From assembly GCA_947494335.1 (NCBI GenBank), contig CANLUT010000005.1, positions 213,828 through 277,827 on the forward strand: 64,000 bases of DNA, read 5' to 3'. How positions within the stretch are numbered: position 1 is the first letter of the stretch; the number at the start of each line of letters is the position of its first letter. A model generated the notes under the pieces. It worked only from the letters and a program-made list of their open reading frames with translations, searched no databases and was not told the DNA's origin. The DNA is from Oligoflexales bacterium. GTDB taxonomy: Bacteria > Bdellovibrionota_B > Oligoflexia > Oligoflexales > RGVZ01. This document shows, one piece after another, positions 1 through 64,000 of the stretch. The position numbers and the translations under genes were made by a program.

Positions 1-504
1 CGGGCCGCCTTGATGATTGGCGATCCTTCGTTCAAGGTCTCGTTCCGTTCTTTGCAGCTCGTCACGTTGGCGTGCTAAATCCTCTGCTCTTCTGCGCAGA
101 GTTGGTAGTTCACTTGCCGCGTCATTTCGTTGGCGGTTTAATTGGTTTCGGTCGGATTCCAATCGGGAAATTTGATTTTCCACATCGATGATGCTTCGGT
201 CGATTCTTTGTAGATTGGTCCGCGCATCGTTTAGCGAGCGCTCAGCTCTTGACTCTCGAGACTCTGCATCGTTTAACTGTGACAAATAGTTTCGATGAAC
301 TGAGTCTTCTTGATCAAAGGTTCTCTTTGCTTGGTCGGACTGTGCGCGTTCCTGATTGTACCTGGCTTGAGCATTCGGAACATCGATGTCCTGGGAATAC
401 GACGTCGTGGTTGTCATGCTGGCAGAGGCAAGCATTCCCAAGGCCACGAATGACCTTAGGATTTTTTTTAGGACAAATCTTTTGGGTTGCCAATTTTGAT
501 TCAC
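1..504 (-). CDS. Secreted coiled-coil protein, partial at left edge
   Basis: Reading from a GTG at 504 towards the window start, an open frame of 168 codons has no stop and leaves at base 1. A GGAGG sits about five bases upstream of the GTG. The N-terminus is basic, then hydrophobic (FVALGMLASASM), and reads as a signal peptide. The rest is Glu/Arg/Gln/Asn-rich heptad-like sequence typical of a long coiled coil, with repeated R-R, E-R and N-Q pairs. It is probably periplasmic or envelope-associated. Function is unknown, and the C-terminal part, which could carry a catalytic domain such as a murein hydrolase, is outside the window. The antisense reading frame at 249-578 is a shadow. Confidence 0.7.
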   Translation of the reverse strand, partial: MNQNWQPKRFVLKKILRSFVALGMLASASMTTTTSYSQDIDVPNAQARYNQERAQSDQAKRTFDQEDSVHRNYLSQLNDAESRESRAERSLNDARTNLQRIDRSIIDVENQISRLESDRNQLNRQRNDAASELPTLRRRAEDLARQRDELQRTERDLERRIANHQGGP

Positions 505-970
505 TTTTTGCCTCCTGCCCAGAGGGCCTGTCAAAAACGTTTGAGAGAGCCTGCACGTTGTCAGCGATTGGCGCATGACTTTTGATTGTCATCTCTATTG
601 CAATACCAATGCCATGCTTTCTGATAGTCAAAATTAGCCGGAAGAAGACTGAATAAGTTCAGAAGGCCGAAATTTTCGTCTAAATTGATGCATAATGGCG
701 CGGTGCAGCGACAAAATAATACCGAGGTGGTTTCATTTTTATACCAGCGGATGTCTAACGGGTGTCATGGACTATTTAGGATATTTTTAGTAGATAAGGG
801 AAGTCGTCCGTCTCCAATCTGATTCAATCCTTTGCCGCTTTGTTTCATGTAGCGCTTTTCAAAGTCGCTAACACTTGGCGCAAGTTGGCTCTCAGATGTG
901 TTTACCTATAAATAAAAATAAAAATATTGATTCTAATAAAGTATAAACATCTGAGAGGGAAGAAATCAGG
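505..970. other. Intergenic region, no supported gene
   Basis: About 465 bases without a convincing reading frame. It holds the 5' flank of the leftward coiled-coil gene and, at its right end, an AT-rich stretch bounded by an 11-base inverted repeat (separate entry). I see no tRNA, no obvious small RNA and no recognisable gene remnant in 505-880. Confidence 0.5.
889..957. repeat. 11-bp inverted repeat around AT-rich core
   Basis: CTCTCAGATGT at 889-899 is repeated exactly in inverted orientation (ACATCTGAGAG) at 947-957, separated by 47 bases that are almost all A and T. It lies just beyond the 3' end of the UmuD-like remnant. It could be an operator-like site, an imperfect terminator, or a scar end of a small mobile element. 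No transposase is nearby. Confidence 0.55.
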
Positions 971-1240
971 TCACATCACTTGTGGACCAAAACTACGCTG
1001 GATTCCAACAACTTTACCGATGATCTCAAAAGATGATTGGCAGAGAGGCAGCCCTCTAGGCTGATCTTTTGCCCCCTCAGCATAAACGAGCCGTGAGCTC
1101 TGTTTATCCAAGCGTAGTTATCCTGTGGTTGCGCTTGGCAAATGGACCAAAGGCTCTTTGCATGGCCCCTATCGCCAGGACATTTCGTTGTAATTGTATT
1201 TGCGTTAGTGGCTAGTTTGATCGACGTTGTAGTATTAGCC
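971..1240 (-). pseudogene. UmuD/LexA-type S24 peptidase remnant, frame-broken
   Basis: The minus-strand frame ending in TGA at 973-971 is open back to a TAA at 1120. It reads LRLDKQSSRLVYAEG, then LPLCQSSFEIIGKVVGIQRS. This matches the C-terminal pattern of S24 peptidases (a strand rich in R-L, then L.P.N....I, then a G-V-V-x-x-x-R ending). Just upstream, neighbouring frames carry RAFGPFAKRNHRITT and a PGD triplet that would continue the same fold, so at least two frameshifts are implied. The Ser/Lys catalytic segments are not identifiable. I infer a decayed umuD-like gene. An 88-codon ORF in another frame over the same bases (976-1242) is probably fortuitous. Confidence 0.45.
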
Positions 1241-1242
1241 AA

Positions 1243-1630
1243 CGCCAGTCATTATACATTGCTAAGAATGCTGGCAATTTACGAGCGGCATCGTAGCTTC
1301 CGCGCAGAACAGTAGGTGTGGATCATTAAGTGTGCGCCTGCGGCGCAAGAATGTAGGACGTATAAATTCCGGTGCTCGAGATGCTGATTGGTAAGGTGCA
1401 TCTCGGTGCCTGTCTGGAAACAACAAGAGCTAATTTTTTGAGCAGAAATGGAGTGACACAGGTAGATATCTTAGGTTAGTCGACGTGGCCAGATAGGGCG
1501 GGCTGACAAATAGTCTGAGACCTGAGAAGATAAGCCAGCGCTTTTATTTATTGTTTTACTTAGGCCCCATCGGCCTTTTGATTTTCTTCAAGGGATCAAA
1601 GGGTTTGTTAACTATTGAGAAGGTCCAGCG
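1243..1630. other. Intergenic region with one strong palindrome
   Basis: About 390 bases with no supported gene upstream of the FAD-linked oxidase. The only clear structure is a hairpin with 8-bp arms (CGAGATGC at 1377-1384, GCATCTCG at 1398-1405). It has no U-tract, so a Rho-independent terminator is not supported. Confidence 0.4.
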
Positions 1631-3115
1631 ATGAAACTGAAAAACATATTCATGGCTATTTTGTTCCCACTCTTGGGATGTACCCATACACAAACCGCAA
1701 AAACAGTGTTCAAAGAAAATCAGACCGATACAAAAGGCGTGGTACTGAACGACATTCACTCTCAGCTAAACGAAACAAATCATCAGGCTCTGCTTGCGCC
1801 AAAATCTGTTGAGGAAATACAGGCAGCTGTTCGAGAGGCAAAACGTAGTGGAAAATACATCAGCATTAGTGGCGGAAAGCACTCCATGGGCGGCCAACAA
1901 TTTGGAACTGGCACAGTCAACCTGAGTATGTCTGATTTCAATCAGGTCATCGGCCTTGATACAGACAAAGGAATTGTTGAGGTGGAGTCAGGTATTCAGT
2001 GGCCGGAGCTGGTGGCCTGGCTTTCCAAAAATCAAGCAAGCGCGAAAAAGCAGTGGGGTATCCGACAAAAGCAGACTGGAGCTGATCGATTAAGCATTGG
2101 CGGTGCACTCTCATCTAATATCCATGGCCGTGGCTTAAAAATGCGACCAATGGTTGATGACGTTGAGTCCTTCACTCTTGTCGATGCCGATGGGAATCTC
2201 AAAACCTGCAGTCGAACCGAAAACAGAAAGCTATTTCAGTTAGTGATCGGTGGATATGGGCTGTTCGGCGTCATCGGAACAGTCAAAGTGCGACTTTCTC
2301 GTGTAAAAGTTCTGGAACGTGTTGTAGAGCTCATCGAAGTTAAAGACTTCATTCCTCTTGCTTCAGCTCGAATCCGTGATGGTTTTCTGTATGGAGATTT
2401 TCAGTTTGCGATTGACCCTAAGTCCGATGATTTTATGAGGCGCGGAATTTATTCTCTCTACAAGCGAGTGAATAGACCTCTCAGTATCGCGCGTGAGCAA
2501 AAAGAAATGAAGGGTGATGATTGGTATCGTTTGCTAGCCCTAGCACACACCGACAAGTCGCGCGCCTTTGACATCTATTCCAAGTTTTATCTAACTACCA
2601 ACGGACAGCTCTATCGTAGCGATACCCACCAAATGGGTGTTTATCTCGATGACTATCATCGCAAGTTTGACCCGGATGGAAACGCCTCCGAAATGATCAG
2701 CGAAATCTATGTCCCACGAGCAAAGCTAAGGGCCCTCTTCGATCAGCTGCGAGAGGATTTCAGAAAGAACGGTACAAATGTGGTGTATGGTACCGTAAGA
2801 CTTATCGAAAAAGACGATGAGAGTTTTCTTGCTTGGGCTAGACAGAATTACGCTGCCACAGTTTTTAACTTTCATGTGGATCATTCCCCGGAAGGAATTG
2901 AAAAGGCTAAAAAAGAATTTCAGCTCATCATTGATCGCGCACTTGAACTTGGTGGCAGTTATTATCTGACTTATCATCGATGGGCACGAAAGGATCAAGT
3001 TCTGAAAGCGTATCCCCAGATGCCAGAATTTCTTCGCCTCAAAAGGACGTATGATCCTGCTGAGCGATTTCAGAGCGATTGGTACCGGCACTATCGCGAC
3101 ATGTTTGCTAATTAG
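1631..3115 (+). CDS. FAD-linked oxidase lipoprotein (aldonolactone oxidase-like)
   Basis: 494 residues. The N-terminus has a hydrophobic stretch ending in LLGC, a lipobox with acylation at Cys17, so the enzyme is probably a membrane-anchored lipoprotein. Residues about 50-230 are a PCMH-type FAD-binding domain: the SISGGKHSMGG segment is the pyrophosphate-binding loop, and GGYGLFGVIG closes the domain. The C-terminal half resembles the D-arabinono-1,4-lactone oxidase/berberine-bridge substrate domain and ends in a RTYDPAERFQSDWY-like segment. Such enzymes oxidise sugar lactones or alcohols and pass electrons to oxygen or a carrier. The substrate here is unknown. A GAGAAGG precedes the ATG by eight bases. 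It stands alone; the next gene is convergent. Confidence 0.8.
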   Translation: MKLKNIFMAILFPLLGCTHTQTAKTVFKENQTDTKGVVLNDIHSQLNETNHQALLAPKSVEEIQAAVREAKRSGKYISISGGKHSMGGQQFGTGTVNLSMSDFNQVIGLDTDKGIVEVESGIQWPELVAWLSKNQASAKKQWGIRQKQTGADRLSIGGALSSNIHGRGLKMRPMVDDVESFTLVDADGNLKTCSRTENRKLFQLVIGGYGLFGVIGTVKVRLSRVKVLERVVELIEVKDFIPLASARIRDGFLYGDFQFAIDPKSDDFMRRGIYSLYKRVNRPLSIAREQKEMKGDDWYRLLALAHTDKSRAFDIYSKFYLTTNGQLYRSDTHQMGVYLDDYHRKFDPDGNASEMISEIYVPRAKLRALFDQLREDFRKNGTNVVYGTVRLIEKDDESFLAWARQNYAATVFNFHVDHSPEGIEKAKKEFQLIIDRALELGGSYYLTYHRWARKDQVLKAYPQMPEFLRLKRTYDPAERFQSDWYRHYRDMFAN

Positions 3116-3220
3116 TTGGGGTAGTCGGGATACATATCTGATTGGCTATTGATTGATCTTCGCCAGCAATAAGCAATCAATTAAGTGTCTCTGAATTTAA
3201 CATTCTTTCGGCTTAAATGC

Positions 3221-3751
3221 TTAGTGACACGAGTCATAGTCAAGTATGCCGTCGCCCCTCGCCGAAATATTTGCCCAGCCGGTGACACCTCTTTTTGTTT
3301 TTATACGGAGCCAGCTTTCCGTTGCTGCTTGTTTGAGGTTATCGTCACAGATATCTCCTCCCGAAGTGCATTCAGTAGCGCGGACCTTTTTACCATCCCA
3401 AATCGATACGTTGCCTTCAGCCATGTAAGTTAAAACCTTCAGTTTCTTTCCATTGACCTTTGTGGAGCCAAACTTCAATATCTTGATGAAGAACTCAACG
3501 CTGTCTAAAACTTCGCCTTTTTTTATAACGCCAACATTTTTAAACCCTCTACCTGGACCTTCCGCAAGATTAATATCGGCAAGTACCTTTTGTGATTTCA
3601 ACAGCCCGCAGCATTCCCCTTCACAGCCCTCGGCAAGTATGGGGAGCCTAGGCAGTGACTTAAGGGTAAAAATATCGACCACAGGAATTTTTTCACCAGC
3701 TAAACATTTAGATGAAACAACCATGAACAAAACAAAAAGGACATTTTTCAT
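3221..3751 (-). CDS. Exported SH3-like hypothetical protein
   Basis: 176 residues from the ATG at 3751, chosen because GGAGG lies six bases upstream; the frame stays open eight codons further but without a ribosome site. MKNVLFVLFMVVSSKCLAG is a signal peptide (cleavage near CLAG). The mature part has six cysteines, including an EGCEGECCG cluster, and C-terminal WLRIKTKRGVTGWANI followed by DSCH, the W...G.V.GW pattern seen in bacterial SH3 (SH3b) domains. I infer a disulphide-stabilised periplasmic protein with an SH3-like fold. The ligand is unknown. It converges on the FAD-linked oxidase gene. Confidence 0.6.
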   Translation of the reverse strand: MKNVLFVLFMVVSSKCLAGEKIPVVDIFTLKSLPRLPILAEGCEGECCGLLKSQKVLADINLAEGPGRGFKNVGVIKKGEVLDSVEFFIKILKFGSTKVNGKKLKVLTYMAEGNVSIWDGKKVRATECTSGGDICDDNLKQAATESWLRIKTKRGVTGWANISARGDGILDYDSCH

Positions 3752-4281
3752 AAGGCCTCCGAGATCTCGCCTCAATAAAACTTTGATAATATATTTTCGA
3801 ATATCTTAGTTGCGCTTGATTGCGGATCAGATGTCAGTTTAGGCGGCGATGACTCAAAATTCACCTTAAAATCGATTCTACACCTTAACTTAGTCTGAGG
3901 TCGGTTGGAACAGTGTCAGAAATTTTTAAAAATTCGATATACGCCCACGCTGGCGCAAAAATCGTATCAGCTAGTAAATCGGCAGGTTATCTGTGCCACC
4001 GGTTTCCCCGGGGTCAGCCGGCGAAACGCCGAATACTGCCGAACAGAATAATACTACCAACGTCTTTCTTTTCTTGTCTGAAGTTGGCGGGACAGGCATC
4101 CTCCGGCGTCGGCATACGGATATCTGACCGCCGCTCAACGGCGCGTATTTGAAACCTGGTTCAAGATTAAGGAGTGGTTTTAACCGAGATATCGTTTGAA
4201 GACGTTCAGGAGGATATGATGATGCAATTTTTCACTGGAAAAAAGTTGTCGGTAGGGTCTCTGAATTCTGTGGAGGCTCTT
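3752..4281. other. Intergenic region, no supported gene
   Basis: About 530 bases. A 79-codon plus-strand frame at 3913-4152 has no ribosome site and no recognisable features, so I do not call it. The middle (3995-4140) is more G+C-rich than its flanks and contains short palindromes such as GGCG-AAA-CGCC. In-frame ATG codons at 4216-4224 sit behind an AGGAGG at 4208-4213 and are an alternative start for the following lipoprotein. Confidence 0.4.
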
Positions 4282-4920
4282 GTGAAGAATGTAGTTGGAA
4301 TATTTTTGATGTTTGTGATCTTTGCGTCATGCGACAATCCGAAGACGTCAAAAATTGAACCAGAGGCGGCGCCTAAACAGCCAGAGAGCGGAGCTGCGGA
4401 CTCTGAAAATCCAGATTCTAGAGAACTCAAAATCTGCAGTTCACTTGATGACGTTCAAAATCACATAAATTCAAATGAGAATGAGCCAGAAGCCTTTTGC
4501 TTTCACAAGGTTGAGGACTCAACTCGCAATTTGGAGACCGGTCGCGCCATCAGGGCGGAAGAGCAATTTTCACCGGGTGTAGAACTAGCATTCCTCAATA
4601 AGCAGAGAGGCTTTGTTGAAACCAAAGACGCTTGTAAATCGATTGATGGTGATAAGTGGTCTCCGCCTGAGAGCGCAAGCGATATCGCGTCACCTAGAGC
4701 AGCGTCGGCCTCCCATTCATTTGAGGCGATGGTCAGTTATTTAGGCGGTCATTCATGGGAAATTAGAACTGACGGTCATCATCGCTGGTGGTTTTGGTCC
4801 GGATCATATGCTCTTCCATTGGAACGTTCCTGCGCGATGGTCGCTAATTTAATATCTCAGGTCACGTTCAGCGAAGCATCCTATGGCCGCAGTAGCGTTG
4901 TTTGTTTGAAGCGCAAGTGA
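4282..4920 (+). CDS. Lipoprotein with C-terminal DUF1566/lectin-like domain
   Basis: 212 residues from GTG 4282. This start is preferred because GGAGG lies five bases upstream and it gives a textbook lipoprotein signal, MKNVVGIFLMFVIFASC. The frame is open upstream to 4174, and an AGGAGG also precedes ATGs at 4216-4224, but those starts would bury the signal sequence internally. After an acidic Pro/Glu-rich linker, the C-terminal 100 residues show HHRWWFWSGSY, then SC..V, then VVCLKR. This is the W-W-S...V-x-C-x-R pattern of DUF1566/C-type-lectin-like domains. Two Cys pairs may form disulphides. Probably surface or periplasmic, function unknown. Confidence 0.6.
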   Translation: MKNVVGIFLMFVIFASCDNPKTSKIEPEAAPKQPESGAADSENPDSRELKICSSLDDVQNHINSNENEPEAFCFHKVEDSTRNLETGRAIRAEEQFSPGVELAFLNKQRGFVETKDACKSIDGDKWSPPESASDIASPRAASASHSFEAMVSYLGGHSWEIRTDGHHRWWFWSGSYALPLERSCAMVANLISQVTFSEASYGRSSVVCLKRK

Positions 4921-5064
4921 CCAAATTAGTCAGATTTTAAAGTATTCGTAATATTTTTGGACTCCAGATTTTATTTAAAATTACTTCAATCAAAAGCGGT
5001 TTTCATGGTGCATTGGTACAGGAAAAAATAAGGTTTGCAGTTAATTGGTATTAACGGATTATAA

Positions 5065-5108
5065 AAAATGCTGCATGCGGACCTGAACCGGGCCACATGC
5101 AGCATTTT
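5065..5108. terminator. Bidirectional Rho-independent terminator
   Basis: AAAATGCTGCATG at 5065-5077 pairs perfectly with CATGCAGCATTTT at 5096-5108 (13 bp, 18-base loop). A-rich and T-rich flanks on both sides suit termination in both directions. It sits between the convergent lipoprotein gene and cheW. Confidence 0.85.
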
Positions 5109-5199
5109 ATTTAAGAACGCTCGTTCTAGTTATCCAAAATTCGCTTATTCTCAGCAAGATTTTCTGTAGTAGGGGAGCGAGTGGCCCCTAAATTTATTC

Positions 5200-5775
5200 T
5201 TAACCCACTTTTTGTGTGCCAGGTGTCGAGCTGTGGCTTTTGGCGGCTAAGATGATTTTTGAGACGCTTAAAATTCCGACTAAATGCTTGTCGCGTTTTG
5301 AGACGCCGGACATAAGATCTAGACCGGTTTCGGCAGCTGGTTGAGCTTGTTCATCTATATCTGCGGCGGTGACGGAAACGATCCCTGTTACGCCGTCAAC
5401 GATAATTGCAATTGGGCCAGCATTATCCCCTGAATCACAAACAAGAACTCTGGTGCCGGCTGTCCCCTGCTCGTGCAGGCCACCTAGCATTTTCTTTAGA
5501 TTGATAACTGGAATAATCTTCCCACGGAGGTTCATGACGCCCTCCGCGTAGGTTGGGCCGTTCGGAACAAAAGTTAGCTTTGGCACCATGAGAATCTCAA
5601 GAATTTTTTCTGAGTCCAGTAAATAGGCTAAAGCGCCAATTTTTAAATGCAGGAATCGATGCTGATTCGGTTGACCAACGACCTGATGCTCATCCAACGA
5701 ACGCGTGATGGCGAACAGACCTCGATATACATCCCCACCATCCTCGTTTTCTTGGCCCCATACATCTATTCCCAT
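5200..5775 (-). CDS. cheW: Chemotaxis coupling protein CheW
   Basis: 191 residues, a little longer than the usual 150-170 because of an N-terminal extension of about 35 residues. Residues about 42-180 form a single CheW domain: HLKIGALAYLLDSEKILEIL, then GVMNLRGKIIPVINLKKMLG, the hallmark strand where CheW contacts CheA and receptors. It would couple receptors to CheA at the inner membrane. A GGAGG lies six bases before the ATG. It is the last gene of a three-gene minus-strand operon behind cheA (27-base gap). No receptor, cheY, cheR or cheB gene is in the window, so partners must lie elsewhere. A strong terminator follows. Confidence 0.93.
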   Translation of the reverse strand: MGIDVWGQENEDGGDVYRGLFAITRSLDEHQVVGQPNQHRFLHLKIGALAYLLDSEKILEILMVPKLTFVPNGPTYAEGVMNLRGKIIPVINLKKMLGGLHEQGTAGTRVLVCDSGDNAGPIAIIVDGVTGIVSVTAADIDEQAQPAAETGLDLMSGVSKRDKHLVGILSVSKIILAAKSHSSTPGTQKVG

Positions 5776-5802
5776 GTACGTCCTCCGTGATCAGTTAAGC
5801 AC

Positions 5803-8055
5803 TCAGGCAGCACTAATCCTGTTTTTCTTGCTTTTATGAAAGTCTTCGAGTTCTGCTGTATCCATGACTAAAACAACCTCTCCGTCACCTAGAATGGCAC
5901 CGCCTGCAATGCAGGGGATGCCCTGCATAAGATCACCTAAGGGCTTGATAACCATTTCTTGTTGGCTGATCAGAGAGTCCACAACGACTCCATATCGACG
6001 CTCTGCGTTGCCGATGATAACTGCGTATTTTCGATCGGTACTGCGTGCTTGTTGTGATGTCGTAGGAGTTCCGTGAGAAGACTGCTTAGATGTTCCGTAC
6101 CATGAATCCGTACGTTTATGGTCTAGGCCAAGAATTGATTCCAGGTGGTAGATTGGAATGACCTTGTCCCGTAGTTTAAGGACTGAGGATTCACCAACAG
6201 TCTGAATATCACTTGGTTTGATGCGGATGCTTTCAATCACCGAGTTTAGCGGTATAGCCATCGTCTCTTCGCTCACCTCAACCATCAGGCTGTGGACAAT
6301 TGCCAGGGTTAACGGTAGGCGAATGGTTATAGTTGAGCCTTTTCCGACTGTAGAATCGATGTCAACCGTGCCCTTTAATTTAGAAATCTGCTTACGAACC
6401 ACATCCATCCCGACCCCTCGGCCGGAGACAGTTGTTACTGCTTCGGCTGTCGAGAATCCTGGTTCGAAGATCAAATTAAAAATCTCGTGGTCACTCAATA
6501 GAGTATCACTCTTAATAAGGCCTTTTTCGATACCTTTGCTGCGAATCCTTTTTGCGTCCATGCCTTTGCCGTCATCGGAAATCTGTATGACGATTTGGTT
6601 GCCTTCTTGCTTGGCTGATAAAATAACGGTTCCCATCTCGTCTTTTCTCGATGCTGCTCTAGAGTCGGGAGACTCGATACCGTGATCGCAGGCATTGCGA
6701 ATCAGATGCACCAACGGATCGGCGATCTGTTCGACAAGTGTTTTATCGAACTCGGTTTCTTCACCTTGAATGACGAGGTTGATGTTTTTTCCCAGTTGCC
6801 GTGCGAGGTCGCGAACGATGCGGGGATATTTATTGAATATGGTGCCCACTGGTACCATTCGCACCTTCATGATGATTTCCTGGATCTCGTTCATGTGACG
6901 GCCAAATTGCTGCAATGTCTCCGTCATGGAGCTCATATACTTTCCATGAGAGTTCTGCAGTCGCATGGATTCGGCAATGTTCTGAAACTTGGTGCGATCA
7001 ATCACGAGCTCGCCGACTAGGTTGACCAACGCGTCAAGCTTTTCAAGGTCGACGCGAATCGTTTCTGATGTCTCTGTTTTTTTCTTCGCTTGCGCAGCCT
7101 TGTCGTCGTTGACGTGGCTAGTGGTTTTTCTGACCGTTTCTTCGGCGTGCTCTATGTCATTACCTGGATTTGTTTTCTTATTCGCTCGCTCTTGTGTGGT
7201 TGTGATCTTGGAAGGTTTGCCTGCCGCCGCATCTTCCAGGAGTCTAATAATCGGGGCGGTCTTAATACCAGATGGTTCCTGATTGAATACCGCCTCTAGA
7301 AGCTTTTTTAAACTGTCGATCGCTCCCAAGATGATATCGATGGTATCTGATGTAGGAGTCAGTTTGTCTTTGCGAACGTTATCAAACAGGTTTTCGAGTC
7401 TGTGGGTGAGTCGTTCTATGGCACGAAATCCAAACATGCCGGACGCTCCTTTAAGTGTATGGGCGGCGCGGAATATCTCTTCGATCGTGTCTTTGCTTCC
7501 AGGGTTTTGCTCCAAACGCAAAATACATTCGTCAAGAGTTTGCATAATTTCGGCGGAGTTAGAGTGGAAATCTTTCATCATCTCGGGGTCGGAGGCAAAG
7601 TCGTTGGACTCCCACTCCTCAATTTCGGGTACATCTCGCGTATCTGAGGGAGGTTCGTTTGCTGGTGGCTGTATCGCAATTTTTGGTTCGCGTACAGGAG
7701 TCGGAGCGTCCATTTCGGCGAGGAGCCGCTGTGCGTCGTCGTTTGACATCGCAGGCTCGCTGCTTGATTGTGAGCTAAGGGCATCCATTTCAGCCATGAG
7801 ACGCGTAGCTTCTTCATCCGACATGGACTCATTTGCGGTATTAGTTTCGGTGTTCTCTAATTGGGGTTTTCCGGTCCAGTTGAGGACTAGATTCATCAGG
7901 TCCGAGGTTTCGATCAGTGCCTCGCGCAGGCGTGAGCGAGTCTCGTCCTGTAGAGCTCCCGTTAACCGAATTTCATCCAATGCAGCAATGACGATGGGTA
8001 GGCTCTCTCGGCGCAAACTATCAAGCGCTGCGCTGGTCAGAGCATTGTTATCCAT
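5803..8055 (-). CDS. cheA: Chemotaxis histidine kinase CheA
   Basis: 750 residues. Residues 1-65 are a helical N-terminal region. Residues 78-117 carry two copies of a short motif, MSDEEATRLMAEMDA and MSNDDAQRLLAEMDA, separated by a Ser-rich spacer. The Hpt domain (about 160-265) has the phospho-acceptor His199 in FRAAHTLKGASGMFGF. A charged low-complexity linker (270-330) stands where a P2 domain would be, and I see no recognisable P2. P3 dimerisation follows (about 332-400), then the ATPase with its N-box LIRNACDHGIES (451-462), ISDDGKGMD and GRGVGMDVV, and a CheW-like P5 domain (about 583-740). A G-rich ribosome site (GGGGG) precedes the ATG. It would autophosphorylate and feed a CheY-type regulator. 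Confidence 0.95.
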   Translation of the reverse strand: MDNNALTSAALDSLRRESLPIVIAALDEIRLTGALQDETRSRLREALIETSDLMNLVLNWTGKPQLENTETNTANESMSDEEATRLMAEMDALSSQSSSEPAMSNDDAQRLLAEMDAPTPVREPKIAIQPPANEPPSDTRDVPEIEEWESNDFASDPEMMKDFHSNSAEIMQTLDECILRLEQNPGSKDTIEEIFRAAHTLKGASGMFGFRAIERLTHRLENLFDNVRKDKLTPTSDTIDIILGAIDSLKKLLEAVFNQEPSGIKTAPIIRLLEDAAAGKPSKITTTQERANKKTNPGNDIEHAEETVRKTTSHVNDDKAAQAKKKTETSETIRVDLEKLDALVNLVGELVIDRTKFQNIAESMRLQNSHGKYMSSMTETLQQFGRHMNEIQEIIMKVRMVPVGTIFNKYPRIVRDLARQLGKNINLVIQGEETEFDKTLVEQIADPLVHLIRNACDHGIESPDSRAASRKDEMGTVILSAKQEGNQIVIQISDDGKGMDAKRIRSKGIEKGLIKSDTLLSDHEIFNLIFEPGFSTAEAVTTVSGRGVGMDVVRKQISKLKGTVDIDSTVGKGSTITIRLPLTLAIVHSLMVEVSEETMAIPLNSVIESIRIKPSDIQTVGESSVLKLRDKVIPIYHLESILGLDHKRTDSWYGTSKQSSHGTPTTSQQARSTDRKYAVIIGNAERRYGVVVDSLISQQEMVIKPLGDLMQGIPCIAGGAILGDGEVVLVMDTAELEDFHKSKKNRISAA

Positions 8056-8081
8056 GCGCCGCCCCCTTACGAAAACTGTGA

Positions 8082-8597
8082 TTAAGAGGCTTTACTGACT
8101 TTTGACTCAGTAGGACTCAGGAATAGGAAATAGCTGTCAGCCATGGCATCAAATATCAGGCTTTGCTGGCATTTCTGACAGGCTTTTTCAGGGGCCGACT
8201 GTGCCGTGATAGATGCCTTGTCGGCTTTTACGTCGAGAAGGACTTCCATGTCGCCATGATCTTCGCAAACGTAGGGTGCAAAAAAAGACTCAACGGTCCC
8301 AGTGCCGATGGATTCGGGTACCATGTTGAATTGGTCGACCATTGGAATCGAACATTTCCTAAAGGTAAGTTGACCGAGTTTTTCCAGATCTTTAATCAGG
8401 AAAACCCATTCGCGAACTCCGCAGGAGTTGAAGTTAGTGATGCCCTCAAGATCCATGATAATTGAATTGGCTTGAATGCGAGGAACATCCTGTTGCCTGA
8501 ATGTGTCGTCAACATCACCTTTGAAAGTATAGAGAACGCCGTTTCCGGATTGTTCGATTTCAATCGTCAGACTGCCAAATGTGATTTTGTTGGACAT
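8082..8597 (-). CDS. STAS-like protein with Cys-rich C-terminus, chemotaxis operon
   Basis: 171 residues from ATG 8597, seven bases after a GGAG; an ATG two codons earlier is only one base from it. Residues about 1-105 look like a STAS fold: a beta strand IIMDLEGITNFNSCGVREWV carrying the conserved N-x-x-G helix start (N-S-C-G). The C-terminal third has VCEDHGD, then ACQKCQQSLIFDAM, a spacing that suggests a partial zinc ribbon. As first gene of the STAS-cheA-cheW operon it is probably a signalling partner of this CheA. STAS proteins usually act as anti-sigma antagonists or protein-protein adaptors. The exact role is unknown. Confidence 0.6.
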   Translation of the reverse strand: MSNKITFGSLTIEIEQSGNGVLYTFKGDVDDTFRQQDVPRIQANSIIMDLEGITNFNSCGVREWVFLIKDLEKLGQLTFRKCSIPMVDQFNMVPESIGTGTVESFFAPYVCEDHGDMEVLLDVKADKASITAQSAPEKACQKCQQSLIFDAMADSYFLFLSPTESKVSKAS

Positions 8598-8751
8598 GGT
8601 CATTCTCCGAGTAAGCCGTCGCTATTTGCTGGCAAACAAAACAATGTTTACCATGAGAGATTTCGGAGATTGGGTGCAAAAGCTTAAACGTACTTATTTG
8701 GCAAAAACCAAAAAAACACGAGAAATCTCGACAAGTCCAAAAGTTGCCTGG

Positions 8752-10140
<1,389 letters not shown>

Positions 10141-10164
10141 TTACGGGTCGTTTCATGCATAAAT

Positions 10165-10193
10165 TTGACGCTAGTCACTCGTTGTTTTGTAAA
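10165..10193 (+). promoter_or_regulatory. Sigma70-type promoter for pepA
   Basis: TTGACG at 10165-10170, a 17-base spacer and TGTAAA at 10188-10193 lie about 30 bases upstream of the pepA start. Spacing and -35 box are good, the -10 box is moderate. Confidence 0.5.
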
Positions 10194-10225
10194 CGCCCTC
10201 AATTTGCTTAGGAGCGATCATCATT

Positions 10226-11752
10226 ATGAAAACTGGATTTAATAAAGAACCATGGAAAGCACTTCTACCAGAGACCTATGACTGGGCTGCAAAAGTTAAG
10301 CTCGATATGGTCTCTGCTATCGTTGCTGGTGCCACGCATGTCGTCGCCTTGGCCGAGGCTAAAGAGGGTGACGATTCGGTAAACCTAAATGCGCCTGAGT
10401 TGGCAGCTGATGTTCAGAAAAAGATTACGGAAGCGGTTGCTGCAGCCGGATGGAAAGGCTCTGGGAGTTTCGTTGCCATCGTTGACGGCAATCCTTACGT
10501 ATTGGTGTCCCCGACAAAAGTAAAGACGTCGAAGCCGCAGAAAAGTCGTGCGCTGGGACTTGATGCAGCGAGCGTCTTGAAAAATCTTAAGTCGTCTCGA
10601 GTTGTGCTCTGCAAGGCGGAGGGTCTTTGCACGAAGTCAGTTTTTGACGGTGTGGCCCAAGGATTTTATGCTCAAGGTTCATTTAAGGGTAAAAAGAAAG
10701 ATCCTTCCAAAAACCCGCTGCCGGGACATTTCAGTTTCTTTGGCGGAAAAATTGACGGTGATGACGAGAAGCACCTGCGCTCGATGATTCGGGCAACAGC
10801 TCTAACGCGGTTTATGCAAGATGCTCCGGCCAATTGGTTCGACCCGCTACGTTTTGCGGAAATCGCTGAAGACGTCTGCAAGGAAAACGGCATCAAAGTA
10901 ACAATTCACGATAAGGCATCATTGCAGACGCTTGGCATGGGTTCATTTCTCAGTGTTAACGCAGGTTCTGCAAATGAAGCGCGGATGATTGTCATGGAAA
11001 TTGATGGTCAGGATAACTCTAAGTCCGTCGCTCTGATTGGCAAAGGACTAACGTTTGATGCCGGCGGAGTTTCCCTCAAGCCCGGACTTGGCATGGAAGA
11101 GATGAAGTATGACATGTCAGGTGGAGCAGCCGTTTTGGGATCGGCGTTCTATTTCAGTCAGGTGAAACCGCCTGTTAAAACGATCTGTATTATTGGAGCG
11201 ACCGAGAACCTTATTAATTCACACGCCACCAAGCCAGGTGATGTGGTTGTCGCGATGAATGGTAAAACGATCGAAATTCAAAATACTGACGCTGAAGGGC
11301 GACTTGTGTTGGCGGACTTGGTTCACTATGCAAATGTCACGTTCAAGCCAGAAATGATGATCGACGTGGCAACATTGACGGGTGCCGTTTTGATTGCACT
11401 GGGTACTGTTGGCGCAGGACTGATGTCCAACGATGACGCAACCGCAGAGCATATCCTCAAAGCAAGTAAAGAAATCGGTGAGCCATTCTGGCAATTACCA
11501 CTTTGGCCTGAGCTTGAGCAGGAAACAAAGGGCACGACAGCCGATTTGAACAACATTGCAAAATCTTCAGTTAAAGCCGGAACCATCATGGGTGCCATGT
11601 TTATCAAGGAGTTTGTTGGTAACGCCAAGTGGGCTCACCTTGATATTGCTGGCACTGGCTGGAACTGCAAGGCCGTTGGATTCCCGGGCTCCGGAGGTTG
11701 TGCTTACGGCCTTCGGACCATGGTTGAGTCGGTGAAGCGTTTTGGCAAGTAA
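10226..11752 (+). CDS. pepA: Leucyl (M17 family) aminopeptidase
   Basis: 508 residues, standard for cytosolic M17 aminopeptidases, which remove N-terminal residues with two metal ions. The C-terminal catalytic domain aligns by constant offset with bovine leucine aminopeptidase: Lys273, Asp278, Lys285, Asp296, Asp355, Glu357 and Arg359 are all present in GKGLTFDAGGVSLKPG, KYDMSGG and NTDAEGRLVLADL. The N-terminal about 180 residues are the variable domain. AGGAG lies eleven bases before the ATG. The gph-like gene overlaps its 3' end by eleven bases, so the two are translationally coupled. PepA homologues in enterobacteria also bind DNA; nothing here tests that. Confidence 0.95.
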   Translation: MKTGFNKEPWKALLPETYDWAAKVKLDMVSAIVAGATHVVALAEAKEGDDSVNLNAPELAADVQKKITEAVAAAGWKGSGSFVAIVDGNPYVLVSPTKVKTSKPQKSRALGLDAASVLKNLKSSRVVLCKAEGLCTKSVFDGVAQGFYAQGSFKGKKKDPSKNPLPGHFSFFGGKIDGDDEKHLRSMIRATALTRFMQDAPANWFDPLRFAEIAEDVCKENGIKVTIHDKASLQTLGMGSFLSVNAGSANEARMIVMEIDGQDNSKSVALIGKGLTFDAGGVSLKPGLGMEEMKYDMSGGAAVLGSAFYFSQVKPPVKTICIIGATENLINSHATKPGDVVVAMNGKTIEIQNTDAEGRLVLADLVHYANVTFKPEMMIDVATLTGAVLIALGTVGAGLMSNDDATAEHILKASKEIGEPFWQLPLWPELEQETKGTTADLNNIAKSSVKAGTIMGAMFIKEFVGNAKWAHLDIAGTGWNCKAVGFPGSGGCAYGLRTMVESVKRFGK

Positions 11753-12398
11753 AACGCCTTTTGTTCTCTTCGATATGGATGGAACGCTGCTCGACACGCG
11801 TCACGATATTGCGCGCGCCGCTAATAACGCACGCAAGGAGTTAGGGCTGTCGCAGCTTTCGCTCGAGGAGGTGGTGCGTGCTGTGGGTGACGGTGTTAAT
11901 TTGTTTGTTAGCCGAGTCACCTATCCACAAGAAGACGCGCGGTTTCTTGATGCAAGAAAAGTTTTTATGCGTCACTACGCTGCGAATGTTACCGGTGATA
12001 CAAAGCCCTATGACGGCGTACCTGAGCTGTTAAATTTTTTGCGGGACAGCGGAATTCCCATGGGGGTCGTCAGTAACAAACCAGCTGCGCTTGTCGACGA
12101 GTTGGTGCGTTTTTTTAATTGGCAGCCCTTCTTCAAGACATGGCTCGGTGGTGATTCCACGGCAAAACCTAAACCGGACAAGGGACCTCTTGTACATGCT
12201 TTAAATGTTAGTGGATTAGATTTGACTCATCCTATTGTGATGGTTGGCGATGGGCATCAGGATGTGCTTGCAGCTAAGGCCATGCAGTGTCAGGCAATCT
12301 GGGTCAGCTGGGGCTTTAATCCTGAGCATCCCGCTGATTATCCGAGTTTTCGCGCGGATCATCCGCGCGATATTTCACGTTTTCTAATGACGCGCTAG
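11742..12398 (+). CDS. gph: HAD phosphatase, phosphoglycolate phosphatase-like
   Basis: 218 residues starting at a TTG that overlaps the end of pepA. All HAD motifs are visible: motif I FDMDGTLLDTR (nucleophile and acid Asp near residues 11 and 13), motif II GVVSNKPA, the lysine in TAKPKPDKG, and motif IV VMVGDGHQDVLAAKA. The helical cap after motif I is the Gph/PGMB type. Phosphoglycolate is the usual substrate of this subgroup, but the subfamily is promiscuous, so specificity is inferred. Co-transcription with pepA suggests housekeeping. No terminator is obvious in the 36 bases before the convergent lipoprotein gene. Confidence 0.8.
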   Translation: MASKTPFVLFDMDGTLLDTRHDIARAANNARKELGLSQLSLEEVVRAVGDGVNLFVSRVTYPQEDARFLDARKVFMRHYAANVTGDTKPYDGVPELLNFLRDSGIPMGVVSNKPAALVDELVRFFNWQPFFKTWLGGDSTAKPKPDKGPLVHALNVSGLDLTHPIVMVGDGHQDVLAAKAMQCQAIWVSWGFNPEHPADYPSFRADHPRDISRFLMTR

Positions 12399-12434
12399 GC
12401 TGGTTCGTATCGTTGTCAGTGATCGTCTGCCTAA

Positions 12435-12779
12435 TTAGAGGCATTCACCTTGGTAATATTGAATCATCACGGTCATATCTTTTTGCGACCGTAAGTCGCA
12501 TGTAGCTTTTGTTTCGTACCAAACATAGGCAGACGGATTGTACCATCGATTGTCGATGGCCGTCGCTTTTACTGCTGCTGGATCAATGGAGCAAGGCAAG
12601 GCTTTTTGCTTCAGTTTTTCCACCGCATTGGCAAGACAGTGTTTGACAATGTGAAGGTCTGAGGCTGTTGTCGGTTTGCCAACCGATGTGACATGGCTCG
12701 TGCTATTTTGAGAGCCCTTTACGCCGCAAGCAGATACTGCGAGCGCGAGTAGTGACGTCATGTAAAAGCGCTTTGTCAT
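12435..12779 (-). CDS. Small lipoprotein, unknown function
   Basis: 114 residues. The signal segment MTSLLALAVSAC gives a lipobox with Cys18; an in-frame earlier ATG is used because GGAGG lies eight bases upstream of it. The mature part has four cysteines (KHCLANAV, LPCSID, ATCDLRS and GECL at the very end) and a WYNPSAYVWYETKA segment, suggesting a small disulphide-bonded periplasmic domain. It converges on the gph-like gene. I recognise no family. Confidence 0.65.
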   Translation of the reverse strand: MTKRFYMTSLLALAVSACGVKGSQNSTSHVTSVGKPTTASDLHIVKHCLANAVEKLKQKALPCSIDPAAVKATAIDNRWYNPSAYVWYETKATCDLRSQKDMTVMIQYYQGECL

Positions 12780-13078
12780 AATTGGCCTCCAAAGCTCGGT
12801 GACACCGAGACTGTCCAGAGCAAATGGCGGGCCAATTTTAAGGTCCTGAATTCATTGATGCCTAACCAGTCCAGATGTCAAAGGCATTGACGGCCTGGGA
12901 TCATGGTTGGAGTTCACTGCCTGTTCTAAAGGGTTAAAGAGCGCACCTTGTCGCAGTGATTTCAAATTCCTTGCATTAACTGGAGGTAAGTATCTGAAAA
13001 TAATGGAATAATTTGCGTTAAAGCTCCCTTGTCTCATCTAATCTTAGTAAGTTACCGAATACCGTTTGGGAGCTGTCG

Positions 13079-14785
13079 ATGGGGTTCAGGCGAAAAGATT
13101 ATAAATTTCAGAAGACTGCAGGTGAAGAGGGTAGCCTGAGTATTGTCTTCGTGGTGCTGCTTTCAGCGGCGTCCCTTGTAGGTGTTTCCGCATTAGTGAA
13201 AAAGTATTCTGATGAGGGCAAGGTTGCCAAGCTAAATGAGCGTAGGGCCGACGCCGCGTTAAATCCGATAAATGCGGCGATCGTGGCGAAGTCCCTTTTC
13301 TCTCCGCCGGGTCTGTGGACAACGCCTAACTTGGTTGGTCAACCCTCTCGTATGCCGAGTCTATATGTAGATCCATATATCCCCTCGGCAGCCGTATTCA
13401 CGGGTAGTCCTCCTGCAGGATTGACGCTGGTAAATCCAAGTCCTGCCGGTAGCGCTATCTGGAGTAGCGCTGCCTATGCTAGTACCCGCAGTATTGATGT
13501 CTTTGCGGTTGATAGAAATCGATTAAATCCAGCTGGTCTCAACAGTTTGTTGACCGATGCGGCTGATGGCGGTTCGTTCGACGCTAGTTTGCTGTCACGA
13601 ATGCCAACAACAAAGTCTACGATCAAGAACTTTGTTCTCTCGCATTGTACGCCCACAGGTGCGCCGTCTCCGAGCTTTACCGGGGTTTATTGCGTTCAGG
13701 CTGATTTCATCACAGCAAACTATAGCGTTAACAGTAATGCAGCATCGGGAAGTAACTCATCAACGGTATTTTTAGGGACACTACCGGTTCCACCCCCGCC
13801 TGTGTGCAATGGTGTCGTCGTTCCACCAAACATTCAGCCAGGTGACACCAGAACCGTGACGGTTTCAGCATCGGGAGTTGTAACAGGCTACACGTTCTCC
13901 GTTAGAGCGATGGTTGGTGGAGTGATGCGAACGTACGTCAATCAGGATGTGAGTAGGGTTTTGACGGCAGCCAACAGCGTTCGGGGAACGGCTAATCTCG
14001 CGCCCTTGACCATCAACTTGTCAGATCTTAACTCGTTCAACTATACGACGATGCCGAGTGGAACCAGGCTTAGCGTTAATGTTTCCTTGAAAGGTGTTAC
14101 CGGTGCGGCAGTCGCTTGTCCTGCGCCCAACATCGTCGTCACAAGGCCTAGTTGCTCGTTGGCTTTCAATAAGACGACGCCCTATATGGCCGGAGAACTT
14201 GTGACTATGAATTACGGCCTTGCAAATTCGCGAACGGGCGATGTTTCGGACTATCAACAACAAAATATTGCCATGAGCGGACGACCTCCAGCGTCACCCG
14301 ATGGGAATCGGCAATATTCAGGCACAGCGCCCGGAGGCAACAACGTGCCTATATCTGCCTCAGTGACGCTGCGGCGCGGGCCTTTGGTGGTGGCGCAGTG
14401 TAGCACTTCAGGAATAAGCACTTTCCCGTGTCGGCCAAATCCAAACTTTGCAAGAGGTACACATTATGGAAATCAAGCGAACTGGGATCCGAGTCGGTTT
14501 TTAAGTATTCCGGGACGTTTGCCGTTTGAACTTTACAATCAAATTGCCGGAAATCCCGGGAACTCATCTCTTGTCGATTCAGCAGGCAACCGTACAGAGT
14601 TGTGTCAGCGAGTTTTTGGGCCTTATGCAGCGCCTTGGGGCGGGGGAGCATTGCGATACAGTAGTCCTGGTAACAACACGGTTTGTTTTGGTGTCAATGG
14701 GCGAGACTGTCGAAATGCAAAAGCCGCTGGTAATCCGCCTCACATCACCTGGACACTATGTCGCTGTGACATTAGATTTCCGTAG
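13079..14785 (+). CDS. Large pilin-like/PilX-like protein with repetitive ectodomain
   Basis: 568 residues. The N-terminus is a short charged leader, then GEEGSLSIVFVVLLSAASLV with a further VSALVKKYS: one hydrophobic helix after Gly, resembling PilX-type minor pilins, which lack Glu at +5. The exterior part (from about 60) is Ser/Asn/Pro-rich and contains at least two Ig-like stretches with paired cysteines (CNGVVVPPNI to about 350, and CSLAFNKTTPYMAGEL to about 455). It ends in a Cys-rich tail (FGVNGRDCRNAKAAG, LCRCDIRFP). GGGAG precedes the ATG by six bases. It is first of three collinear pilin-like genes. I infer a surface subunit or tip adhesin; no secretion ATPase is in the window. Confidence 0.55.
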   Translation: MGFRRKDYKFQKTAGEEGSLSIVFVVLLSAASLVGVSALVKKYSDEGKVAKLNERRADAALNPINAAIVAKSLFSPPGLWTTPNLVGQPSRMPSLYVDPYIPSAAVFTGSPPAGLTLVNPSPAGSAIWSSAAYASTRSIDVFAVDRNRLNPAGLNSLLTDAADGGSFDASLLSRMPTTKSTIKNFVLSHCTPTGAPSPSFTGVYCVQADFITANYSVNSNAASGSNSSTVFLGTLPVPPPPVCNGVVVPPNIQPGDTRTVTVSASGVVTGYTFSVRAMVGGVMRTYVNQDVSRVLTAANSVRGTANLAPLTINLSDLNSFNYTTMPSGTRLSVNVSLKGVTGAAVACPAPNIVVTRPSCSLAFNKTTPYMAGELVTMNYGLANSRTGDVSDYQQQNIAMSGRPPASPDGNRQYSGTAPGGNNVPISASVTLRRGPLVVAQCSTSGISTFPCRPNPNFARGTHYGNQANWDPSRFLSIPGRLPFELYNQIAGNPGNSSLVDSAGNRTELCQRVFGPYAAPWGGGALRYSSPGNNTVCFGVNGRDCRNAKAAGNPPHITWTLCRCDIRFP

Positions 14786-14815
14786 ATTAATTTAAGCGAT
14801 GGAGTTTTTTCAGGC

Positions 14816-15562
14816 GTGAAACTAGGAGCAAAAAATATTTTCGATTTGATTTTAAGGCCTCTGCTGTGGGGTGAGGTTGGAGCCTCTATGCCTGCAATTT
14901 TAGTGTCATCAGGAATTCTCGGTATTTTGGGCTTTGGTGTCATAAAGTCACTGGGTGAAGCTGGAAAATTTCAAAATGAAAATGCTGTGCGTGCCTCTGC
15001 GACAAAATTTCAAGATGTGATGCGAGCAGAGCTCGCCAAAACTGCCAGAAAATTCATTGCCGATGATTGTACTGGTAGTCGTTTTGGTGGGGTGTCTAAT
15101 CCGCTAAAGTTTGCGTTTGACAAGCTTGATATAAACTCTTTGGATAGCGGTGACAGCGTTTCCATGCGCTACACGACGACGCCTGTTGCACGCGCGTCTG
15201 ACCATAAAGATGCTGCCAAGCGCTGTACACAGCCGAGAAATGGAATTGCCAATGGGGCGAGGATCGGGGCTGGAGAGTACGCATATTTCTGTTTAAAGTT
15301 TGAGGCATCACAGAATTATGTTCAAAAAGGCAATCTCAGCACCCAGTCTTTTTGGCGCATCCCAGATACGTTCATGGAAGTTATGATTGTACCTGTTCAG
15401 CTACAGACAGATACGCCCATTTTGTGCCGCGACGTCAATGGTGGTGCTCAAGGTGCTAAGATCCTGTACTCAGTTTACTACTCTAGTCAATTTGGTGCGT
15501 CGTCTGGAGGATCTCTTGGAAAGCGCCTTTACGGGGTATTTTACGTGAGTGGGGATCAATGA
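14816..15562 (+). CDS. Pilin-like membrane-anchored protein
   Basis: 248 residues from a GTG at 14816, 30 bases after the large pilin-like gene. After a leader ending LLWGEVG comes ASMPAILVSSGILGILGFGV, a helix that follows a glycine in the way prepilin helices do, though without Glu5. The exported domain has Cys pairs (DDCTGSRF, KRCTQPRN, YFCLKFE, LCRDVNG). It likely forms a pseudopilin or minor pilin with its neighbours. The stop overlaps the region of the next start. Function is inferred from position and topology only. Confidence 0.5.
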   Translation: MKLGAKNIFDLILRPLLWGEVGASMPAILVSSGILGILGFGVIKSLGEAGKFQNENAVRASATKFQDVMRAELAKTARKFIADDCTGSRFGGVSNPLKFAFDKLDINSLDSGDSVSMRYTTTPVARASDHKDAAKRCTQPRNGIANGARIGAGEYAYFCLKFEASQNYVQKGNLSTQSFWRIPDTFMEVMIVPVQLQTDTPILCRDVNGGAQGAKILYSVYYSSQFGASSGGSLGKRLYGVFYVSGDQ

Positions 15563-15575
15563 TGAGCAGGCTGAC

Positions 15576-16361
15576 ATGAAAAAATTTTTGAATTATTTTG
15601 AGACCAAGAGATCTTGGAGAGGTTGGGATCGTCGAGCTGGAATGAGCCTGGTTGAACTTTTGGTCTCCATAGGTATTGCTGGAATCGTCATGACTTTTGC
15701 GGTTCGCTATTATCGCACATATCTAGAGCAGAAATGGGTGCAGGAGACCAAGTCAAATATGCAGGCGACCAAAGAGCAAGTGGCGGCTGTCTTGCGCAAA
15801 AAGATTCCTCGCTCCATCGCTGCACTTAGTGTGTCGCCGCCAACTACGAATGCGGCAGTCTGGACTTGCCCTTCCGGGGGGCCGTGTCGACTTTCCACAG
15901 ATGCTATCAATGGCATCCGAATTGAAGTGACTTGTACATCGACAAGTGGCATTTCGATTCTCGATAAAACCCCTTTTGATCAAGTTTCTGCGAATTTGAC
16001 TGGCCAATGTATCAAGTGTGGAAAAGGAACCAGGCCGGTGATGACCATCCAGCTATACACTGGAGGCGTTTTGACGAGTAGTAAGCAGTTTCCGCAGACT
16101 AATGCCTATAATAATTTAGTGGCGATGGGTATGTGCTTTGATGCTCCGTTGTACCAAGAAAACACTGGTACCGCGGCAGTCCCAAATATGGTCAATCGAT
16201 GGGATCGATGGAAGATCACACTTCTGCCGTACTATTTTACGCAGATGCCGACAGTAAGCCACTCTGCTGCTGAACTGGCAGCACGAATCAAATTCGTACC
16301 TGAACAGATCATGCTAGCGCCAGATGCCCAGCTTGGGCCCAATATGCGGATTATCAGATGA
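15576..16361 (+). CDS. Type IV prepilin-like protein with N-methylation motif
   Basis: 261 residues from ATG 15576; a GTG nine codons upstream overlaps the previous gene and is possible. The signal is canonical: DRRAG followed by MSLVELLVSIGIAGIVMTFA, with Gly at -1, Met at +1 and Glu at +5, then a long amphipathic helix (RYYRTYLEQKWVQETKSNM). Prepilin peptidase would cleave after the Gly. The globular part has several cysteines (WTCPSGGPCRL, GQCIKCGKG). Third of the pilin-like trio, and the one with the clearest processing site, supporting a type IV pilus or type II secretion context for all three. Confidence 0.8.
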   Translation: MKKFLNYFETKRSWRGWDRRAGMSLVELLVSIGIAGIVMTFAVRYYRTYLEQKWVQETKSNMQATKEQVAAVLRKKIPRSIAALSVSPPTTNAAVWTCPSGGPCRLSTDAINGIRIEVTCTSTSGISILDKTPFDQVSANLTGQCIKCGKGTRPVMTIQLYTGGVLTSSKQFPQTNAYNNLVAMGMCFDAPLYQENTGTAAVPNMVNRWDRWKITLLPYYFTQMPTVSHSAAELAARIKFVPEQIMLAPDAQLGPNMRIIR

Positions 16362-16406
16362 ATCTTTGAACTTGTTAGAGCGGCTTGCAAAAGCTACGAA
16401 CACAAA

Positions 16407-16655
16407 TCAGTTGCATGTTACCTGTATATTTGCACAGTAAATGTAATCGCCATCATGACCTGTCATAACTTCGTTTCTGAAGCAACGTGGACCCAAGTTC
16501 ATCCGACCATAGTCCACATTGACCTGACAAGATCCATCCTGAATCATGGTTCTGGCTCGCTCGGAAACTTGCTCAGCGTATGATGGTTGAAAAAAAGATA
16601 GCATTAGCCCGGCGCCAACTGCGCCAGAGATGACAGAAATAATCACTGTTTTCAT
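16407..16655 (-). CDS. Small exported protein, unknown function
   Basis: 82 residues. MKTVIISVISGAVGAGLMLS and then FFQPSYAEQ form a signal peptide (cleavage likely after SYA). Four cysteines in a 60-residue mature part (GSCQV, PRCFR, IYCANI, VTCN) suggest two disulphides. GGGAG lies seven bases before the ATG. It converges on the pilin-like operon and is followed, on the same strand, after the glucokinase gene. No family recognised. Confidence 0.6.
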   Translation of the reverse strand: MKTVIISVISGAVGAGLMLSFFQPSYAEQVSERARTMIQDGSCQVNVDYGRMNLGPRCFRNEVMTGHDGDYIYCANIQVTCN

Positions 16656-16678
16656 GCAGGATCTCCCGTGTAGTTGTT

Positions 16679-17665
16679 TTACAATCTAATGACGGAGCAC
16701 TGAATCGCCGCTCCCTTGAGACCGTTCACATCATCCATGATAACAAAAACCGGTATTGATTTCAGTAGCTCACTGAATCGACCTTTATCTGTAAATCCGC
16801 GCATAAAGTATTTTTGCAGATCGTTGCTTATACGTGGCGCGACACCTCCACCAAGGAAGACGCCCTGACGCGGAACGCATTTTAAGGACAAATTGGCGGC
16901 CTCTCGTCCATATAGCGTTGCATAAAGCGCAACAACGTCGCTTGCAAAGGGGTCACCTGCAGCGTTTGCTTTGATGATGGGTTCGCCCCAGTCAAATTGG
17001 CTTGATGGCAGGCTTCCCAAGTATGCAGGAAGTTCCGTCTTTCGATGTCCTGCCAAAAAGCGCGATAAATTCCTAAAGCCATCTCGTCCCCCAAGCACTC
17101 TTTCCCAACTTACGTGCTCGGGGTATTCGCGTCGTAAATACAGAAGCAACTCGTCTTCGATAGGGTTTGTGGGACTAAAGGATGCGTGGCCGCCTTCTCC
17201 TGGCATGGGGTGATGGGTTTTCCCATTCCAACCGATAATCGCTTCGCCGAGGCCCGTGCCTGCTGCGATCAATGCCATGGCTCCAGGGCCTGGTGAACCG
17301 GGATTGATCGTAAATTTTCCAGATGCCTCGAGACCAAGGAGTCCCCAGCCGTGGGATTCCATGTCGTTACAAATTTTAAATGGAGTGTGGAACGTGTGTT
17401 CCATCTCATCGGAATCGATACTCCAGCCAAGGTTTGTCAGGTGAACGCGACCATCGATCACGGGTCCAGCAACCCCAGCTCCAATGGCGTCAAATTTCAG
17501 TTCAGGGTTTTGCTTACACCAAGCCGTGACCATGGAAGGTAAAGAGCGAAAGTCGCTGCTCGCAAATTTTGTTAATCCTAGAATCTTTGTGACCTTGGTT
17601 CCTTCAAGCGTGCACTGTCCCAATGCAGACTTGGTCCCTCCGATGTCGATCGCCAGAATTTTCAT
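16679..17665 (-). CDS. glk: Glucokinase
   Basis: 328 residues from ATG 17665 (MKILAIDIGGTKSALG); a TTG three codons upstream is too close to the AGGAGG. This is the proteobacterial Glk type: phosphate loop DIGGTKSA, sugar-binding TNLGWSI and NDMESHGWG, ATP region IAAGTGLGEA, GEGGHASFSP (zinc-free glucokinase signature), and a C-terminal FLGGGVAPRI adenosine motif. It phosphorylates glucose to glucose-6-phosphate in the cytoplasm. It stands divergent from tesB. Length fits the family (about 320). Confidence 0.92.
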   Translation of the reverse strand: MKILAIDIGGTKSALGQCTLEGTKVTKILGLTKFASSDFRSLPSMVTAWCKQNPELKFDAIGAGVAGPVIDGRVHLTNLGWSIDSDEMEHTFHTPFKICNDMESHGWGLLGLEASGKFTINPGSPGPGAMALIAAGTGLGEAIIGWNGKTHHPMPGEGGHASFSPTNPIEDELLLYLRREYPEHVSWERVLGGRDGFRNLSRFLAGHRKTELPAYLGSLPSSQFDWGEPIIKANAAGDPFASDVVALYATLYGREAANLSLKCVPRQGVFLGGGVAPRISNDLQKYFMRGFTDKGRFSELLKSIPVFVIMDDVNGLKGAAIQCSVIRL

Positions 17666-17892
17666 ATGAGCCAATACCTCCTATCTGCCTTAATTTACCG
17701 ATAGAATGTCGGTCTAGCTAGCAGATAATCAAAGGCCGAATGATTGAGGGGTCTTCAGCAACGTAAGTATGTCTGATATTCTTTCTTCAGGTTTAACGCA
17801 GTTGGATAATCGGGCTTCAGACTCCTTGTGTCTTTGTAGTAACATCAGTCACTAGCGATTTGTTTTGATGCTGCCACCAAACAGGAGATGAA

Positions 17893-18765
17893 ATGTCGTC
17901 AAGCCCACTTGATAATTTGCTCAAGCTATTAAAAGTCACACCTGTTGAAAGTGATGTGTTTGTTGGGCATGCGCAGGATCTTGGTTTTGGCCAGCTTTTT
18001 GGAGGCCACGTGCTTGCCCAGTCGCTGATGGCCGCAGCTCAGACCATAGAATCCGATCGGTTGTGTCATTCCCTCCATGGATATTTTTTGCGTCTCGGTC
18101 GCACCAATGAACCGATTCATTACGAAGTGGACCGCGTGCGTAGCGGGCAAAGTTTTTCAACCAGGCTTGTCGTTGCAAAGCAGGGTGGTGTTGCGATATT
18201 TTCAATGTCGGCTTCATTTCAAAGGTTGGAACCAGGATTCTCGCATCAGGATTCCATGCCGCAAAATGTAAAGGGCCCTGACGGTCTTCTTAGCGAGCTC
18301 GAGCGTGTGCGGAGTGTGAAAGAAAAGATTCCCGAAAAGGCTCGCGATGCATTGACAGCAGATCGGGCCATTGAGATTCGTGTAGCAGATCCCGTAGATT
18401 ATTTTTCGCCTGAACAGCGACCAGCCATAAAAAATTCATGGTTCAGAACATTGGGTTCCGTGCAAGATCCTGATCCCTATCTGCATCAGGCTGTGTTGGC
18501 TTATGCCTCAGATTTTGGTTTGGCTTCTACCGCCGGGATGCCCCATGGCTTTACTTTCTTTAAACCTGGAATTCAAATTGCCAGTCTTGATCATTCCCTT
18601 TGGTTTCATCGCGCCGTCGATCTCGATGGATGGATGCTCTACGCCAAAGATAGTCCATCTGCAGCGGGTGCCCGTGGATTTAACCGCGGGCAGATTTTTA
18701 GTCATGACGGACAGCTCATGGCGTCCGTGGCTCAAGAGTCCTTAATTCGTGTCGCAAAAAAGTAA
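17893..18765 (+). CDS. tesB: Acyl-CoA thioesterase II
   Basis: 290 residues, two hot-dog folds in tandem as in TesB. FGGHVLAQSLMAAAQTI is the first hot-dog helix; the C-terminal domain contains SLDHSLWFHRAVDLDGWMLY, with the conserved Asp of the TesB catalytic triad in the DH pair, and RGFNRGQIFSHDG. It hydrolyses medium- and long-chain acyl-CoAs to fatty acid and CoA. AGGAG sits five bases before the ATG. Convergent with the pirin gene across only seven bases, so antisense transcription is likely unless termination is internal. Confidence 0.92.
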   Translation: MSSSPLDNLLKLLKVTPVESDVFVGHAQDLGFGQLFGGHVLAQSLMAAAQTIESDRLCHSLHGYFLRLGRTNEPIHYEVDRVRSGQSFSTRLVVAKQGGVAIFSMSASFQRLEPGFSHQDSMPQNVKGPDGLLSELERVRSVKEKIPEKARDALTADRAIEIRVADPVDYFSPEQRPAIKNSWFRTLGSVQDPDPYLHQAVLAYASDFGLASTAGMPHGFTFFKPGIQIASLDHSLWFHRAVDLDGWMLYAKDSPSAAGARGFNRGQIFSHDGQLMASVAQESLIRVAKK

Positions 18766-18772
18766 TGAGTGC

Positions 18773-19636
18773 CTATTCGTAGCGCCCCATAGTGCCAGCA
18801 TCGTAACCAAGAAATGCCTGAGTGATTTCTTCGCGCGTGTTCATCACAAAAGGACCAAGACCGACCATGGGTTCGCCCAGTGGTTCTCCGCCCATGAATA
18901 AAAGTTTTGAGTCTGTTTCTGCAGTTAAGGCAATTGTACTTCCAGCGCTGTCAAAAACGGCAAGTTCGACCTCACCAAACTGTTGGTTGTCATCAGTCTT
19001 GCATCGACCGCTGAGACAGAACAGCACGGCAGTATGATTCTCCGGAACGGTTAACTCCACAGGTTGACCTGCTTTAAGGCGAATATCCCATAGATTGACC
19101 GGTGTTTGGGTGACCGCTGGCCCCTTTTTCCCGCAGTACTCGCCTGCGATGATGCGAAGCTTCCCCGCTTGGTTCGGAAGATCGACGGTTGGGATATCTG
19201 ATTCCAAAAGTGTCTGATAACGGGGCCTAAGAGATTTGTCTTTGGCCCTTAGATTAACCCAAAGTTGAATGACCTCAAATAAACCGCCGGCTTTCTGGAA
19301 AGTCTCGCTGTGCATCTCTTCATGAAGAACACCTGCGCCGGCAGTCATCCATTGAACATCTCCAGGGCCTACAGTCCCTGTGCTCCCAGAGGAATCTCTA
19401 TGGGTGACCTCACCACTGTAAATGATCGTTACGGTTTCAAAACCGCGATGAGGATGCTCGCTAACGCCTTTCTGGCCAGACGACGGCGGAAACTCATGAG
19501 GACCGGCGTAGTCTAGAAGTAGAAATGGTGAAATTTTCTTGCCTAGATCGTTGTAGCCAAACATGTTGCGTACGGGAAAGCCGTTGCCAACCCAGTGATT
19601 GCTTCTTGGCTTTTGGATGGTGACGATCTTTTTCAA
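18773..19636 (-). CDS. Pirin family protein
   Basis: 287 residues from a TTG at 19636, preferred because GGGGAG lies nine bases upstream; an earlier TTG at 19657 overlaps the hldE stop. Two cupin domains. The N-terminal one has the metal-binding pattern SEHPHRGFETVTIIYSG, then VQWMTAGAGVLHEEM, with the three His and one Glu of iron-binding pirins. Bacterial pirins include quercetin dioxygenases and redox regulators. The role here is unknown. It sits directly behind hldE on the same strand and probably shares its transcript. Confidence 0.85.
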   Translation of the reverse strand: MKKIVTIQKPRSNHWVGNGFPVRNMFGYNDLGKKISPFLLLDYAGPHEFPPSSGQKGVSEHPHRGFETVTIIYSGEVTHRDSSGSTGTVGPGDVQWMTAGAGVLHEEMHSETFQKAGGLFEVIQLWVNLRAKDKSLRPRYQTLLESDIPTVDLPNQAGKLRIIAGEYCGKKGPAVTQTPVNLWDIRLKAGQPVELTVPENHTAVLFCLSGRCKTDDNQQFGEVELAVFDSAGSTIALTAETDSKLLFMGGEPLGEPMVGLGPFVMNTREEITQAFLGYDAGTMGRYE

Positions 19637-19653
19637 TTGGATGTACTCCCCGA

Positions 19654-21150
19654 TCAATGCTTCGCTTTTTGCACCAATGAAGATGTGCTTCGCCCATCAA
19701 CGAGAGGAATGACCTCCACTCGTCCGCCCCATGCGATAACCTCTTTAGCACCAACAATCGTATCGACCGTGTAATCACCACCTTTGACTAAAACATTCGG
19801 TTTAAGTTCCAGTATCAGTGAGTGGGGGGTCTCTTCGCCAAAAATGGTCACGTAGTCAACGCAAGCAAGGGCTGCCATGATCCGCGCGCGGTCGTCTTCG
19901 CTCTGTAGTGGGCGAGACGGGCCTTTTAGCTTACGAACGCTTTCGTCGCTATTCAGTGCGACGATCAGCAGATCACCAAATGATTTGGACTTTTGTAGGG
20001 ATTCAATGTGACCAGCATGAAGCAGGTCAAAACAGCCGTTCGTAAACACGACTTTTTTGCCTTCTTCTCGCGCCTGGGCAAGAATTTGACAAAGCTCCTG
20101 ACGGGGTAAAACTTTTTCCGGTTCGGTCTCGCCAGTTTCAGATTTAAATGCATCAAGAAATTCAGCTGCCGTCAGCGTCGCCGTTCCGAGTTTCCCGCAA
20201 ACAATGCCAGCCGCAATATTGGCGAGTTGAACGCTTCGGGATGCTCCGACAGCGGCACCCATACCCATGGCAAGAAAAGCAACCATGGTATCACCCGCGC
20301 CGCTCACGTCGGCTACTTGTAGTGCAGTTGACTCAAAGTGTTCAGATCCTTCAACATCTTTCCCACGGATAGTTACGCCTTTATCACTCAGTGATAAAAC
20401 CACATTACGAGCACCACTTGACTCTAAGATGGCCTGACAAAGAGCATCCACTTCACTGTCAAAAGAGGTGACTTTGAATCCCGGTTTTGTGATTTTAAGT
20501 ATGTCTCGCCCTTCCGAGAGGTTGGGCTTGATGAGCGTTGTTCCGTTGTAACGCTTCATATCAAGGGACTTAGGGTCTGTGATAACCGGGACATTATTAG
20601 CATTTGCAAGTTTGATCACTCGTTGCAAGAGTGCGGGCGTACAAACACCTTTGCCGTAGTCGCTGATCACCAGCGCCTTGGGTCCTTTTAAACCGACGAA
20701 TGCCGTGGCCTTCTCTGCAAGCAGATCTTCTTCACTCGGAGTAATGATTGCACTTGTCTCACTGTCAATCCGCACGACTTGCTGGTACCCAGCCATCACG
20801 CGCAGCTTTCTTGTGGTAGGATGCTGGGCGTTTTTTAAAAGAGCCGATGTGTCAACGCCGAGCTCATGACAAATTTGCTCAAATCGCTGTCCATCTGCAT
20901 CTTGTCCGATGCGTCCTGCCAGCGTGACTTTACCGCCGAAGTCTGCAATGTTTGCTGCAACGTTGGCTGCGCCACCAAGCACAGCCCATTGTTTTTGTTC
21001 CAGCACAACCGGAACAGGTGCTTCTGGAGAGATGCGGCTCACTTTACCTGTGACATAGGTATCGAGGATCAAGTCACCCAGCACGAACACGCGTGTACCC
21101 TGCATTTTCAATACGTCATCGCCCACGCTGGACGCTAGTTTTCTAATCAT
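19654..21150 (-). CDS. hldE: Bifunctional heptose kinase/adenylyltransferase HldE
   Basis: 498 residues from ATG 21150, which has GGAG six bases upstream; the frame stays open to 21198. The N-terminal ribokinase-like domain (VLGDLILDTYV, LGGAANVAANI, ADVSGAGDTMV with the catalytic Asp) phosphorylates heptose-7-phosphate at C1. The C-terminal nucleotidyltransferase domain (FTNGCFDLLHAGHIESL with the HxGH motif, and VKGGDYTVDTIVGA) adds AMP. Together they make ADP-heptose for the LPS inner core, so the organism has heptose-containing LPS. gmhA, the preceding enzyme of the same pathway, is about 3 kb away. hldD and gmhB are not in the window. Confidence 0.95.
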   Translation of the reverse strand: MIRKLASSVGDDVLKMQGTRVFVLGDLILDTYVTGKVSRISPEAPVPVVLEQKQWAVLGGAANVAANIADFGGKVTLAGRIGQDADGQRFEQICHELGVDTSALLKNAQHPTTRKLRVMAGYQQVVRIDSETSAIITPSEEDLLAEKATAFVGLKGPKALVISDYGKGVCTPALLQRVIKLANANNVPVITDPKSLDMKRYNGTTLIKPNLSEGRDILKITKPGFKVTSFDSEVDALCQAILESSGARNVVLSLSDKGVTIRGKDVEGSEHFESTALQVADVSGAGDTMVAFLAMGMGAAVGASRSVQLANIAAGIVCGKLGTATLTAAEFLDAFKSETGETEPEKVLPRQELCQILAQAREEGKKVVFTNGCFDLLHAGHIESLQKSKSFGDLLIVALNSDESVRKLKGPSRPLQSEDDRARIMAALACVDYVTIFGEETPHSLILELKPNVLVKGGDYTVDTIVGAKEVIAWGGRVEVIPLVDGRSTSSLVQKAKH

Positions 21151-21381
21151 GGAACGCTCCATCACAAAATATTTCGATCCATGATCTGAGTATTTCATTT
21201 TCTTGGGGAAATTGGTACGGGACTCTCACGTAAACGACGCCTGCGAGCAGGCAGATTCGCAATGAAACCTGGCGCAGATTTTTTATGTAAAATACTGAAA
21301 ATATTAGAATAAATAGCGAGATCAATGGATCACCTCAATGTCTGTCGAGTTTCTTCCGATTCCTTCCTGATAGGAGAAGCA

Positions 21382-22290
21382 ATGGAAAATAAACAACTTT
21401 TTTTCGTAGTCGTTCTAGCGGTGTTTCTTGCGCGCTGCGCGGACGCAGAGATGGCTGGTGGTTCGGGTTCAGCTGCAAAATCTAAAAAACAGATAACTCC
21501 TCCAACAGGATTACCAACATTTGGGTGTATCGAAACATCTGTCACAGCTAATGCTGGTCAGACAGTACAAATTAATGTTTCTGGTCCCTCTGCATCGACA
21601 TCTGTAGCGGTCCAAGATGACTTTGGAATGGCCACAGTCGATACAATAGCGATATCCTATACAGCTCCTGGCATCGTGTCAGAAAACCGTGACGTAGTTT
21701 TAACGCTTAAAGATGGCTCAAAGACAGCCTCTTGCTTGGTCAAGCTTATTGGCACGGGGAAAGTATTGATTCATGACGATGGCACCAGTCGCGCTCTCTT
21801 GGCCAACATTTATAAATTAAATCATGGGCCAGGTGTTATCGTTGATAGAGAGGTTTATAATTTACCAGACCTGTCGACTCTAACACCCCTTCCACAGCGT
21901 TACATGGCGCCGAATATTAATGTTCCCACTACAAAGTGGACGAATGGATTTCCATCGGCGCCAGATCTAGTGGAATGGTTTGCTATTCGTTTTAGTGGCA
22001 AAATTTCAGTGCCCTTGGACGGACAATATACGTTCAGGTTTTCTGCGTTAGACGATGGCGCAAAACTGTTTATTGACGATCAGTTGGTTCTGAATTGGGA
22101 CGGATTATCCTGGCCAGAGGCCATTGCTGCACGTCAGCCTTCTTCGATTAACCTGACCAAAGGTGAACATCGTTTTAGAGTTGACTACCTCCAAGGTCCG
22201 CGTGACTATTTGGGGGTGGTGCTACAGTGGAAAGTTCCAAATACCGCAGAGTTTTCTTTTATCCCTGCCTCGGCACTTAGTCGCCCCTAA
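21382..22290 (+). CDS. PA14-domain lipoprotein
   Basis: 302 residues from ATG 21382 (AGGAG five bases upstream; upstream codons lack a ribosome site). The signal FFVVVLAVFLARC puts Arg at the -1 position of the lipobox, which is unusual, so processing by signal peptidase II is uncertain. After an Ala/Gly/Ser/Lys-rich stretch comes an Ig-like segment (about 45-120) and a PA14 domain (about 165-300): VEWFAIRFSGKISVPLDGQY, FRFSALDDGAKLFIDDQLVL, then YLGVVLQWKVP. PA14 domains commonly bind carbohydrate. Probably a surface-exposed glycan-binding lipoprotein. Divergent from hldE. Confidence 0.8.
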   Translation: MENKQLFFVVVLAVFLARCADAEMAGGSGSAAKSKKQITPPTGLPTFGCIETSVTANAGQTVQINVSGPSASTSVAVQDDFGMATVDTIAISYTAPGIVSENRDVVLTLKDGSKTASCLVKLIGTGKVLIHDDGTSRALLANIYKLNHGPGVIVDREVYNLPDLSTLTPLPQRYMAPNINVPTTKWTNGFPSAPDLVEWFAIRFSGKISVPLDGQYTFRFSALDDGAKLFIDDQLVLNWDGLSWPEAIAARQPSSINLTKGEHRFRVDYLQGPRDYLGVVLQWKVPNTAEFSFIPASALSRP

Positions 22291-22314
22291 TGGTCACAGT
22301 CCATTGTCGTTCCG

Positions 22315-23235
22315 TTAGTTAAGAGTCGCAAAAAATCGATCCCAAAGTCTTATGTGGTCTGCGAGTCGGCGGGACTCGACGGATCTTTGACCCTCAAATG
22401 AGAAGGCTCTGCGGCCGTATGTTTCAAGATAGTAGTCATCAGACCCACCAACAGCGGAGTAACCTAGAATGTCGCTCACGGTGCCGTACGGGTAATTAAA
22501 AATATCTTTGACCAGCTCGCCGAACTCCTGGTGTCTAGTCAGTGCATCACCTGTGAGTCCTTCAGAGGTCCACGCCCATGGATGAATAAGGCCGCCAATA
22601 CAGCAGTGATATTCCATCGTCGCTTCAACGGTAAGTTGAAGCGACTGGGCCTCCAAGGCGACGAAATTGGTAACCGCCAGCGTTTCTGGTTGGCGAAAGC
22701 CCTGATTACCTGCCGCTTGAATTTTAAAATCTCGGTTTAAATCAGCGCCGACGGCATTGCCGCGCTGTCCAGCGCTGTACCCGTCGGGATTCATGATTGG
22801 AACAAAGTAGACGACACCACCATTTTCTATGAATCGGTTAAATTCAGGCGCTGGATTGGTTTTGGCTAAAAACTCAAAAGGCAACCGATCCGTGATGTGC
22901 AGGTATTCGTTGCCGTGAATGGCTTCCGAAATGAATACGGCAGGTCGACCTTTTGTGGAGACATCCCTGTTCATAATCCTGAGTGCCATTAGCGGTTTGT
23001 TTTGCCCCGAGCGACCATATTCTATCCACTCAGTCGTAGAAGAGTGCTCCAGGTGTAATTTTGCAAAGGCTGAATGAATATCAGCAAGCGGAGGGCGTGA
23101 AATTCCCGAGTCACTATGAATCAGCTCATACTCAAGCGGACGCCCAAAGAGATAACGCTCGGCCGAGCGAGTTGTGGTCGCAAGTGCCGCAGCAATGCTC
23201 GCGATCGCGAGAAGCATAGCCAAAGTTAGTCGCAT
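22315..23235 (-). CDS. M14-family zinc carboxypeptidase, exported
   Basis: 306 residues with a signal peptide (MRLTLAMLLAIASIAAALAT, cleavage after TRSA). Zinc ligands are His107 and Glu110 (EAIHGNEYLH) and His210 (MEYHCC); substrate-binding Asn167-Arg168 (LNRDF) and catalytic Glu281 (FSFEGQ) are also present. M14 enzymes trim C-terminal residues from peptides; periplasmic ones often act on peptidoglycan stem peptides, which is inference here. The ATG shares one base with the secB stop codon (TGATG), so translation is coupled to secB, an unusual pairing. Confidence 0.9.
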   Translation of the reverse strand: MRLTLAMLLAIASIAAALATTTRSAERYLFGRPLEYELIHSDSGISRPPLADIHSAFAKLHLEHSSTTEWIEYGRSGQNKPLMALRIMNRDVSTKGRPAVFISEAIHGNEYLHITDRLPFEFLAKTNPAPEFNRFIENGGVVYFVPIMNPDGYSAGQRGNAVGADLNRDFKIQAAGNQGFRQPETLAVTNFVALEAQSLQLTVEATMEYHCCIGGLIHPWAWTSEGLTGDALTRHQEFGELVKDIFNYPYGTVSDILGYSAVGGSDDYYLETYGRRAFSFEGQRSVESRRLADHIRLWDRFFATLN

Positions 23236-23702
23236 CAGTGCACTCCGCCCTGAGTCGGCGCGGCTTCGCGCTGGTTGCGCATGGCCTCAAAATTAAGCGG
23301 AGCTAACATAATTGGAGGGAGGGAGCCCATAGTCATCGCCTGATCAATATTGGCCCTAGCGTACGGAAACAGTGTTTGCGGGCAGAATACGAGGAGAATG
23401 TGATCCAACTGCTGCGGCGACGCGTTTTTGATTTCAAAAACACCTGATTGTTCAATCTCAATCATAAAGACCGACTCCTCGCCAACTTTCGCATCGAGAA
23501 GAACATTCAGCGTCACTTCGTAGAAGTTGTTATTCATCTTTTTTGGCGTGACATTCACCTCAACCTTCATCTCTGGTTGATGCTGTTGCTGAAAAATCTG
23601 GGGTGCTTTCGGTAACTCAAACGACAAGTCTTTGACATAGATGCGAGCAATCGTAATTTCAACTTGTCCTGCTTGAGGCTGTCCTTGTCCCGGCTGATTC
23701 AT
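23235..23702 (-). CDS. secB: Protein-export chaperone SecB
   Basis: 155 residues, normal SecB length. SecB tetramers hold preproteins unfolded and deliver them to SecA. The sequence has the SecB pattern: ITIARIYVKDLSFELPKAPQ at the start, EVNVTPKKMNNNFYEVTLNV, VFMIEIEQSGVFEI, and the SecA-contact/peptide-groove region LLVFCPQTLFPYARANI. An N-terminal Gln/Gly/Pro-rich tail is extra. GGAG lies eight bases before the ATG. Sits between gmhA and a carboxypeptidase on the minus strand. Confidence 0.92.
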   Translation of the reverse strand: MNQPGQGQPQAGQVEITIARIYVKDLSFELPKAPQIFQQQHQPEMKVEVNVTPKKMNNNFYEVTLNVLLDAKVGEESVFMIEIEQSGVFEIKNASPQQLDHILLVFCPQTLFPYARANIDQAMTMGSLPPIMLAPLNFEAMRNQREAAPTQGGVH

Positions 23703-23751
23703 GATGTGATCTCCATGGATATGGCTTTGATGTTTAATAACTGAGGAATCA

Positions 23752-24345
23752 TTACTTGTAGTTTTGCGGGGCTAGTTGTCGTTCAATCAACTCGATGAAT
23801 ATGTGAATCACCTTGATGTGAAGCTCTTGAACCCGATCGGCATACTGACCTGCGGGCGTTGCAATATGGACATCGACCAAATCGCCCAAGGCGCACTGAT
23901 CTTTGCCTGTCAGGGCGACGACTTTCATGCCAATACTTTTAGCTACCTGAGCTGCTTTCACGACGTTCTTGCTGGTGCCGCTGGTCGAAATTCCAACTAA
24001 AACATCACCCGGTCGCCCGTGTGCTTCGAGATAACGACTAAACACGAATTCGTAGCCGTAGTCATTCGCAACACAGGCGAGGTGACTTGGATCAGAGATA
24101 GCTGCAGCAGCGTAGGCTGGTCGGTCAAGACGATAACGCCCGGAGAGCTCCTCAGCAAAATGCATGGCGTCACACATACTGCCGCCGTTACCGCAAGAAA
24201 AAATCCGTCCCTGCTTACTCAGAGAGGCAGCCATCATGGCAGCAGCTTCAGCGATACGGCTCAACTTTGCCTGATCGGCCATCAGTTGAGTTAAACCAGC
24301 CTGGGCTTCCTTTAGTGCTGCGAGAATCGTTTCGTTGCTTGCCAC
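23752..24345 (-). CDS. gmhA: Sedoheptulose-7-phosphate isomerase
   Basis: 197 residues from GTG 24345 with AAGGAG six bases upstream. SIS-domain enzyme converting sedoheptulose-7-phosphate to D-glycero-D-manno-heptose-7-phosphate, first step of ADP-heptose synthesis. Characteristic segments are IFSCGNGGSMCDAMHFAEEL, SGRYRLDRP, ISTSGTSKNVVKAAQ and the C-terminal DRVQELHIKVIHIFIELIER with the zinc-ligand His and Glu/Gln. It lies 17 bases downstream of ugd and leads into secB, and supplies the substrate for HldE. Confidence 0.94.
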   Translation of the reverse strand: MASNETILAALKEAQAGLTQLMADQAKLSRIAEAAAMMAASLSKQGRIFSCGNGGSMCDAMHFAEELSGRYRLDRPAYAAAAISDPSHLACVANDYGYEFVFSRYLEAHGRPGDVLVGISTSGTSKNVVKAAQVAKSIGMKVVALTGKDQCALGDLVDVHIATPAGQYADRVQELHIKVIHIFIELIERQLAPQNYK

Positions 24346-24362
24346 GAGGATCTCCTTGGGTG

Positions 24363-25718
24363 CTAGGTGCGTGCGCGTTGTGATGCGGAAGCGTCAGGGC
24401 GCCCCATGCACTCATAGTGAAATCCAAGGTTCTTTAAATGTTTGAAGCTCCACTGGTTTCGCAGATCGAATACGGCACGGGTTCGCATCAGAGACGCTAC
24501 TTTTTCGAAGTTTGGCCGTTTGTATTCAGGCCACTCCGTCACCAACACCAAGGCGTCGGCATTTTTGACGGCATCGTATGCTTGGTCAACATAAGTGAGT
24601 CCATTTTGGCTGCCAATTTCGCGGCTGAAGTTCTCCTGACCCTGTGGGTCATGACCTATGACCGTCGCGCCTGCCTTAAGAAGTGTTTCAATGATTGTCA
24701 GTGCAGGAGCCTCGCGCACATCGTCAGTGCCTGGTTTGAACGCTAAACCCCAAACGGCTACGGTTTTGCCTTTGAGATTGCCACCAAAGTGGTTTAGGAC
24801 CTTCAAAGCACCGTGTTTCTTTTGTGCCTCATTGGCCGTCGTCACACTTTTCAAAATTTCCAATGAAACGCCGAAGTGATCGCCAGTTTTTACAAGAGCC
24901 GCAACATCCTTGGGAAAGCAGCTTCCACCGTAGCCAGGGCCGGCCCAAAGAAATTTGCGGCCGATACGCGGATCCGAGCCCATACCTCGCCGAACATTGT
25001 CGATATCAGCACCAACTTTTTCGCAAAGCCTTGACAGCTCGTTCATAAAGCTGATGCGCGTCGCCAACATGGCGTTACTTCCATATTTGATAAGCTCTGA
25101 GGAGCGGCGATCCACGATAAATAGCTTTGACGGATCATCGATGACAAATACCGTATAGAGCTCTCGAAGGAGTTCGGCATCCTGGTCATTGGTAACCCCA
25201 GCCACAATACGGTCAGGGTGTAGGAAGTCATTGACAGCAGCGCCTTCTTTAAGGAACTCGGGGTTAGAGCCAACGCTGACTCGGTGTTTGGCACCTCGCG
25301 CCTTCAGGGTCTGTTGGATAATGTCATCTACAATGTCGCACGTGCCGACAGGGACTGTAGACTTCACCATGGCAAGCAGGTTGCCGGAACACATCTCGCC
25401 AATGCTTTTGGCTACGGCCTTTACGTAAGACAAGTCTGCGCTGCCGTCTTCCCCCTCAGGAGTTCCAACGGCGATGAACGCGACATCCGCGCCATTCAGG
25501 GCGTCTTCCAGTTTTGTCGTAAAGAAAAGTCGATCATGTTCAAGATTTTGCTGAATCAGAGGCTCAAGACCCGGCTCATAAATCGGCGAGTGCGCTTCTT
25601 TGAGCATTTTTATCTTCTTCTCGTCCAAATCCACGCAGGTTACAACATGGCCGACCTCAGCGAGGCAGGTACCCGTAACGAGCCCAACATAACCGGTTCC
25701 GATGACCGCAATCCGCAT
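24363..25718 (-). CDS. ugd: UDP-glucose 6-dehydrogenase
   Basis: 451 residues. N-terminal Rossmann domain MRIAVIGTGYVGLVTGTCLA binds NAD; the catalytic Cys267 lies in GPGYGGSCFPKD and the helper Lys211 in ELIKYGSNAM; the C-terminal domain has VWGLAFKPGTDDVREAPAL. The enzyme oxidises UDP-glucose twice to UDP-glucuronate, a precursor for capsule, LPS or aminoarabinose. Leads the ugd-gmhA-secB-M14 transcript. The plus-strand frame at 25284-25814 is its shadow. Confidence 0.95.
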   Translation of the reverse strand: MRIAVIGTGYVGLVTGTCLAEVGHVVTCVDLDEKKIKMLKEAHSPIYEPGLEPLIQQNLEHDRLFFTTKLEDALNGADVAFIAVGTPEGEDGSADLSYVKAVAKSIGEMCSGNLLAMVKSTVPVGTCDIVDDIIQQTLKARGAKHRVSVGSNPEFLKEGAAVNDFLHPDRIVAGVTNDQDAELLRELYTVFVIDDPSKLFIVDRRSSELIKYGSNAMLATRISFMNELSRLCEKVGADIDNVRRGMGSDPRIGRKFLWAGPGYGGSCFPKDVAALVKTGDHFGVSLEILKSVTTANEAQKKHGALKVLNHFGGNLKGKTVAVWGLAFKPGTDDVREAPALTIIETLLKAGATVIGHDPQGQENFSREIGSQNGLTYVDQAYDAVKNADALVLVTEWPEYKRPNFEKVASLMRTRAVFDLRNQWSFKHLKNLGFHYECMGRPDASASQRART

Positions 25719-25902
25719 CAGCTAATCCTCCGTACTTTCAAGTACTTTTTGACGATTGTGAGATTAGCGCAAGGCTGGTGGGGGTGCAACATGAGTCTCT
25801 GGGCCCTGGGGTGATTTTGCGATCAAAACCGGCACAGGGTAAAATAAAAGAGGATTAAACATCCTAATTTATTGTTTATTTTTTGGTTTGGTTGGGTGCA
25901 CG

Positions 25903-26796
25903 ATGTCAGATGATAAAACCATAATTGCCGATCCGGGTAGCACCGTATTTCAGCCGCCAAAACGCAAAGCAGCGTCGCTGATTCAATACAACGGCGCAAA
26001 TCTAGGCAGAAGAATTCAATTAATCGAGCAACGAACGATCGTTGGTCGCACCCCCGAATCGCACATCTTTGTCAACGAAGCTAGTGTATCTCGCCAACAT
26101 GCCGCAATAACTTCATCGGCAGCAGGGTTTGAAATCGAAGATCTCGGAAGTTCCAATGGCACATTCATCAACGACGTGAAAGTCACAACCAGAACATTGC
26201 TCAAAGATGGGGACATGCTTCGTCTTGGAACAGTTTTGTTTCGCTTTTTTGCCTCTGACAATGCGGAATCCATCTGGGCTGATAAAATTTATCGGATGGC
26301 TACCATTGACGCAGGAACGGATACGTTCAACAAAAAATACCTTCTCGACTTTTTAGACAGTCAGCTCAAATTTGCGAGGCAGTACAAGCGCCCGTTATCA
26401 ATCATTTACTACGATCTTGATCATTTCAAAAAGGTTAATGACACGCTTGGGCATAACGGCGGTGATGTTGTATTGCGTGACACAGCCAGTATTTGTAAGT
26501 CAGCCATTCGCAAAGATGACGTCCTTGGGCGTTACGGTGGAGAGGAGTTTGTCATAGTACTTCCCGATACCGACCAAAAAGTGGCCGCTGATCTTGCAGA
26601 ACGTTTGCGTGCAGCGATCCAAAATCATGTGTTCAAAATTGAAGTGGATGGCAAAGTTGTGGATCACCGACAAACGATGAGTATGGGTGTATCTCAACTC
26701 TCTCCCGACATGCAAACAGTCGAGGCGTTTTTGGAATCGGCAGACAAAAAGTTGTATTTTTCGAAGCAGAACGGAAGAAATAAAGTCACGGTTTGA
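25903..26796 (+). CDS. FHA-GGDEF diguanylate cyclase
   Basis: 297 residues from ATG 25903. Residues about 45-115 are a forkhead-associated domain (TIVGRTPESHIFVN, SVSRQHA, LGSSNGTFIND) that would bind phosphothreonine peptides. Residues about 135-297 are a GGDEF domain with DLDHFKKVNDTLGH and an intact active site GGEEF. RKDD five residues before it is the RxxD inhibitory site, so product feedback is expected. No membrane segment, so cytoplasmic. It would make cyclic di-GMP under control of a Ser/Thr kinase, not seen here. First gene of a four-gene operon. Start upstream at 25888 (TTG) is less likely. Confidence 0.92.
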   Translation: MSDDKTIIADPGSTVFQPPKRKAASLIQYNGANLGRRIQLIEQRTIVGRTPESHIFVNEASVSRQHAAITSSAAGFEIEDLGSSNGTFINDVKVTTRTLLKDGDMLRLGTVLFRFFASDNAESIWADKIYRMATIDAGTDTFNKKYLLDFLDSQLKFARQYKRPLSIIYYDLDHFKKVNDTLGHNGGDVVLRDTASICKSAIRKDDVLGRYGGEEFVIVLPDTDQKVAADLAERLRAAIQNHVFKIEVDGKVVDHRQTMSMGVSQLSPDMQTVEAFLESADKKLYFSKQNGRNKVTV

Positions 26797-26820
26797 ACCT
26801 AGAAGCGGTGGAGAATGCGT

Positions 26821-27420
26821 GTGATCTCGAAGTCATTAAAAAATTTTTCGATTATATTCTTGTCTGCGGTGGCTTGGTCAGGTTGTGTCAGCTCAATTGA
26901 TAAAGGGTTTGAGCTTAATGACGAAATTCACAATGACGAGGACTACTACGACAAGTATCAGTCGGCCACGCGTGGTGGCGACTTGATTCAAAAGTTTGAT
27001 GTAAAGTATCGGCTTCATGCCACGTACCTTTCGCCCGAATTTCGCTCGGCGCTCGTAAAGCGTGTGCAAAAACTTTATATGGAAGATGCCGCTGGAGCTT
27101 TTGAAGAAGCCTCATCAAAAGCTGGATTCATTGTGACTATATACGGTCTCGAACGCGAGACGGTCGACTTATCAAATACCAGCCACTGGACGCTCATTTT
27201 TGAAACTAAAGACGGACCCGTGCGTCCCGTTTTGGTTCGCAAAATTAATGACAAGATTCGGTGGAGAAATTTCTTTGAGACAATTTCCCCTTGGACATCC
27301 GACTATTTGGTCGTTTTTGACCGCGCTGCAGTGAATCCTGGCGCCACCAACCTTGTGGAAAAGCCTAAGACAAAGCTTGTTTTGGCAACAGGCGAGGGAA
27401 AAGTTCAACTGGAGTGGTAA
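26821..27420 (+). CDS. Lipoprotein, unknown function, in FHA-GGDEF operon
   Basis: 199 residues from GTG 26821, seven bases after a GGAG; an in-frame ATG at 26815 is one base from it. FSIIFLSAVAWSGC is a lipobox signal. The mature protein has DEIHNDEDYYDKYQ and a FDVKYRLHATYLSPEFRSAL segment and about four predicted strands including HWTLIFETKDGPVRPVLVRK. No cysteine beyond the lipobox. Twenty-four bases follow the cyclase gene. Unknown family; perhaps an envelope partner of the downstream membrane protein. Confidence 0.6.
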   Translation: MISKSLKNFSIIFLSAVAWSGCVSSIDKGFELNDEIHNDEDYYDKYQSATRGGDLIQKFDVKYRLHATYLSPEFRSALVKRVQKLYMEDAAGAFEEASSKAGFIVTIYGLERETVDLSNTSHWTLIFETKDGPVRPVLVRKINDKIRWRNFFETISPWTSDYLVVFDRAAVNPGATNLVEKPKTKLVLATGEGKVQLEW

Positions 27421-27446
27421 CTCATTTCTCGTGAGGGAGTATGGCC

Positions 27447-27896
27447 ATGGCGCGCTTTCGTTACAGCGATCTAGTTCTTGAGCTGGTAGAGCTTTGTCAT
27501 GAAGTTAAAAAAGACCTTCAGCAGCGTCTGCGGTACTATCGCGCGAGTGCATACAAGATGGACGCGGCCAGGCCCATTAATGAGCGCGTAGACCAACTCC
27601 GGGCTATTTTTGATATCTTGTCGGATGATGATCTGGCTGAAGCTTTGGCAGATCACGATGCAATCATGGACTGTGGTCCGCAGATGCTTCAAGCCGGTGA
27701 ATGCTCGGTCACCGCAAGGGTGGGAGTGCTGATAGCAGCTATGGATCCAGCGCTTAACGCCCTTGTTAGACGGCATGGTAATAGCCAAAGCCAGGTGCGC
27801 GTTGAGACCATTAAGGCCCTTTATCGACATCGCTCTACCTTGATGAATATTTGCCGCGAGGGTTCCCGATCCTGGGAGCTGTTGCGCGGTCTTTGA
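27447..27896 (+). CDS. Helical cytoplasmic protein, unknown function
   Basis: 149 residues from ATG 27447, seven bases after a GGAG; an ATG at 27441 is too close. No signal or membrane segment. Mostly helix: VLELVELCHEVKKDLQQRLR, then a DILSDDDLAEALADHDAIMD stretch, then RVETIKALYRHRSTLM. Three cysteines. It sits between a lipoprotein and a membrane peptidase in the FHA-GGDEF operon. I recognise no family. Confidence 0.6.
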   Translation: MARFRYSDLVLELVELCHEVKKDLQQRLRYYRASAYKMDAARPINERVDQLRAIFDILSDDDLAEALADHDAIMDCGPQMLQAGECSVTARVGVLIAAMDPALNALVRRHGNSQSQVRVETIKALYRHRSTLMNICREGSRSWELLRGL

Positions 27897-27905
27897 TCGC
27901 TTATC

Positions 27906-30125
27906 GTGAAGCCAGTCGTTAAACTTTCTGCCATCCAGCTGCTCATTTCATCCTTGGTGTTGTTTTTTCCTTCAGCACTAAATCTTGAATATGAATACGC
28001 ATGGCAAGTCGCCCTTGTCATGGTGATCGTTGCGTCTTTATCCTCTATGGTTCTTCCATCCCGTTGGCTGAACCTTTTCAGTTCCAATTCAAGGTGGACG
28101 TTCGCAGGGCTAGTGATTTCGCCGATTGTGACGATGATTCCCGGCGGCTTGGTTTTTGCGACATCTCAATGTCAATGCAGCGTGAATGGATTTTTGTTTT
28201 GGATGATTCTTTTGGTCATACCTGCGGTCTGGATATCGATGGCCACACTCCAAATAGCATGCTTCATAAAAAATCGGGCCAATTTTCGCTTTAAAGCTCT
28301 GATTTTGTCATGGCCTTGGATTTTGATATTGGTATCTCTGATATGGCTTTGGATTTTTCCTCAAAAGCGCGTGACCAGCATGATGCTGGGTTTTATCCAT
28401 GGACCGATATATGACCGGCAGATTGAGATTGACGGTGGTATTGTACTTGCTCGCCTTTCTCACGGTTTAATTGGCCTTTATTTTTTGGCGTTGGCTTCCG
28501 AGCTAATTGAATGGCGTTCAGCAAGATCAAAAACGATAGCCTTTGCGATCGGAGTTTTGTCTTTCTTGGCGGCGGGATACCCAAGCCAGCGTCACGGTTT
28601 AGATGCGTTGCAATCAGAGCTTCCAAAGCTCATAACGGGGGCTGATGTAGAGTTTTATTATGATTCAAGTAAGCCGAACGCCGATGAGACCGCTAAACAG
28701 CTAGTGAGAGATGCAGTCTTTCATGTCAAGGAAATCAAAGAATCCTTCGGATTAACGACCATCAGACCTTTAAAAATTTTTGCATACTCGTCTGAAGTGA
28801 AAAAAAAGCTTCTATTTGGTGGAGGCCAAACAGATGTGACCGATGTTAAAACGCCGACCGTACATATCGATTTTCAAGCATCTCCCCATCCCACGCTACG
28901 GCACGAGTTAATTCATGCTGTGGCGAGCTATGCAAGTTGGATGTCACTGGGATTTCATCCAAATATGCTTGTTACAGAGGGCGTGGCTATGGCTCTCGCG
29001 CCAGTTGACTACTCATTATCGTTGGATCAGATGGCAGCTGGTCTTATCAAGAGTGGACGCGTCGGCGATGTGACTCATTTATTTAATCCGCTTGGTTTCT
29101 GGAGTGAGTCTGGCACGAGATCCTACGCCGTGGCTGGCTCATTGCTAAGGTGGATCAGTGATCGTTTCGGACCAGAGGCCTTGCGTTCCATATACGCAGG
29201 ACAGACGCTTCGTGACGTGACCGGACGTAGCGGGCAGCAGCTTGTTGACGCTTGGCAAGCCGACATTTTGAGTTACGATACCGAGAAAACAGCCATGCTC
29301 ATCGAAAGCCTATCGCGTGAGCCAAGCGTTTTGACGGATATCTGTCCACATTCGGTCGCTGATCTCGCGCGAAAAAGGTCCGATGGCTGGTTTGTTCGCC
29401 TGCGGCAGCCAATGGGCTGGGACCCTGAGAATTGGGTGGACTGGCGTTCACGCTTATCCTCTGGTGATCGCCAGGCACGTCTTGAAGCCCTACGTTCTGC
29501 AGTAAAAAAATTTGTAACAACATCTATAAATGATCGCACGGGCCTCCATGTTTGGATTGAGACCATTGATAAGTCTAGAACGTGGCCACCGCAAGTTTTA
29601 GAGGACGTTGAGGCTGCGATCATCTCCAGCGATCTTCACGCTCTTGTCGGTGCTACAAATCAATCAAACGCCCTGTTGAATGATCTTCGGGAATTTATGA
29701 AGACGCGTCTTTTAGGTGTCTCTATTGTGCGGCAGATCGAGGCCCGGTTGGCCCTGGCAGAGTTTATGCCAGCTGAAACGCAGCTTCCTTGGCGTCAATA
29801 TTTAGCTGGTTGGGGTGAGTTACCGGCTGTGGGCGGGGAGCAACCTTGGATTGAGGTCTATCTTCGAGCGCGGCGATCGAATAGAGCGACCCCAGAGACG
29901 ATGACTCTGTGGGCGTCTCTTTTGGGGAAAACAAGTAATTATCTAGAAATTAGGCGCGAATGGCTGAAGATGCTTGCAAGCGGGTGGTTTGAACTTGCCG
30001 ATTATGAAAAGGCAGAGAGCGTTTACAAAGATATTGCAGCAGATTCGACTGGAGAAGCGCGTTTATTGGCAAACGAACACGTTCGCCGGATGCAATATCT
30101 GAAGTCGAGTGGCATAAAGCTGTGA
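27906..30125 (+). CDS. Multi-pass membrane HExxH metallopeptidase-like protein
   Basis: 739 residues from GTG 27906, nine bases behind the previous gene. Residues 1-225 hold about six hydrophobic segments (for example SLVLFFPSALNL, LVISPIVTMIPGGLVFA, WPWILILVSLIWLWIFP). Residues about 240-500 are periplasmic and carry a gluzincin-type site: His333-Glu334...His337 in RHELIHAV and a third-ligand candidate Glu358 in LVTEGVAM. The C-terminal 240 residues are helical and TPR-like (YEKAESVYKDIAA). Resembles peptidase-MA-type proteins with a membrane anchor. Substrate unknown. End of the operon, two bases before a convergent gene. Confidence 0.7.
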   Translation: MKPVVKLSAIQLLISSLVLFFPSALNLEYEYAWQVALVMVIVASLSSMVLPSRWLNLFSSNSRWTFAGLVISPIVTMIPGGLVFATSQCQCSVNGFLFWMILLVIPAVWISMATLQIACFIKNRANFRFKALILSWPWILILVSLIWLWIFPQKRVTSMMLGFIHGPIYDRQIEIDGGIVLARLSHGLIGLYFLALASELIEWRSARSKTIAFAIGVLSFLAAGYPSQRHGLDALQSELPKLITGADVEFYYDSSKPNADETAKQLVRDAVFHVKEIKESFGLTTIRPLKIFAYSSEVKKKLLFGGGQTDVTDVKTPTVHIDFQASPHPTLRHELIHAVASYASWMSLGFHPNMLVTEGVAMALAPVDYSLSLDQMAAGLIKSGRVGDVTHLFNPLGFWSESGTRSYAVAGSLLRWISDRFGPEALRSIYAGQTLRDVTGRSGQQLVDAWQADILSYDTEKTAMLIESLSREPSVLTDICPHSVADLARKRSDGWFVRLRQPMGWDPENWVDWRSRLSSGDRQARLEALRSAVKKFVTTSINDRTGLHVWIETIDKSRTWPPQVLEDVEAAIISSDLHALVGATNQSNALLNDLREFMKTRLLGVSIVRQIEARLALAEFMPAETQLPWRQYLAGWGELPAVGGEQPWIEVYLRARRSNRATPETMTLWASLLGKTSNYLEIRREWLKMLASGWFELADYEKAESVYKDIAADSTGEARLLANEHVRRMQYLKSSGIKL

Positions 30126-30127
30126 AC

Positions 30128-31123
30128 CTATGCTTTGTTGATACGACCTAAGATAAAATGAAAAATCACCTCTGCACCTATGCGGGCAGCCCGGCCCGAC
30201 GGGTCAAGGTCAGGTGCTATCTCTGCGATCTCGAGGATTCGCACTTTGCGATTCCTACCGGCTGCAAATGCAAACTGACATAGCTCCCAGGGTGAAAATC
30301 CAATGACCGGTGCCGCGCTGACGCCCTCTATGTCTGAGCATGAGTCCATATCGATTGTCAAAGCAATGTAGTCGGTCTTTTTTGTCAATGACCTAAGTTC
30401 TGCCTTGAATGCATCGATGACGTCATCATCTTTTTTTAAGGATGAAAGCTCTAAAACCTTAACACCCTGTTTACGACAATACTCAAAATGGCTTCTGGCA
30501 TTTCGTCCGTCTCGCGCTCCGAATTGTAACAGATGCTCACCCTCAACAACTCCACTCTCAATAATTTGCCGAAAGGGTGTGCCAGAGTGCGGTAGATTGT
30601 TTTCTAGTTCTCGTACATCAAGGTGAGGGTCAACATTGATCACGCCAAAATCAAAATCCTTTTTACTGCGCTTCAGGCCCGCAAATGTTCCGAGTATATG
30701 CGGAGCCGCAAAATCATGACCACCACCGACGGCGATTACAGTCGCTCCCAAATGTGCCGCTGCAGTGCATGCCAGTCGCGAATGCTCGTGGGTATCAGTG
30801 ATGACCTTCGCAGGAGTTATGTTACCGGCATCGAGAAAACGCCATTTTTCAAAATTTCTACTGAGTGGCCAGGCGAATTTATAAAGTGCGCTGCGCACCG
30901 CATCAGGTCCTTTGTCAGCGCCCGGACGTCCGCGGTTAAGTTTTACTCCGGTATCATCGGCAGCACCGATCAACACAAATGTTTGAGAGTGCAACGATGC
31001 CATTTCAGACAGCGTGATCTGTTCGACCCATTCACCGAGCCTGGGATCTCCTGGGCGCCCTTTGAAATACAGACCGGACGGAGCGGGGGTCATGCGGAGA
31101 TTTTTTAGTTCAGTGTTCAACAT
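30128..31123 (-). CDS. Arginase-family ureohydrolase (formimidoylglutamase-like)
   Basis: 331 residues. The three metal-binding motifs of the arginase fold are present: VGGGHDFAAP, NVDPHLDVR and LTIDMDSCSD, which ligate two manganese ions. GVSAAPVIGFSPWEL after the third motif resembles HutG formimidoylglutamase more than agmatinase. The fold also includes agmatinase and guanidinobutyrase. No other hut gene is nearby, so the substrate is uncertain. The ATG at 31123 has a weak ribosome site; Met11 is an alternative. Divergent from the small exported protein gene. Confidence 0.85.
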   Translation of the reverse strand: MLNTELKNLRMTPAPSGLYFKGRPGDPRLGEWVEQITLSEMASLHSQTFVLIGAADDTGVKLNRGRPGADKGPDAVRSALYKFAWPLSRNFEKWRFLDAGNITPAKVITDTHEHSRLACTAAAHLGATVIAVGGGHDFAAPHILGTFAGLKRSKKDFDFGVINVDPHLDVRELENNLPHSGTPFRQIIESGVVEGEHLLQFGARDGRNARSHFEYCRKQGVKVLELSSLKKDDDVIDAFKAELRSLTKKTDYIALTIDMDSCSDIEGVSAAPVIGFSPWELCQFAFAAGRNRKVRILEIAEIAPDLDPSGRAARIGAEVIFHFILGRINKA

Positions 31124-31177
31124 GGGGTGCCCAAGTCTTTAAGAGTCCGAAGAATCTATTTTCTGGCAAATGTTTTA

Positions 31178-31186
31178 TGCTATAAT
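31178..31186 (+). promoter_or_regulatory. Extended -10 promoter
   Basis: TGCTATAAT: a perfect TATAAT with the TGn extension, 24 bases upstream of the exported-protein start at 31211. The -35 region is poor, as is common for extended -10 promoters. Confidence 0.5.
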
Positions 31187-31210
31187 ATCACAGATGTAGT
31201 GGAGTGTAAG

Positions 31211-31663
31211 ATGAATACACGATTTTATGTGTTACTACTTTTTATAATGCTGTTTGTGCCAACGGCATATGCGCAAAAAGTGCGGAGTAAGCTCGTTCCG
31301 CACACGCAGGCCTACCGTCCACGTCCAGAACGAGGGTCGCACATTGATATCAAAGTGACCCCACCCGGTGCGAGAGGGTCGGATGGACGGGTTTTGGTTG
31401 AGGTGTACAATCGTGGCAAGCAGCACTTAGCGTTGATTCAGTTTGATGTGACTCTGCTTAATCGCGGTGGATTTGAAATCACCGCCCCTGTCAGAGCTGA
31501 CGATTTGAAGCCTAACATGTCGGGTAGCCAGTGGATCATTATTCCGCGCATTCGTGGTGCATTTCCATCGATTGACGAGGCGATTGCTGACAACATCAAA
31601 GCCGTTGCAACTGACGCACGCGAAGTGAAAATTAAATCGTTCGTTGACCTCATCAAAAACTGA
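31211..31663 (+). CDS. Small periplasmic protein, unknown function
   Basis: 150 residues from ATG 31211, six bases after GGAG; earlier in-frame codons back to 31127 lie upstream of an apparent promoter. Signal peptide MNTRFYVLLLFIMLFVPTAYAQ. Mature part is beta-rich: HIDIKVTPPGARGSDGRVLV then VEVYNRGKQHLALIQFDV, then RADDLKPNMSGSQW. The pattern resembles a small Ig/FxLYD-like domain that modifies attachment of other exported proteins. No cysteine. Downstream is a CCAGTTAACTGG palindrome (31672-31683). Confidence 0.6.
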   Translation: MNTRFYVLLLFIMLFVPTAYAQKVRSKLVPHTQAYRPRPERGSHIDIKVTPPGARGSDGRVLVEVYNRGKQHLALIQFDVTLLNRGGFEITAPVRADDLKPNMSGSQWIIIPRIRGAFPSIDEAIADNIKAVATDAREVKIKSFVDLIKN

Positions 31664-31877
31664 CCGACTGACCAGTTAACTGGCTGAATGGTCAGCTGAA
31701 TTTCGGCCATTATTTCGACAGTTTTAGTGTGTTTTTGACATCCCCGCGTGTGGCCCATTGGCCAAACGCTGTTGTTTTCGAGGCTTATTAAAAATAGGCA
31801 TTGGCCCGGAGTTTGCTCGGTGATAGGCAGAATCCGCGGCCAGGCCGCTTTTTGCCCAAACTAAAGGAGATGTTTTT

Positions 31878-32387
31878 ATGAAGCGATTGTTTAACGCGTG
31901 CAGTCTAATGGTTCTTGCTTCCTTGATAAATTCTTGCGGAAGCGAGCTACGTTCTGGAGCGAAGCTAGCTCATGATTCGCAACCTGCTCATATCAAGCCT
32001 GTGACTGATGTTGTTGAAATTGAAGGATCTGACGCAAATAGTTTATTTTCTGCTCTTGAAAATCTTGGCGTCCAAGATACGGATCACTTGATCGGCGCAA
32101 CAAATCTCCGCATCAAAAATCTACGTTGTGACAAAGATCTTGCTAACCCAGCTCGTAAGACCCGCTGTATTTATGATGCGGTCAATGCAGAGACTGGCAG
32201 CCTCGAGTCTTTCTCCGGGATTGTAGGAAAAGCATCTGATGACTTGTTTACCATTCTTTCGAAGCATGGTTTGAACGTTAATGCTGGAATCAATCCAAAC
32301 TATCGTGCTGTTGCAGCTTCGGTGTTGACCTGCTCAATGCCGGTCATCCCTAATCCAGTAGCTTTCTGCGTTGTAGAAAGACTCTAA
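31878..32387 (+). CDS. Lipoprotein, unknown function
   Basis: 169 residues, AGGAG eight bases before the ATG. Signal MKRLFNACSLMVLASLINSC, lipobox at NSC. Mature part has four cysteines in two pairs (LRCDKDL, TRCIYDA, LTCSMPV, FCVVERL), suggesting a compact disulphide-bonded domain with a LFSALENLGVQDTDHLIGAT helix. A strong hairpin follows the stop codon. Unknown family. Confidence 0.6.
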   Translation: MKRLFNACSLMVLASLINSCGSELRSGAKLAHDSQPAHIKPVTDVVEIEGSDANSLFSALENLGVQDTDHLIGATNLRIKNLRCDKDLANPARKTRCIYDAVNAETGSLESFSGIVGKASDDLFTILSKHGLNVNAGINPNYRAVAASVLTCSMPVIPNPVAFCVVERL

Positions 32388-32398
32388 AATCTAAGCTT

Positions 32399-32446
32399 GG
32401 GCCAGCTAATCGACTCCGCGAATGAAGGCGGTCGGTTGGCTGGCCC
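32399..32446. terminator. Hairpin terminator between convergent genes
   Basis: GGGCCAGC at 32399-32406 pairs with GCTGGCCC at 32439-32446, and the inner bases continue to pair imperfectly. It lies between the lipoprotein gene and the convergent hydrolase gene. A short T-rich stretch follows on the plus side (TTGTAGTTATTTTA). Confidence 0.6.
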
Positions 32447-32452
32447 TTGTAG

Positions 32453-33256
32453 TTATTTTACATTTAAAAATTTTAGTAAGGCGTCGATTTCATCTTTCCT
32501 ATCACTGGCAAAGGCTTGCGTGTGCTTGTTGCCATCAAATGAACGCAATGTGATTTGATCAGATGGCAGTTTCTGGTAAAGACTTTCACCAGCAGCATAG
32601 GGGACCACTGGATCACGACGATCATGGTAAGCCAAAATGGGCACTTTGATTTGATTGATGTAGTCTTCTGGATCTTCATCACCGCTTAGTAAAATCCACG
32701 GCAGCCATTGGAAGGGCCATGTCAGCCAGTGACGCGCTAGGACTTGCCTGGCTACACTGCGGTAGGACGAAAATGTGCTTTCAAGTATCAAGCCATCAAT
32801 CTTGGCGCCGCTTTTCGCCAGAGATGTGATCGCCACGGCGCCGCCGAGGCTTTGTCCGATGACAAAGCGCCTTGAGTTGGGGTACTCGCGCTGAAACCAA
32901 TTGAGCATGGCAACGCCGTCCTCTACAACCCCATGCCTTGAAGGGGTTCCTGTCGAACCATCATAGCCGCGGTAATCAAATACAATAACGTCGACCCCTC
33001 GCGTGGCCAGCCATGCCACTGACAAAAAATGGGTGGATCGATTTTCGGCGTTACCGTGAAACTGTATGATCGCTGTTTTGTGTTTTGGCGGATTTTCTGC
33101 TGGGATCTTCCATGCCTTTAACTGGACTCCGTCAGAACTTGGAACAGTCGTCTCCAAGTATTCAAGATCGATCTTTTTTGGCGTCAAATAAATATTCGCG
33201 TGGGGATGGTAAAAAAGATGGTTGCAACTTGTCACGACGAAAACAGTGATGGTCAT
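32453..33256 (-). CDS. Alpha/beta hydrolase, lipoprotein or membrane-anchored
   Basis: 267 residues from ATG 33256, chosen for the GGGAGG upstream; the frame is open to 33322 just after fadA. Signal MTITVFVVTSC with Cys11. S33/BD-FAE-type hydrolase: VIVFDYRGYDGST, nucleophile elbow IGQSLGG, acid ILAYHDRRDPVVP, and a late His (GNKHTQAF). Resembles the Bem46/YfhR group. Substrate unknown. The ribosome site is inside a perfect 11-bp hairpin (33259-33282), which may restrict translation or end fadA transcription. Third gene of the fadN-fadA run. Confidence 0.8.
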   Translation of the reverse strand: MTITVFVVTSCNHLFYHPHANIYLTPKKIDLEYLETTVPSSDGVQLKAWKIPAENPPKHKTAIIQFHGNAENRSTHFLSVAWLATRGVDVIVFDYRGYDGSTGTPSRHGVVEDGVAMLNWFQREYPNSRRFVIGQSLGGAVAITSLAKSGAKIDGLILESTFSSYRSVARQVLARHWLTWPFQWLPWILLSGDEDPEDYINQIKVPILAYHDRRDPVVPYAAGESLYQKLPSDQITLRSFDGNKHTQAFASDRKDEIDALLKFLNVK

Positions 33257-33258
33257 GA

Positions 33259-33282
33259 CAAAGGCCTCCCAGGAGGCCTTTG
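33259..33282 (-). promoter_or_regulatory. Hairpin enclosing ribosome-binding site
   Basis: On the minus strand CAAAGGCCTCC then TG then GGAGGCCTTTG forms an 11-bp stem, with the GGAGG ribosome site on its 3' arm and the hydrolase start three bases downstream. It lies 40 bases after the fadA stop codon. It could be a terminator for fadA, an attenuator, or a translational block. Confidence 0.6.
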
Positions 33283-33322
33283 GTGTCACGCGATTATTTT
33301 TTCTCGTGCGTTTCTTGATCAT

Positions 33323-34510
33323 TTAAAGCAATTCAAAGATGCCTGCGGCACCCATGCCGGTTCCGATGCACATGGAGACCATACCCCATTTTTGTTTATC
33401 TCGCTTCATGCCATGGAGAAGCGTAGCAGTGAGTTTTGCTCCTGTCGCTCCTAGTGGATGGCCGAGCGCGATCGCGCCACCGGTGACATTTATTCGCTCG
33501 GGGTCGAGTTGAAGATTTCTAACCACAGCCAAAGCTTGGGCGGCAAATGCCTCATTCAATTCAATTCGCTCGATTTTGTCTGGAGATATTCCTGCTAGTT
33601 TGCACGCTTTTGGAATCGCAGCGATTGGTCCAATGCCCATGACGCGCGGAGGAACTCCTGCGACCGAGAATCCCGCAAAACGGGCCATTGGTTTTAAATT
33701 GTGCTTTTTGACAAAATCTTCGCTGCAAACAAAACACATCGCCGCTCCATCACTCATCTGTGAGCTGTTACCAGCCGTCACGGAACCTCCGGCTTGAAGA
33801 AATGCAGGACGAAGTTTTGCCAGGGCGTCAATGGTTGTGTCGGCACGTGGTCCTTCATCAGTATCGACAATTTGCTCGCGTATATCGACTTTCCCACCGT
33901 CTTTGGGTAATCGTGACACGGCCTTAATCGGAATGATTTCGTCTTTAAATAGACCCTTCTCAATGGCCTTGCACGCCTTTTGGTGACTATCAAAGGCAAA
34001 CTTGTCCTGATCAGCCCTGGAAACTTTGAAATCAATGGAAACGTTTTCGGCTGTCATACCCATTCCAAGGTAAGCTGCTGGGTGCAAATCATTCATTTGG
34101 CGGCTTCCAACGACCTTATGACCCATCATGGGTATCAATGACATGCTCTCCGTTCCGCCGGCTAAAATGCAATCAGCTTGCCCAGCCATCACACGATCGG
34201 CAGCCATGGCGATTGTTTGCAGGCCCGACGAACAAAATCTATTCACCGTAACGCCTGATACCGACTCGGGAAGTCCTGATAACAAAACGATAAATCGTGC
34301 GATGTTCATCCCTTGTTCTGCCTCTGGCATGGCGCAGCCCACGATAACATCCTCGATCAGTGCAGGATCAAACTTTGGCGTCCGTTCGAGGATGCCTTTG
34401 ATGACGTCCGCACAGAGATCGTCGGGGCGCTTTGCTTTGAAGCCGCCACGGAAAGCTTTGCCAACGGCACTTCGGTAAGGGGAAACAATATATGCTGCTT
34501 TCGCTGTCAT
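33323..34510 (-). CDS. fadA: Acetyl-CoA acyltransferase (3-ketothiolase)
   Basis: 395 residues. Thiolase with acylated Cys93 in VNRFCSSGLQT, His351 in GGAIALGHPLGATGA and Cys381 in SMCIGTGMGA, the full catalytic set. It cleaves 3-ketoacyl-CoA to acetyl-CoA, the last step of beta-oxidation. Thirty-two bases after fadN, as in fadN-fadA operons. The stop codon abuts the extended frame of the downstream hydrolase. Confidence 0.95.
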   Translation of the reverse strand: MTAKAAYIVSPYRSAVGKAFRGGFKAKRPDDLCADVIKGILERTPKFDPALIEDVIVGCAMPEAEQGMNIARFIVLLSGLPESVSGVTVNRFCSSGLQTIAMAADRVMAGQADCILAGGTESMSLIPMMGHKVVGSRQMNDLHPAAYLGMGMTAENVSIDFKVSRADQDKFAFDSHQKACKAIEKGLFKDEIIPIKAVSRLPKDGGKVDIREQIVDTDEGPRADTTIDALAKLRPAFLQAGGSVTAGNSSQMSDGAAMCFVCSEDFVKKHNLKPMARFAGFSVAGVPPRVMGIGPIAAIPKACKLAGISPDKIERIELNEAFAAQALAVVRNLQLDPERINVTGGAIALGHPLGATGAKLTATLLHGMKRDKQKWGMVSMCIGTGMGAAGIFELL

Positions 34511-34542
34511 GTGCTGATACCTCGTTGGTTCGTTAAAAGATC

Positions 34543-36975
34543 TTAGTTGCGCAGTGGACTGCCTGTCTTTAGCATGTGTTCAATGCGAGCTTGGGTTTTT
34601 TCTGTTTGGCAAAGTTCCACAAACACTTCGCGCTCAAGATCAAGCAAATACTGCTCAGAAACGGCCATTCCGCCATCAACCTCGCCGCCGCAAAGGACTC
34701 GTGCAATGCGTTCTGCAATAAATGCATCGTGTTTAGATACCTGCTTTTGCTCTAGCATGTTGTATAGCATCATGCGGAAAGTCTGTACGCCAGGGTCTCC
34801 AACAACCTTGATCTCAGTGCGTGGCGTTGGCGGGACATATCCACATTGAACCATATGCAGTGCTTGTGCTTTCGCACGCGCGACCACATGCTCACGTGAT
34901 AGAGAGATCGTTGATGATTGAGGCATAAGTCCCATTTCAATCGCTTCGTGCGCAGATGTCGAGGTTCTTGCCATGCCGATGAGCAAGAATGCCCGCTGCA
35001 AGAACTGCATGGGATCTGGACGCTCTGCCAGCGTCATCAGATCGTAACAGCGAAGAGCGAGCTCCTTTGTGCCGCCCCCAGCCGGTAACAGGCCAACACC
35101 GATTTCTACGAGACCAGCATATGTTTCGCCAGCAAGCACGCGGTGCGCACTGTGCAGTGTTGTCTCGCAGCCGCCACCGAGAGCAAGTCCATGAACCCCA
35201 GCTACGACCGGGAACGGTGCAAACTTGATCATTTGCATGGCGCCTTGGAATGTGCGTATGAATTTGTCCAGGGTTGGCCAGTCTTTTTTGCCAATGACCT
35301 CAAGAATCTCCTTGAGATTGGCGCCTGCTGAGAATGCATCTCCCTCATTGCCAATGACCATCGCATCAAATGACTCTGATACTTTTGGTACCGATTTCAG
35401 CATAAACTCAACAATGCTGCTGTCGAGTGCATTCATTTTACTATGAAAGGTTAGGCACGCCACGCCGTCGCCAATGTCGACAAGTGACGCGTTTTTCGTA
35501 CTCATCACGACCCGTTTGTCAGCATCAGTCTGGAATTTAGGTAATCTGAATTTGTGATTTTCCAACGGGATTTTCGGACGCGCTGGTTTTTGGCTAAAGA
35601 ATTGGTCCGATGGACCGCTTAGTGTCCAAACCATGGTTCCCGGAGCCACATCATAAAATTTGATACCTGGTTTGCACCATGATGGAAGCTTAACGTTTTC
35701 GTCCTGCATGCGCTTCAGGACTTTGTCATACCCAAGTCCTTGCCATAGTTCAAAGGGACCCATCTCCCAGTTAAATCCCCATTTAAGACCTTCGTCGATG
35801 GGCTTGGGGATTCCTCCGGCGATGTCATCCATCAGTAAAGCCGAGTAGCTGAAGGTATCCCGTAGAATATGCCACACAAATTGGGCATAGGGGTCTTTCT
35901 GTTCAAGAACAATCGAGAGTCGTTTGATTAAATCTGGCTCTTTTGCCGTTTGGGCGCCCCATGGCACATCGGCTGGAGCTTGGCTGACATAGTCTCCAGT
36001 GGACGGCCGCAAGGCCAGAATCACGGTTTTCCCAGCTGCATCCTTATCTTTCTTGTAACAGCCGACATTGTTTGATTTTTGACCGAGTCGGCCTGCTGCA
36101 ATGAGATCGTCAATCCATTTTGGCATCTTGAACCATTCACGGTAAGGGTCATTTGGCACTCGCTCAAATGTATTTTTCGAGACATGTGCAAACGTATCCA
36201 GACCCACAACATCCATTGTTCTAAATGTTGCTGAGGATGGGCGTCCCATCAACTTCCCGGTGAGGGCGTCAATCGTCTCAATATTTAAATCGAATTTTGC
36301 CATCGCTTGGAGCGTTGCCTGGTTGACAAAGACTCCGATGCGATTAGCTATAAAGTTGACAGTATCAAAGGCGTGCACGACGCCCTTGCCTAGGGTTTCC
36401 TCTGACCATTTACTGAAATCGGCAACCAAATCTTTTCTTGTCAACCCATGTGGAATGATCTCTAGAAGCTTCATGTAACGTGGTGGATTGAAGAAGTGCG
36501 TGCCAAAAAAGTTCGTGACAAATTGTTCAGGCATGTCTTTGGCAATGTCTTCAAGTTTGATGCCCGATGTGTTTGTGGTAATGGGAATTCCTGGTTTTGC
36601 GTACTCCATTACGCGTGCAAAAAGTTTCTGTTTGATATCAAGTTTTTCAATCACCGCCTCTAGCACCCAGTCGCATTCGCGCAAGACTGCCATGTCGTCA
36701 TCAAAATTTCCTGGGATAATCCCTGATAGAACTGCAGGCGTGAAAAGAGGGGATGGCTTCAGGCTTTTTAGATTTTCGATAGCCAGGATGCTTCGTGCTG
36801 AGCGGATATTCTTACCAACCACCTTTGCTTCTTTCGGATCTTTCGGAGGTTCCTGGCTCGCGAGATCGAGCAGATGGACGCGAATGCCTGCTGCGGATAG
36901 AACAGCAGCTATTTGAGCGCCCATCACTCCGGAACCAAGCACGGCAGCGCGGCGAATTTTTAATCGTTGAGACAT
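34543..36975 (-). CDS. fadN: Bifunctional 3-hydroxyacyl-CoA dehydrogenase/enoyl-CoA hydratase (FadN-type)
   Basis: 810 residues. The order is dehydrogenase first and hydratase last, as in FadN and unlike FadB. N-terminal NAD-binding VLGSGVMGAQIAAVLSAAG and the dehydrogenase signature FNPPRYMKLLEIIPHG; a C-terminal dehydrogenase half follows (about 290-410). From about residue 495 a crotonase domain has VIGNEGDAFSAGANLKEI and GVHGLALGGGCETTLHS, including the oxyanion-hole Gly pair. It hydrates enoyl-CoA and oxidises the hydroxyacyl product, feeding FadA. AGGAGG lies nine bases before the ATG. No acyl-CoA dehydrogenase is in the window. Confidence 0.94.
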   Translation of the reverse strand: MSQRLKIRRAAVLGSGVMGAQIAAVLSAAGIRVHLLDLASQEPPKDPKEAKVVGKNIRSARSILAIENLKSLKPSPLFTPAVLSGIIPGNFDDDMAVLRECDWVLEAVIEKLDIKQKLFARVMEYAKPGIPITTNTSGIKLEDIAKDMPEQFVTNFFGTHFFNPPRYMKLLEIIPHGLTRKDLVADFSKWSEETLGKGVVHAFDTVNFIANRIGVFVNQATLQAMAKFDLNIETIDALTGKLMGRPSSATFRTMDVVGLDTFAHVSKNTFERVPNDPYREWFKMPKWIDDLIAAGRLGQKSNNVGCYKKDKDAAGKTVILALRPSTGDYVSQAPADVPWGAQTAKEPDLIKRLSIVLEQKDPYAQFVWHILRDTFSYSALLMDDIAGGIPKPIDEGLKWGFNWEMGPFELWQGLGYDKVLKRMQDENVKLPSWCKPGIKFYDVAPGTMVWTLSGPSDQFFSQKPARPKIPLENHKFRLPKFQTDADKRVVMSTKNASLVDIGDGVACLTFHSKMNALDSSIVEFMLKSVPKVSESFDAMVIGNEGDAFSAGANLKEILEVIGKKDWPTLDKFIRTFQGAMQMIKFAPFPVVAGVHGLALGGGCETTLHSAHRVLAGETYAGLVEIGVGLLPAGGGTKELALRCYDLMTLAERPDPMQFLQRAFLLIGMARTSTSAHEAIEMGLMPQSSTISLSREHVVARAKAQALHMVQCGYVPPTPRTEIKVVGDPGVQTFRMMLYNMLEQKQVSKHDAFIAERIARVLCGGEVDGGMAVSEQYLLDLEREVFVELCQTEKTQARIEHMLKTGSPLRN

Positions 36976-37107
36976 TGTACATTTCCTCCTCAGCGGATTT
37001 TGCTCGGGACAGCACAGGAGTAAAATCGTAAATGTTTTTTCCTATTTGGGCAATTGTGGTAAATTATAAGAAGTGAACCTGTCTCCCATCAGAAAAAGAG
37101 GTTGCTC

Positions 37108-37449
37108 ATGAGTGAGTTAAGAAACGCGCAGTGGACTCTGGATGCCATTGAAAACGGCACCGCCAATGCCGCTACAATTTATAAAACAGCGTCTGAGCTT
37201 GATCCTGTAACCGTGTATTTCATCTTTCGCTATATTCGCGAGATTTACACTCCAAATAACCCGGCTGCAACGGGGGTTATGGAGCGGATGGTTGAGCTAA
37301 CGAAGACATACGACGACTTGGTGAAAATGGCAAAAAAAGCCGAAAAAGATCCGATTCGGGAGTGGTTTGACGATACGTACCGGGTCAAAGAGTTTCAAGG
37401 TCGCTCTCACGAACTGATGGAGCTTATCGTCGAGAAGATCGAAGGCTAA
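37108..37449 (+). CDS. Helical protein, unknown function
   Basis: 113 residues from ATG 37108, with AGAGG six bases upstream; a TTG two codons earlier is less likely. No signal sequence or membrane segment. Helical and charged, with DPVTVYFIFRYIREIYTPNN and EKDPIREWFDDTYR as distinctive segments; no cysteine. Possibly a conserved small cytoplasmic protein; I recognise no family. Confidence 0.6.
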   Translation: MSELRNAQWTLDAIENGTANAATIYKTASELDPVTVYFIFRYIREIYTPNNPAATGVMERMVELTKTYDDLVKMAKKAEKDPIREWFDDTYRVKEFQGRSHELMELIVEKIEG

Positions 37450-37467
37450 TAGTTTTATCTCCACATA

Positions 37468-37476
37468 TGTTAAAAT
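37468..37476 (+). promoter_or_regulatory. Extended -10 promoter
   Basis: TGTTAAAAT, a TGn extension with TAAAAT, about 40 bases upstream of the small lipoprotein at 37517. No good -35 box. Confidence 0.35.
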
Positions 37477-37516
37477 AAGAATGATTGGATGCCTTTTCCA
37501 TGTTTGGAGGTATGCG

Positions 37517-37729
37517 ATGAAAGTCTTTTTTTCGTCTCTGATGATTGCTGGTTTTGCTTTGTTGTCAGGCTGTCAGTCCGTGAGCGGTTTTTCCGTCTTG
37601 GGGAATGAGGGAGGTAGCCAACCGATCAGTGAGCAAGAGGCTTACGACATGCAGAAGGCGGTTAATCGTTGCCATCGATCCGGTGGTACCCGCGTTGTCA
37701 AGATTCGCGGCGACCTGCGCTGCTATTGA
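37517..37729 (+). CDS. Small lipoprotein, unknown function
   Basis: 70 residues from ATG 37517, six bases after GGAGG. MKVFFSSLMIAGFALLSGC is a textbook lipobox signal; the mature peptide is only 50 residues with two further cysteines (RCHRSGG and RCY at the C-terminus), probably one disulphide. Unknown family. Confidence 0.65.
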   Translation: MKVFFSSLMIAGFALLSGCQSVSGFSVLGNEGGSQPISEQEAYDMQKAVNRCHRSGGTRVVKIRGDLRCY

Positions 37730-37751
37730 TAAATTTAAAACTCATTTCTGA

Positions 37752-39362
37752 TTAAAGTCGGTTTGCGATTCCGACTCTTGTAAGTATGTCTGACGCAATC
37801 ACAGCGTCATCGCCAACATCTTGCGCAGCCATCCACGCGGCTCTTGCCAGCAGGGTGTAGCCTCTTGCCGCCGCGAAGTTGAGTGAACATCCCGCCGCGA
37901 GGTGGGCTCCAATGATGCCCGCCAGCAAATCCCCAGACCCAGCTCTCGACAGCGCGGAGGTTCCTGATAGACAGATGATGGGAGAAGATTTTTTAGGTGA
38001 CATAATCACAGGAGCGGCATTCTTGTATATGATGTGCGCTCCCAACGCCTGGGTCATTTGATTTGCAGCAATAACACCTGCAGGTGTTAAAGGCGGAAGC
38101 GTCGGAGCATCGCCCAGTTTAAGCCACTCGCCATGATGGGGTGTCAAAATAAAGTGCTCGTGCGGCAATGAACCCTGTTTCGCTATCAGTGCGGTGATAT
38201 TGTGGAGGGCTCCAGCGTCCAGGATGACTTTCCCTCCAATAGACGCAAAATCCCGCAGTACTGTAAACGACGCAAGATCCAGACACTGTCGTATCCAGCC
38301 AGGGCCAACGATCACAGCTGCCACGCGCCTTTCATCAATAAAACGTCTTAAACGCTCCGGGTCAATAATGGCGCCATCAAAAAAGTTTTCGACGGTAAGC
38401 TCAACAGGAATAGGCATGTCGACTGGGGCTTGCCCACGAGGCACGGCAATGGAGCACCAGCCAGCGCCACTGCGCAGTGCCGCAAGTCCTGCCATAATCG
38501 GTGCGCCTAATTTTCCCTCGGAACCGCCGATGACCAAAACGTGACCGCGGTCGTATTTATGAGCGTTCTTGGGCAGCTGTTGCCACGGATCAGCTTGTAA
38601 GACTGACTGAGGATCAACCTCTCGCCAAACTGCCTGTTTTGATACAAGTGAGCGTTCGATAGCGGCTTTAGGGAAGCCGATATCGGCGACTGTAACATGC
38701 CCGCAGAGGACAGCGCCGGGCATTAGACGATGAATGGGGCGAGACGATCCGAAGGTTACAGTTTCATGGGCTTTTAGAAGTGCCGACATCACCGAACCAT
38801 CATCAACAGAAAGTCCTGATGGAGTATCCACAGCGATGACAGTCGCGCCTGCAATGGTCGCAGCCTCCGAGAGGATTCCTAACAAAACCCCACTGGAGGG
38901 TGGGCGAAATCCGAGACCTGAAATAGCATCGATAATAATCGGTTTGGAAAGACGAAGGGCCGCGAGAGTTCCGGGTTGCCAGGGGGTTATGATGAGCCCC
39001 ATTTCCTCGACGGTACTCTGTTGTTGCAGGAAAAGTGGCGATGGCTTTTTGCCAACCTCGCTAGCGACGACGATCGTGACGCTGCATCCTTGATCGTGCA
39101 GATATCTGGCGGCGACCAGCCCATCGCCGCCATTATTTCCTGGACCGCAAAGAACAAGCACAGGATGAGATCCTGCTCCGCGATCAACAGCAGCCTTTGC
39201 CACCGCGCGTCCAGCCGACTCCATGAGTGCAGCTGGCGCCAAGTGAAACTGTTCGCAGGATATTTGATCAATAGTGGACGCGAGCTCTCGGTCCCAAACA
39301 CACCTCGTCCACAAGGATTCTCCTGGTTCGGTGAAATACTTTGGGCGATGATTGTGCTTCAT
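37752..39362 (-). CDS. nnrD: Bifunctional NAD(P)H-hydrate epimerase/dehydratase
   Basis: 536 residues with an N-terminal YjeF_N epimerase domain (LVLCGPGNNGGDGLVAARYL, AISGLGFRPP) and a C-terminal ribokinase-like ADP-dependent dehydratase domain (HVLVIGGSEGKLGAP, VGPGWIR, LTPHHGEW, SRAGSGDLLAGIIGAHLA). It repairs NADHX and NADPHX, damaged forms of NAD(P)H. Its ATG overlaps the stop of the upstream small gene by four bases (ATGA), so translation is coupled. Often labelled nnr or yjeF. Confidence 0.93.
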   Translation of the reverse strand: MKHNHRPKYFTEPGESLWTRCVWDRELASTIDQISCEQFHLAPAALMESAGRAVAKAAVDRGAGSHPVLVLCGPGNNGGDGLVAARYLHDQGCSVTIVVASEVGKKPSPLFLQQQSTVEEMGLIITPWQPGTLAALRLSKPIIIDAISGLGFRPPSSGVLLGILSEAATIAGATVIAVDTPSGLSVDDGSVMSALLKAHETVTFGSSRPIHRLMPGAVLCGHVTVADIGFPKAAIERSLVSKQAVWREVDPQSVLQADPWQQLPKNAHKYDRGHVLVIGGSEGKLGAPIMAGLAALRSGAGWCSIAVPRGQAPVDMPIPVELTVENFFDGAIIDPERLRRFIDERRVAAVIVGPGWIRQCLDLASFTVLRDFASIGGKVILDAGALHNITALIAKQGSLPHEHFILTPHHGEWLKLGDAPTLPPLTPAGVIAANQMTQALGAHIIYKNAAPVIMSPKKSSPIICLSGTSALSRAGSGDLLAGIIGAHLAAGCSLNFAAARGYTLLARAAWMAAQDVGDDAVIASDILTRVGIANRL

Positions 39363-39661
39363 GACTCGAGGACCTTGCCTCCTGATTTTTCAATGACATG
39401 TACAAATTTAGATTTGACTTCATCTTTAAACGCCTTGTGCGTAAAGGCAATTTTTTCAACAGCCAAAGTAAAAATCAGATCGTTACCTTGCTCAGAGCGA
39501 TCAAACTGAAGGGTTGATGTTCCTAATTTTGAGATTTTGACGACAAGGCTCCCACCTTCTTCGTGAACAGAAACAATCTGTCCAAGGGCACGGCCATCCA
39601 TGGTCTTTTGCAGTGCTGCGATGATCTCGCTGTTTGGTTGCTTTGCGAACTTAATTTTCAT
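39359..39661 (-). CDS. Small protein, unknown function
   Basis: 100 residues, beta-rich (ALGQIVSVHEEGGSLVVKIS, LGTSTLQFDRSEQGNDLIF) with a helical C-terminal half; no cysteine, no signal. Translationally coupled to nnrD by an ATGA overlap and downstream of two other orphan genes. No family recognised. Confidence 0.6.
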   Translation of the reverse strand: MKIKFAKQPNSEIIAALQKTMDGRALGQIVSVHEEGGSLVVKISKLGTSTLQFDRSEQGNDLIFTLAVEKIAFTHKAFKDEVKSKFVHVIEKSGGKVLES

Positions 39662-39696
39662 TGATTTGAAATCCTTTCCTCAAATCGGCTTTCAGA

Positions 39697-40137
39697 TTAC
39701 GTCGATTGCGATGCTTCAAGCAATTGAATGAACGTGTGTTTAATGAGCTGGTCTGCGGAGCACTCAGTAGATCCCCTCATCCATGTTGGATGGCCAAACA
39801 TATCGATCACCGGGTTGAGACGTGCAAGTGGCAGCTCAACCGATTGGAAGTTTCTAGTTTTAAGAAGGCTGATGTCCAGATATTGCCCATTTCTTGCAAA
39901 TTTTATTTGCGCAGAACCGTGGAGCAACGACAATAACAAAGGTGACCTGGAGGCTCCCGATAGCACTCGGATCGGTGATGACGCGTGGTTGTTGTAGGTT
40001 TCCACCGCCTGGGTAATATCTTCGATTAGAGCTCCAAACGGAGCGTCGCCTGCAAAGCTAGCGTCCGCTGGAATCCATTGACCGTTTTGGTACTTTGCCC
40101 GAGCCAAATTTTTAATCCATGAGCTATCAGACTGCAT
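39697..40137 (-). CDS. Cytoplasmic protein, unknown function
   Basis: 146 residues from ATG 40137, where CGGAG lies seven bases upstream; longer in-frame starts back to 40320 would overlap the TPR-barrel gene and lack a ribosome site. No signal. Segments include WIKNLARAKYQNGQW, DITQAVETYNNHAS and LPLARLNPVIDMFGHPTWM. Nineteen bases after the TPR-barrel gene. No family recognised. Confidence 0.55.
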   Translation of the reverse strand: MQSDSSWIKNLARAKYQNGQWIPADASFAGDAPFGALIEDITQAVETYNNHASSPIRVLSGASRSPLLLSLLHGSAQIKFARNGQYLDISLLKTRNFQSVELPLARLNPVIDMFGHPTWMRGSTECSADQLIKHTFIQLLEASQST

Positions 40138-40156
40138 GTTTGAACTCCGTGACGGG

Positions 40157-41926
40157 TTAAAACAAGAACAATAACGAACCAACCAAATCAGTTTTTTCCG
40201 AGTAGTCTGAAGTCGCCGCTTTAAAAGCCTCGACTCGTTCAGGTTGGTGGACAGTCCAGGTTGCCTTTGACCTTGTATGCTTTGCAGAAACTGCCAGCCA
40301 GGGTAGCGGCATAGCTCCAATTTTAGCGATACCGATCAGCGTCTGTCCATCAGCAGATGCACTGCCCACCGAGCTGAGGCCTCGTGCAATATAGTTGGTC
40401 TGCTGTTCAATCGTACCGGATAAAGAGATATCAAATCCAAGGGGGAACTTCTGTTTTGCAAGCAGAGAGCCACTAACCGATGAGTCCGGGCCTGGTAACA
40501 CGGGTAATTTGTAGTCGTAGGCTACGTATTTTGCGCCAAGTCGGAAAGAGGTCGATGATGGTAAGGCCACCGTGACTGAGTTATCAGAGATCATCTGTGC
40601 GGTAACAGGCTCAGTTTCGCTATCGACAATCAGATCATAGGTTCCAAGAATTTCTACGATCCACGTTGTCGGAGCATTTTTCATCCAGCCTAATCGACCC
40701 GTTGCACCGCGCGTTCCGTAGCGCTGGCCGCGCTGGAAGTTTGGATAGGAGAAACCTAGGTGACCGTCAACACCGAGCCACCAGTCAGAGGGCAGCGGTG
40801 TTTCAATCCATACAGCCCCATTGACATCACCTGAGGTCGATGTTGTTTTTGGCATCCGCTCGGTGAGGTTGTGTATAATGTCTCGGCTGTCTTCGTATGC
40901 GACCAGACGATCCTTCACCCCCTCCGTTGTCACACTCGATGCAGCCAGGTAAAGTTGCAGACCAATCGCAGCTCTGCGATCCCCGTCCCACTTTGATCCA
41001 ATGGGTACCACAGGACCATGCATGAACTCAAAAATTCCAATTTGGCTTTGATAGTCTTTTCGCGAATAGCCATGGAGGTCTGATGACTGATTTGTCTGCA
41101 GATAGCTAATGCTGACGAGACGGTCCACACTAAAAAAACCTGCGTGCGAGTATTTTTCGGGAGCTGGCGGCGCGGCTGGTGTGGGCGCAGCGGGCTGACC
41201 TGCAGGCTGTTTACCTTGAGTCTTGGAAGGGTCGTTTGCCATACGCTGTTTTTCTTCTGCGGCGGCACGTTCAAGGTCAGACTTCTCCTGCAACTGGCGA
41301 AGCGATGTCACGTGTTTTTGATAGAGATTTTTACTGCGGGCGAGCTTGTCTGGAAGCACCACAGCCTTGTCCAGCATTTCCTCTGCATCAGCGTATTTCT
41401 TCAAGCGGATGGCACACATGGCGCCGTAATAGTTTGCAAGGTCGTAAAGTGGATGGTCCACTGGAACTCTCTTGAATGCGAACAAAGCATTTTCAAAGCG
41501 GTTTTGCACGTAGAATGCATAGCCGTATTCATAGGAAGTTTCTGGGTCAAGGTACTGAGGGTTGATACGAGCAAATAGATTGTAGCTGTCGGGAATGCGA
41601 TCAAGTTTATACAAGGTCTTGGCATACTGGATGATCGTCGGTTCGTGAGCTGGATAGGATCTGTGGATCCGGTCAAAAGCCACTAAAGCATCTGCAAATT
41701 TACCAGCGTCATAAAGCTTCATTGCAAGAGCAAATTGTGCCACAACGCCTTTTGGCATTTTTTTGGAAAGTTGCGGTTGCCTGTTGTTTTGTGATTTCAA
41801 AGAGGGCTTTGAGGCCTGCGAGCGTGTTTGCGACTTTTTAGATGTCTTCGTTTCCGCGACGGCGACAAATGAAAGGTTGAAAAGTATGGAAGCGGAGACA
41901 ATGCGCGCGATCCCTGCACGAGTCAT
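40157..41926 (-). CDS. TPR-linked outer-membrane beta-barrel-like protein
   Basis: 589 residues. Signal peptide GIARIVSASILFNLSFVAVA; a Lys/Ser/Gln-rich linker; TPR-like helical repeats about 60-200 (YDAGKFADALVAFDRIHRSY, ALFAFKRVP, YADAEEMLDKAVV); a Pro/Ala-rich hinge (GKQPAGQPAAPTPAAP near 245); then about 320 residues of alternating strands ending LVGSLLFLF, a terminal Phe as in barrel proteins recognised by BamA. Likely an outer-membrane protein with a periplasmic TPR domain. Leads the operon that contains nnrD. Confidence 0.7.
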   Translation of the reverse strand: MTRAGIARIVSASILFNLSFVAVAETKTSKKSQTRSQASKPSLKSQNNRQPQLSKKMPKGVVAQFALAMKLYDAGKFADALVAFDRIHRSYPAHEPTIIQYAKTLYKLDRIPDSYNLFARINPQYLDPETSYEYGYAFYVQNRFENALFAFKRVPVDHPLYDLANYYGAMCAIRLKKYADAEEMLDKAVVLPDKLARSKNLYQKHVTSLRQLQEKSDLERAAAEEKQRMANDPSKTQGKQPAGQPAAPTPAAPPAPEKYSHAGFFSVDRLVSISYLQTNQSSDLHGYSRKDYQSQIGIFEFMHGPVVPIGSKWDGDRRAAIGLQLYLAASSVTTEGVKDRLVAYEDSRDIIHNLTERMPKTTSTSGDVNGAVWIETPLPSDWWLGVDGHLGFSYPNFQRGQRYGTRGATGRLGWMKNAPTTWIVEILGTYDLIVDSETEPVTAQMISDNSVTVALPSSTSFRLGAKYVAYDYKLPVLPGPDSSVSGSLLAKQKFPLGFDISLSGTIEQQTNYIARGLSSVGSASADGQTLIGIAKIGAMPLPWLAVSAKHTRSKATWTVHQPERVEAFKAATSDYSEKTDLVGSLLFLF

Positions 41927-42005
41927 AGTGGCACCCTGAACTTAAAAACTAAGGTATTAGTAAATAAAATTTTCTCTGTGAAAATTGTAGCTTGAAGTCA
42001 CTGTC

Positions 42006-43409
42006 TTAACAATCAGTTCTCTTAAACCAGGCGCGATCCTTCAGGACGGGGAACGCCAGTGTCATTTTTTGGCAAAGCATCCGCCTTGTGTTGTCAGTCA
42101 GATCAACACCAGACTGGCTAAATTCTTTCTCAACAGCGACCTCAAGTGACCTGGCTGCAAGATCAACCTCAACAGCTGGTGTTGCTTCAACTTCGGGCAA
42201 GCTGCGATTTAAATGGTCGAGCCAGGTGACGGTCAAGTGAGCGAGCGCGCGCCCCGGTTCCCGGTCGTAAACGGGAGTGGTTTTTGCAAACTCATGTAGC
42301 CAGTGTGCCAAGATCGTTCCTATGCCATGAGCTGACTGCGGTAGGACGCCTTGACAGTTCGTGTGTTCGTCTTTTGTAGATTGGGATGATGCCGCACCCA
42401 AGCGGCTAAGCAAGGCTTGGTCAATTATCTTGGCGACGCCGTTGGTGAAGGCCCACTCCGATGGGTCGCGGTCTTGTCCGACGCAAGGTATGCCTTTTAA
42501 GGTTTCGCTCGTTGCGTTTTGACTTGCAAATGCGAGGGAATCCGCAAAAGCCTCGCTAGCCGCGAGTCTGATAGTCGAAACCTGTTTGCCGAAGCGGTCC
42601 ATGCCAAGTTTTCTTTCGACATGATGAGCAAACTCGTGAGCTAAAACAAATTCGGACTCCCATAAATAAATTCCATCCTGATGTCTCGTGGACTTTGGAA
42701 ATACTGCAATAAATGGTGCCGTTGCCGGGCTTTCGGGAAAATATGCGAGATTTTCAGTCACGTGGGTCAGATAGTGTCCCTTGTCACCATTGTGAAACCA
42801 GGGTGACCAACGTGTATCAAAGCGGGGCATCGCCAAAATTTCAAGCGGTGCGATGGCCCTGATCTCAGGAATAAAATCTTCCAGAGTCTGTGCCGATTTT
42901 TCTACGGCCACTGCAGCTGCAAGTCCAACATGTTCAAGACTTTTACGAGGAGGAGTTGAATCGGCCGAACAAATCTTCAGTGGTTGCCCGCGCTCCGTAA
43001 CAAACCATCCAGCTGGATGGTCACGCTGGTCCCGGCACTCCGGAGGTGACGCCTTCGTGGCATCACATTGTCTTTCAAATAGAGAATTCACGGTGACCTG
43101 AGAAATGTGTGGGCCATTCAAGGATGCTCCACTTAGCCGGAGAGGCTTGAGATCAATCTCACGGTCCTTGATTGCGCCATCGTGCCAAAGTTGTAGTCTG
43201 ACACTGTTCAATTTATCGGGGGCTGAAGTCTCAGAGGCCTGACATCGCTCGTCGCTAAACGGGTACATCTCGGGCTGCTGCCCTTCAAGAACCGTTAGAG
43301 GGAGGAAGGTTTCCTCAGGATTGGTCACGCTCGTCCGCTGACGTCCGCAGCCCAAAAGGGTGAGGAGGGCCATCAACAGGGCCAAACTGGCTGTTTTTAT
43401 TTCAAACAT
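42006..43409 (-). CDS. Lipoprotein with HEFAH metallopeptidase motif
   Basis: 467 residues, lipobox LLGC at Cys21. Zinc-site motif His258-Glu259-Phe-Ala-His262 in LAHEFAHHVE, and ASEAFADSLAFA about 25 residues later supplies a plausible third ligand (Glu286). This is a gluzincin arrangement; no closer family is recognised. Multiple Cys (CQASETS, QCDATKA, CRDQRD, CSADST, CVGQDR, NCQGVL, CQKM) suggest disulphides. Probably a surface or periplasmic peptidase. Confidence 0.65.
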   Translation of the reverse strand: MFEIKTASLALLMALLTLLGCGRQRTSVTNPEETFLPLTVLEGQQPEMYPFSDERCQASETSAPDKLNSVRLQLWHDGAIKDREIDLKPLRLSGASLNGPHISQVTVNSLFERQCDATKASPPECRDQRDHPAGWFVTERGQPLKICSADSTPPRKSLEHVGLAAAVAVEKSAQTLEDFIPEIRAIAPLEILAMPRFDTRWSPWFHNGDKGHYLTHVTENLAYFPESPATAPFIAVFPKSTRHQDGIYLWESEFVLAHEFAHHVERKLGMDRFGKQVSTIRLAASEAFADSLAFASQNATSETLKGIPCVGQDRDPSEWAFTNGVAKIIDQALLSRLGAASSQSTKDEHTNCQGVLPQSAHGIGTILAHWLHEFAKTTPVYDREPGRALAHLTVTWLDHLNRSLPEVEATPAVEVDLAARSLEVAVEKEFSQSGVDLTDNTRRMLCQKMTLAFPVLKDRAWFKRTDC

Positions 43410-43490
43410 TCAAACTTTTCCGTCAAAAAAACCCTGCTATCTTATCCTTGACGGACCAGATCGCATGGGCAATTGCCCTATATTTAGGCA

Positions 43491-43520
43491 TTGACGCACA
43501 CTAACTCGATCACGTAATAA
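43491..43520 (+). promoter_or_regulatory. Sigma70-type promoter for rpoZ
   Basis: TTGACG at 43491-43496, 18-base spacer, TAATAA at 43515-43520, about 38 bases before the rpoZ start. Confidence 0.5.
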
Positions 43521-43558
43521 TAGCCACTCGTTTTTAAGCCTAACGCCCAGGAGCACCT

Positions 43559-43771
43559 ATGGCCCGCGTATCCATCGAAGATTGCCTAGAATATATGGAA
43601 AACCGTTTTGCCCTCGTGGCCGTTGCCGCAGATCGTGCTCGCCAATTGATGGCAGGACAAGTTCCTACCGTACGCACGAAAAACAAAGAAGGCGTAACAG
43701 CCCTTCGCGAGATCGCAGATGGCAACATCGAGAGCGATCGTCCCGTTCAAAATAACGTCGGGGAAGAGTGA
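43559..43771 (+). CDS. rpoZ: DNA-directed RNA polymerase omega subunit
   Basis: 70 residues. Omega promotes assembly of RNA polymerase by holding the beta' C-terminus. MARVSIEDCLEYMENRFALV, then AADRARQLMAG and KEGVTALREIADG are the family pattern. AGGAG lies five bases before the ATG. Its own promoter precedes it and a terminator follows. spoT and gmk, frequent neighbours, are absent. Confidence 0.93.
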   Translation: MARVSIEDCLEYMENRFALVAVAADRARQLMAGQVPTVRTKNKEGVTALREIADGNIESDRPVQNNVGEE

Positions 43772-43843
43772 TTCTTCCAAAGCGTTGTGACCTGAATGGT
43801 AGTGGTCTTGTCACTCGTGATGAATTTGAAAAGATAAGAAATG

Positions 43844-43869
43844 AAAACCCCGGCCTTGCCGGGGTTTTT
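43844..43869. terminator. Rho-independent terminator after rpoZ
   Basis: AAAACCCCGGC, loop CTT, GCCGGGGTTTT plus a further T: an 11-bp stem and U-tract, 72 bases after the rpoZ stop. On the opposite strand it begins at the stop codon of the convergent gene, so it may serve both. Confidence 0.92.
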
Positions 43870-44228
43870 CATTCGGCTGCCATGGCGGCAGGCCCAAGAA
43901 TCATGAAAGTCAGGCATTTCTCAGCAACCATCTCTTTGGTCACGTAACGATCGTCAAACCAAAACTGACGCGCCAGCTCATCATAGATTTCGTCTGCTAT
44001 GTGAAGCGCAACGAAATCGAGCATGGTTTCTCGCATTTCAACATAATCCCAAATTAAATCTGGATGAGCGGCCGCCGCACTATTTTGCTGCTCTGCGAGC
44101 CTTAATATGTCGCCTCCCGCGTCAGCTGGAACTCTTGCGCGAATGAAGTGGTCAAGTCGCGACCTGTAGCGCTTCATGTAGCTGCGCTGCTGCTTCTGTT
44201 TGAATGTATCAAGCCTTACGATGCTCAT
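43869..44228 (-). CDS. Helical protein, unknown function
   Basis: 119 residues, all helix by appearance: TFKQKQQRSYMKRYRSRLDH, then LHIADEIYDELARQFWFDDRY, then CLTFMILGPAAMAAE. A single cysteine. The start is uncertain: ATG 44228 has no good ribosome site, Met18 is an alternative. Converges on rpoZ and shares the terminator. No family recognised. Confidence 0.5.
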   Translation of the reverse strand: MSIVRLDTFKQKQQRSYMKRYRSRLDHFIRARVPADAGGDILRLAEQQNSAAAAHPDLIWDYVEMRETMLDFVALHIADEIYDELARQFWFDDRYVTKEMVAEKCLTFMILGPAAMAAE

Positions 44229-44496
44229 AACTGCTCAGTACCGCATGCGGCACGCCTCCCATGTATTGGCGGGCTTGGAGGCCTTCTCCCCCAGGCTCTT
44301 TAGAGTCCATTCGGAATTCCAACTGAATTCTTTACTTTTTTTTAGTCCCCCCCCTTAAAAAAAGCCTGTCTAGGTAGGTAAAAAGTGCCTGGAAAAATAG
44401 GCAAATTATTCATAATTTCAGATACTTGCAGTCAGTTTTGGGGTCGGTTATGATGACTAGTGGAAGAACCTGTAATTTCAGGCGGGAGCGTCTCTA
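44229..44496. other. Divergent intergenic region with homopolymer tracts
   Basis: About 270 bases between the leftward helical protein and the tandem paralog pair, with runs of eight T and eight C (C at 44347-44354) and a promoter (separate entry). No gene supported. Confidence 0.5.
44426..44454 (+). promoter_or_regulatory. Sigma70-type promoter for tandem paralogs
   Basis: TTGCAG at 44426-44431, 17-base spacer, TATGAT at 44449-44454, 42 bases before the first paralog start. Confidence 0.55.
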
Positions 44497-44871
44497 ATGG
44501 CTTTTCGAATAGGTGACACGGTATTTTCGCCGTCCGGCTCTCCAAGCGTTGTTGTAGGCCGGGATGATGCTAAATCGACCATGAAAGTCGATCAGGATTT
44601 TAAGGCGTTTCAAGTGGCTACCCGACACGGTTTGGTTAATGGCTTGGCCCCTGAATCTCGCGAGCAGTTCAATGCAATCATGGATGAAGTGATGAGCGAT
44701 AATGACAATTCTGAACGCGTCGGAGTGTTGCAATCTAAGATTGAGGAGCTGAAGTTAGACCCAAGAAACACGAAGCTCGTTCAATATCTCGAGGGCGAGG
44801 TGCGTCACTTGATGAACATCAAGGGTATCAAGCCTAGATTTTATAATACTGAAGAGGGGAAAGTACGCTGA
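44497..44871 (+). CDS. Tandem paralog A, unknown function
   Basis: 124 residues, GGGAG eight bases upstream. N-terminal 30 residues are beta-like (RIGDTVFSPSGSPSVVVG), resembling a small KOW/SH3-type barrel; the rest is helical, SREQFNAIMDEVMSDNDNSE, then KIEELKLDPRNTKLVQYLEG, then GIKPRFYNTEEG. The C-terminal two-thirds aligns with the next gene along its whole length. No signal, no membrane segment, no cysteine. No family recognised; nothing nearby suggests a pathway. Confidence 0.7.
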   Translation: MAFRIGDTVFSPSGSPSVVVGRDDAKSTMKVDQDFKAFQVATRHGLVNGLAPESREQFNAIMDEVMSDNDNSERVGVLQSKIEELKLDPRNTKLVQYLEGEVRHLMNIKGIKPRFYNTEEGKVR

Positions 44872-44940
44872 TGCCATGGATGGTGACGCGTGAGTTCGAT
44901 TTGTTTGCAATTAAAGTTTTAAAACATCAGGGAGGGTACA

Positions 44941-45333
44941 ATGGGTCCGGTAAAAAATGTAAACATTGGGGATATCGTGTCCCGCTCAGGAAACTACACT
45001 GAGCCTGGAGTGGTTGTTGAGCGTCGTGTCGACGGAACCGTTTTGGTGGATACTGAGCCCAACACGGTCAGTCAATATCACCGTTACACCAATACGACGG
45101 GTTTATCGGAAGAGGAAAAAAATCAATTTAACGGCATTCTCGACCAAATCTATCAAAAGAATAATGACATTGAGCGTATCAATGACATCCAAAATGAGAT
45201 CGACAAATTAAGAATGAATCCCGATAGCCAAAACGTCGTTCGGTATTTGCGTAACCAGCAAGCTTTCTTGATCCGAGAGGCGAGAGGATTGCCGCGGATG
45301 TATCAAACCGACGACCGTCACGTGAAGGGATAA
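44941..45333 (+). CDS. Tandem paralog B, unknown function
   Basis: 130 residues, GGGAGGG five bases before the ATG. Same architecture as paralog A: NIGDIVSRSGNYTEPGVVVE barrel-like start, then KNQFNGILDQIYQKNNDIER, KLRMNPDSQNVVRYLRNQQ and GLPRMYQTDDRH. Alignment to A is clear: QFNAIMDEV/QFNGILDQI, LDPRNTKLVQYL/MNPDSQNVVRYL, RFYNTEEG/RMYQTDDR. So the pair arose by duplication and has diverged considerably. A terminator follows. Function unknown. Confidence 0.7.
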   Translation: MGPVKNVNIGDIVSRSGNYTEPGVVVERRVDGTVLVDTEPNTVSQYHRYTNTTGLSEEEKNQFNGILDQIYQKNNDIERINDIQNEIDKLRMNPDSQNVVRYLRNQQAFLIREARGLPRMYQTDDRHVKG

Positions 45334-45395
45334 GGCTTCGTCCTGCGAAGTAGCGCTTTGATTCCGTGATCATTCAAAAACTGGTGCCTACCGAA

Positions 45396-45941
45396 TTAAG
45401 TTTTTAATCCACCTGAGCTTGCCTGACTCCCTGAGTGAGCTCGCGGTGGATTTTTTCTTTTGTGCGATTCTGGCGTACTCCAATAGTGATCTGGCAACTC
45501 ATAGCATTCAAGCATGAAGCGGTGGGATTCTCCTGAGGGCATCTTTATGTCTAGAAATCCGGGTAGCACGGTTCCGTTGTATCCCGTCTCGACGCCTTGA
45601 TCGGAAATGCCAAACCAGTTCAACTCCTGCTCCGCGATCGGGCTTGCTGTGATTTTATACAAATCCCAGCTTGAAGGCTCGGGTGTCAAAACATTTTTAC
45701 CGAGTGCTGGTATGTGGAGCCAGCGATCCGTGTATCCCAGCACGACCGTTACTTGCATTGAGATCAGGCCATCGGTGCGATCTTTCCTGAAATCGACTTT
45801 CGTGAATGCACCCGCCTCTGACGAAAGACATCGAGTCATGTGTGGTTGTGATAGCTTTAGTTCCGACTCAGCGTGCGTCACCTTGGGTACAATTAGTGCA
45901 AGCATACTCATTAAAAGTCTAGTGTTTATGAATTTGCACAT
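45396..45941 (-). CDS. Exported protein, unknown function
   Basis: 181 residues from ATG 45941, five bases after AAGGAGG. Signal INTRLLMSMLALIVPKVTHA, two cysteines (MTRCLSSE, LECYELPD) probably paired, strand-rich (ISMQVTVVLGYTDRWLHIPA). The C-terminal tail (HKRKNPPRAHSGSQASSGG) is basic and low-complexity and overlaps, on the opposite strand, the terminator of the paralog operon. No family recognised. Confidence 0.6.
   Translation of the reverse strand: MCKFINTRLLMSMLALIVPKVTHAESELKLSQPHMTRCLSSEAGAFTKVDFRKDRTDGLISMQVTVVLGYTDRWLHIPALGKNVLTPEPSSWDLYKITASPIAEQELNWFGISDQGVETGYNGTVLPGFLDIKMPSGESHRFMLECYELPDHYWSTPESHKRKNPPRAHSGSQASSGGLKT
45408..45456 (+). terminator. Terminator after tandem paralogs
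   Basis: TCCACC at 45408-45413 pairs with GGTGGA at 45445-45450, with further inner pairing (GAGCT/AGCTC), followed by six T. It lies inside the 3' end of the convergent exported-protein gene. Confidence 0.75.
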
Positions 45942-46165
45942 GATGACCTCCTTGTGGCCTGGGGTCATGCCTAGCAAATTTTTGAAATGAGGTCATTGCG
46001 CGAAAATTTTCCACACTGAAGACGAAATCGCACAGTGTCCAGGCTCAATGTGATCACCCTCCAAAAAATGGGTGATGGGCTGGATAGACTGATGAGAACA
46101 ATTTGTTTAGTCGAGTGGTGCGGGGTCAAAGTGATCCTCGAAAAAAATTCGAAAAGGAGATTATG

Positions 46166-46696
46166 ATGAGAATCAAAACTATGTTGGGAACGCTGGGAGC
46201 GATCATCGCAGTCAATTCGTCAGTTGCGATTGCCGATCAAGGCGGGGATGATGAGCAGTTTCAGGCAGAGAAAATCAGGATACACTGTCAGTCAGATGGG
46301 GATGCTTCCTCTATGCTCGGGCAGAGTCAAGTTGATTTAGAGGCTGATCTTAAATTCACACTGAAGGTCAGAGATGATGGGGTGCGCGTCATCGAAGAGT
46401 TTGGAGGAAATATCTCTCTGGATCCAGGACAAGCGGTATCGCAAACGCTTGTTGCTCGTTTCGAAAACGAGGGTGCTACGGAGAATGTTGATTTTCATCC
46501 GCGTGTATACAAGGGATTTTCACAGTTTCGTAATATTAATGCGACCAGTGTTGTGGGCGAGCAGGCCCTGACAATGGTTGGAAATTTTTTGATTGAAAAG
46601 AATATAGACAAAGAAAAAATTCGTGCGGTCTACCAGTTTCAAGCTGGAGATAGCATGGGTGGCACGCTGCACTTTACCTGTAAGAAACAGTTTTAA
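46166..46696 (+). CDS. Exported protein, unknown function
   Basis: 176 residues from ATG 46166 (AAGGAG six bases upstream). Signal MLGTLGAIIAVNSSVAIADQ. Mature part beta-rich with two cysteines (IHCQSDGD, FTCKKQF) at the two ends, which could clip the fold: SQVDLEADLKFTLKVRDDGV and FENEGATENVDFHPRVYKGF. No family recognised. Converges on the degenerate receiver-TPR gene. Confidence 0.6.
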   Translation: MRIKTMLGTLGAIIAVNSSVAIADQGGDDEQFQAEKIRIHCQSDGDASSMLGQSQVDLEADLKFTLKVRDDGVRVIEEFGGNISLDPGQAVSQTLVARFENEGATENVDFHPRVYKGFSQFRNINATSVVGEQALTMVGNFLIEKNIDKEKIRAVYQFQAGDSMGGTLHFTCKKQF

Positions 46697-46714
46697 GTCT
46701 TTAGGGGCGGGAAT

Positions 46715-47974
46715 TCACGCGACGTCCAAGTCGTCCTTGGGAAGCTTTTGTGGGCTCTGTTTAAGGGTCTCAAGAGTTTTTTGAGCCTTCTTGTAATTTG
46801 GCTCCTTGATAAGGGCCAATTCTAGAAACTCCTTGGCTAACTCTGGACGCCCCCATTTTGCGTAGCAAAGCGCAATATTGTAGAAGAGCCTTGGGCTTTT
46901 TTCCTGCTGCGGCAGCACATATTGCGCTTTGCTGTAATGCTCCAGCGCCTCGGCGTAGCGCCCATCTTTTGCAAGCTCAATACCGTGAGTATTCAAATGC
47001 ACCGCGAAACGGTAGGCAAGGCTGGATCTGGACAGCAGAAGGCGCGTCTCCTCGAGATCATCTTTGGCAAATGTTACCTCTGCGAGGCCGTTAAGAGCCT
47101 TTGCGCACCATGCATCTTGATCGAGTGCGCTACGAAAATATGGTTCGGCCTTCCCCGGGTTGTTCAGAGCCAACTGTACTTCGCCCATGGCGACCAGGCG
47201 TCGGACCGAGCCTCGATTTTGCATATGCATTTTTTGAAGCAATGCATATGCACCCTGATGGTCGCCGGCTTGTCGTTTAATATCTGCCAGGCGGTTCCAT
47301 CCCCGAAAATAGTTAGGATGAGTATCGAGTGTCTTTCTTAGTGTCTCCTCGGCGCTTTGAAGGTTTCCGGTTTTAATTTGGAAACTGACGACAGCCTCCG
47401 TTTCAGCTAGGGAGGGGGTTGTCGATGGATCGCGTAGTTTCTTGATGGTGGCTGCGATCTTCTCGACAAAACCTGGTTGCGGTTGTTTTGGTGAATTGTC
47501 GATCGCGGCAGTTAACTTGGCCCAAACTGAGTCTTTAATGAAAGTGCGATATTTTGAAAAAATGTCATCTAGATGTTGTTGAATTTCTTTTGTCGCCTGA
47601 TCAATATCCTTTTCTCGAAGTCTCGGACGAACGACCCGCTTAACGCCAAGCTCGGCAAAGTAGATAACATCTTCATGAACAGGGTTGGTTGTAATGACAA
47701 TCACGCGGTCCGATGTGTCGAATTCCGGCGTTATTTCCAAAATTTCTTCCAAAATGGCACCGCCGCCGCGATGCTTTCCCTCCCAGTGGATAACGATACA
47801 TGAAGCCTTGGATAATCGACCCCAGCTTTGGCGAATCAGCGTATTGCTCGGTACCTTAATGCTTGTCACGGCGCCTGGTTGGACTGCACGCCTTGTGAAG
47901 TCCCATATCCAGGACGCATCGTCCAAGAAGATGAGGACTTCATTTTTGGTCAACTTGTCATTTACCTGCTGCAT
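46715..47974 (-). CDS. Degenerate receiver-TPR protein
   Basis: 419 residues. Residues 1-130 have receiver-domain layout: VLIFLDDASW (acidic pair Asp18-Asp19), SCIVIHWEGK where the phospho-acceptor Asp should be, VIVITTNP (Thr), and VVRPRLR with Arg replacing the conserved Lys. So it is a pseudo-receiver, not phosphorylatable by the usual route. From about 195 to the end are TPR repeats (NLQSAEETLRKTLDTHPNY, GKAEPYFRSALDQDAW, YAEALEHYSKAQYVLP). Probably a cytoplasmic adaptor. Similar receiver-TPR fusions exist in deltaproteobacteria. Ribosome site weak. Confidence 0.7.
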   Translation of the reverse strand: MQQVNDKLTKNEVLIFLDDASWIWDFTRRAVQPGAVTSIKVPSNTLIRQSWGRLSKASCIVIHWEGKHRGGGAILEEILEITPEFDTSDRVIVITTNPVHEDVIYFAELGVKRVVRPRLREKDIDQATKEIQQHLDDIFSKYRTFIKDSVWAKLTAAIDNSPKQPQPGFVEKIAATIKKLRDPSTTPSLAETEAVVSFQIKTGNLQSAEETLRKTLDTHPNYFRGWNRLADIKRQAGDHQGAYALLQKMHMQNRGSVRRLVAMGEVQLALNNPGKAEPYFRSALDQDAWCAKALNGLAEVTFAKDDLEETRLLLSRSSLAYRFAVHLNTHGIELAKDGRYAEALEHYSKAQYVLPQQEKSPRLFYNIALCYAKWGRPELAKEFLELALIKEPNYKKAQKTLETLKQSPQKLPKDDLDVA

Positions 47975-48142
47975 GCTTTAAAACTCATCTTAGACGTCTT
48001 TTTCAAGGTTTGTATCGGTCAGCTTGGCTTTCAAGATGAGACTTCGTCTTTGGCAATCGCATAATTAATGATTGATCGAGAGAATAAATCCTGACAGTTG
48101 CGAGGCGGTCTTTTTTGGGGGGGGGCGTGACCGTTCTTGCGT

Positions 48143-49348
48143 CTAGCCCATCCACGCAGAATTACCGAATCTTGTCCAGAAATTCATGAGGTAGACAACC
48201 GATCCAAACAGATAAAACCGCAGTAAGAATATTCGCGGTCGCGTTGGGAGCGTGGCAAAAATTACGGTCACAGCCCCCACATAGAAAAAGGGCGTTGCAA
48301 ACACATGACGGCCTAGGCTCATGAAAATCGGATACGTTAGAAAGGCGATCGCTGAATGTGCTGCGGCAATTAGTAGGCAAAGCGTTACTATCAAGGCCTT
48401 GGATTGTTGGGAATCATGTGTCAGTGATTGGTTCGTGGGTCTGCTACGATTTTTTAGATATGAGTAAATCAAAAGGCCAAGGAGCAGTGTCGGTAAATAA
48501 AAAGCCTGAATATCCCAAGTCAGAATGTTGTCGCTGCTGGAAACCGACTTGGGATTGGTGATCAGACTCCAGTAGAATCCAAATTTTCGATCCCAGTATT
48601 TTTGTGCGTCAAATGGTGCAAAGAAATTCTGGAACTTACCTTGGCAGTGGATTCCGTAAGGCAGGTAGCCAGCTAGCATTCCGGTCGCGGATAGCGCAAA
48701 CCATCTCGCCGTTTTTCGCAAAGCCTCAGGACGTTTCTCATCCTTTGGGAAAAGTAGCCAAACCATAGCGATCGCAATTATCGCAGCCAATAGAAATTGG
48801 AGCAGTATCGGTCGTGACGCACTCATCATCGCTGCTGTTACAAAAACACCCATAGCATAGACACGTGACTCCTCGCGCAAAATGTTTAGCGATAACAGTA
48901 GAAACGCGGTTGCCACCAAGCAAAAAAAGCTTTCTGGGTAGCCCAAAGCATGAAAGATAGAGTTTGGGTTTAAAGCAAATAGAAATACCGTCCACCACGC
49001 CCCTTCGTCGCCACATAGTCTCTGAGCGAGGGCCCAAATGAACCAAAGACTAAAGGCAAACATGCTGAGGCTTAGAGCATTTCCTACGTAAACATCCCAG
49101 TGTCCAGGAAAAAATCCTTGTACAACTCCCATGAGGGTAGGCCAAAGAGGATAAAACGCAGTTTCACTTGCCGATTCATAACCGCGTTTGGCGATGTTCA
49201 TGTAAAAGCTGTGATCAAACTTGATTGATGGTTCAACTAGATAGTTGCGTGCAATTTTGTCATTGAAGGGCAATGAGCACAAAAAAACGATGACAAATGC
49301 CGCAAGTGCTGAAAGCGCCGGATGTTTTTTGGAAATGCTGCCCAGCAC
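48143..49348 (-). CDS. PIG-V-like integral membrane mannosyltransferase
   Basis: 401 residues from GTG 49348, about ten hydrophobic segments. The first periplasmic loop reads SIKFDHSFYMNIAKRGY, then AFYPLWPTLMGVV, the D-x-x-x-Y...GY...F-P-L/W-P pattern of GT-C polyprenyl-phosphate-dependent enzymes in the PIG-V/GT76 group. It would transfer a sugar from a lipid carrier on the outer face of the inner membrane. Acceptor unknown; bacteria have no GPI anchors in general, so a glycolipid or protein is possible. A nine-G tract lies 18 bases past its stop codon. Confidence 0.75.
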   Translation of the reverse strand: MLGSISKKHPALSALAAFVIVFLCSLPFNDKIARNYLVEPSIKFDHSFYMNIAKRGYESASETAFYPLWPTLMGVVQGFFPGHWDVYVGNALSLSMFAFSLWFIWALAQRLCGDEGAWWTVFLFALNPNSIFHALGYPESFFCLVATAFLLLSLNILREESRVYAMGVFVTAAMMSASRPILLQFLLAAIIAIAMVWLLFPKDEKRPEALRKTARWFALSATGMLAGYLPYGIHCQGKFQNFFAPFDAQKYWDRKFGFYWSLITNPKSVSSSDNILTWDIQAFYLPTLLLGLLIYSYLKNRSRPTNQSLTHDSQQSKALIVTLCLLIAAAHSAIAFLTYPIFMSLGRHVFATPFFYVGAVTVIFATLPTRPRIFLLRFYLFGSVVYLMNFWTRFGNSAWMG

Positions 49349-49537
49349 GTTGGTCTCACAAAAGATGGGATTTGGTCAGTCGACTGAGTTTGATAGTAGG
49401 ATCTGGTCTTGAATTTGGCAAGATGAATGCACGGTGCTCTGCAATGCCGCCAATCGCGAATTTTTCTATTGGTAATGACAAATGATCGCGCGCATAATGC
49501 AGGGAGAACAAATTTTTCTGGATACAAGGAGCTACGC

Positions 49538-50212
49538 GTGAAGCGATTAATCATGACACTCATCTTTGCTACGACCACTACCTATGCGGCTCCAAACTCT
49601 TATCGCACCAACTGTTGTGAGGTGACGAATGCACCTAAGTGGCTCACTAATTTCAAATTGAGTGATATTGCTGCGAAGATGGAGCGCGACATGGGGTGGA
49701 GCATTCGCCGTGTGAAGGTGATTTTTCACGACACGGATGCGTCATTCAGTGGTGCCGCCAACCTCAACTTCTCGGCGAACGCGTTTTTCTCTCCTGCCCG
49801 TCAAACCATTGAGTTTAAGCCGCAAAAAGATCTTGAGACTTTTACGCCAACCTTTCGTCATGAGCTGTCCCATGTGATTTCCAATCAGAAGTTTAAAGGG
49901 GCGATTCCGTCTTGGCTTGAAGAGGGGTTTGCAAACTATCTTGGTAGCAAACGCAAGGTGGACTACAAGTGGCTTGCAGCTCAGGAACTTCCTGACGCAT
50001 CGCGATTATCTCATCCTCAGTCTGATGCGACCGGATCACAAATGCACTATCAGCTCTCAACGGCAACCGTCGAAATGATTGCTAAACGCTGTAATCTTAA
50101 GGACTTGTTGATGTTAACCACAGGTTCCAAGTTGACTAATTATCTCGAAACTTTCTGCAAAATAAAAGACATCAACGCGGAAGTGCGGACATGGGTCAAA
50201 AGCAAGGCCTGA
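49538..50212 (+). CDS. Secreted HExxH metallopeptidase-like protein
   Basis: 224 residues from GTG 49538 (AAGGAG six bases upstream); the frame is open back to 49427 without a ribosome site. Signal MKRLIMTLIFATTTTYAA. Zinc site His108-Glu109...His112 in RHELSHVIS, third ligand Glu129 in WLEEGFANY: the peptidase-MA-like pattern HELxH...EG.A. Cys pairs TNCCEV, RCNLKD and TFCKIKD. Probably a periplasmic peptidase. Monocistronic. Confidence 0.75.
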   Translation: MKRLIMTLIFATTTTYAAPNSYRTNCCEVTNAPKWLTNFKLSDIAAKMERDMGWSIRRVKVIFHDTDASFSGAANLNFSANAFFSPARQTIEFKPQKDLETFTPTFRHELSHVISNQKFKGAIPSWLEEGFANYLGSKRKVDYKWLAAQELPDASRLSHPQSDATGSQMHYQLSTATVEMIAKRCNLKDLLMLTTGSKLTNYLETFCKIKDINAEVRTWVKSKA

Positions 50213-50367
50213 CAACCCCTCTGGTTTGACTAAAGATTAACCATATCGATGTGCGAAGCCACCTTTGCATGCTTCGAATAACGGGTGACAATTGCGCCGC
50301 CCAATACTAGAAATAAGGCTCCGATTGGATTCATGTTTCCTTGGTCTAAAGCGGGGATTTTTTTGGC

Positions 50368-51327
50368 ATGCCTGAACAGCTTTCAAACCATCAGAAGTTT
50401 TCAAAGTTCGCTTGGTTCGTTCTTGGCTACACGGTGCTGGTGATCATGTGGGGCGCCTTTGTGCGTGCCACGGGAAGTGGCGCCGGTTGCGGGGAGCATT
50501 GGCCCCTGTGCGACGGCGAGGTGATTCCTCGTGAACCCAGTCTCGAGCGCATGATTGAATTTAGCCACCGTTTGACAAGTGGCGTCTCGCTTTTGTTTGT
50601 TGGTGGACTCTACATTTGGTCTCGGCAAATCTGGCCAAAGCTCCACCCAATTCGCAAGGCCGCTGGCTGGTCCCTCGTCTTTATTCTAGGCGAAGCCGCT
50701 GTTGGGGCGATGCTGGTTATACTTCGGCTTGTGGCTGACAATGACTCTGTACTCCGAGCGGTTGTGATTGCCATGCATCTGGTGAACACGTTTCTTCTTC
50801 TGTTCTGGCAAAGCCGCGTGGCCTTCCTGGCAAGTCCCAGGGGCGGGTCGCTACGTGAGGTTAAAAGTTCGAATCTAAAAATTGCACGTTTCAACGTCAT
50901 GCTTTGCATGACGGCCTTAGTTTTAACGGGTGCTGCAGGTGCTATAGTCGCACTTGGTGATACTTTGTTTCCTGCAAAATCCCTTGCGGAGGGTATGGCC
51001 GAAGATTTCTCGGCGACTGCGCATTTTCTCATTCGATTGCGTATTTGGCATCCGATGATTGCAGTGGGGGCGACTGTGTATATCGCTCTGCAGTGTCTGA
51101 TGTTACCGAAGGTTTTTGGTTCATTGATTCACCGTAAATGGGGCTACATTGTAGGTGGTCTTATGGTTATTCAATTGCTCGGTGGAATCGTAAATTGGCT
51201 TTTACTCGCGCCAGTATGGATGCAGCTTGTCCATTTGGGACTTGCAGACATCACATGGATCGCTTTGTGTATGTGGTATTTTAACACGGGGATGACGGCC
51301 GACGACCCCAAGGAGATTTTAACGTGA
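50368..51327 (+). CDS. ctaA: Heme A synthase (COX15/CtaA family)
   Basis: 319 residues, eight hydrophobic segments. The conserved first heme His is in MIEFSHRLTSG (His67); GSGAGCGEHWPLCDGEVIP is the family's extracellular loop with a Cys pair. A second half repeats the fold, with LRIWHPMIA and QLVHLGLADI carrying histidines. It oxidises the methyl group of heme O to make heme A for cytochrome oxidase. ctaB and oxidase genes are absent from the window. Its last four bases overlap the glpX start (GTGA). Confidence 0.92.
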   Translation: MPEQLSNHQKFSKFAWFVLGYTVLVIMWGAFVRATGSGAGCGEHWPLCDGEVIPREPSLERMIEFSHRLTSGVSLLFVGGLYIWSRQIWPKLHPIRKAAGWSLVFILGEAAVGAMLVILRLVADNDSVLRAVVIAMHLVNTFLLLFWQSRVAFLASPRGGSLREVKSSNLKIARFNVMLCMTALVLTGAAGAIVALGDTLFPAKSLAEGMAEDFSATAHFLIRLRIWHPMIAVGATVYIALQCLMLPKVFGSLIHRKWGYIVGGLMVIQLLGGIVNWLLLAPVWMQLVHLGLADITWIALCMWYFNTGMTADDPKEILT

Positions 51328-52283
51328 ATCGCAACCTAGCCCTTGAATTTGTGCGTGTGACAGAAGCGGCAGCTTTGAGCGCTGGTCGATGGATTGGTCG
51401 TGGTGAGAAAAACGCTGCCGATCAAGCTGCAGTTACGGCCATGCGAGAGTCATTCAACTCTATCGATTTTGATGGGCTTATTGTGATAGGCGAAGGCGAA
51501 ATGGACGAAGCACCGATGCTCTATATTGGTGAAAAAGTTGGCCAAGGAAAAGGCACGCGTATTGACATTGCTTGTGACCCACTTGAGGGAACGAGCATCA
51601 CAGCGAAGGGTGGTCCAGAAGCAATAGCGTGTATTGCTGCAGCTGAAGCCGGCGGGTTTTTGCATGCCCCTGACATGTACATGAATAAAATTGCAGTTGG
51701 GCCTGCAGCTCGGGGAGCCATCGATATCAGCAAAAGTGTAACCTGGAATTTGCGCGAAATTGCTAAAGCCACTCACAAGAGCATTGAAGATCTTTGTGTG
51801 ATTTTACTTGATCGCGATCGTCACAAAGACATCGTCAAAGAGGTTCGTGACTGTGGAGCCCGCATTCGCTTGATTGGTGATGGTGATGTGTCGGCAGCAT
51901 TGGCAACAGCCATGCCGGAAAGCGGTGTGGACGTTCTTCTAGGTTCGGGCGGCGCCCCGGAAGGTGTCATAGCTGCGGCTGCGCTGCGCTGCCTTGGTGG
52001 CGACATGCAGGCAACTTTGCTCTTTACGAGTGATGCTGAATGGGATCGGGCGAAAAAAATGGGAATTAAAAGCAAGGATCAAGTTTATGGGTTGACTGAC
52101 CTTGCGCGTGGGAATGTTATGTTTATTGCAACGGGAGTGACTGGGGGTAGTTTTCTGAAAGGCGTCCGCTATACCGGGGGAGGCGCGGCCACACATTCAA
52201 TTGTGATGCGCTCAGAGACAGGAACCATTCGCGAAATTGAAACCATGCATGCGTTTGACAAAAAGCCACGTTACGGTTGGTGA
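51324..52283 (+). CDS. glpX: Fructose-1,6-bisphosphatase class II
   Basis: 319 residues from GTG 51324 overlapping ctaA by four bases. Class II (GlpX) pattern: IVIGEGEMDEAPMLYIGE, the metal-binding DIACDPLEGTSITA, LIGDGDVSAAL and GSGGAPEGVIAAAALR, GVTGGSFLKG. It dephosphorylates fructose-1,6-bisphosphate (gluconeogenesis) and in some bacteria sedoheptulose bisphosphate. Second gene of the tight eight-gene run. Confidence 0.95.
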   Translation: MNRNLALEFVRVTEAAALSAGRWIGRGEKNAADQAAVTAMRESFNSIDFDGLIVIGEGEMDEAPMLYIGEKVGQGKGTRIDIACDPLEGTSITAKGGPEAIACIAAAEAGGFLHAPDMYMNKIAVGPAARGAIDISKSVTWNLREIAKATHKSIEDLCVILLDRDRHKDIVKEVRDCGARIRLIGDGDVSAALATAMPESGVDVLLGSGGAPEGVIAAAALRCLGGDMQATLLFTSDAEWDRAKKMGIKSKDQVYGLTDLARGNVMFIATGVTGGSFLKGVRYTGGGAATHSIVMRSETGTIREIETMHAFDKKPRYGW

Positions 52284-52287
52284 TCCA

Positions 52288-52824
52288 GTGTTGAAACCGT
52301 CACTGAAGCGAAAGTCACCATCCCCAAAGCGGTCATCATTAAAAAAGCTTAAGCCGGTAGTGGGCTGGCGTGAGTGGGCTGTGCTTCCCGATCTCGGTAT
52401 TTCAAAGATCAAAGTTAAAATTGATACAGGCGCCAAAACATCTTCATTGCACGCTTTCGATGTGACGATTGCAAAGCGTCAGGGGAAAAGCATGGTGCGC
52501 TTCAAAGTGCACCCGTTGCAAAAAAATACGCGTCGGATAGTTGAGTGTGAGGCGCGCCTACTCGAGTGGCGGCAGGTTACGGATAGTGGTGGAAAACGGA
52601 CGCTTCGACCGGTGATTGAAACCAGAGTTATGCTGGGTGCGCGCGAGGTTTTGGCTGAGGTCACTTTAATTGCCCGCGATGAAATGGGTTTTAGAATGCT
52701 TGTGGGGCGCCAAGCTCTGCGCAGCAATTGGCTTGTTGATCCGTCGAAAAGCTTTATTGCGTCAGATGACGTCGAAGTTTCGCGTGCGGTCGTTGTACCC
52801 GCAAGAAGCGACGAAGAAGAGTAG
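52288..52824 (+). CDS. RimB-like ATP-dependent zinc protease
   Basis: 178 residues from GTG 52288 (four bases after the glpX stop). Pepsin/retropepsin-like fold with IKVKIDTGAKTSSLHA, the conserved D-T-G-A-K-T-S-S motif of the RimB/ATP-dependent zinc protease family (PF05618), and later MLVGRQALRSNWLVDPSKS. RimB homologues work with RimK-type ligases on glutamate tails. RimK is not in the window. The longer frame back to 52237 overlaps glpX. Confidence 0.85.
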   Translation: MLKPSLKRKSPSPKRSSLKKLKPVVGWREWAVLPDLGISKIKVKIDTGAKTSSLHAFDVTIAKRQGKSMVRFKVHPLQKNTRRIVECEARLLEWRQVTDSGGKRTLRPVIETRVMLGAREVLAEVTLIARDEMGFRMLVGRQALRSNWLVDPSKSFIASDDVEVSRAVVVPARSDEEE

Positions 52825-52834
52825 GAGGGGTAAC

Positions 52835-53542
52835 GTGAACTCAAATCAAAAAAGTGAAACCTGGTTGGTGACTGGTGCGTCGCGCGGTATTGGTCTTGAG
52901 ATGGTGAAGCAACTTTTGTCATTGGGACGGACTGTAATCGGTGCCTGCCGAAATCCTGACGGAGCGCGTGATTTGTGGGAAATTCAGTCCGATTACAAAA
53001 CTCGATTTCGTCCGCTGCAACTTGATGTTTCAGATTCTGCCTCGATTGATGCGGCTGCGAAGTCCTTGTCCAATACCAGAGTGGATGTTCTGGTCAACAA
53101 CGCCGGAATATTGCGTGGGGCGGCTGAGCCCCTTTCCACGTTGAATATTGATGATGTGATCAAGAGTTTTGTTGTGAATGCAATTGGTCCATTGCAGGTG
53201 ACACGGGCATTTTTACCTCATTTGCAAATGTCATCGGCGCCTAAGGTGATTCAGGTGACATCGCGTATGGGATCGATTGATGACAACAAAAGCGGTGGGT
53301 ACTATGGTTACCGCATGAGTAAGACGGCTCTCAACATGTTCAATCGGTCTTTTGCCGCAGATTATAAGACCATTACGACAATTGTCATGCATCCAGGCTG
53401 GGTTAAGACCGATATGGGGGGGCACGGGGCGACAGCTGAAACCTATGATTCAGTGAAGGGAATGCTTTCGGTCATTGATGGATTGAGTCTTGGGGATAGT
53501 GGTCGGTTTTTGGATTATCGGGGACAGGATATTCATTGGTGA
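52835..53542 (+). CDS. Short-chain dehydrogenase/reductase
   Basis: 235 residues from GTG 52835, five bases after GGAGGGG. Classical SDR: NAD(P) loop VTGASRGIGLEM, LVNNAGIL, catalytic YGYRMSKTAL with Tyr and Lys, and VTSRMGS before it (Ser). Closest to C-signal-like SDRs (CsgA group), inferred from the VVNAIGPLQVTRAFLPHL stretch. Substrate unknown. Confidence 0.88.
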   Translation: MNSNQKSETWLVTGASRGIGLEMVKQLLSLGRTVIGACRNPDGARDLWEIQSDYKTRFRPLQLDVSDSASIDAAAKSLSNTRVDVLVNNAGILRGAAEPLSTLNIDDVIKSFVVNAIGPLQVTRAFLPHLQMSSAPKVIQVTSRMGSIDDNKSGGYYGYRMSKTALNMFNRSFAADYKTITTIVMHPGWVKTDMGGHGATAETYDSVKGMLSVIDGLSLGDSGRFLDYRGQDIHW

Positions 53543-53898
53543 TTAATTATTTAAAACCAATTGGGCTATTGCTCATCAGTAACATCTTTATGACATACGC
53601 TTGGTATGGTCATCTGAAAGATTTGCGCGCAAAGCCCTTATGGATAGCAATTGTGATCAGCTGGGGCGTGGCGTTGCTGGAGTATTGCTTTCAAGTTCCA
53701 GCTAATCGGATTGGTAGTGATTTGTATTCATTGGGCCAGCTTAAAATTATCCAAGAAGTGATCACGATGATTGTTTTTGCAGGTTTTGCCATTTGGTACA
53801 TGGGCGCTCCGGTCACACGAAACTTTTTTTATGCGAGTTTGTGTTTGTTGGGGGCCGTCTACTTTATGTTTCGCGACGGCTTTGTGCCGCCATCTTAG
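53539..53898 (+). CDS. DUF486 family membrane protein
   Basis: 119 residues, start GTG 53539 overlapping the SDR stop. Four hydrophobic helices; FMTYAWYGHLK and WGVALLEYCFQVPANRIGS, QLKIIQEVITMIVF are the DUF486 pattern (a half-size DMT-like transporter family). Transport substrate unknown. The SDR-DUF486 coupling is the conspicuous feature. Confidence 0.85.
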   Translation: MINYLKPIGLLLISNIFMTYAWYGHLKDLRAKPLWIAIVISWGVALLEYCFQVPANRIGSDLYSLGQLKIIQEVITMIVFAGFAIWYMGAPVTRNFFYASLCLLGAVYFMFRDGFVPPS

Positions 53899-53907
53899 GA
53901 GTTATCT

Positions 53908-54231
53908 ATGAGCGATTCACGATTGGTGTACTCGACGGACTCTGGGTCTCACAAAAACGACAAAGAAAAGTCAAGCGACTGGCAACAGTCAGCTGGTCCC
54001 GCCAAAATGCGCCTTGAAACAAATGGTCGTGGGGGCAAGGCTGTGACTGTGCTGTTTAATCTCCCGATGAACGAGGCATCTGCAAAAGAGCTTTTAAAAA
54101 CGATGCAGTCGTCATTTGGATGTGGCGGTGCGATCAAGGATAGCACCCTGGAGTTGCGTGGAGACGTTCGTACGAAGGTAGAAGCGTTGTTTAGTAAAAA
54201 AAATTTGAAGATTGTTCGGGCGGGTGGTTGA
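53908..54231 (+). CDS. SUI1/YciH family translation factor-like protein
   Basis: 107 residues, AGGAG six bases before the ATG. C-terminal 75 residues are a SUI1 domain (GRGGKAVTVLFNLPM, LKTMQSSFGCGGAIKD, LELRGDVRTKVEALF); the N-terminal part is a charged tail. YciH/eIF1-like proteins bind the 30S subunit and affect start-codon fidelity. In the ctaA-deoC run. Confidence 0.88.
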   Translation: MSDSRLVYSTDSGSHKNDKEKSSDWQQSAGPAKMRLETNGRGGKAVTVLFNLPMNEASAKELLKTMQSSFGCGGAIKDSTLELRGDVRTKVEALFSKKNLKIVRAGG

Positions 54232-54235
54232 GATC

Positions 54236-56071
54236 ATGGCTTACAACTCGACTATCGATTGCGTTAAAGACTTGGAGCGACACGGCCACTTGGTGCGCGT
54301 CAAAGACGAAGTGGATCCAAACCTTGAAATGGCGGCAATTCAACGCCGTGTCTATGCCGCAGGTGGCAAAGCTATTTATTTTGAAAAGGTAAAAGGTTCA
54401 CCGTTTCCGGCGGTCTGTAACCTATTTGGCTCCGTCGAGCGCAGTCGTTTTATATTTAGGAAAACGTTGAGCAGATCTAAAGATGCAATTCAGATCAAGG
54501 CTGATCCGATGTCTGCTCTGAAAGCTGTATGGCGATACTGGCACGCACCATTTACGGGGCTTCTTAGTCTTCCCATGCGTACCTGGAATCCGGCGGTTCT
54601 CGAGTGCGAAACGACGATCGATCAACTGCCATGGATTAAGAGTTGGCCCAAAGATGGAGGCCCATTTATTACCCTGCCACAGGTTTACAGTGAAGATCCT
54701 GATCGTCCAGGTGTGATGCGCAGTAACATCGGTATGTACCGCGTCCAGATGGCCGGCAATGAATATGAGAAAAATCGAGAAGTGGGTATTCACTATCAAA
54801 TTCATCGAGGCATTGGTGTCCACCATGCCGCAGCTGTTCGCAGAGGTGAAAAGCTGAAGGTGGCAATTTTTGTCGGTGGTCCCCCAGCCCACACTTTTGC
54901 TGCAGTGATGCCGCTGCCAGAGGGCCTTCCGGAAGTTGTTTTTGCTGGAATGTTGGCAGGCCGAAGATTTCGCTATGCCAAGTGGCAAGGTTGGACGGTC
55001 GCAGCTGATGCTGATTTTTGTATTTTAGGAACGATTGATCCATCGAAAACCAAGCCAGAAGGTCCTTTTGGGGATCATCTCGGATACTATTCATTGGCGC
55101 ATGAGTTTCCTGTTTTGACCGTAGAAAAAGTATTCCACCGCAGGAATGCCGTGTGGCCATTCACCGTGGTGGGTCGCCCTCCCCAGGAGGACACCTCGTT
55201 TGGTGCGATGATTCATGAGATGACCAAACCAATGGTTCCAGTCTCGCTGCCAGGGGTAAAGTCGATGCACGCCGTTGACTCGGCTGGCGTACACCCTCTG
55301 CTGCTCGCCATAGGCAGTGAGCGTTATGTTCCTTATGCCAAAGAGCGCTCGCCGCAGGAGATTTTGACGCAGGCGAATGCGATTCTTGGGTTTAATCAAG
55401 CATCGTTGGCGAAGTATCTAATGATCGCAGCCCGTCAGGATGACGAAACTCTGGATTGTCATAATGAAATGGCTTTTATGGCTCATGTGCTTGAGCGCGT
55501 CAGGTGGGAGAGGGATTTACACTTTCAAACGAAGACTACCATCGACACCCTTGACTATTCGGGAGAATCTCTCAATAGCGGTAGCAAATTGGTCATTGCT
55601 GCGGCTGGGCGTCCAGTAAGAGCGTTGTCGGCGTCGCTACCGGACGGGTTTACGATGCCGCAAGCCGATGGACTTCGGCCACACAGTTCAAAATTTATCG
55701 CCCCTGGGATTCTAATGGTATCGGTGGCACCCTTCACTGATTATAAAGGTGCTACTCAACAAGTGTCGGCGTTTTGCGCAGGATTAAAGCTTCCGGATAG
55801 CATTCCGTTGGTGGTTCTTGTGGATGATGCGGAGTTTGCTGCGGCGTCGGCGTCGGCTGCGAACTTTCTTTGGGTCACCTTTACACGCAGTAATCCGAGT
55901 CATGATATTTACGGTGTGGATTCCTTCGTAGAGTTCAAACACTGGGGCTGCCGCGGTTCCCTTGTGATCGATGCGCGGATCAAGCCACATCATGCGCCAC
56001 CGTTGGTTGAGGATTCCAATGTTACAGCTCGTGTCGAGCAACGTTTTAGTTGGATTTGGAAAGAAATCTAA
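54236..56071 (+). CDS. ubiD: UbiD family decarboxylase
   Basis: 611 residues from ATG 54236, two bases after the SUI1 gene, though the ribosome site is only moderate. Hallmarks: WPKDGGPFITLPQVYSEDP, GMYRVQM and IHYQIHRGIGVHHA (prFMN-binding region), LPEVVFAGMLAGRR, PEGPFGDHLGYYS, and VDSAGVHPLLLA. It decarboxylates 4-hydroxy-3-polyprenylbenzoate in ubiquinone synthesis, though UbiD relatives act on other aromatic acids. UbiX is not in the window. Longer than E. coli UbiD (497) owing to a C-terminal extension of about 110 residues. Confidence 0.9.
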   Translation: MAYNSTIDCVKDLERHGHLVRVKDEVDPNLEMAAIQRRVYAAGGKAIYFEKVKGSPFPAVCNLFGSVERSRFIFRKTLSRSKDAIQIKADPMSALKAVWRYWHAPFTGLLSLPMRTWNPAVLECETTIDQLPWIKSWPKDGGPFITLPQVYSEDPDRPGVMRSNIGMYRVQMAGNEYEKNREVGIHYQIHRGIGVHHAAAVRRGEKLKVAIFVGGPPAHTFAAVMPLPEGLPEVVFAGMLAGRRFRYAKWQGWTVAADADFCILGTIDPSKTKPEGPFGDHLGYYSLAHEFPVLTVEKVFHRRNAVWPFTVVGRPPQEDTSFGAMIHEMTKPMVPVSLPGVKSMHAVDSAGVHPLLLAIGSERYVPYAKERSPQEILTQANAILGFNQASLAKYLMIAARQDDETLDCHNEMAFMAHVLERVRWERDLHFQTKTTIDTLDYSGESLNSGSKLVIAAAGRPVRALSASLPDGFTMPQADGLRPHSSKFIAPGILMVSVAPFTDYKGATQQVSAFCAGLKLPDSIPLVVLVDDAEFAAASASAANFLWVTFTRSNPSHDIYGVDSFVEFKHWGCRGSLVIDARIKPHHAPPLVEDSNVTARVEQRFSWIWKEI

Positions 56072-56095
56072 AAATCCGTCTGGGAGGACTGAATT

Positions 56096-56803
56096 TTGAA
56101 AAAATATACGCCTGCGGAGCTTGCCAAGTTATTTGACCACACAGCATTGAAGGCTGAGACCACAGCAGCCCAGATTGGCGTTCTTTGCGATGAGGCGGCT
56201 CGCTTGGGTACAGCGGCTGTGTGTGTAAACGCGGTTTGGATTCCTCTGGCCGCAAAACTGCTAAAAGACACTAAAGTCATGCCTATTACAGTGGTGGGCT
56301 TTCCCCTGGGAGCCAACGGTACTGAAAGCAAATGTTTTGAGGCTAAGGATGCGATTGCAAAAGGCGCTCGCGAGATTGATATGGTGCTTTCGGTTGGTGA
56401 GCTCAAGTCTGGTGCCGGTGACAAGGCGCGTGCAGATGTCGTGGCTGTGAAGAAAGCATGCGGCGCTGTGCCGTTAAAAGTAATCTTTGAGACGTCGCTA
56501 ATGACGGCGGAAGAGATTGCCAACGTTACGAAGTGGTGTGCCGAGGATGGAATTGACTTTGTGAAGACTTCGACAGGCTTTGGCAGTCGAGGTGCGTCGC
56601 TCGATGATATCCGAATTATGAAAGAGAGTATTTCGTCCGTAAAAGGGTCCAAGACAAAAATTAAGGCGTCCGGCGGTATCCGCAATTTGGAACAGACATT
56701 GTCCCTGATTGCTGCGGGAGCGGACCGGATTGGGGCCAGTGCAACCGTGTCGATCATCAATGAGCTCTCCGGAGGGGCTGCAGATAAGAAGCAAGGCTAT
56801 TAA
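56096..56803 (+). CDS. deoC: Deoxyribose-phosphate aldolase
   Basis: 235 residues, TTG start with GGGAGG eight bases upstream. Asp95 (EIDMVLSVG) and the Schiff-base Lys157 (VKTSTGFG) plus a second Lys in KASGGIRNL complete the active site. It splits 2-deoxyribose-5-phosphate into acetaldehyde and glyceraldehyde-3-phosphate. Last of the ctaA-to-deoC run. Confidence 0.94.
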   Translation: MKKYTPAELAKLFDHTALKAETTAAQIGVLCDEAARLGTAAVCVNAVWIPLAAKLLKDTKVMPITVVGFPLGANGTESKCFEAKDAIAKGAREIDMVLSVGELKSGAGDKARADVVAVKKACGAVPLKVIFETSLMTAEEIANVTKWCAEDGIDFVKTSTGFGSRGASLDDIRIMKESISSVKGSKTKIKASGGIRNLEQTLSLIAAGADRIGASATVSIINELSGGAADKKQGY

Positions 56804-56966
56804 GGAACGAGCGTTATCCGGGTGTGACGCGGGGAGAAAGGTGTCTAGTTGGTGCCGGTTTTCTGACACCCGGACTTGCCACAACCTCCTGAAATATATA
56901 TTCATTTAAATTGGCGCGGTCTTTGCTCTGATGATCTGTACCTAGCTTACAGTGAGAGGTGTTCCC

Positions 56967-57587
56967 ATGACTCAATTAGGTCAAAATTTAGAGGCGAGAT
57001 CGAAAAAAGGCATGGCCATTGGGCTCACGGTCTTTGCGGCAATCGGATTTTTATTAAGCGGTTGCGGTACCATTCATTCAAAAGAATCCCAACTTTCAGG
57101 TGTGTCAAACCAGAACATTTACCGTATTGCTGGATCAGCTATTGAAGCTTGGGGCGTCGCGGTCACCAATTCGTGTAGTTATTACACGTCTACAACGGGC
57201 GACGTTGACGTCACCATTCGTGATGCGTCGATCGTGTGGGGATCTCGTGTTTATTTGGTCTCCGGTTTGACGTCGGCGAAACCTCTTATGCCGGCTTTTG
57301 CGCGAATCTGGGATGCTAAGGAAGAAGTTGAAATGCAAAGTATTAGCGACTTTGCTTGGAAAGCTCGCCGCTCGGCTCTACTGGTCGAGAGAGGACGTGC
57401 AGTAGCGTATGATTCCGTCAGTTTTGTCATCAAAGTGATCTCACCTATGGGTGAGGAGCGTTATATCAAACCAAGTTCTGGTGACTCCTACTTGAATGCG
57501 ACCTTTGACCTAAGCACTGCTGAGTGTCGCCGTGATGGTCAGCAGCCAGCGATGAATAGTATGAAGTTGAAAGCTGTCAAAGAATAA
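56967..57587 (+). CDS. Lipoprotein, unknown function
   Basis: 206 residues from ATG 56967, seven bases after AGAGG. The signal has an unusually long basic N-region (LGQNLEARSKKG) then IGLTVFAAIGFLLSGC. Mature part has an NSCSYY and a single late cysteine (ECRRDGQQ) and a SSGDSYLNATFDLS stretch. No family recognised. Downstream of deoC but separated by 160 bases. Confidence 0.6.
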   Translation: MTQLGQNLEARSKKGMAIGLTVFAAIGFLLSGCGTIHSKESQLSGVSNQNIYRIAGSAIEAWGVAVTNSCSYYTSTTGDVDVTIRDASIVWGSRVYLVSGLTSAKPLMPAFARIWDAKEEVEMQSISDFAWKARRSALLVERGRAVAYDSVSFVIKVISPMGEERYIKPSSGDSYLNATFDLSTAECRRDGQQPAMNSMKLKAVKE

Positions 57588-57629
57588 GTTCGGTTATATC
57601 TGGTAGATGCGATTTCTGCCTTATTTGAA

Positions 57630-58547
57630 TTAAGGATTACACTTTCGAAGTTGCGAAGCGATATCGTTAGGTATTGCTCGGCTGATATCGTTTTCTGAAA
57701 AATTGTATACGTCATAATTTCGTCCTAGTGGAGGGCGGCCGTTGGCAGCAGATGCTGAATTGCGAATATTTGTCCACTGATCGATGGCGTTATTTGTAGG
57801 GTTCGAACACAGTAAACAGTTATTACCGCCACTGAAGTCTGAAGCAGCGTAAATAAATGATAACTTCATGCTTGGATCTCGTAGCAACTGATCGACAGCG
57901 ACAGAGCTATAGTTTCGCCTGCCATCGAAACCACTGCCGTCATGCGAGTACGCATCCGTTACCAGAAGTAAGACTTTTACCGACTCACCACCCGCTTTTG
58001 CAATGCTTAAGGCCGTTGATGCTCCAAGCAGACCTGCTTCAGTCCCATCGGTACCGCGTTCTACGGCGTGGAAATGTGTGTTAATTGCAGCGGCAACGTT
58101 ATTGCTGTTTTCATCCAGACGTGCCTGAAAAATAATTGAATCTTCAAAAGTCACCAGTCCAAATCGAACTTTAGGGACTTTACCAAGTCCAGGAATATTG
58201 ATGTTTGAGAGGTTGCTTACGAGGCCAGCGAAGGCACGATTGACACGATCACTTTGAGACTGCATCGATCCGCTGACGTCCATGGCAAACACGAAATCAA
58301 CGATAGGTGCGCGTTTTAAGCAAAGGCCTCCGTCATCGGTTCCCAATAGCGGGGCAGGAGGAGCAATGGGCGTTGGGGGTTCTTTTGGCGGTTCGGGCTG
58401 AGTTATAACTGTCGTGCAGGGTTTTTTTGCTGTTGGTACGCAGGGTTTGGTGCGACTCCGAAACTGATTGGAGTCGCCGATGAAGTTGCCCTCCTGACAT
58501 GCTGACAAGTGAAGTGTCACGAACAAAAAGGCTAATCGTTTTTTCAT
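57630..58547 (-). CDS. von Willebrand factor A domain lipoprotein
   Basis: 305 residues from ATG 58547, eight bases after GGAGG. Signal MKKRLAFLFVTLHLSAC. A Pro/Thr-rich linker (PPKEPPTPIAPPAPLL) leads to a VWA domain from about 90: MIDAS FAMDVSGSMQSQ with the D-x-S-x-S metal motif, then LVTFEDSIIFQAR, GTDGTEAGLLG (MIDAS Thr) and LLLVTDAYSHDG. It probably mediates metal-dependent protein binding at the envelope. Two close Cys (CLLCSNP) near the C-terminus. Confidence 0.85.
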   Translation of the reverse strand: MKKRLAFLFVTLHLSACQEGNFIGDSNQFRSRTKPCVPTAKKPCTTVITQPEPPKEPPTPIAPPAPLLGTDDGGLCLKRAPIVDFVFAMDVSGSMQSQSDRVNRAFAGLVSNLSNINIPGLGKVPKVRFGLVTFEDSIIFQARLDENSNNVAAAINTHFHAVERGTDGTEAGLLGASTALSIAKAGGESVKVLLLVTDAYSHDGSGFDGRRNYSSVAVDQLLRDPSMKLSFIYAASDFSGGNNCLLCSNPTNNAIDQWTNIRNSASAANGRPPLGRNYDVYNFSENDISRAIPNDIASQLRKCNP

Positions 58548-58690
58548 GTGCAGAACCTCCAAAGGTTGTATCGGCTTAGATTGGTAAAAAGTTGAAGAGA
58601 CATTCAAATCCCTCGTCAGATCAGCGAGATAGACCCCTGTTGATTTAGGTTATTTCGGTGCCTGCCGGAGTCGTCGACCAGTGACAGCCG

Positions 58691-58699
58691 TGTTATAAT
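58691..58699 (+). promoter_or_regulatory. Extended -10 promoter
   Basis: TGTTATAAT: perfect -10 with TGn extension, 40 bases before the Ser/Thr-rich lipoprotein start at 58739. No clear -35 box. Confidence 0.45.
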
Positions 58700-58738
58700 C
58701 CGATTGTTGTACACATCAATGTCGTGGGAGTTTTCCGG

Positions 58739-59815
58739 ATGAAAAAACTTTTGATTGTTTCTGCCGTTATTACCGTCTCGGGTGGCGTCATGTCTTGCGG
58801 AGGAAAGTCTGATAATGCAGGAGGTGTCACTCCCATTACGGCGTCACAGCTGTTGTCAGACAGTCAGCTGACTAACGGTATTGTGAATGCAACCCATGGT
58901 GATGCATTGGCAGCAGCCTCGGACCAAGGCGCTTCAGGTGCGCGATTTGAGCTTCTCACTGGTGATAGCGACAACGATTCGACAAACGTCACCAAAACTT
59001 GCGCAGCGTCCGCAGACGGTAAATCGGCCGTTGTGACAGTCAGTGCTACTGTTAATCGTACGCGAGCAAAAACATCTGGAGGTGGTCGCGTTACAGTGTC
59101 GGCTACCAGAACTGGATCTAGCACAGCGACGAGAACATGGTCTCGAACCGATGGTACAACAGTTTCATGTAACGGCGCCGCCACCGGGGCAAATGTTAAC
59201 TTTCAGTCACCCAGCGGACTAAAGCTCGATATCAGTTTTGAAAGAAGTCGCAATGACTCTCAGACTTACACAGGCCCGAAACTGACCCGGTCCTCATCCA
59301 AATCTTTTTCGAGTTCTGGTAAGCGCGAAGTCACATGGAGTTCTAATGACACCTCTAGTGATACCAGCACAACCTACGTCAGAAATAAATCCGTCATCGT
59401 CAAAGACACTAAGTACAGCCTTTCTATGACGAATAAAGATGGTAGCAGCACGAGCTCATCACTAACAATGACCACAGCGGACGGCGCTCCATTGGTTGTT
59501 AAAGTTGAGCGAAACAAGACCTCTCATGCAGTTGAAAGCAAGACGTTTGTCAGTGGTCAATTGGTTGCTAAGAAGGACTCGGATGCGACGATTACAACGA
59601 CCTACAATAATTTAAAAGTTAAACACTCGGACAGCTCCTGCTCGATCGAGAGCGGATCAGCTCAAGTTGTGGTGACTGATGCAACGGGAGCAACTCTAAA
59701 AACGATGACTCTGGGGCAGAATTCTGATGGCGAAAGTAGCCTCGTGGATTCGAGTGGAACAGAAATTGAAGGATTTAGTCTCGATCCATGTGACTCCGAA
59801 GACGTTAAGATTTAA
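58739..59815 (+). CDS. Ser/Thr-rich lipoprotein, unknown function
   Basis: 358 residues from ATG 58739, eight bases after GGGAG. Signal MKKLLIVSAVITVSGG then VMSCGG (lipobox SC). The mature protein is remarkably rich in Ser, Thr, Asp, Asn and Lys, as regular short strands (SSTATRTWSRTDGTTVSCNG, SKSFSSSGKREVTWSSNDTS), like a repetitive beta solenoid or barrel-type surface domain. Cys at CAAS, CNG, CSIE and DPC. No catalytic motif. Probably surface. Confidence 0.65.
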   Translation: MKKLLIVSAVITVSGGVMSCGGKSDNAGGVTPITASQLLSDSQLTNGIVNATHGDALAAASDQGASGARFELLTGDSDNDSTNVTKTCAASADGKSAVVTVSATVNRTRAKTSGGGRVTVSATRTGSSTATRTWSRTDGTTVSCNGAATGANVNFQSPSGLKLDISFERSRNDSQTYTGPKLTRSSSKSFSSSGKREVTWSSNDTSSDTSTTYVRNKSVIVKDTKYSLSMTNKDGSSTSSSLTMTTADGAPLVVKVERNKTSHAVESKTFVSGQLVAKKDSDATITTTYNNLKVKHSDSSCSIESGSAQVVVTDATGATLKTMTLGQNSDGESSLVDSSGTEIEGFSLDPCDSEDVKI

Positions 59816-59827
59816 AGCCGATGAAGC

Positions 59828-59862
59828 GGGCCTCACCCAAAGTGAGGCCCATTTATTTTTTA
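59828..59862. terminator. Rho-independent terminator
   Basis: GGGCCTCAC at 59828-59836, loop CCAAA, GTGAGGCCC at 59842-59850, then ATTTATTTTTTA. Ends the Ser/Thr-rich lipoprotein transcript. Confidence 0.88.
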
Positions 59863-59901
59863 ATGGCGACTCTGTCGGCGTGTATCCGGTAAATCAAAAG
59901 C

Positions 59902-61104
59902 ATGAAGTACCTAATCGTCACATCCGGTTTGATTTTTCCGATGGCCTGTAAGACATTGTCGACTCAGGATTCTGCGGTTAAAGACTATCAAACGCCCTAT
60001 CTTGGTGAGGTTCGCGTCAATTGGTATACGACGCGGCAACCGTCGGCTTTTGATCCGGTGACTGGAAGTGTTTATTCGGACCAGCTCTCGAGCTTGCCTG
60101 CGCAAAAAGGAGTCTCCAGTTTTAATATTGCGCCGAGTTATCAGGTTGGTGCTCTCAATATCGGCAGGCCACCGATTGTCGCAGACGATGTGCGTTTTAA
60201 TGAAGAGTTAAATCGAGCTGCTTATGACCCGACATTTGCATCGCGAGCCGTTATTTTTGTGCACGGGTTTAATCATACTTTGGAAAATGCGATGTCTAGC
60301 GGTGCGGAGATTTTCGCTGGTCTAGAACGCCCTGCGAACGGTGTGCCGCCATTTCGATCGAAGTCGATTGTTTTTTCTTGGCCGTCCGTAGGCAAAAGTG
60401 TTGATGACCCTGATGTGTCGGAGTGGCTTCGAACAGGCAGTCCCTTCTACGCGCGCGCCTATGAGCGTGATGCGCAGATGGCTGTCGCAAATAGCCGTGA
60501 ACTAGTCAACTTACTGGGAATGGTCTGCGGAAACCCAAAGCCACTGTATCGTAATATAAATGTCGTCGCGCACAGTCTAGGTGCGCGTCTTTCAGTCGAG
60601 GCGTTGGCATCTCTTAGTCGATATTATCAAGGTTTCTTCCCTTACGGGACTTCGCCAGCAGAGATCAAGGCGCATATTCCTTGTCGCGTGCACAATCTCA
60701 TGCTTGCTAGTGGCGATATGGGATTATTTCGCTTCCGCGATTTATTGCCTGATCTCTTGCTGATTACGGATCGGATCACGCTTTATGTGAACGGAACCGT
60801 GTTACAAGGGGCTGTGAATCCGAATATTACTGCCGATTTACCCTTAGCGTTATCGAAGCTGTATAACTTTTTCTCCAAAATGGAGCTAGGTCCGCGACTT
60901 GGTCACCAAACGTTTTTTCTAAATTCATTAGGGACGGCTGTTGAAATCGTTACGATGAAATTTGTCGAGTCAGCGCCGGGAACCTTCGGGCATCAAAATA
61001 TATTCTCAAGTCCGTCTGTATTGACGGATATCAACTACACAATGAATGATTTACTTAACCCCTATCGCTACCGAACCAAAGTGAATGTTTACGAGCTTCC
61101 ATAG
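59902..61104 (+). CDS. DUF900-type alpha/beta hydrolase lipoprotein
   Basis: 400 residues. Signal MKYLIVTSGLIFPMAC with Cys16. Hydrolase core: VIFVHGFNHTLENA (oxyanion turn), FSWPSVGK, nucleophile VVAHSLGARLSVEAL with G-x-S-x-G-like HSLGA, and a late His (LGHQTFFLNSL or FGHQN). It is the DUF900 pattern of esterase-like proteins. Ribosome site is weak, about 40 bases beyond the terminator. Substrate unknown. Confidence 0.8.
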   Translation: MKYLIVTSGLIFPMACKTLSTQDSAVKDYQTPYLGEVRVNWYTTRQPSAFDPVTGSVYSDQLSSLPAQKGVSSFNIAPSYQVGALNIGRPPIVADDVRFNEELNRAAYDPTFASRAVIFVHGFNHTLENAMSSGAEIFAGLERPANGVPPFRSKSIVFSWPSVGKSVDDPDVSEWLRTGSPFYARAYERDAQMAVANSRELVNLLGMVCGNPKPLYRNINVVAHSLGARLSVEALASLSRYYQGFFPYGTSPAEIKAHIPCRVHNLMLASGDMGLFRFRDLLPDLLLITDRITLYVNGTVLQGAVNPNITADLPLALSKLYNFFSKMELGPRLGHQTFFLNSLGTAVEIVTMKFVESAPGTFGHQNIFSSPSVLTDINYTMNDLLNPYRYRTKVNVYELP

Positions 61105-61164
61105 TGTTGGGCTTGGCGCGTGGCAATAAACATGTCGATAGTGTGCTGAGTGGTTCCACCGTAG

Positions 61165-61380
61165 TTGGAAGTTTTGTATAAAAAGGCTACGGCCGTGTAT
61201 ATGGATTGTGAAACCGGTAAATTTACTTCGGGAGTGCATCCTCATATCAACGATTTGATTAAAGGTATGAATCCTGAAATTCAAAAGAAATGTTACTTGT
61301 ATCACTACCAAGCTGATCCAGAATATCCGGAAGGAATGTTTAAGGGGACGCTTCGCGTTGGTGATGTTCATCAGTACTAA
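61165..61380 (+). pseudogene. Metallo-beta-lactamase fold C-terminal remnant
   Basis: Frame from just after a TAG (61162-61164) to the stop at 61380, 71 codons: KKATAVYMDCETGKFTSGVH then PHINDLIKGMNPEIQKKCYL then YHYQADP, GMFKGTLRVGDVHQY. This closely resembles the C-terminal region of MBL-fold phosphodiesterase-like proteins (DCE...GVHAHY..L...PEI..KMWLYHY). The HxHxDH metal-binding N-terminal two-thirds is absent upstream, where frames are broken. No ribosome site in good position. Likely truncated gene relic. Confidence 0.6.
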
Positions 61381-61427
61381 TAATTTTTGCGTTCTGCCGA
61401 TGCCTTCTGAGTCGTTTGCCTGGTCGT

Positions 61428-61457
61428 CTGACGAGTGGGCTTCGATTTTGGTATAAG
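61428..61457 (+). promoter_or_regulatory. Promoter for repeat lipoprotein
   Basis: CTGACG at 61428-61433, 18-base spacer, TATAAG at 61452-61457 preceded by TGG (extended -10). Confidence 0.4.
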
Positions 61458-61627
61458 TGCCTCATTTGGCTTAGTCAGGTTGATACCTGGTCCAATTCTC
61501 TGGAAATGGACTGATAGCGCCGTCAAAATAGGTCTTTAACCGGCTGAAATTAAAGTGCATTTTCGGGTCATTCCGAGCCCTTTAAATAACCTCAAAAAAA
61601 CTTCAGTTTTACCGCTTCATTACCGAA

Positions 61628-61649
61628 CCCTCCTATAAGCGGCGGAGGG
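61628..61649 (+). promoter_or_regulatory. Hairpin over ribosome-binding site
   Basis: CCCTCC at 61628-61633 can pair with GGAGGG at 61644-61649 (10-base loop), masking the ribosome site of the TTG start at 61657; a short U-tract follows. It could also act as an attenuator. Confidence 0.4.
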
Positions 61650-61656
61650 GCTCTTT

Positions 61657-64000
61657 TTGACTGTAATCTTTGGCAAACTTCGATGGTTTTTTGTGGCGTT
61701 TGTTGTCACGCAGTGGGTGACAGCATGCGGTACGCAACCTAATTACATTGAAGTGAAAACTGCGCGTGATGCGGTCGGAGGGCAGTGTGTAGAAAAAGGA
61801 AAGTGTATTGCTCAGGCTAAAGGCCTGATTGTTTACAACCCAGACCTGGTGACCCAGACGGGCGTCGTCAAGCGACAATCAGAGCCTACGTTACTCACAA
61901 AGCTAATGTATCTGGTTGATGAGCCCAAGCTTTTAATTCCATCGACCACGCTCGCGCCGCATTTGCGCGGCGTCGCATTGGTTGGCGAGTTTGATCCCTG
62001 CGATTCTCCCAAGGGCATCTCTGGAGTAATTCCTACAGCAAGCCAGCTGCGAGAGTTGAAAGAGGGTAAATTCAAGGCCTGTATTGCTTATGTTGGCGAG
62101 GGTTTGATTAAAAAGACCTTTGCATTGGATGCAGTTGCAGTTGACTCTTCGCCACCTGAGACCACTGGTGCTGTGCTTGCTGAAAATATCACGCCATCCA
62201 GTGCGATGATTCGCTGGTCAAAGGCGGGTGACAACGTAACACTCGATGGAAGTTTAGTTTACCGCGTCTACACGTCGACGTCGTCATCCCTTGACTCTTT
62301 GCAAGTTGTAAAAGCCTTGGGCAATCTTGTTGACAGCAAAACAGTGGGTGGCACATCTCTCACGCTGACGGGGCTCAATAATCTGCAGCGTTATCATGCT
62401 GCGGTTGTCGTTAGCGATGATGCAGGAAATGAAGCCTTGGCTGGTACCGTTCATTTTGACACAACATCTCCTGACACGTCGTCTCCAACAGTTGTAACCG
62501 TGAGAAGTATGAACGGTGCATACAAAGCCGGTTCGTTTGTTGACATCGATGTCAATTTTTCTGAACCAATTTCCTTGGTCGGGAACTCGCTTTCTTTGAG
62601 CCTCACGGGCGGAACGCGAGCAGCGGGATTCGTATCAAAGCCTGACGGCGATACTCTGAGATTCCGCTATGTCGTTCAGGCTGGTGATAACGTGCCTGAT
62701 CTTTCGATTGTTAGAATTAATTTGGACACTGGTGTGAGTATTAGGGATGCTTTTGGGAATGACGCTGATTTGTCCATTGTCTCGGGAAGTAACCTTGCAG
62801 ATACCCATGATGTTGTTCTTGATACAGTGGCGCCGACTGTGCTGATCACATCGAATCGTGATCCAGGGCCTACCAACAATTCATCCATTACACTCACATT
62901 TACTTTCTCAGAGCCGGTCATAGGATTTGATGCAAGTGATGTCGCTGTCACGAATGCGAGCAAAGGCATATTTACCGCAATCAGCGATACTGTTTACACT
63001 TTGGCGTTAACGCCCGGCGGATCCGTTATATCGGCCAGTGTTCTGGGTGCGGCCGCAGATGATTTGGCTGGCAACCCAAGCTCTCCATCAACACCGTGGT
63101 CAATCAACTACGATTCCTCATCTCCTACCTTGGCCATTACTTCTAACCGTGACCCAGGACCGACGAACAACTCGGCGATCACTCTGACATTCACATTCTC
63201 GGAAGCCGTGACAGGATTTACAGCCTCCGATGTTTCCTTAACGAACGCGACCGCTGGGGCATTCGCGGCCACAAGCTCGACCGTCTATACCTTAGCGATT
63301 ACACCGACAGCATCAGCTGTTTCAGCGAGTGTCCCTGCTAACTCTGCAGTGGACTCATCAGCAAACGGCAACACCGCTTCGACACCTTGGTCTATTACCT
63401 ACGACAACACCGCTCCAACGGTGGCCATCACATCTAACCGTGACCCAGGACCGACCAACAATTCGGCGATCACCTTAACGTTTACTTTCTCCGAGCCTGT
63501 CACAGGATTTGATGCAACCGACGTTTCGCTTACTAACGCGACGGCTGGTACATTCACGGTCACAAGCTCGACCGTTTACACCCTGGCGATTACAGCCACT
63601 GGATCTGCTGTGACGGCCAACGTGGCAGCCAATGCTGCCGATGATGCTGCTAGCAATGGTAATACGGCTGCAACCCAGTGGAGTATTACTTACGACAATG
63701 CCGCTCCGACCGTGGCGATCACATCTAACCGTGATCCGGGACCGACCAACAATTCGGCGATCACCTTAACGTTTACTTTCTCCGACCCTGTCACAGGATT
63801 TGATGCTACCGACGTTTCCGTAACCAATGCGACTAAAGGAACATTCACGGCCACAAGCTCGACCGTTTACACCCTGGCAATTACAGCCACCGGATCTGCT
63901 GTGACAGCCGACGTAGCAGCCAATGCTGCTAATGACTCGGCGACCAATGGTAATACGGCTGCAACCCAGTGGAGTATTACTTACGACAATGCCGCTCCAA
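61657..64000 (+). CDS. Large Ig-repeat surface lipoprotein, partial at right edge
   Basis: At least 781 codons with no stop, leaving the window. Start TTG 61657, six bases after GGAGGGG. LRWFFVAFVVTQWVTAC is a lipobox signal. After an N-terminal domain (30-160) comes a fibronectin-III-like domain (about 162-267, ITPSSAMIRWSKAGDNVTLD, NLQRYHAAVVVSDDAGNEA). An Ig-like domain follows (to about 390), then four tandem 97-residue repeats (SNRDPGPTNNS, FTFSEPVTGFDATDVSLTNA, TVYTLAIT) of the Big_12 bacterial Ig-like type. Probably a long surface stalk or adhesin. Repeat number may continue beyond the edge. Confidence 0.85.
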   Translation, partial: MTVIFGKLRWFFVAFVVTQWVTACGTQPNYIEVKTARDAVGGQCVEKGKCIAQAKGLIVYNPDLVTQTGVVKRQSEPTLLTKLMYLVDEPKLLIPSTTLAPHLRGVALVGEFDPCDSPKGISGVIPTASQLRELKEGKFKACIAYVGEGLIKKTFALDAVAVDSSPPETTGAVLAENITPSSAMIRWSKAGDNVTLDGSLVYRVYTSTSSSLDSLQVVKALGNLVDSKTVGGTSLTLTGLNNLQRYHAAVVVSDDAGNEALAGTVHFDTTSPDTSSPTVVTVRSMNGAYKAGSFVDIDVNFSEPISLVGNSLSLSLTGGTRAAGFVSKPDGDTLRFRYVVQAGDNVPDLSIVRINLDTGVSIRDAFGNDADLSIVSGSNLADTHDVVLDTVAPTVLITSNRDPGPTNNSSITLTFTFSEPVIGFDASDVAVTNASKGIFTAISDTVYTLALTPGGSVISASVLGAAADDLAGNPSSPSTPWSINYDSSSPTLAITSNRDPGPTNNSAITLTFTFSEAVTGFTASDVSLTNATAGAFAATSSTVYTLAITPTASAVSASVPANSAVDSSANGNTASTPWSITYDNTAPTVAITSNRDPGPTNNSAITLTFTFSEPVTGFDATDVSLTNATAGTFTVTSSTVYTLAITATGSAVTANVAANAADDAASNGNTAATQWSITYDNAAPTVAITSNRDPGPTNNSAITLTFTFSDPVTGFDATDVSVTNATKGTFTATSSTVYTLAITATGSAVTADVAANAANDSATNGNTAATQWSITYDNAAP
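62838..64000 (+). repeat. Tandem 291-bp coding repeats (Big_12-like)
   Basis: The anchor AA(C/T)CGTG occurs at 62854, 63145, 63436 and 63727, exactly 291 bases (97 codons) apart. Units 3 and 4 share long identical runs while units 1 and 2 are more diverged, suggesting recent duplication at the 3' side. The fourth unit is cut at the window edge. Confidence 0.95.

Follow-up and report, generated by a model that had tools for sequence, protein, structure and literature searches.

A conserved tandem pair of small paralogous proteins in Oligoflexia that co-occurs with flagellin

In the class Oligoflexia, two adjacent paralogous genes, here called A and B, encode small soluble proteins of a family that is undescribed and, as far as searched, restricted to this class, and across the 58 species genomes sampled (Oligoflexales and Silvanigrellales) the pair occurs only where flagellin is also encoded. 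We analysed the pair in a window of 64,000 nucleotides, the whole stretch of DNA under study, from a genome of the Oligoflexales. What we describe is a real and conserved family with a usable functional lead rather than a proven new mechanism. To our knowledge, Oligoflexia such as Oligoflexus, Silvanigrella and Spirobacillus, the last of which is a parasite of Daphnia, have been little studied, and their flagellar systems even less.

A reading made from the sequence alone had described two adjacent genes of 124 and 130 residues whose products are alignable yet well diverged paralogues, and both parts of this description stood. The genes are co-directional open reading frames separated by 69 bp in the window (Table 1), and BLASTP aligns nearly the whole length of A with B at 40/123 identical residues (33%, E=1e-17). 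The Smith-Waterman score of the two proteins is 156, compared with a mean of 30 (sd 5.4) and a maximum of 62 across 2000 shuffles, and a profile-profile comparison relates them with a probability of 99.7%. Conservation is uneven between the paralogues, with a mean column identity of 59% for B against 38% for A, and 19 invariant positions in B against 3 in A. A search of both proteins for membrane stretches found none, and the dS between members of the genus is already saturated.

Table 1. Coordinates and properties of the A-B unit in the window
Feature	Position	Strand	Details
Candidate operator	44375..44403	+	palindrome TAGGTA-N5-TGCCTG (44375-44391) and third half-site TAGGCA (44398-44403)
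Promoter-like TTGCAG-17-TATGAT	44426..44454	+	sequence; kept in five genus members
Ribosome-binding site of A, GGGAG	44484..44488	+	sequence; 8 nt before A
Gene A	44497..44871	+	124 aa, soluble, pI 6.1; beta unit then three helices
Ribosome-binding site of B, GGGAGGG	44930..44936	+	sequence; 4 nt before B
Gene B	44941..45333	+	130 aa; the more conserved of the two paralogues
Intrinsic terminator after B	45406..45461	+	hairpin 45406-45452 then T run
Invariant residues of B			G10 D11 G17 P22 G23 G32 T38 H47 T52 G54 L55 K60 N64 D68 L103 N105 Q107 R112 P118

The view that the pair is a self-contained unit with its own transcription was likewise supported. Upstream of the A promoter lies an operator-like palindrome of the form TAGGYA-N5-TGCCTR, which is kept in the five genus members of the upstream alignment and is the sole perfect match within the window, partly by construction. 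This palindrome together with the third half-site is probably the binding site of a regulator. The promoter had been called good, and it is kept in the five genus members, but the word was generous: its -35 element agrees with the consensus in TTG only, for which reason it fell below the threshold of the promoter scanner and was not listed. The strong ribosome sites claimed for both genes were found, and most homologues are preceded by purine-rich sites. So was the terminator, a strong one whose RNA fold of -23.7 kcal/mol (z -5.65) was equalled by 0/200 shuffles; it overlaps the 3′ end of a convergent open reading frame (45396-45977, minus strand).

The pair, as marked by B, is present in 45/58 genomes, including relatives assigned to Oligoflexus, Pseudobacteriovorax, Silvanigrella, Spirobacillus cienkowskii and Fluviispira multicolorata. 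In 43 of these 45, A directly precedes B, with gaps of 11-96 bp across the homologous loci, so the homologues are found as neighbours rather than singly and unlinked. In one exception (G024) both genes are present but unlinked, A having stayed by its usual neighbours while B has relocated; in the other (G018) the place where A usually lies coincides with contig ends. A scan with the B alignment recovered 36 loci, all consistent with Oligoflexia, and when 84,980 species genomes were scanned with patterns, no relative could be assigned outside the class. Some of the matching records bear loose titles (Betaproteobacteria, Zetaproteobacteria or Bdellovibrio bin, for instance), but their contigs are identical to those of genomes assigned to Oligoflexia. 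The contig scan with the single A sequence returned no match, presumably because patterns built from one A sequence are too divergent. One Silvanigrellales genome has a second, unlinked copy of B, located on a short contig (L075, G053:C136).

The surroundings of the pair differ between the two orders. In Oligoflexales the unit often lies between rpoZ with a 119-aa gene on one side and a gene for a REC-TPR protein on the other, while the flanks in Silvanigrellales are different, with gatCAB and solute-binding proteins nearby. Since the flanks change and the order A-B stays, adjacency has been kept despite changing surroundings. In the tree, all A sequences fall on one side and all B sequences on the other side of a single branch with a support of 100. 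This separation into two clades places the duplication that produced A and B before the split of Oligoflexales and Silvanigrellales.

Several of these neighbours deserve a brief description. The 119-aa protein (43869-44228, minus strand) belongs to a family with conserved WDY, R66 and WF that adjoins rpoZ (43559-43771) in most Oligoflexales and was not found in Silvanigrellales; its gene is divergent from A, and a comparison of the protein with A and B gave no homology. In many Oligoflexales the REC-TPR gene (46715-47974, minus strand), which encodes a TPR protein with a response-regulator-like N-terminus, lies next to B in convergent orientation. In the window it is separated from B by two open reading frames with signal-peptide-like starts (45396-45977, minus strand, and 46103-46696, plus strand), and in close relatives such as G001 it lies immediately 3′ of B without them.

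We modelled B with AlphaFold from 35 sequences and obtained a beta hairpin, a short helix and three helices at a pLDDT of 82 and a pTM of 0.71. A second model treated A, the linker and B as one chain, translated by reading the DNA through its in-frame stops, together with 12 relatives that also have A and B in the same frame. It reached a pLDDT of 81 and a pTM of 0.62, a value that does not decide whether A docks on B; its A half has a pLDDT near 90 and the same fold as B, and the linker is disordered. The models agree with the barrel-like start and helical remainder proposed earlier, except that the start comprises 2-3 strands and no full barrel. Fold searches gave nothing significant in the PDB (no match below E 0.8 for B or 0.5 for A-B) or in a viral fold library, and the best VIA-align Z scores, 5.4 and 7.6, cover generic three-helix stretches. 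Matches in Pfam, NCBIfam, PHROGs, PADLOC and PDB sequences were at chance level and mutually inconsistent, in accordance with the earlier statement that the proteins have no recognisable family.

The functional lead comes from the distribution of flagellin, which we scored with PF00669. Flagellin is encoded in 50/58 genomes, all 45 with the pair among them, and none of the eight flagellin-free genomes (G011, G012, G015, G019, G020, G021, G028, G040) carries the pair (Fisher p 7e-7, without correction for the tree). On the RpoB tree the loss of flagellin maps to five branches, none of which has the pair. Of the supported independent comparisons, 3.7/4 run in the same direction and 0 in the opposite one; since there are only four such pairs, p is 0.125 at best and a tree-corrected value below 0.05 is out of reach. 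The earlier note had seen no partner for A and B, and the phylogenetic profile supersedes that by pointing to the flagellum.

Five genomes have flagellin and lack the pair (G002, G007, G009, G013, G017). The absence in G007 is an assembly gap, because its contig ends inside the neighbouring REC-TPR gene; the G002 assembly is 66% complete, and those of G013 and G017 comprise 1130 and 680 contigs. In G009 (50 contigs, 89% complete) both neighbour genes are missing as well, which suggests a gap there too. Oligoflexus tunisiensis has been described as non-motile in culture (PMC5154148), whereas the Oligoflexus-like genomes examined here carry both flagellin and the pair.

The main rival to a flagellar role is that A and B serve as a housekeeping or stress factor specific to the class, with no functional tie to the flagellum, and that the pair was lost alongside flagella only since streamlined, sessile or host-bound lineages shed many accessory genes together. 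The association is a correlation, and the link may be indirect in just this way. The flagellin-free genomes are mostly smaller and lie on long branches, and all eight also lack the neighbouring REC-TPR gene. However, other accessory traits track the pair less closely than flagellin does. All 13 genomes without the pair retain PilO, a type IV pilus gene, so there was no general loss of surface organelles. Chemotaxis follows the pair worse than flagellin does: CheW is absent from 5 genomes with both flagellin and the pair, and G028, which has neither, encodes it. The REC-TPR gene and the 119-aa neighbour are absent from many genomes that have the pair. We also considered a chemotaxis link directly and rejected it, the apparent CheA cluster near the pair being a mixture of histidine-kinase ATPases. 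In favour of the rival, no recognised flagellar gene was found beside the pair in the genomes examined, where the recognised neighbours are rpoZ, REC-TPR, a ketopantoate reductase-like gene, gatCAB and others. We regard this rival as possible but less likely than not.

A second alternative, that A and B are a CarD/CdnL-like pair of transcription factors that adjusts the expression of a gene set, for instance the flagellar genes, is unlikely. In such proteins the N-terminal beta unit would dock on the RNA polymerase beta subunit and the helical part would touch promoter DNA, and the plan of A and B, a small N-terminal beta unit with a helical C-terminus, is alike, as are the openings of the proteins (MAFRIGDTVFSP versus MTFNIGDKAVYP). 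The rpoZ gene lies near the pair in Oligoflexales, and a Foldseek search with the A-B model places CarD of Thermus and CarD of Mycobacterium in its first two ranks. These matches, however, are not significant (E 0.5 with probability 0.15, and E 0.66 with probability 0.23), and hhalign against the CdnL of the same class gives a probability of 1.6% for A and 0.1% for B. The proteins of the window have no match to PF02559 at E up to 1, and the first 25 families in the lists for 34 A and 35 B members do not include PF02559. Tryptophan is absent from A and B in the window and from the conserved columns of the family, whereas W85 in the C-terminal domain of CdnL (numbering of the CdnL of this genome) is invariant in 18 sequences from the class; an ordinary CdnL moreover coexists with A and B in the same genomes. 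CarD_CdnL_TRCF proteins have a five-stranded Tudor-like N-terminal domain followed by a further domain (PMC4374960); our models show 2-3 strands and then helices, and CarD heads the Foldseek list without significance. Direct profile comparison does not support homology of A and B to CdnL.

Two further features of CdnL in the class may be recorded here. Its gene lies 1-2 kb from a flagellin-type gene at several loci (G032:C75, G016:C5, G038:C394, G018:C181 and G039:C10; L196 is an example). It is also retained in flagellin-free Oligoflexia genomes.

Two small, adjacent, co-directional genes under one promoter would also suit a toxin-antitoxin or phage-defence pair, but this is highly improbable, as A and B are paralogous to one another, usually occur in a single copy, and show vertical inheritance and a stable position across Oligoflexia, a defence-system search gave no model above chance, and neither gene was found in the phage records and viral contigs searched, by which a phage or mobile origin was also rejected.

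Our preferred, still tentative reading, which we place just short of an even chance, is that A and B form a soluble factor of two subunits that is peculiar to Oligoflexia and associated with the flagellum. Following the duplication, A and B would have been kept as one unit, and the two proteins would act as subunits of a single small cytoplasmic factor. That A binds B is somewhat favoured, and a heterodimer is plausible because of their strict co-occurrence. B would carry the surface that contacts a conserved target in the cytoplasm, as its high conservation and invariant polar residues (H47, N64, D68, N105, Q107 and R112 among others) suggest. This target could be the flagellar export or basal machinery, or the gene-expression machinery that makes flagellar parts; whether the pair acts in flagellar biogenesis or its regulation we judge to be close to evenly balanced. 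The bolder proposal of a new two-protein factor needed to build or regulate the flagella of Oligoflexia, one whose fold is absent from the PDB and which has no equivalent elsewhere in bacteria, is conceivable though we lean against it. Being near-universal in flagellated Oligoflexia and absent from flagellin-free ones, the pair offers a two-gene list for a class-specific motility part. It is also a clean case of duplicated genes kept adjacent over very long times, suited to the study of how paralogues turn into obligate partners.

Among known systems, A and B invite two comparisons. With CarD_CdnL_TRCF proteins (PF02559) they share a small cytoplasmic form, an N-terminal beta domain, a helical C-terminal part and a faint similarity in the first residues, but they are shorter (124-130 against ~160 residues) and are paired paralogues. 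From clade-restricted flagellar accessory proteins they differ in that they are tandem paralogues with no relative found outside the class and are encoded apart from recognised flagellar genes; like such proteins, they are small, soluble and clade-specific, and they follow flagellin.
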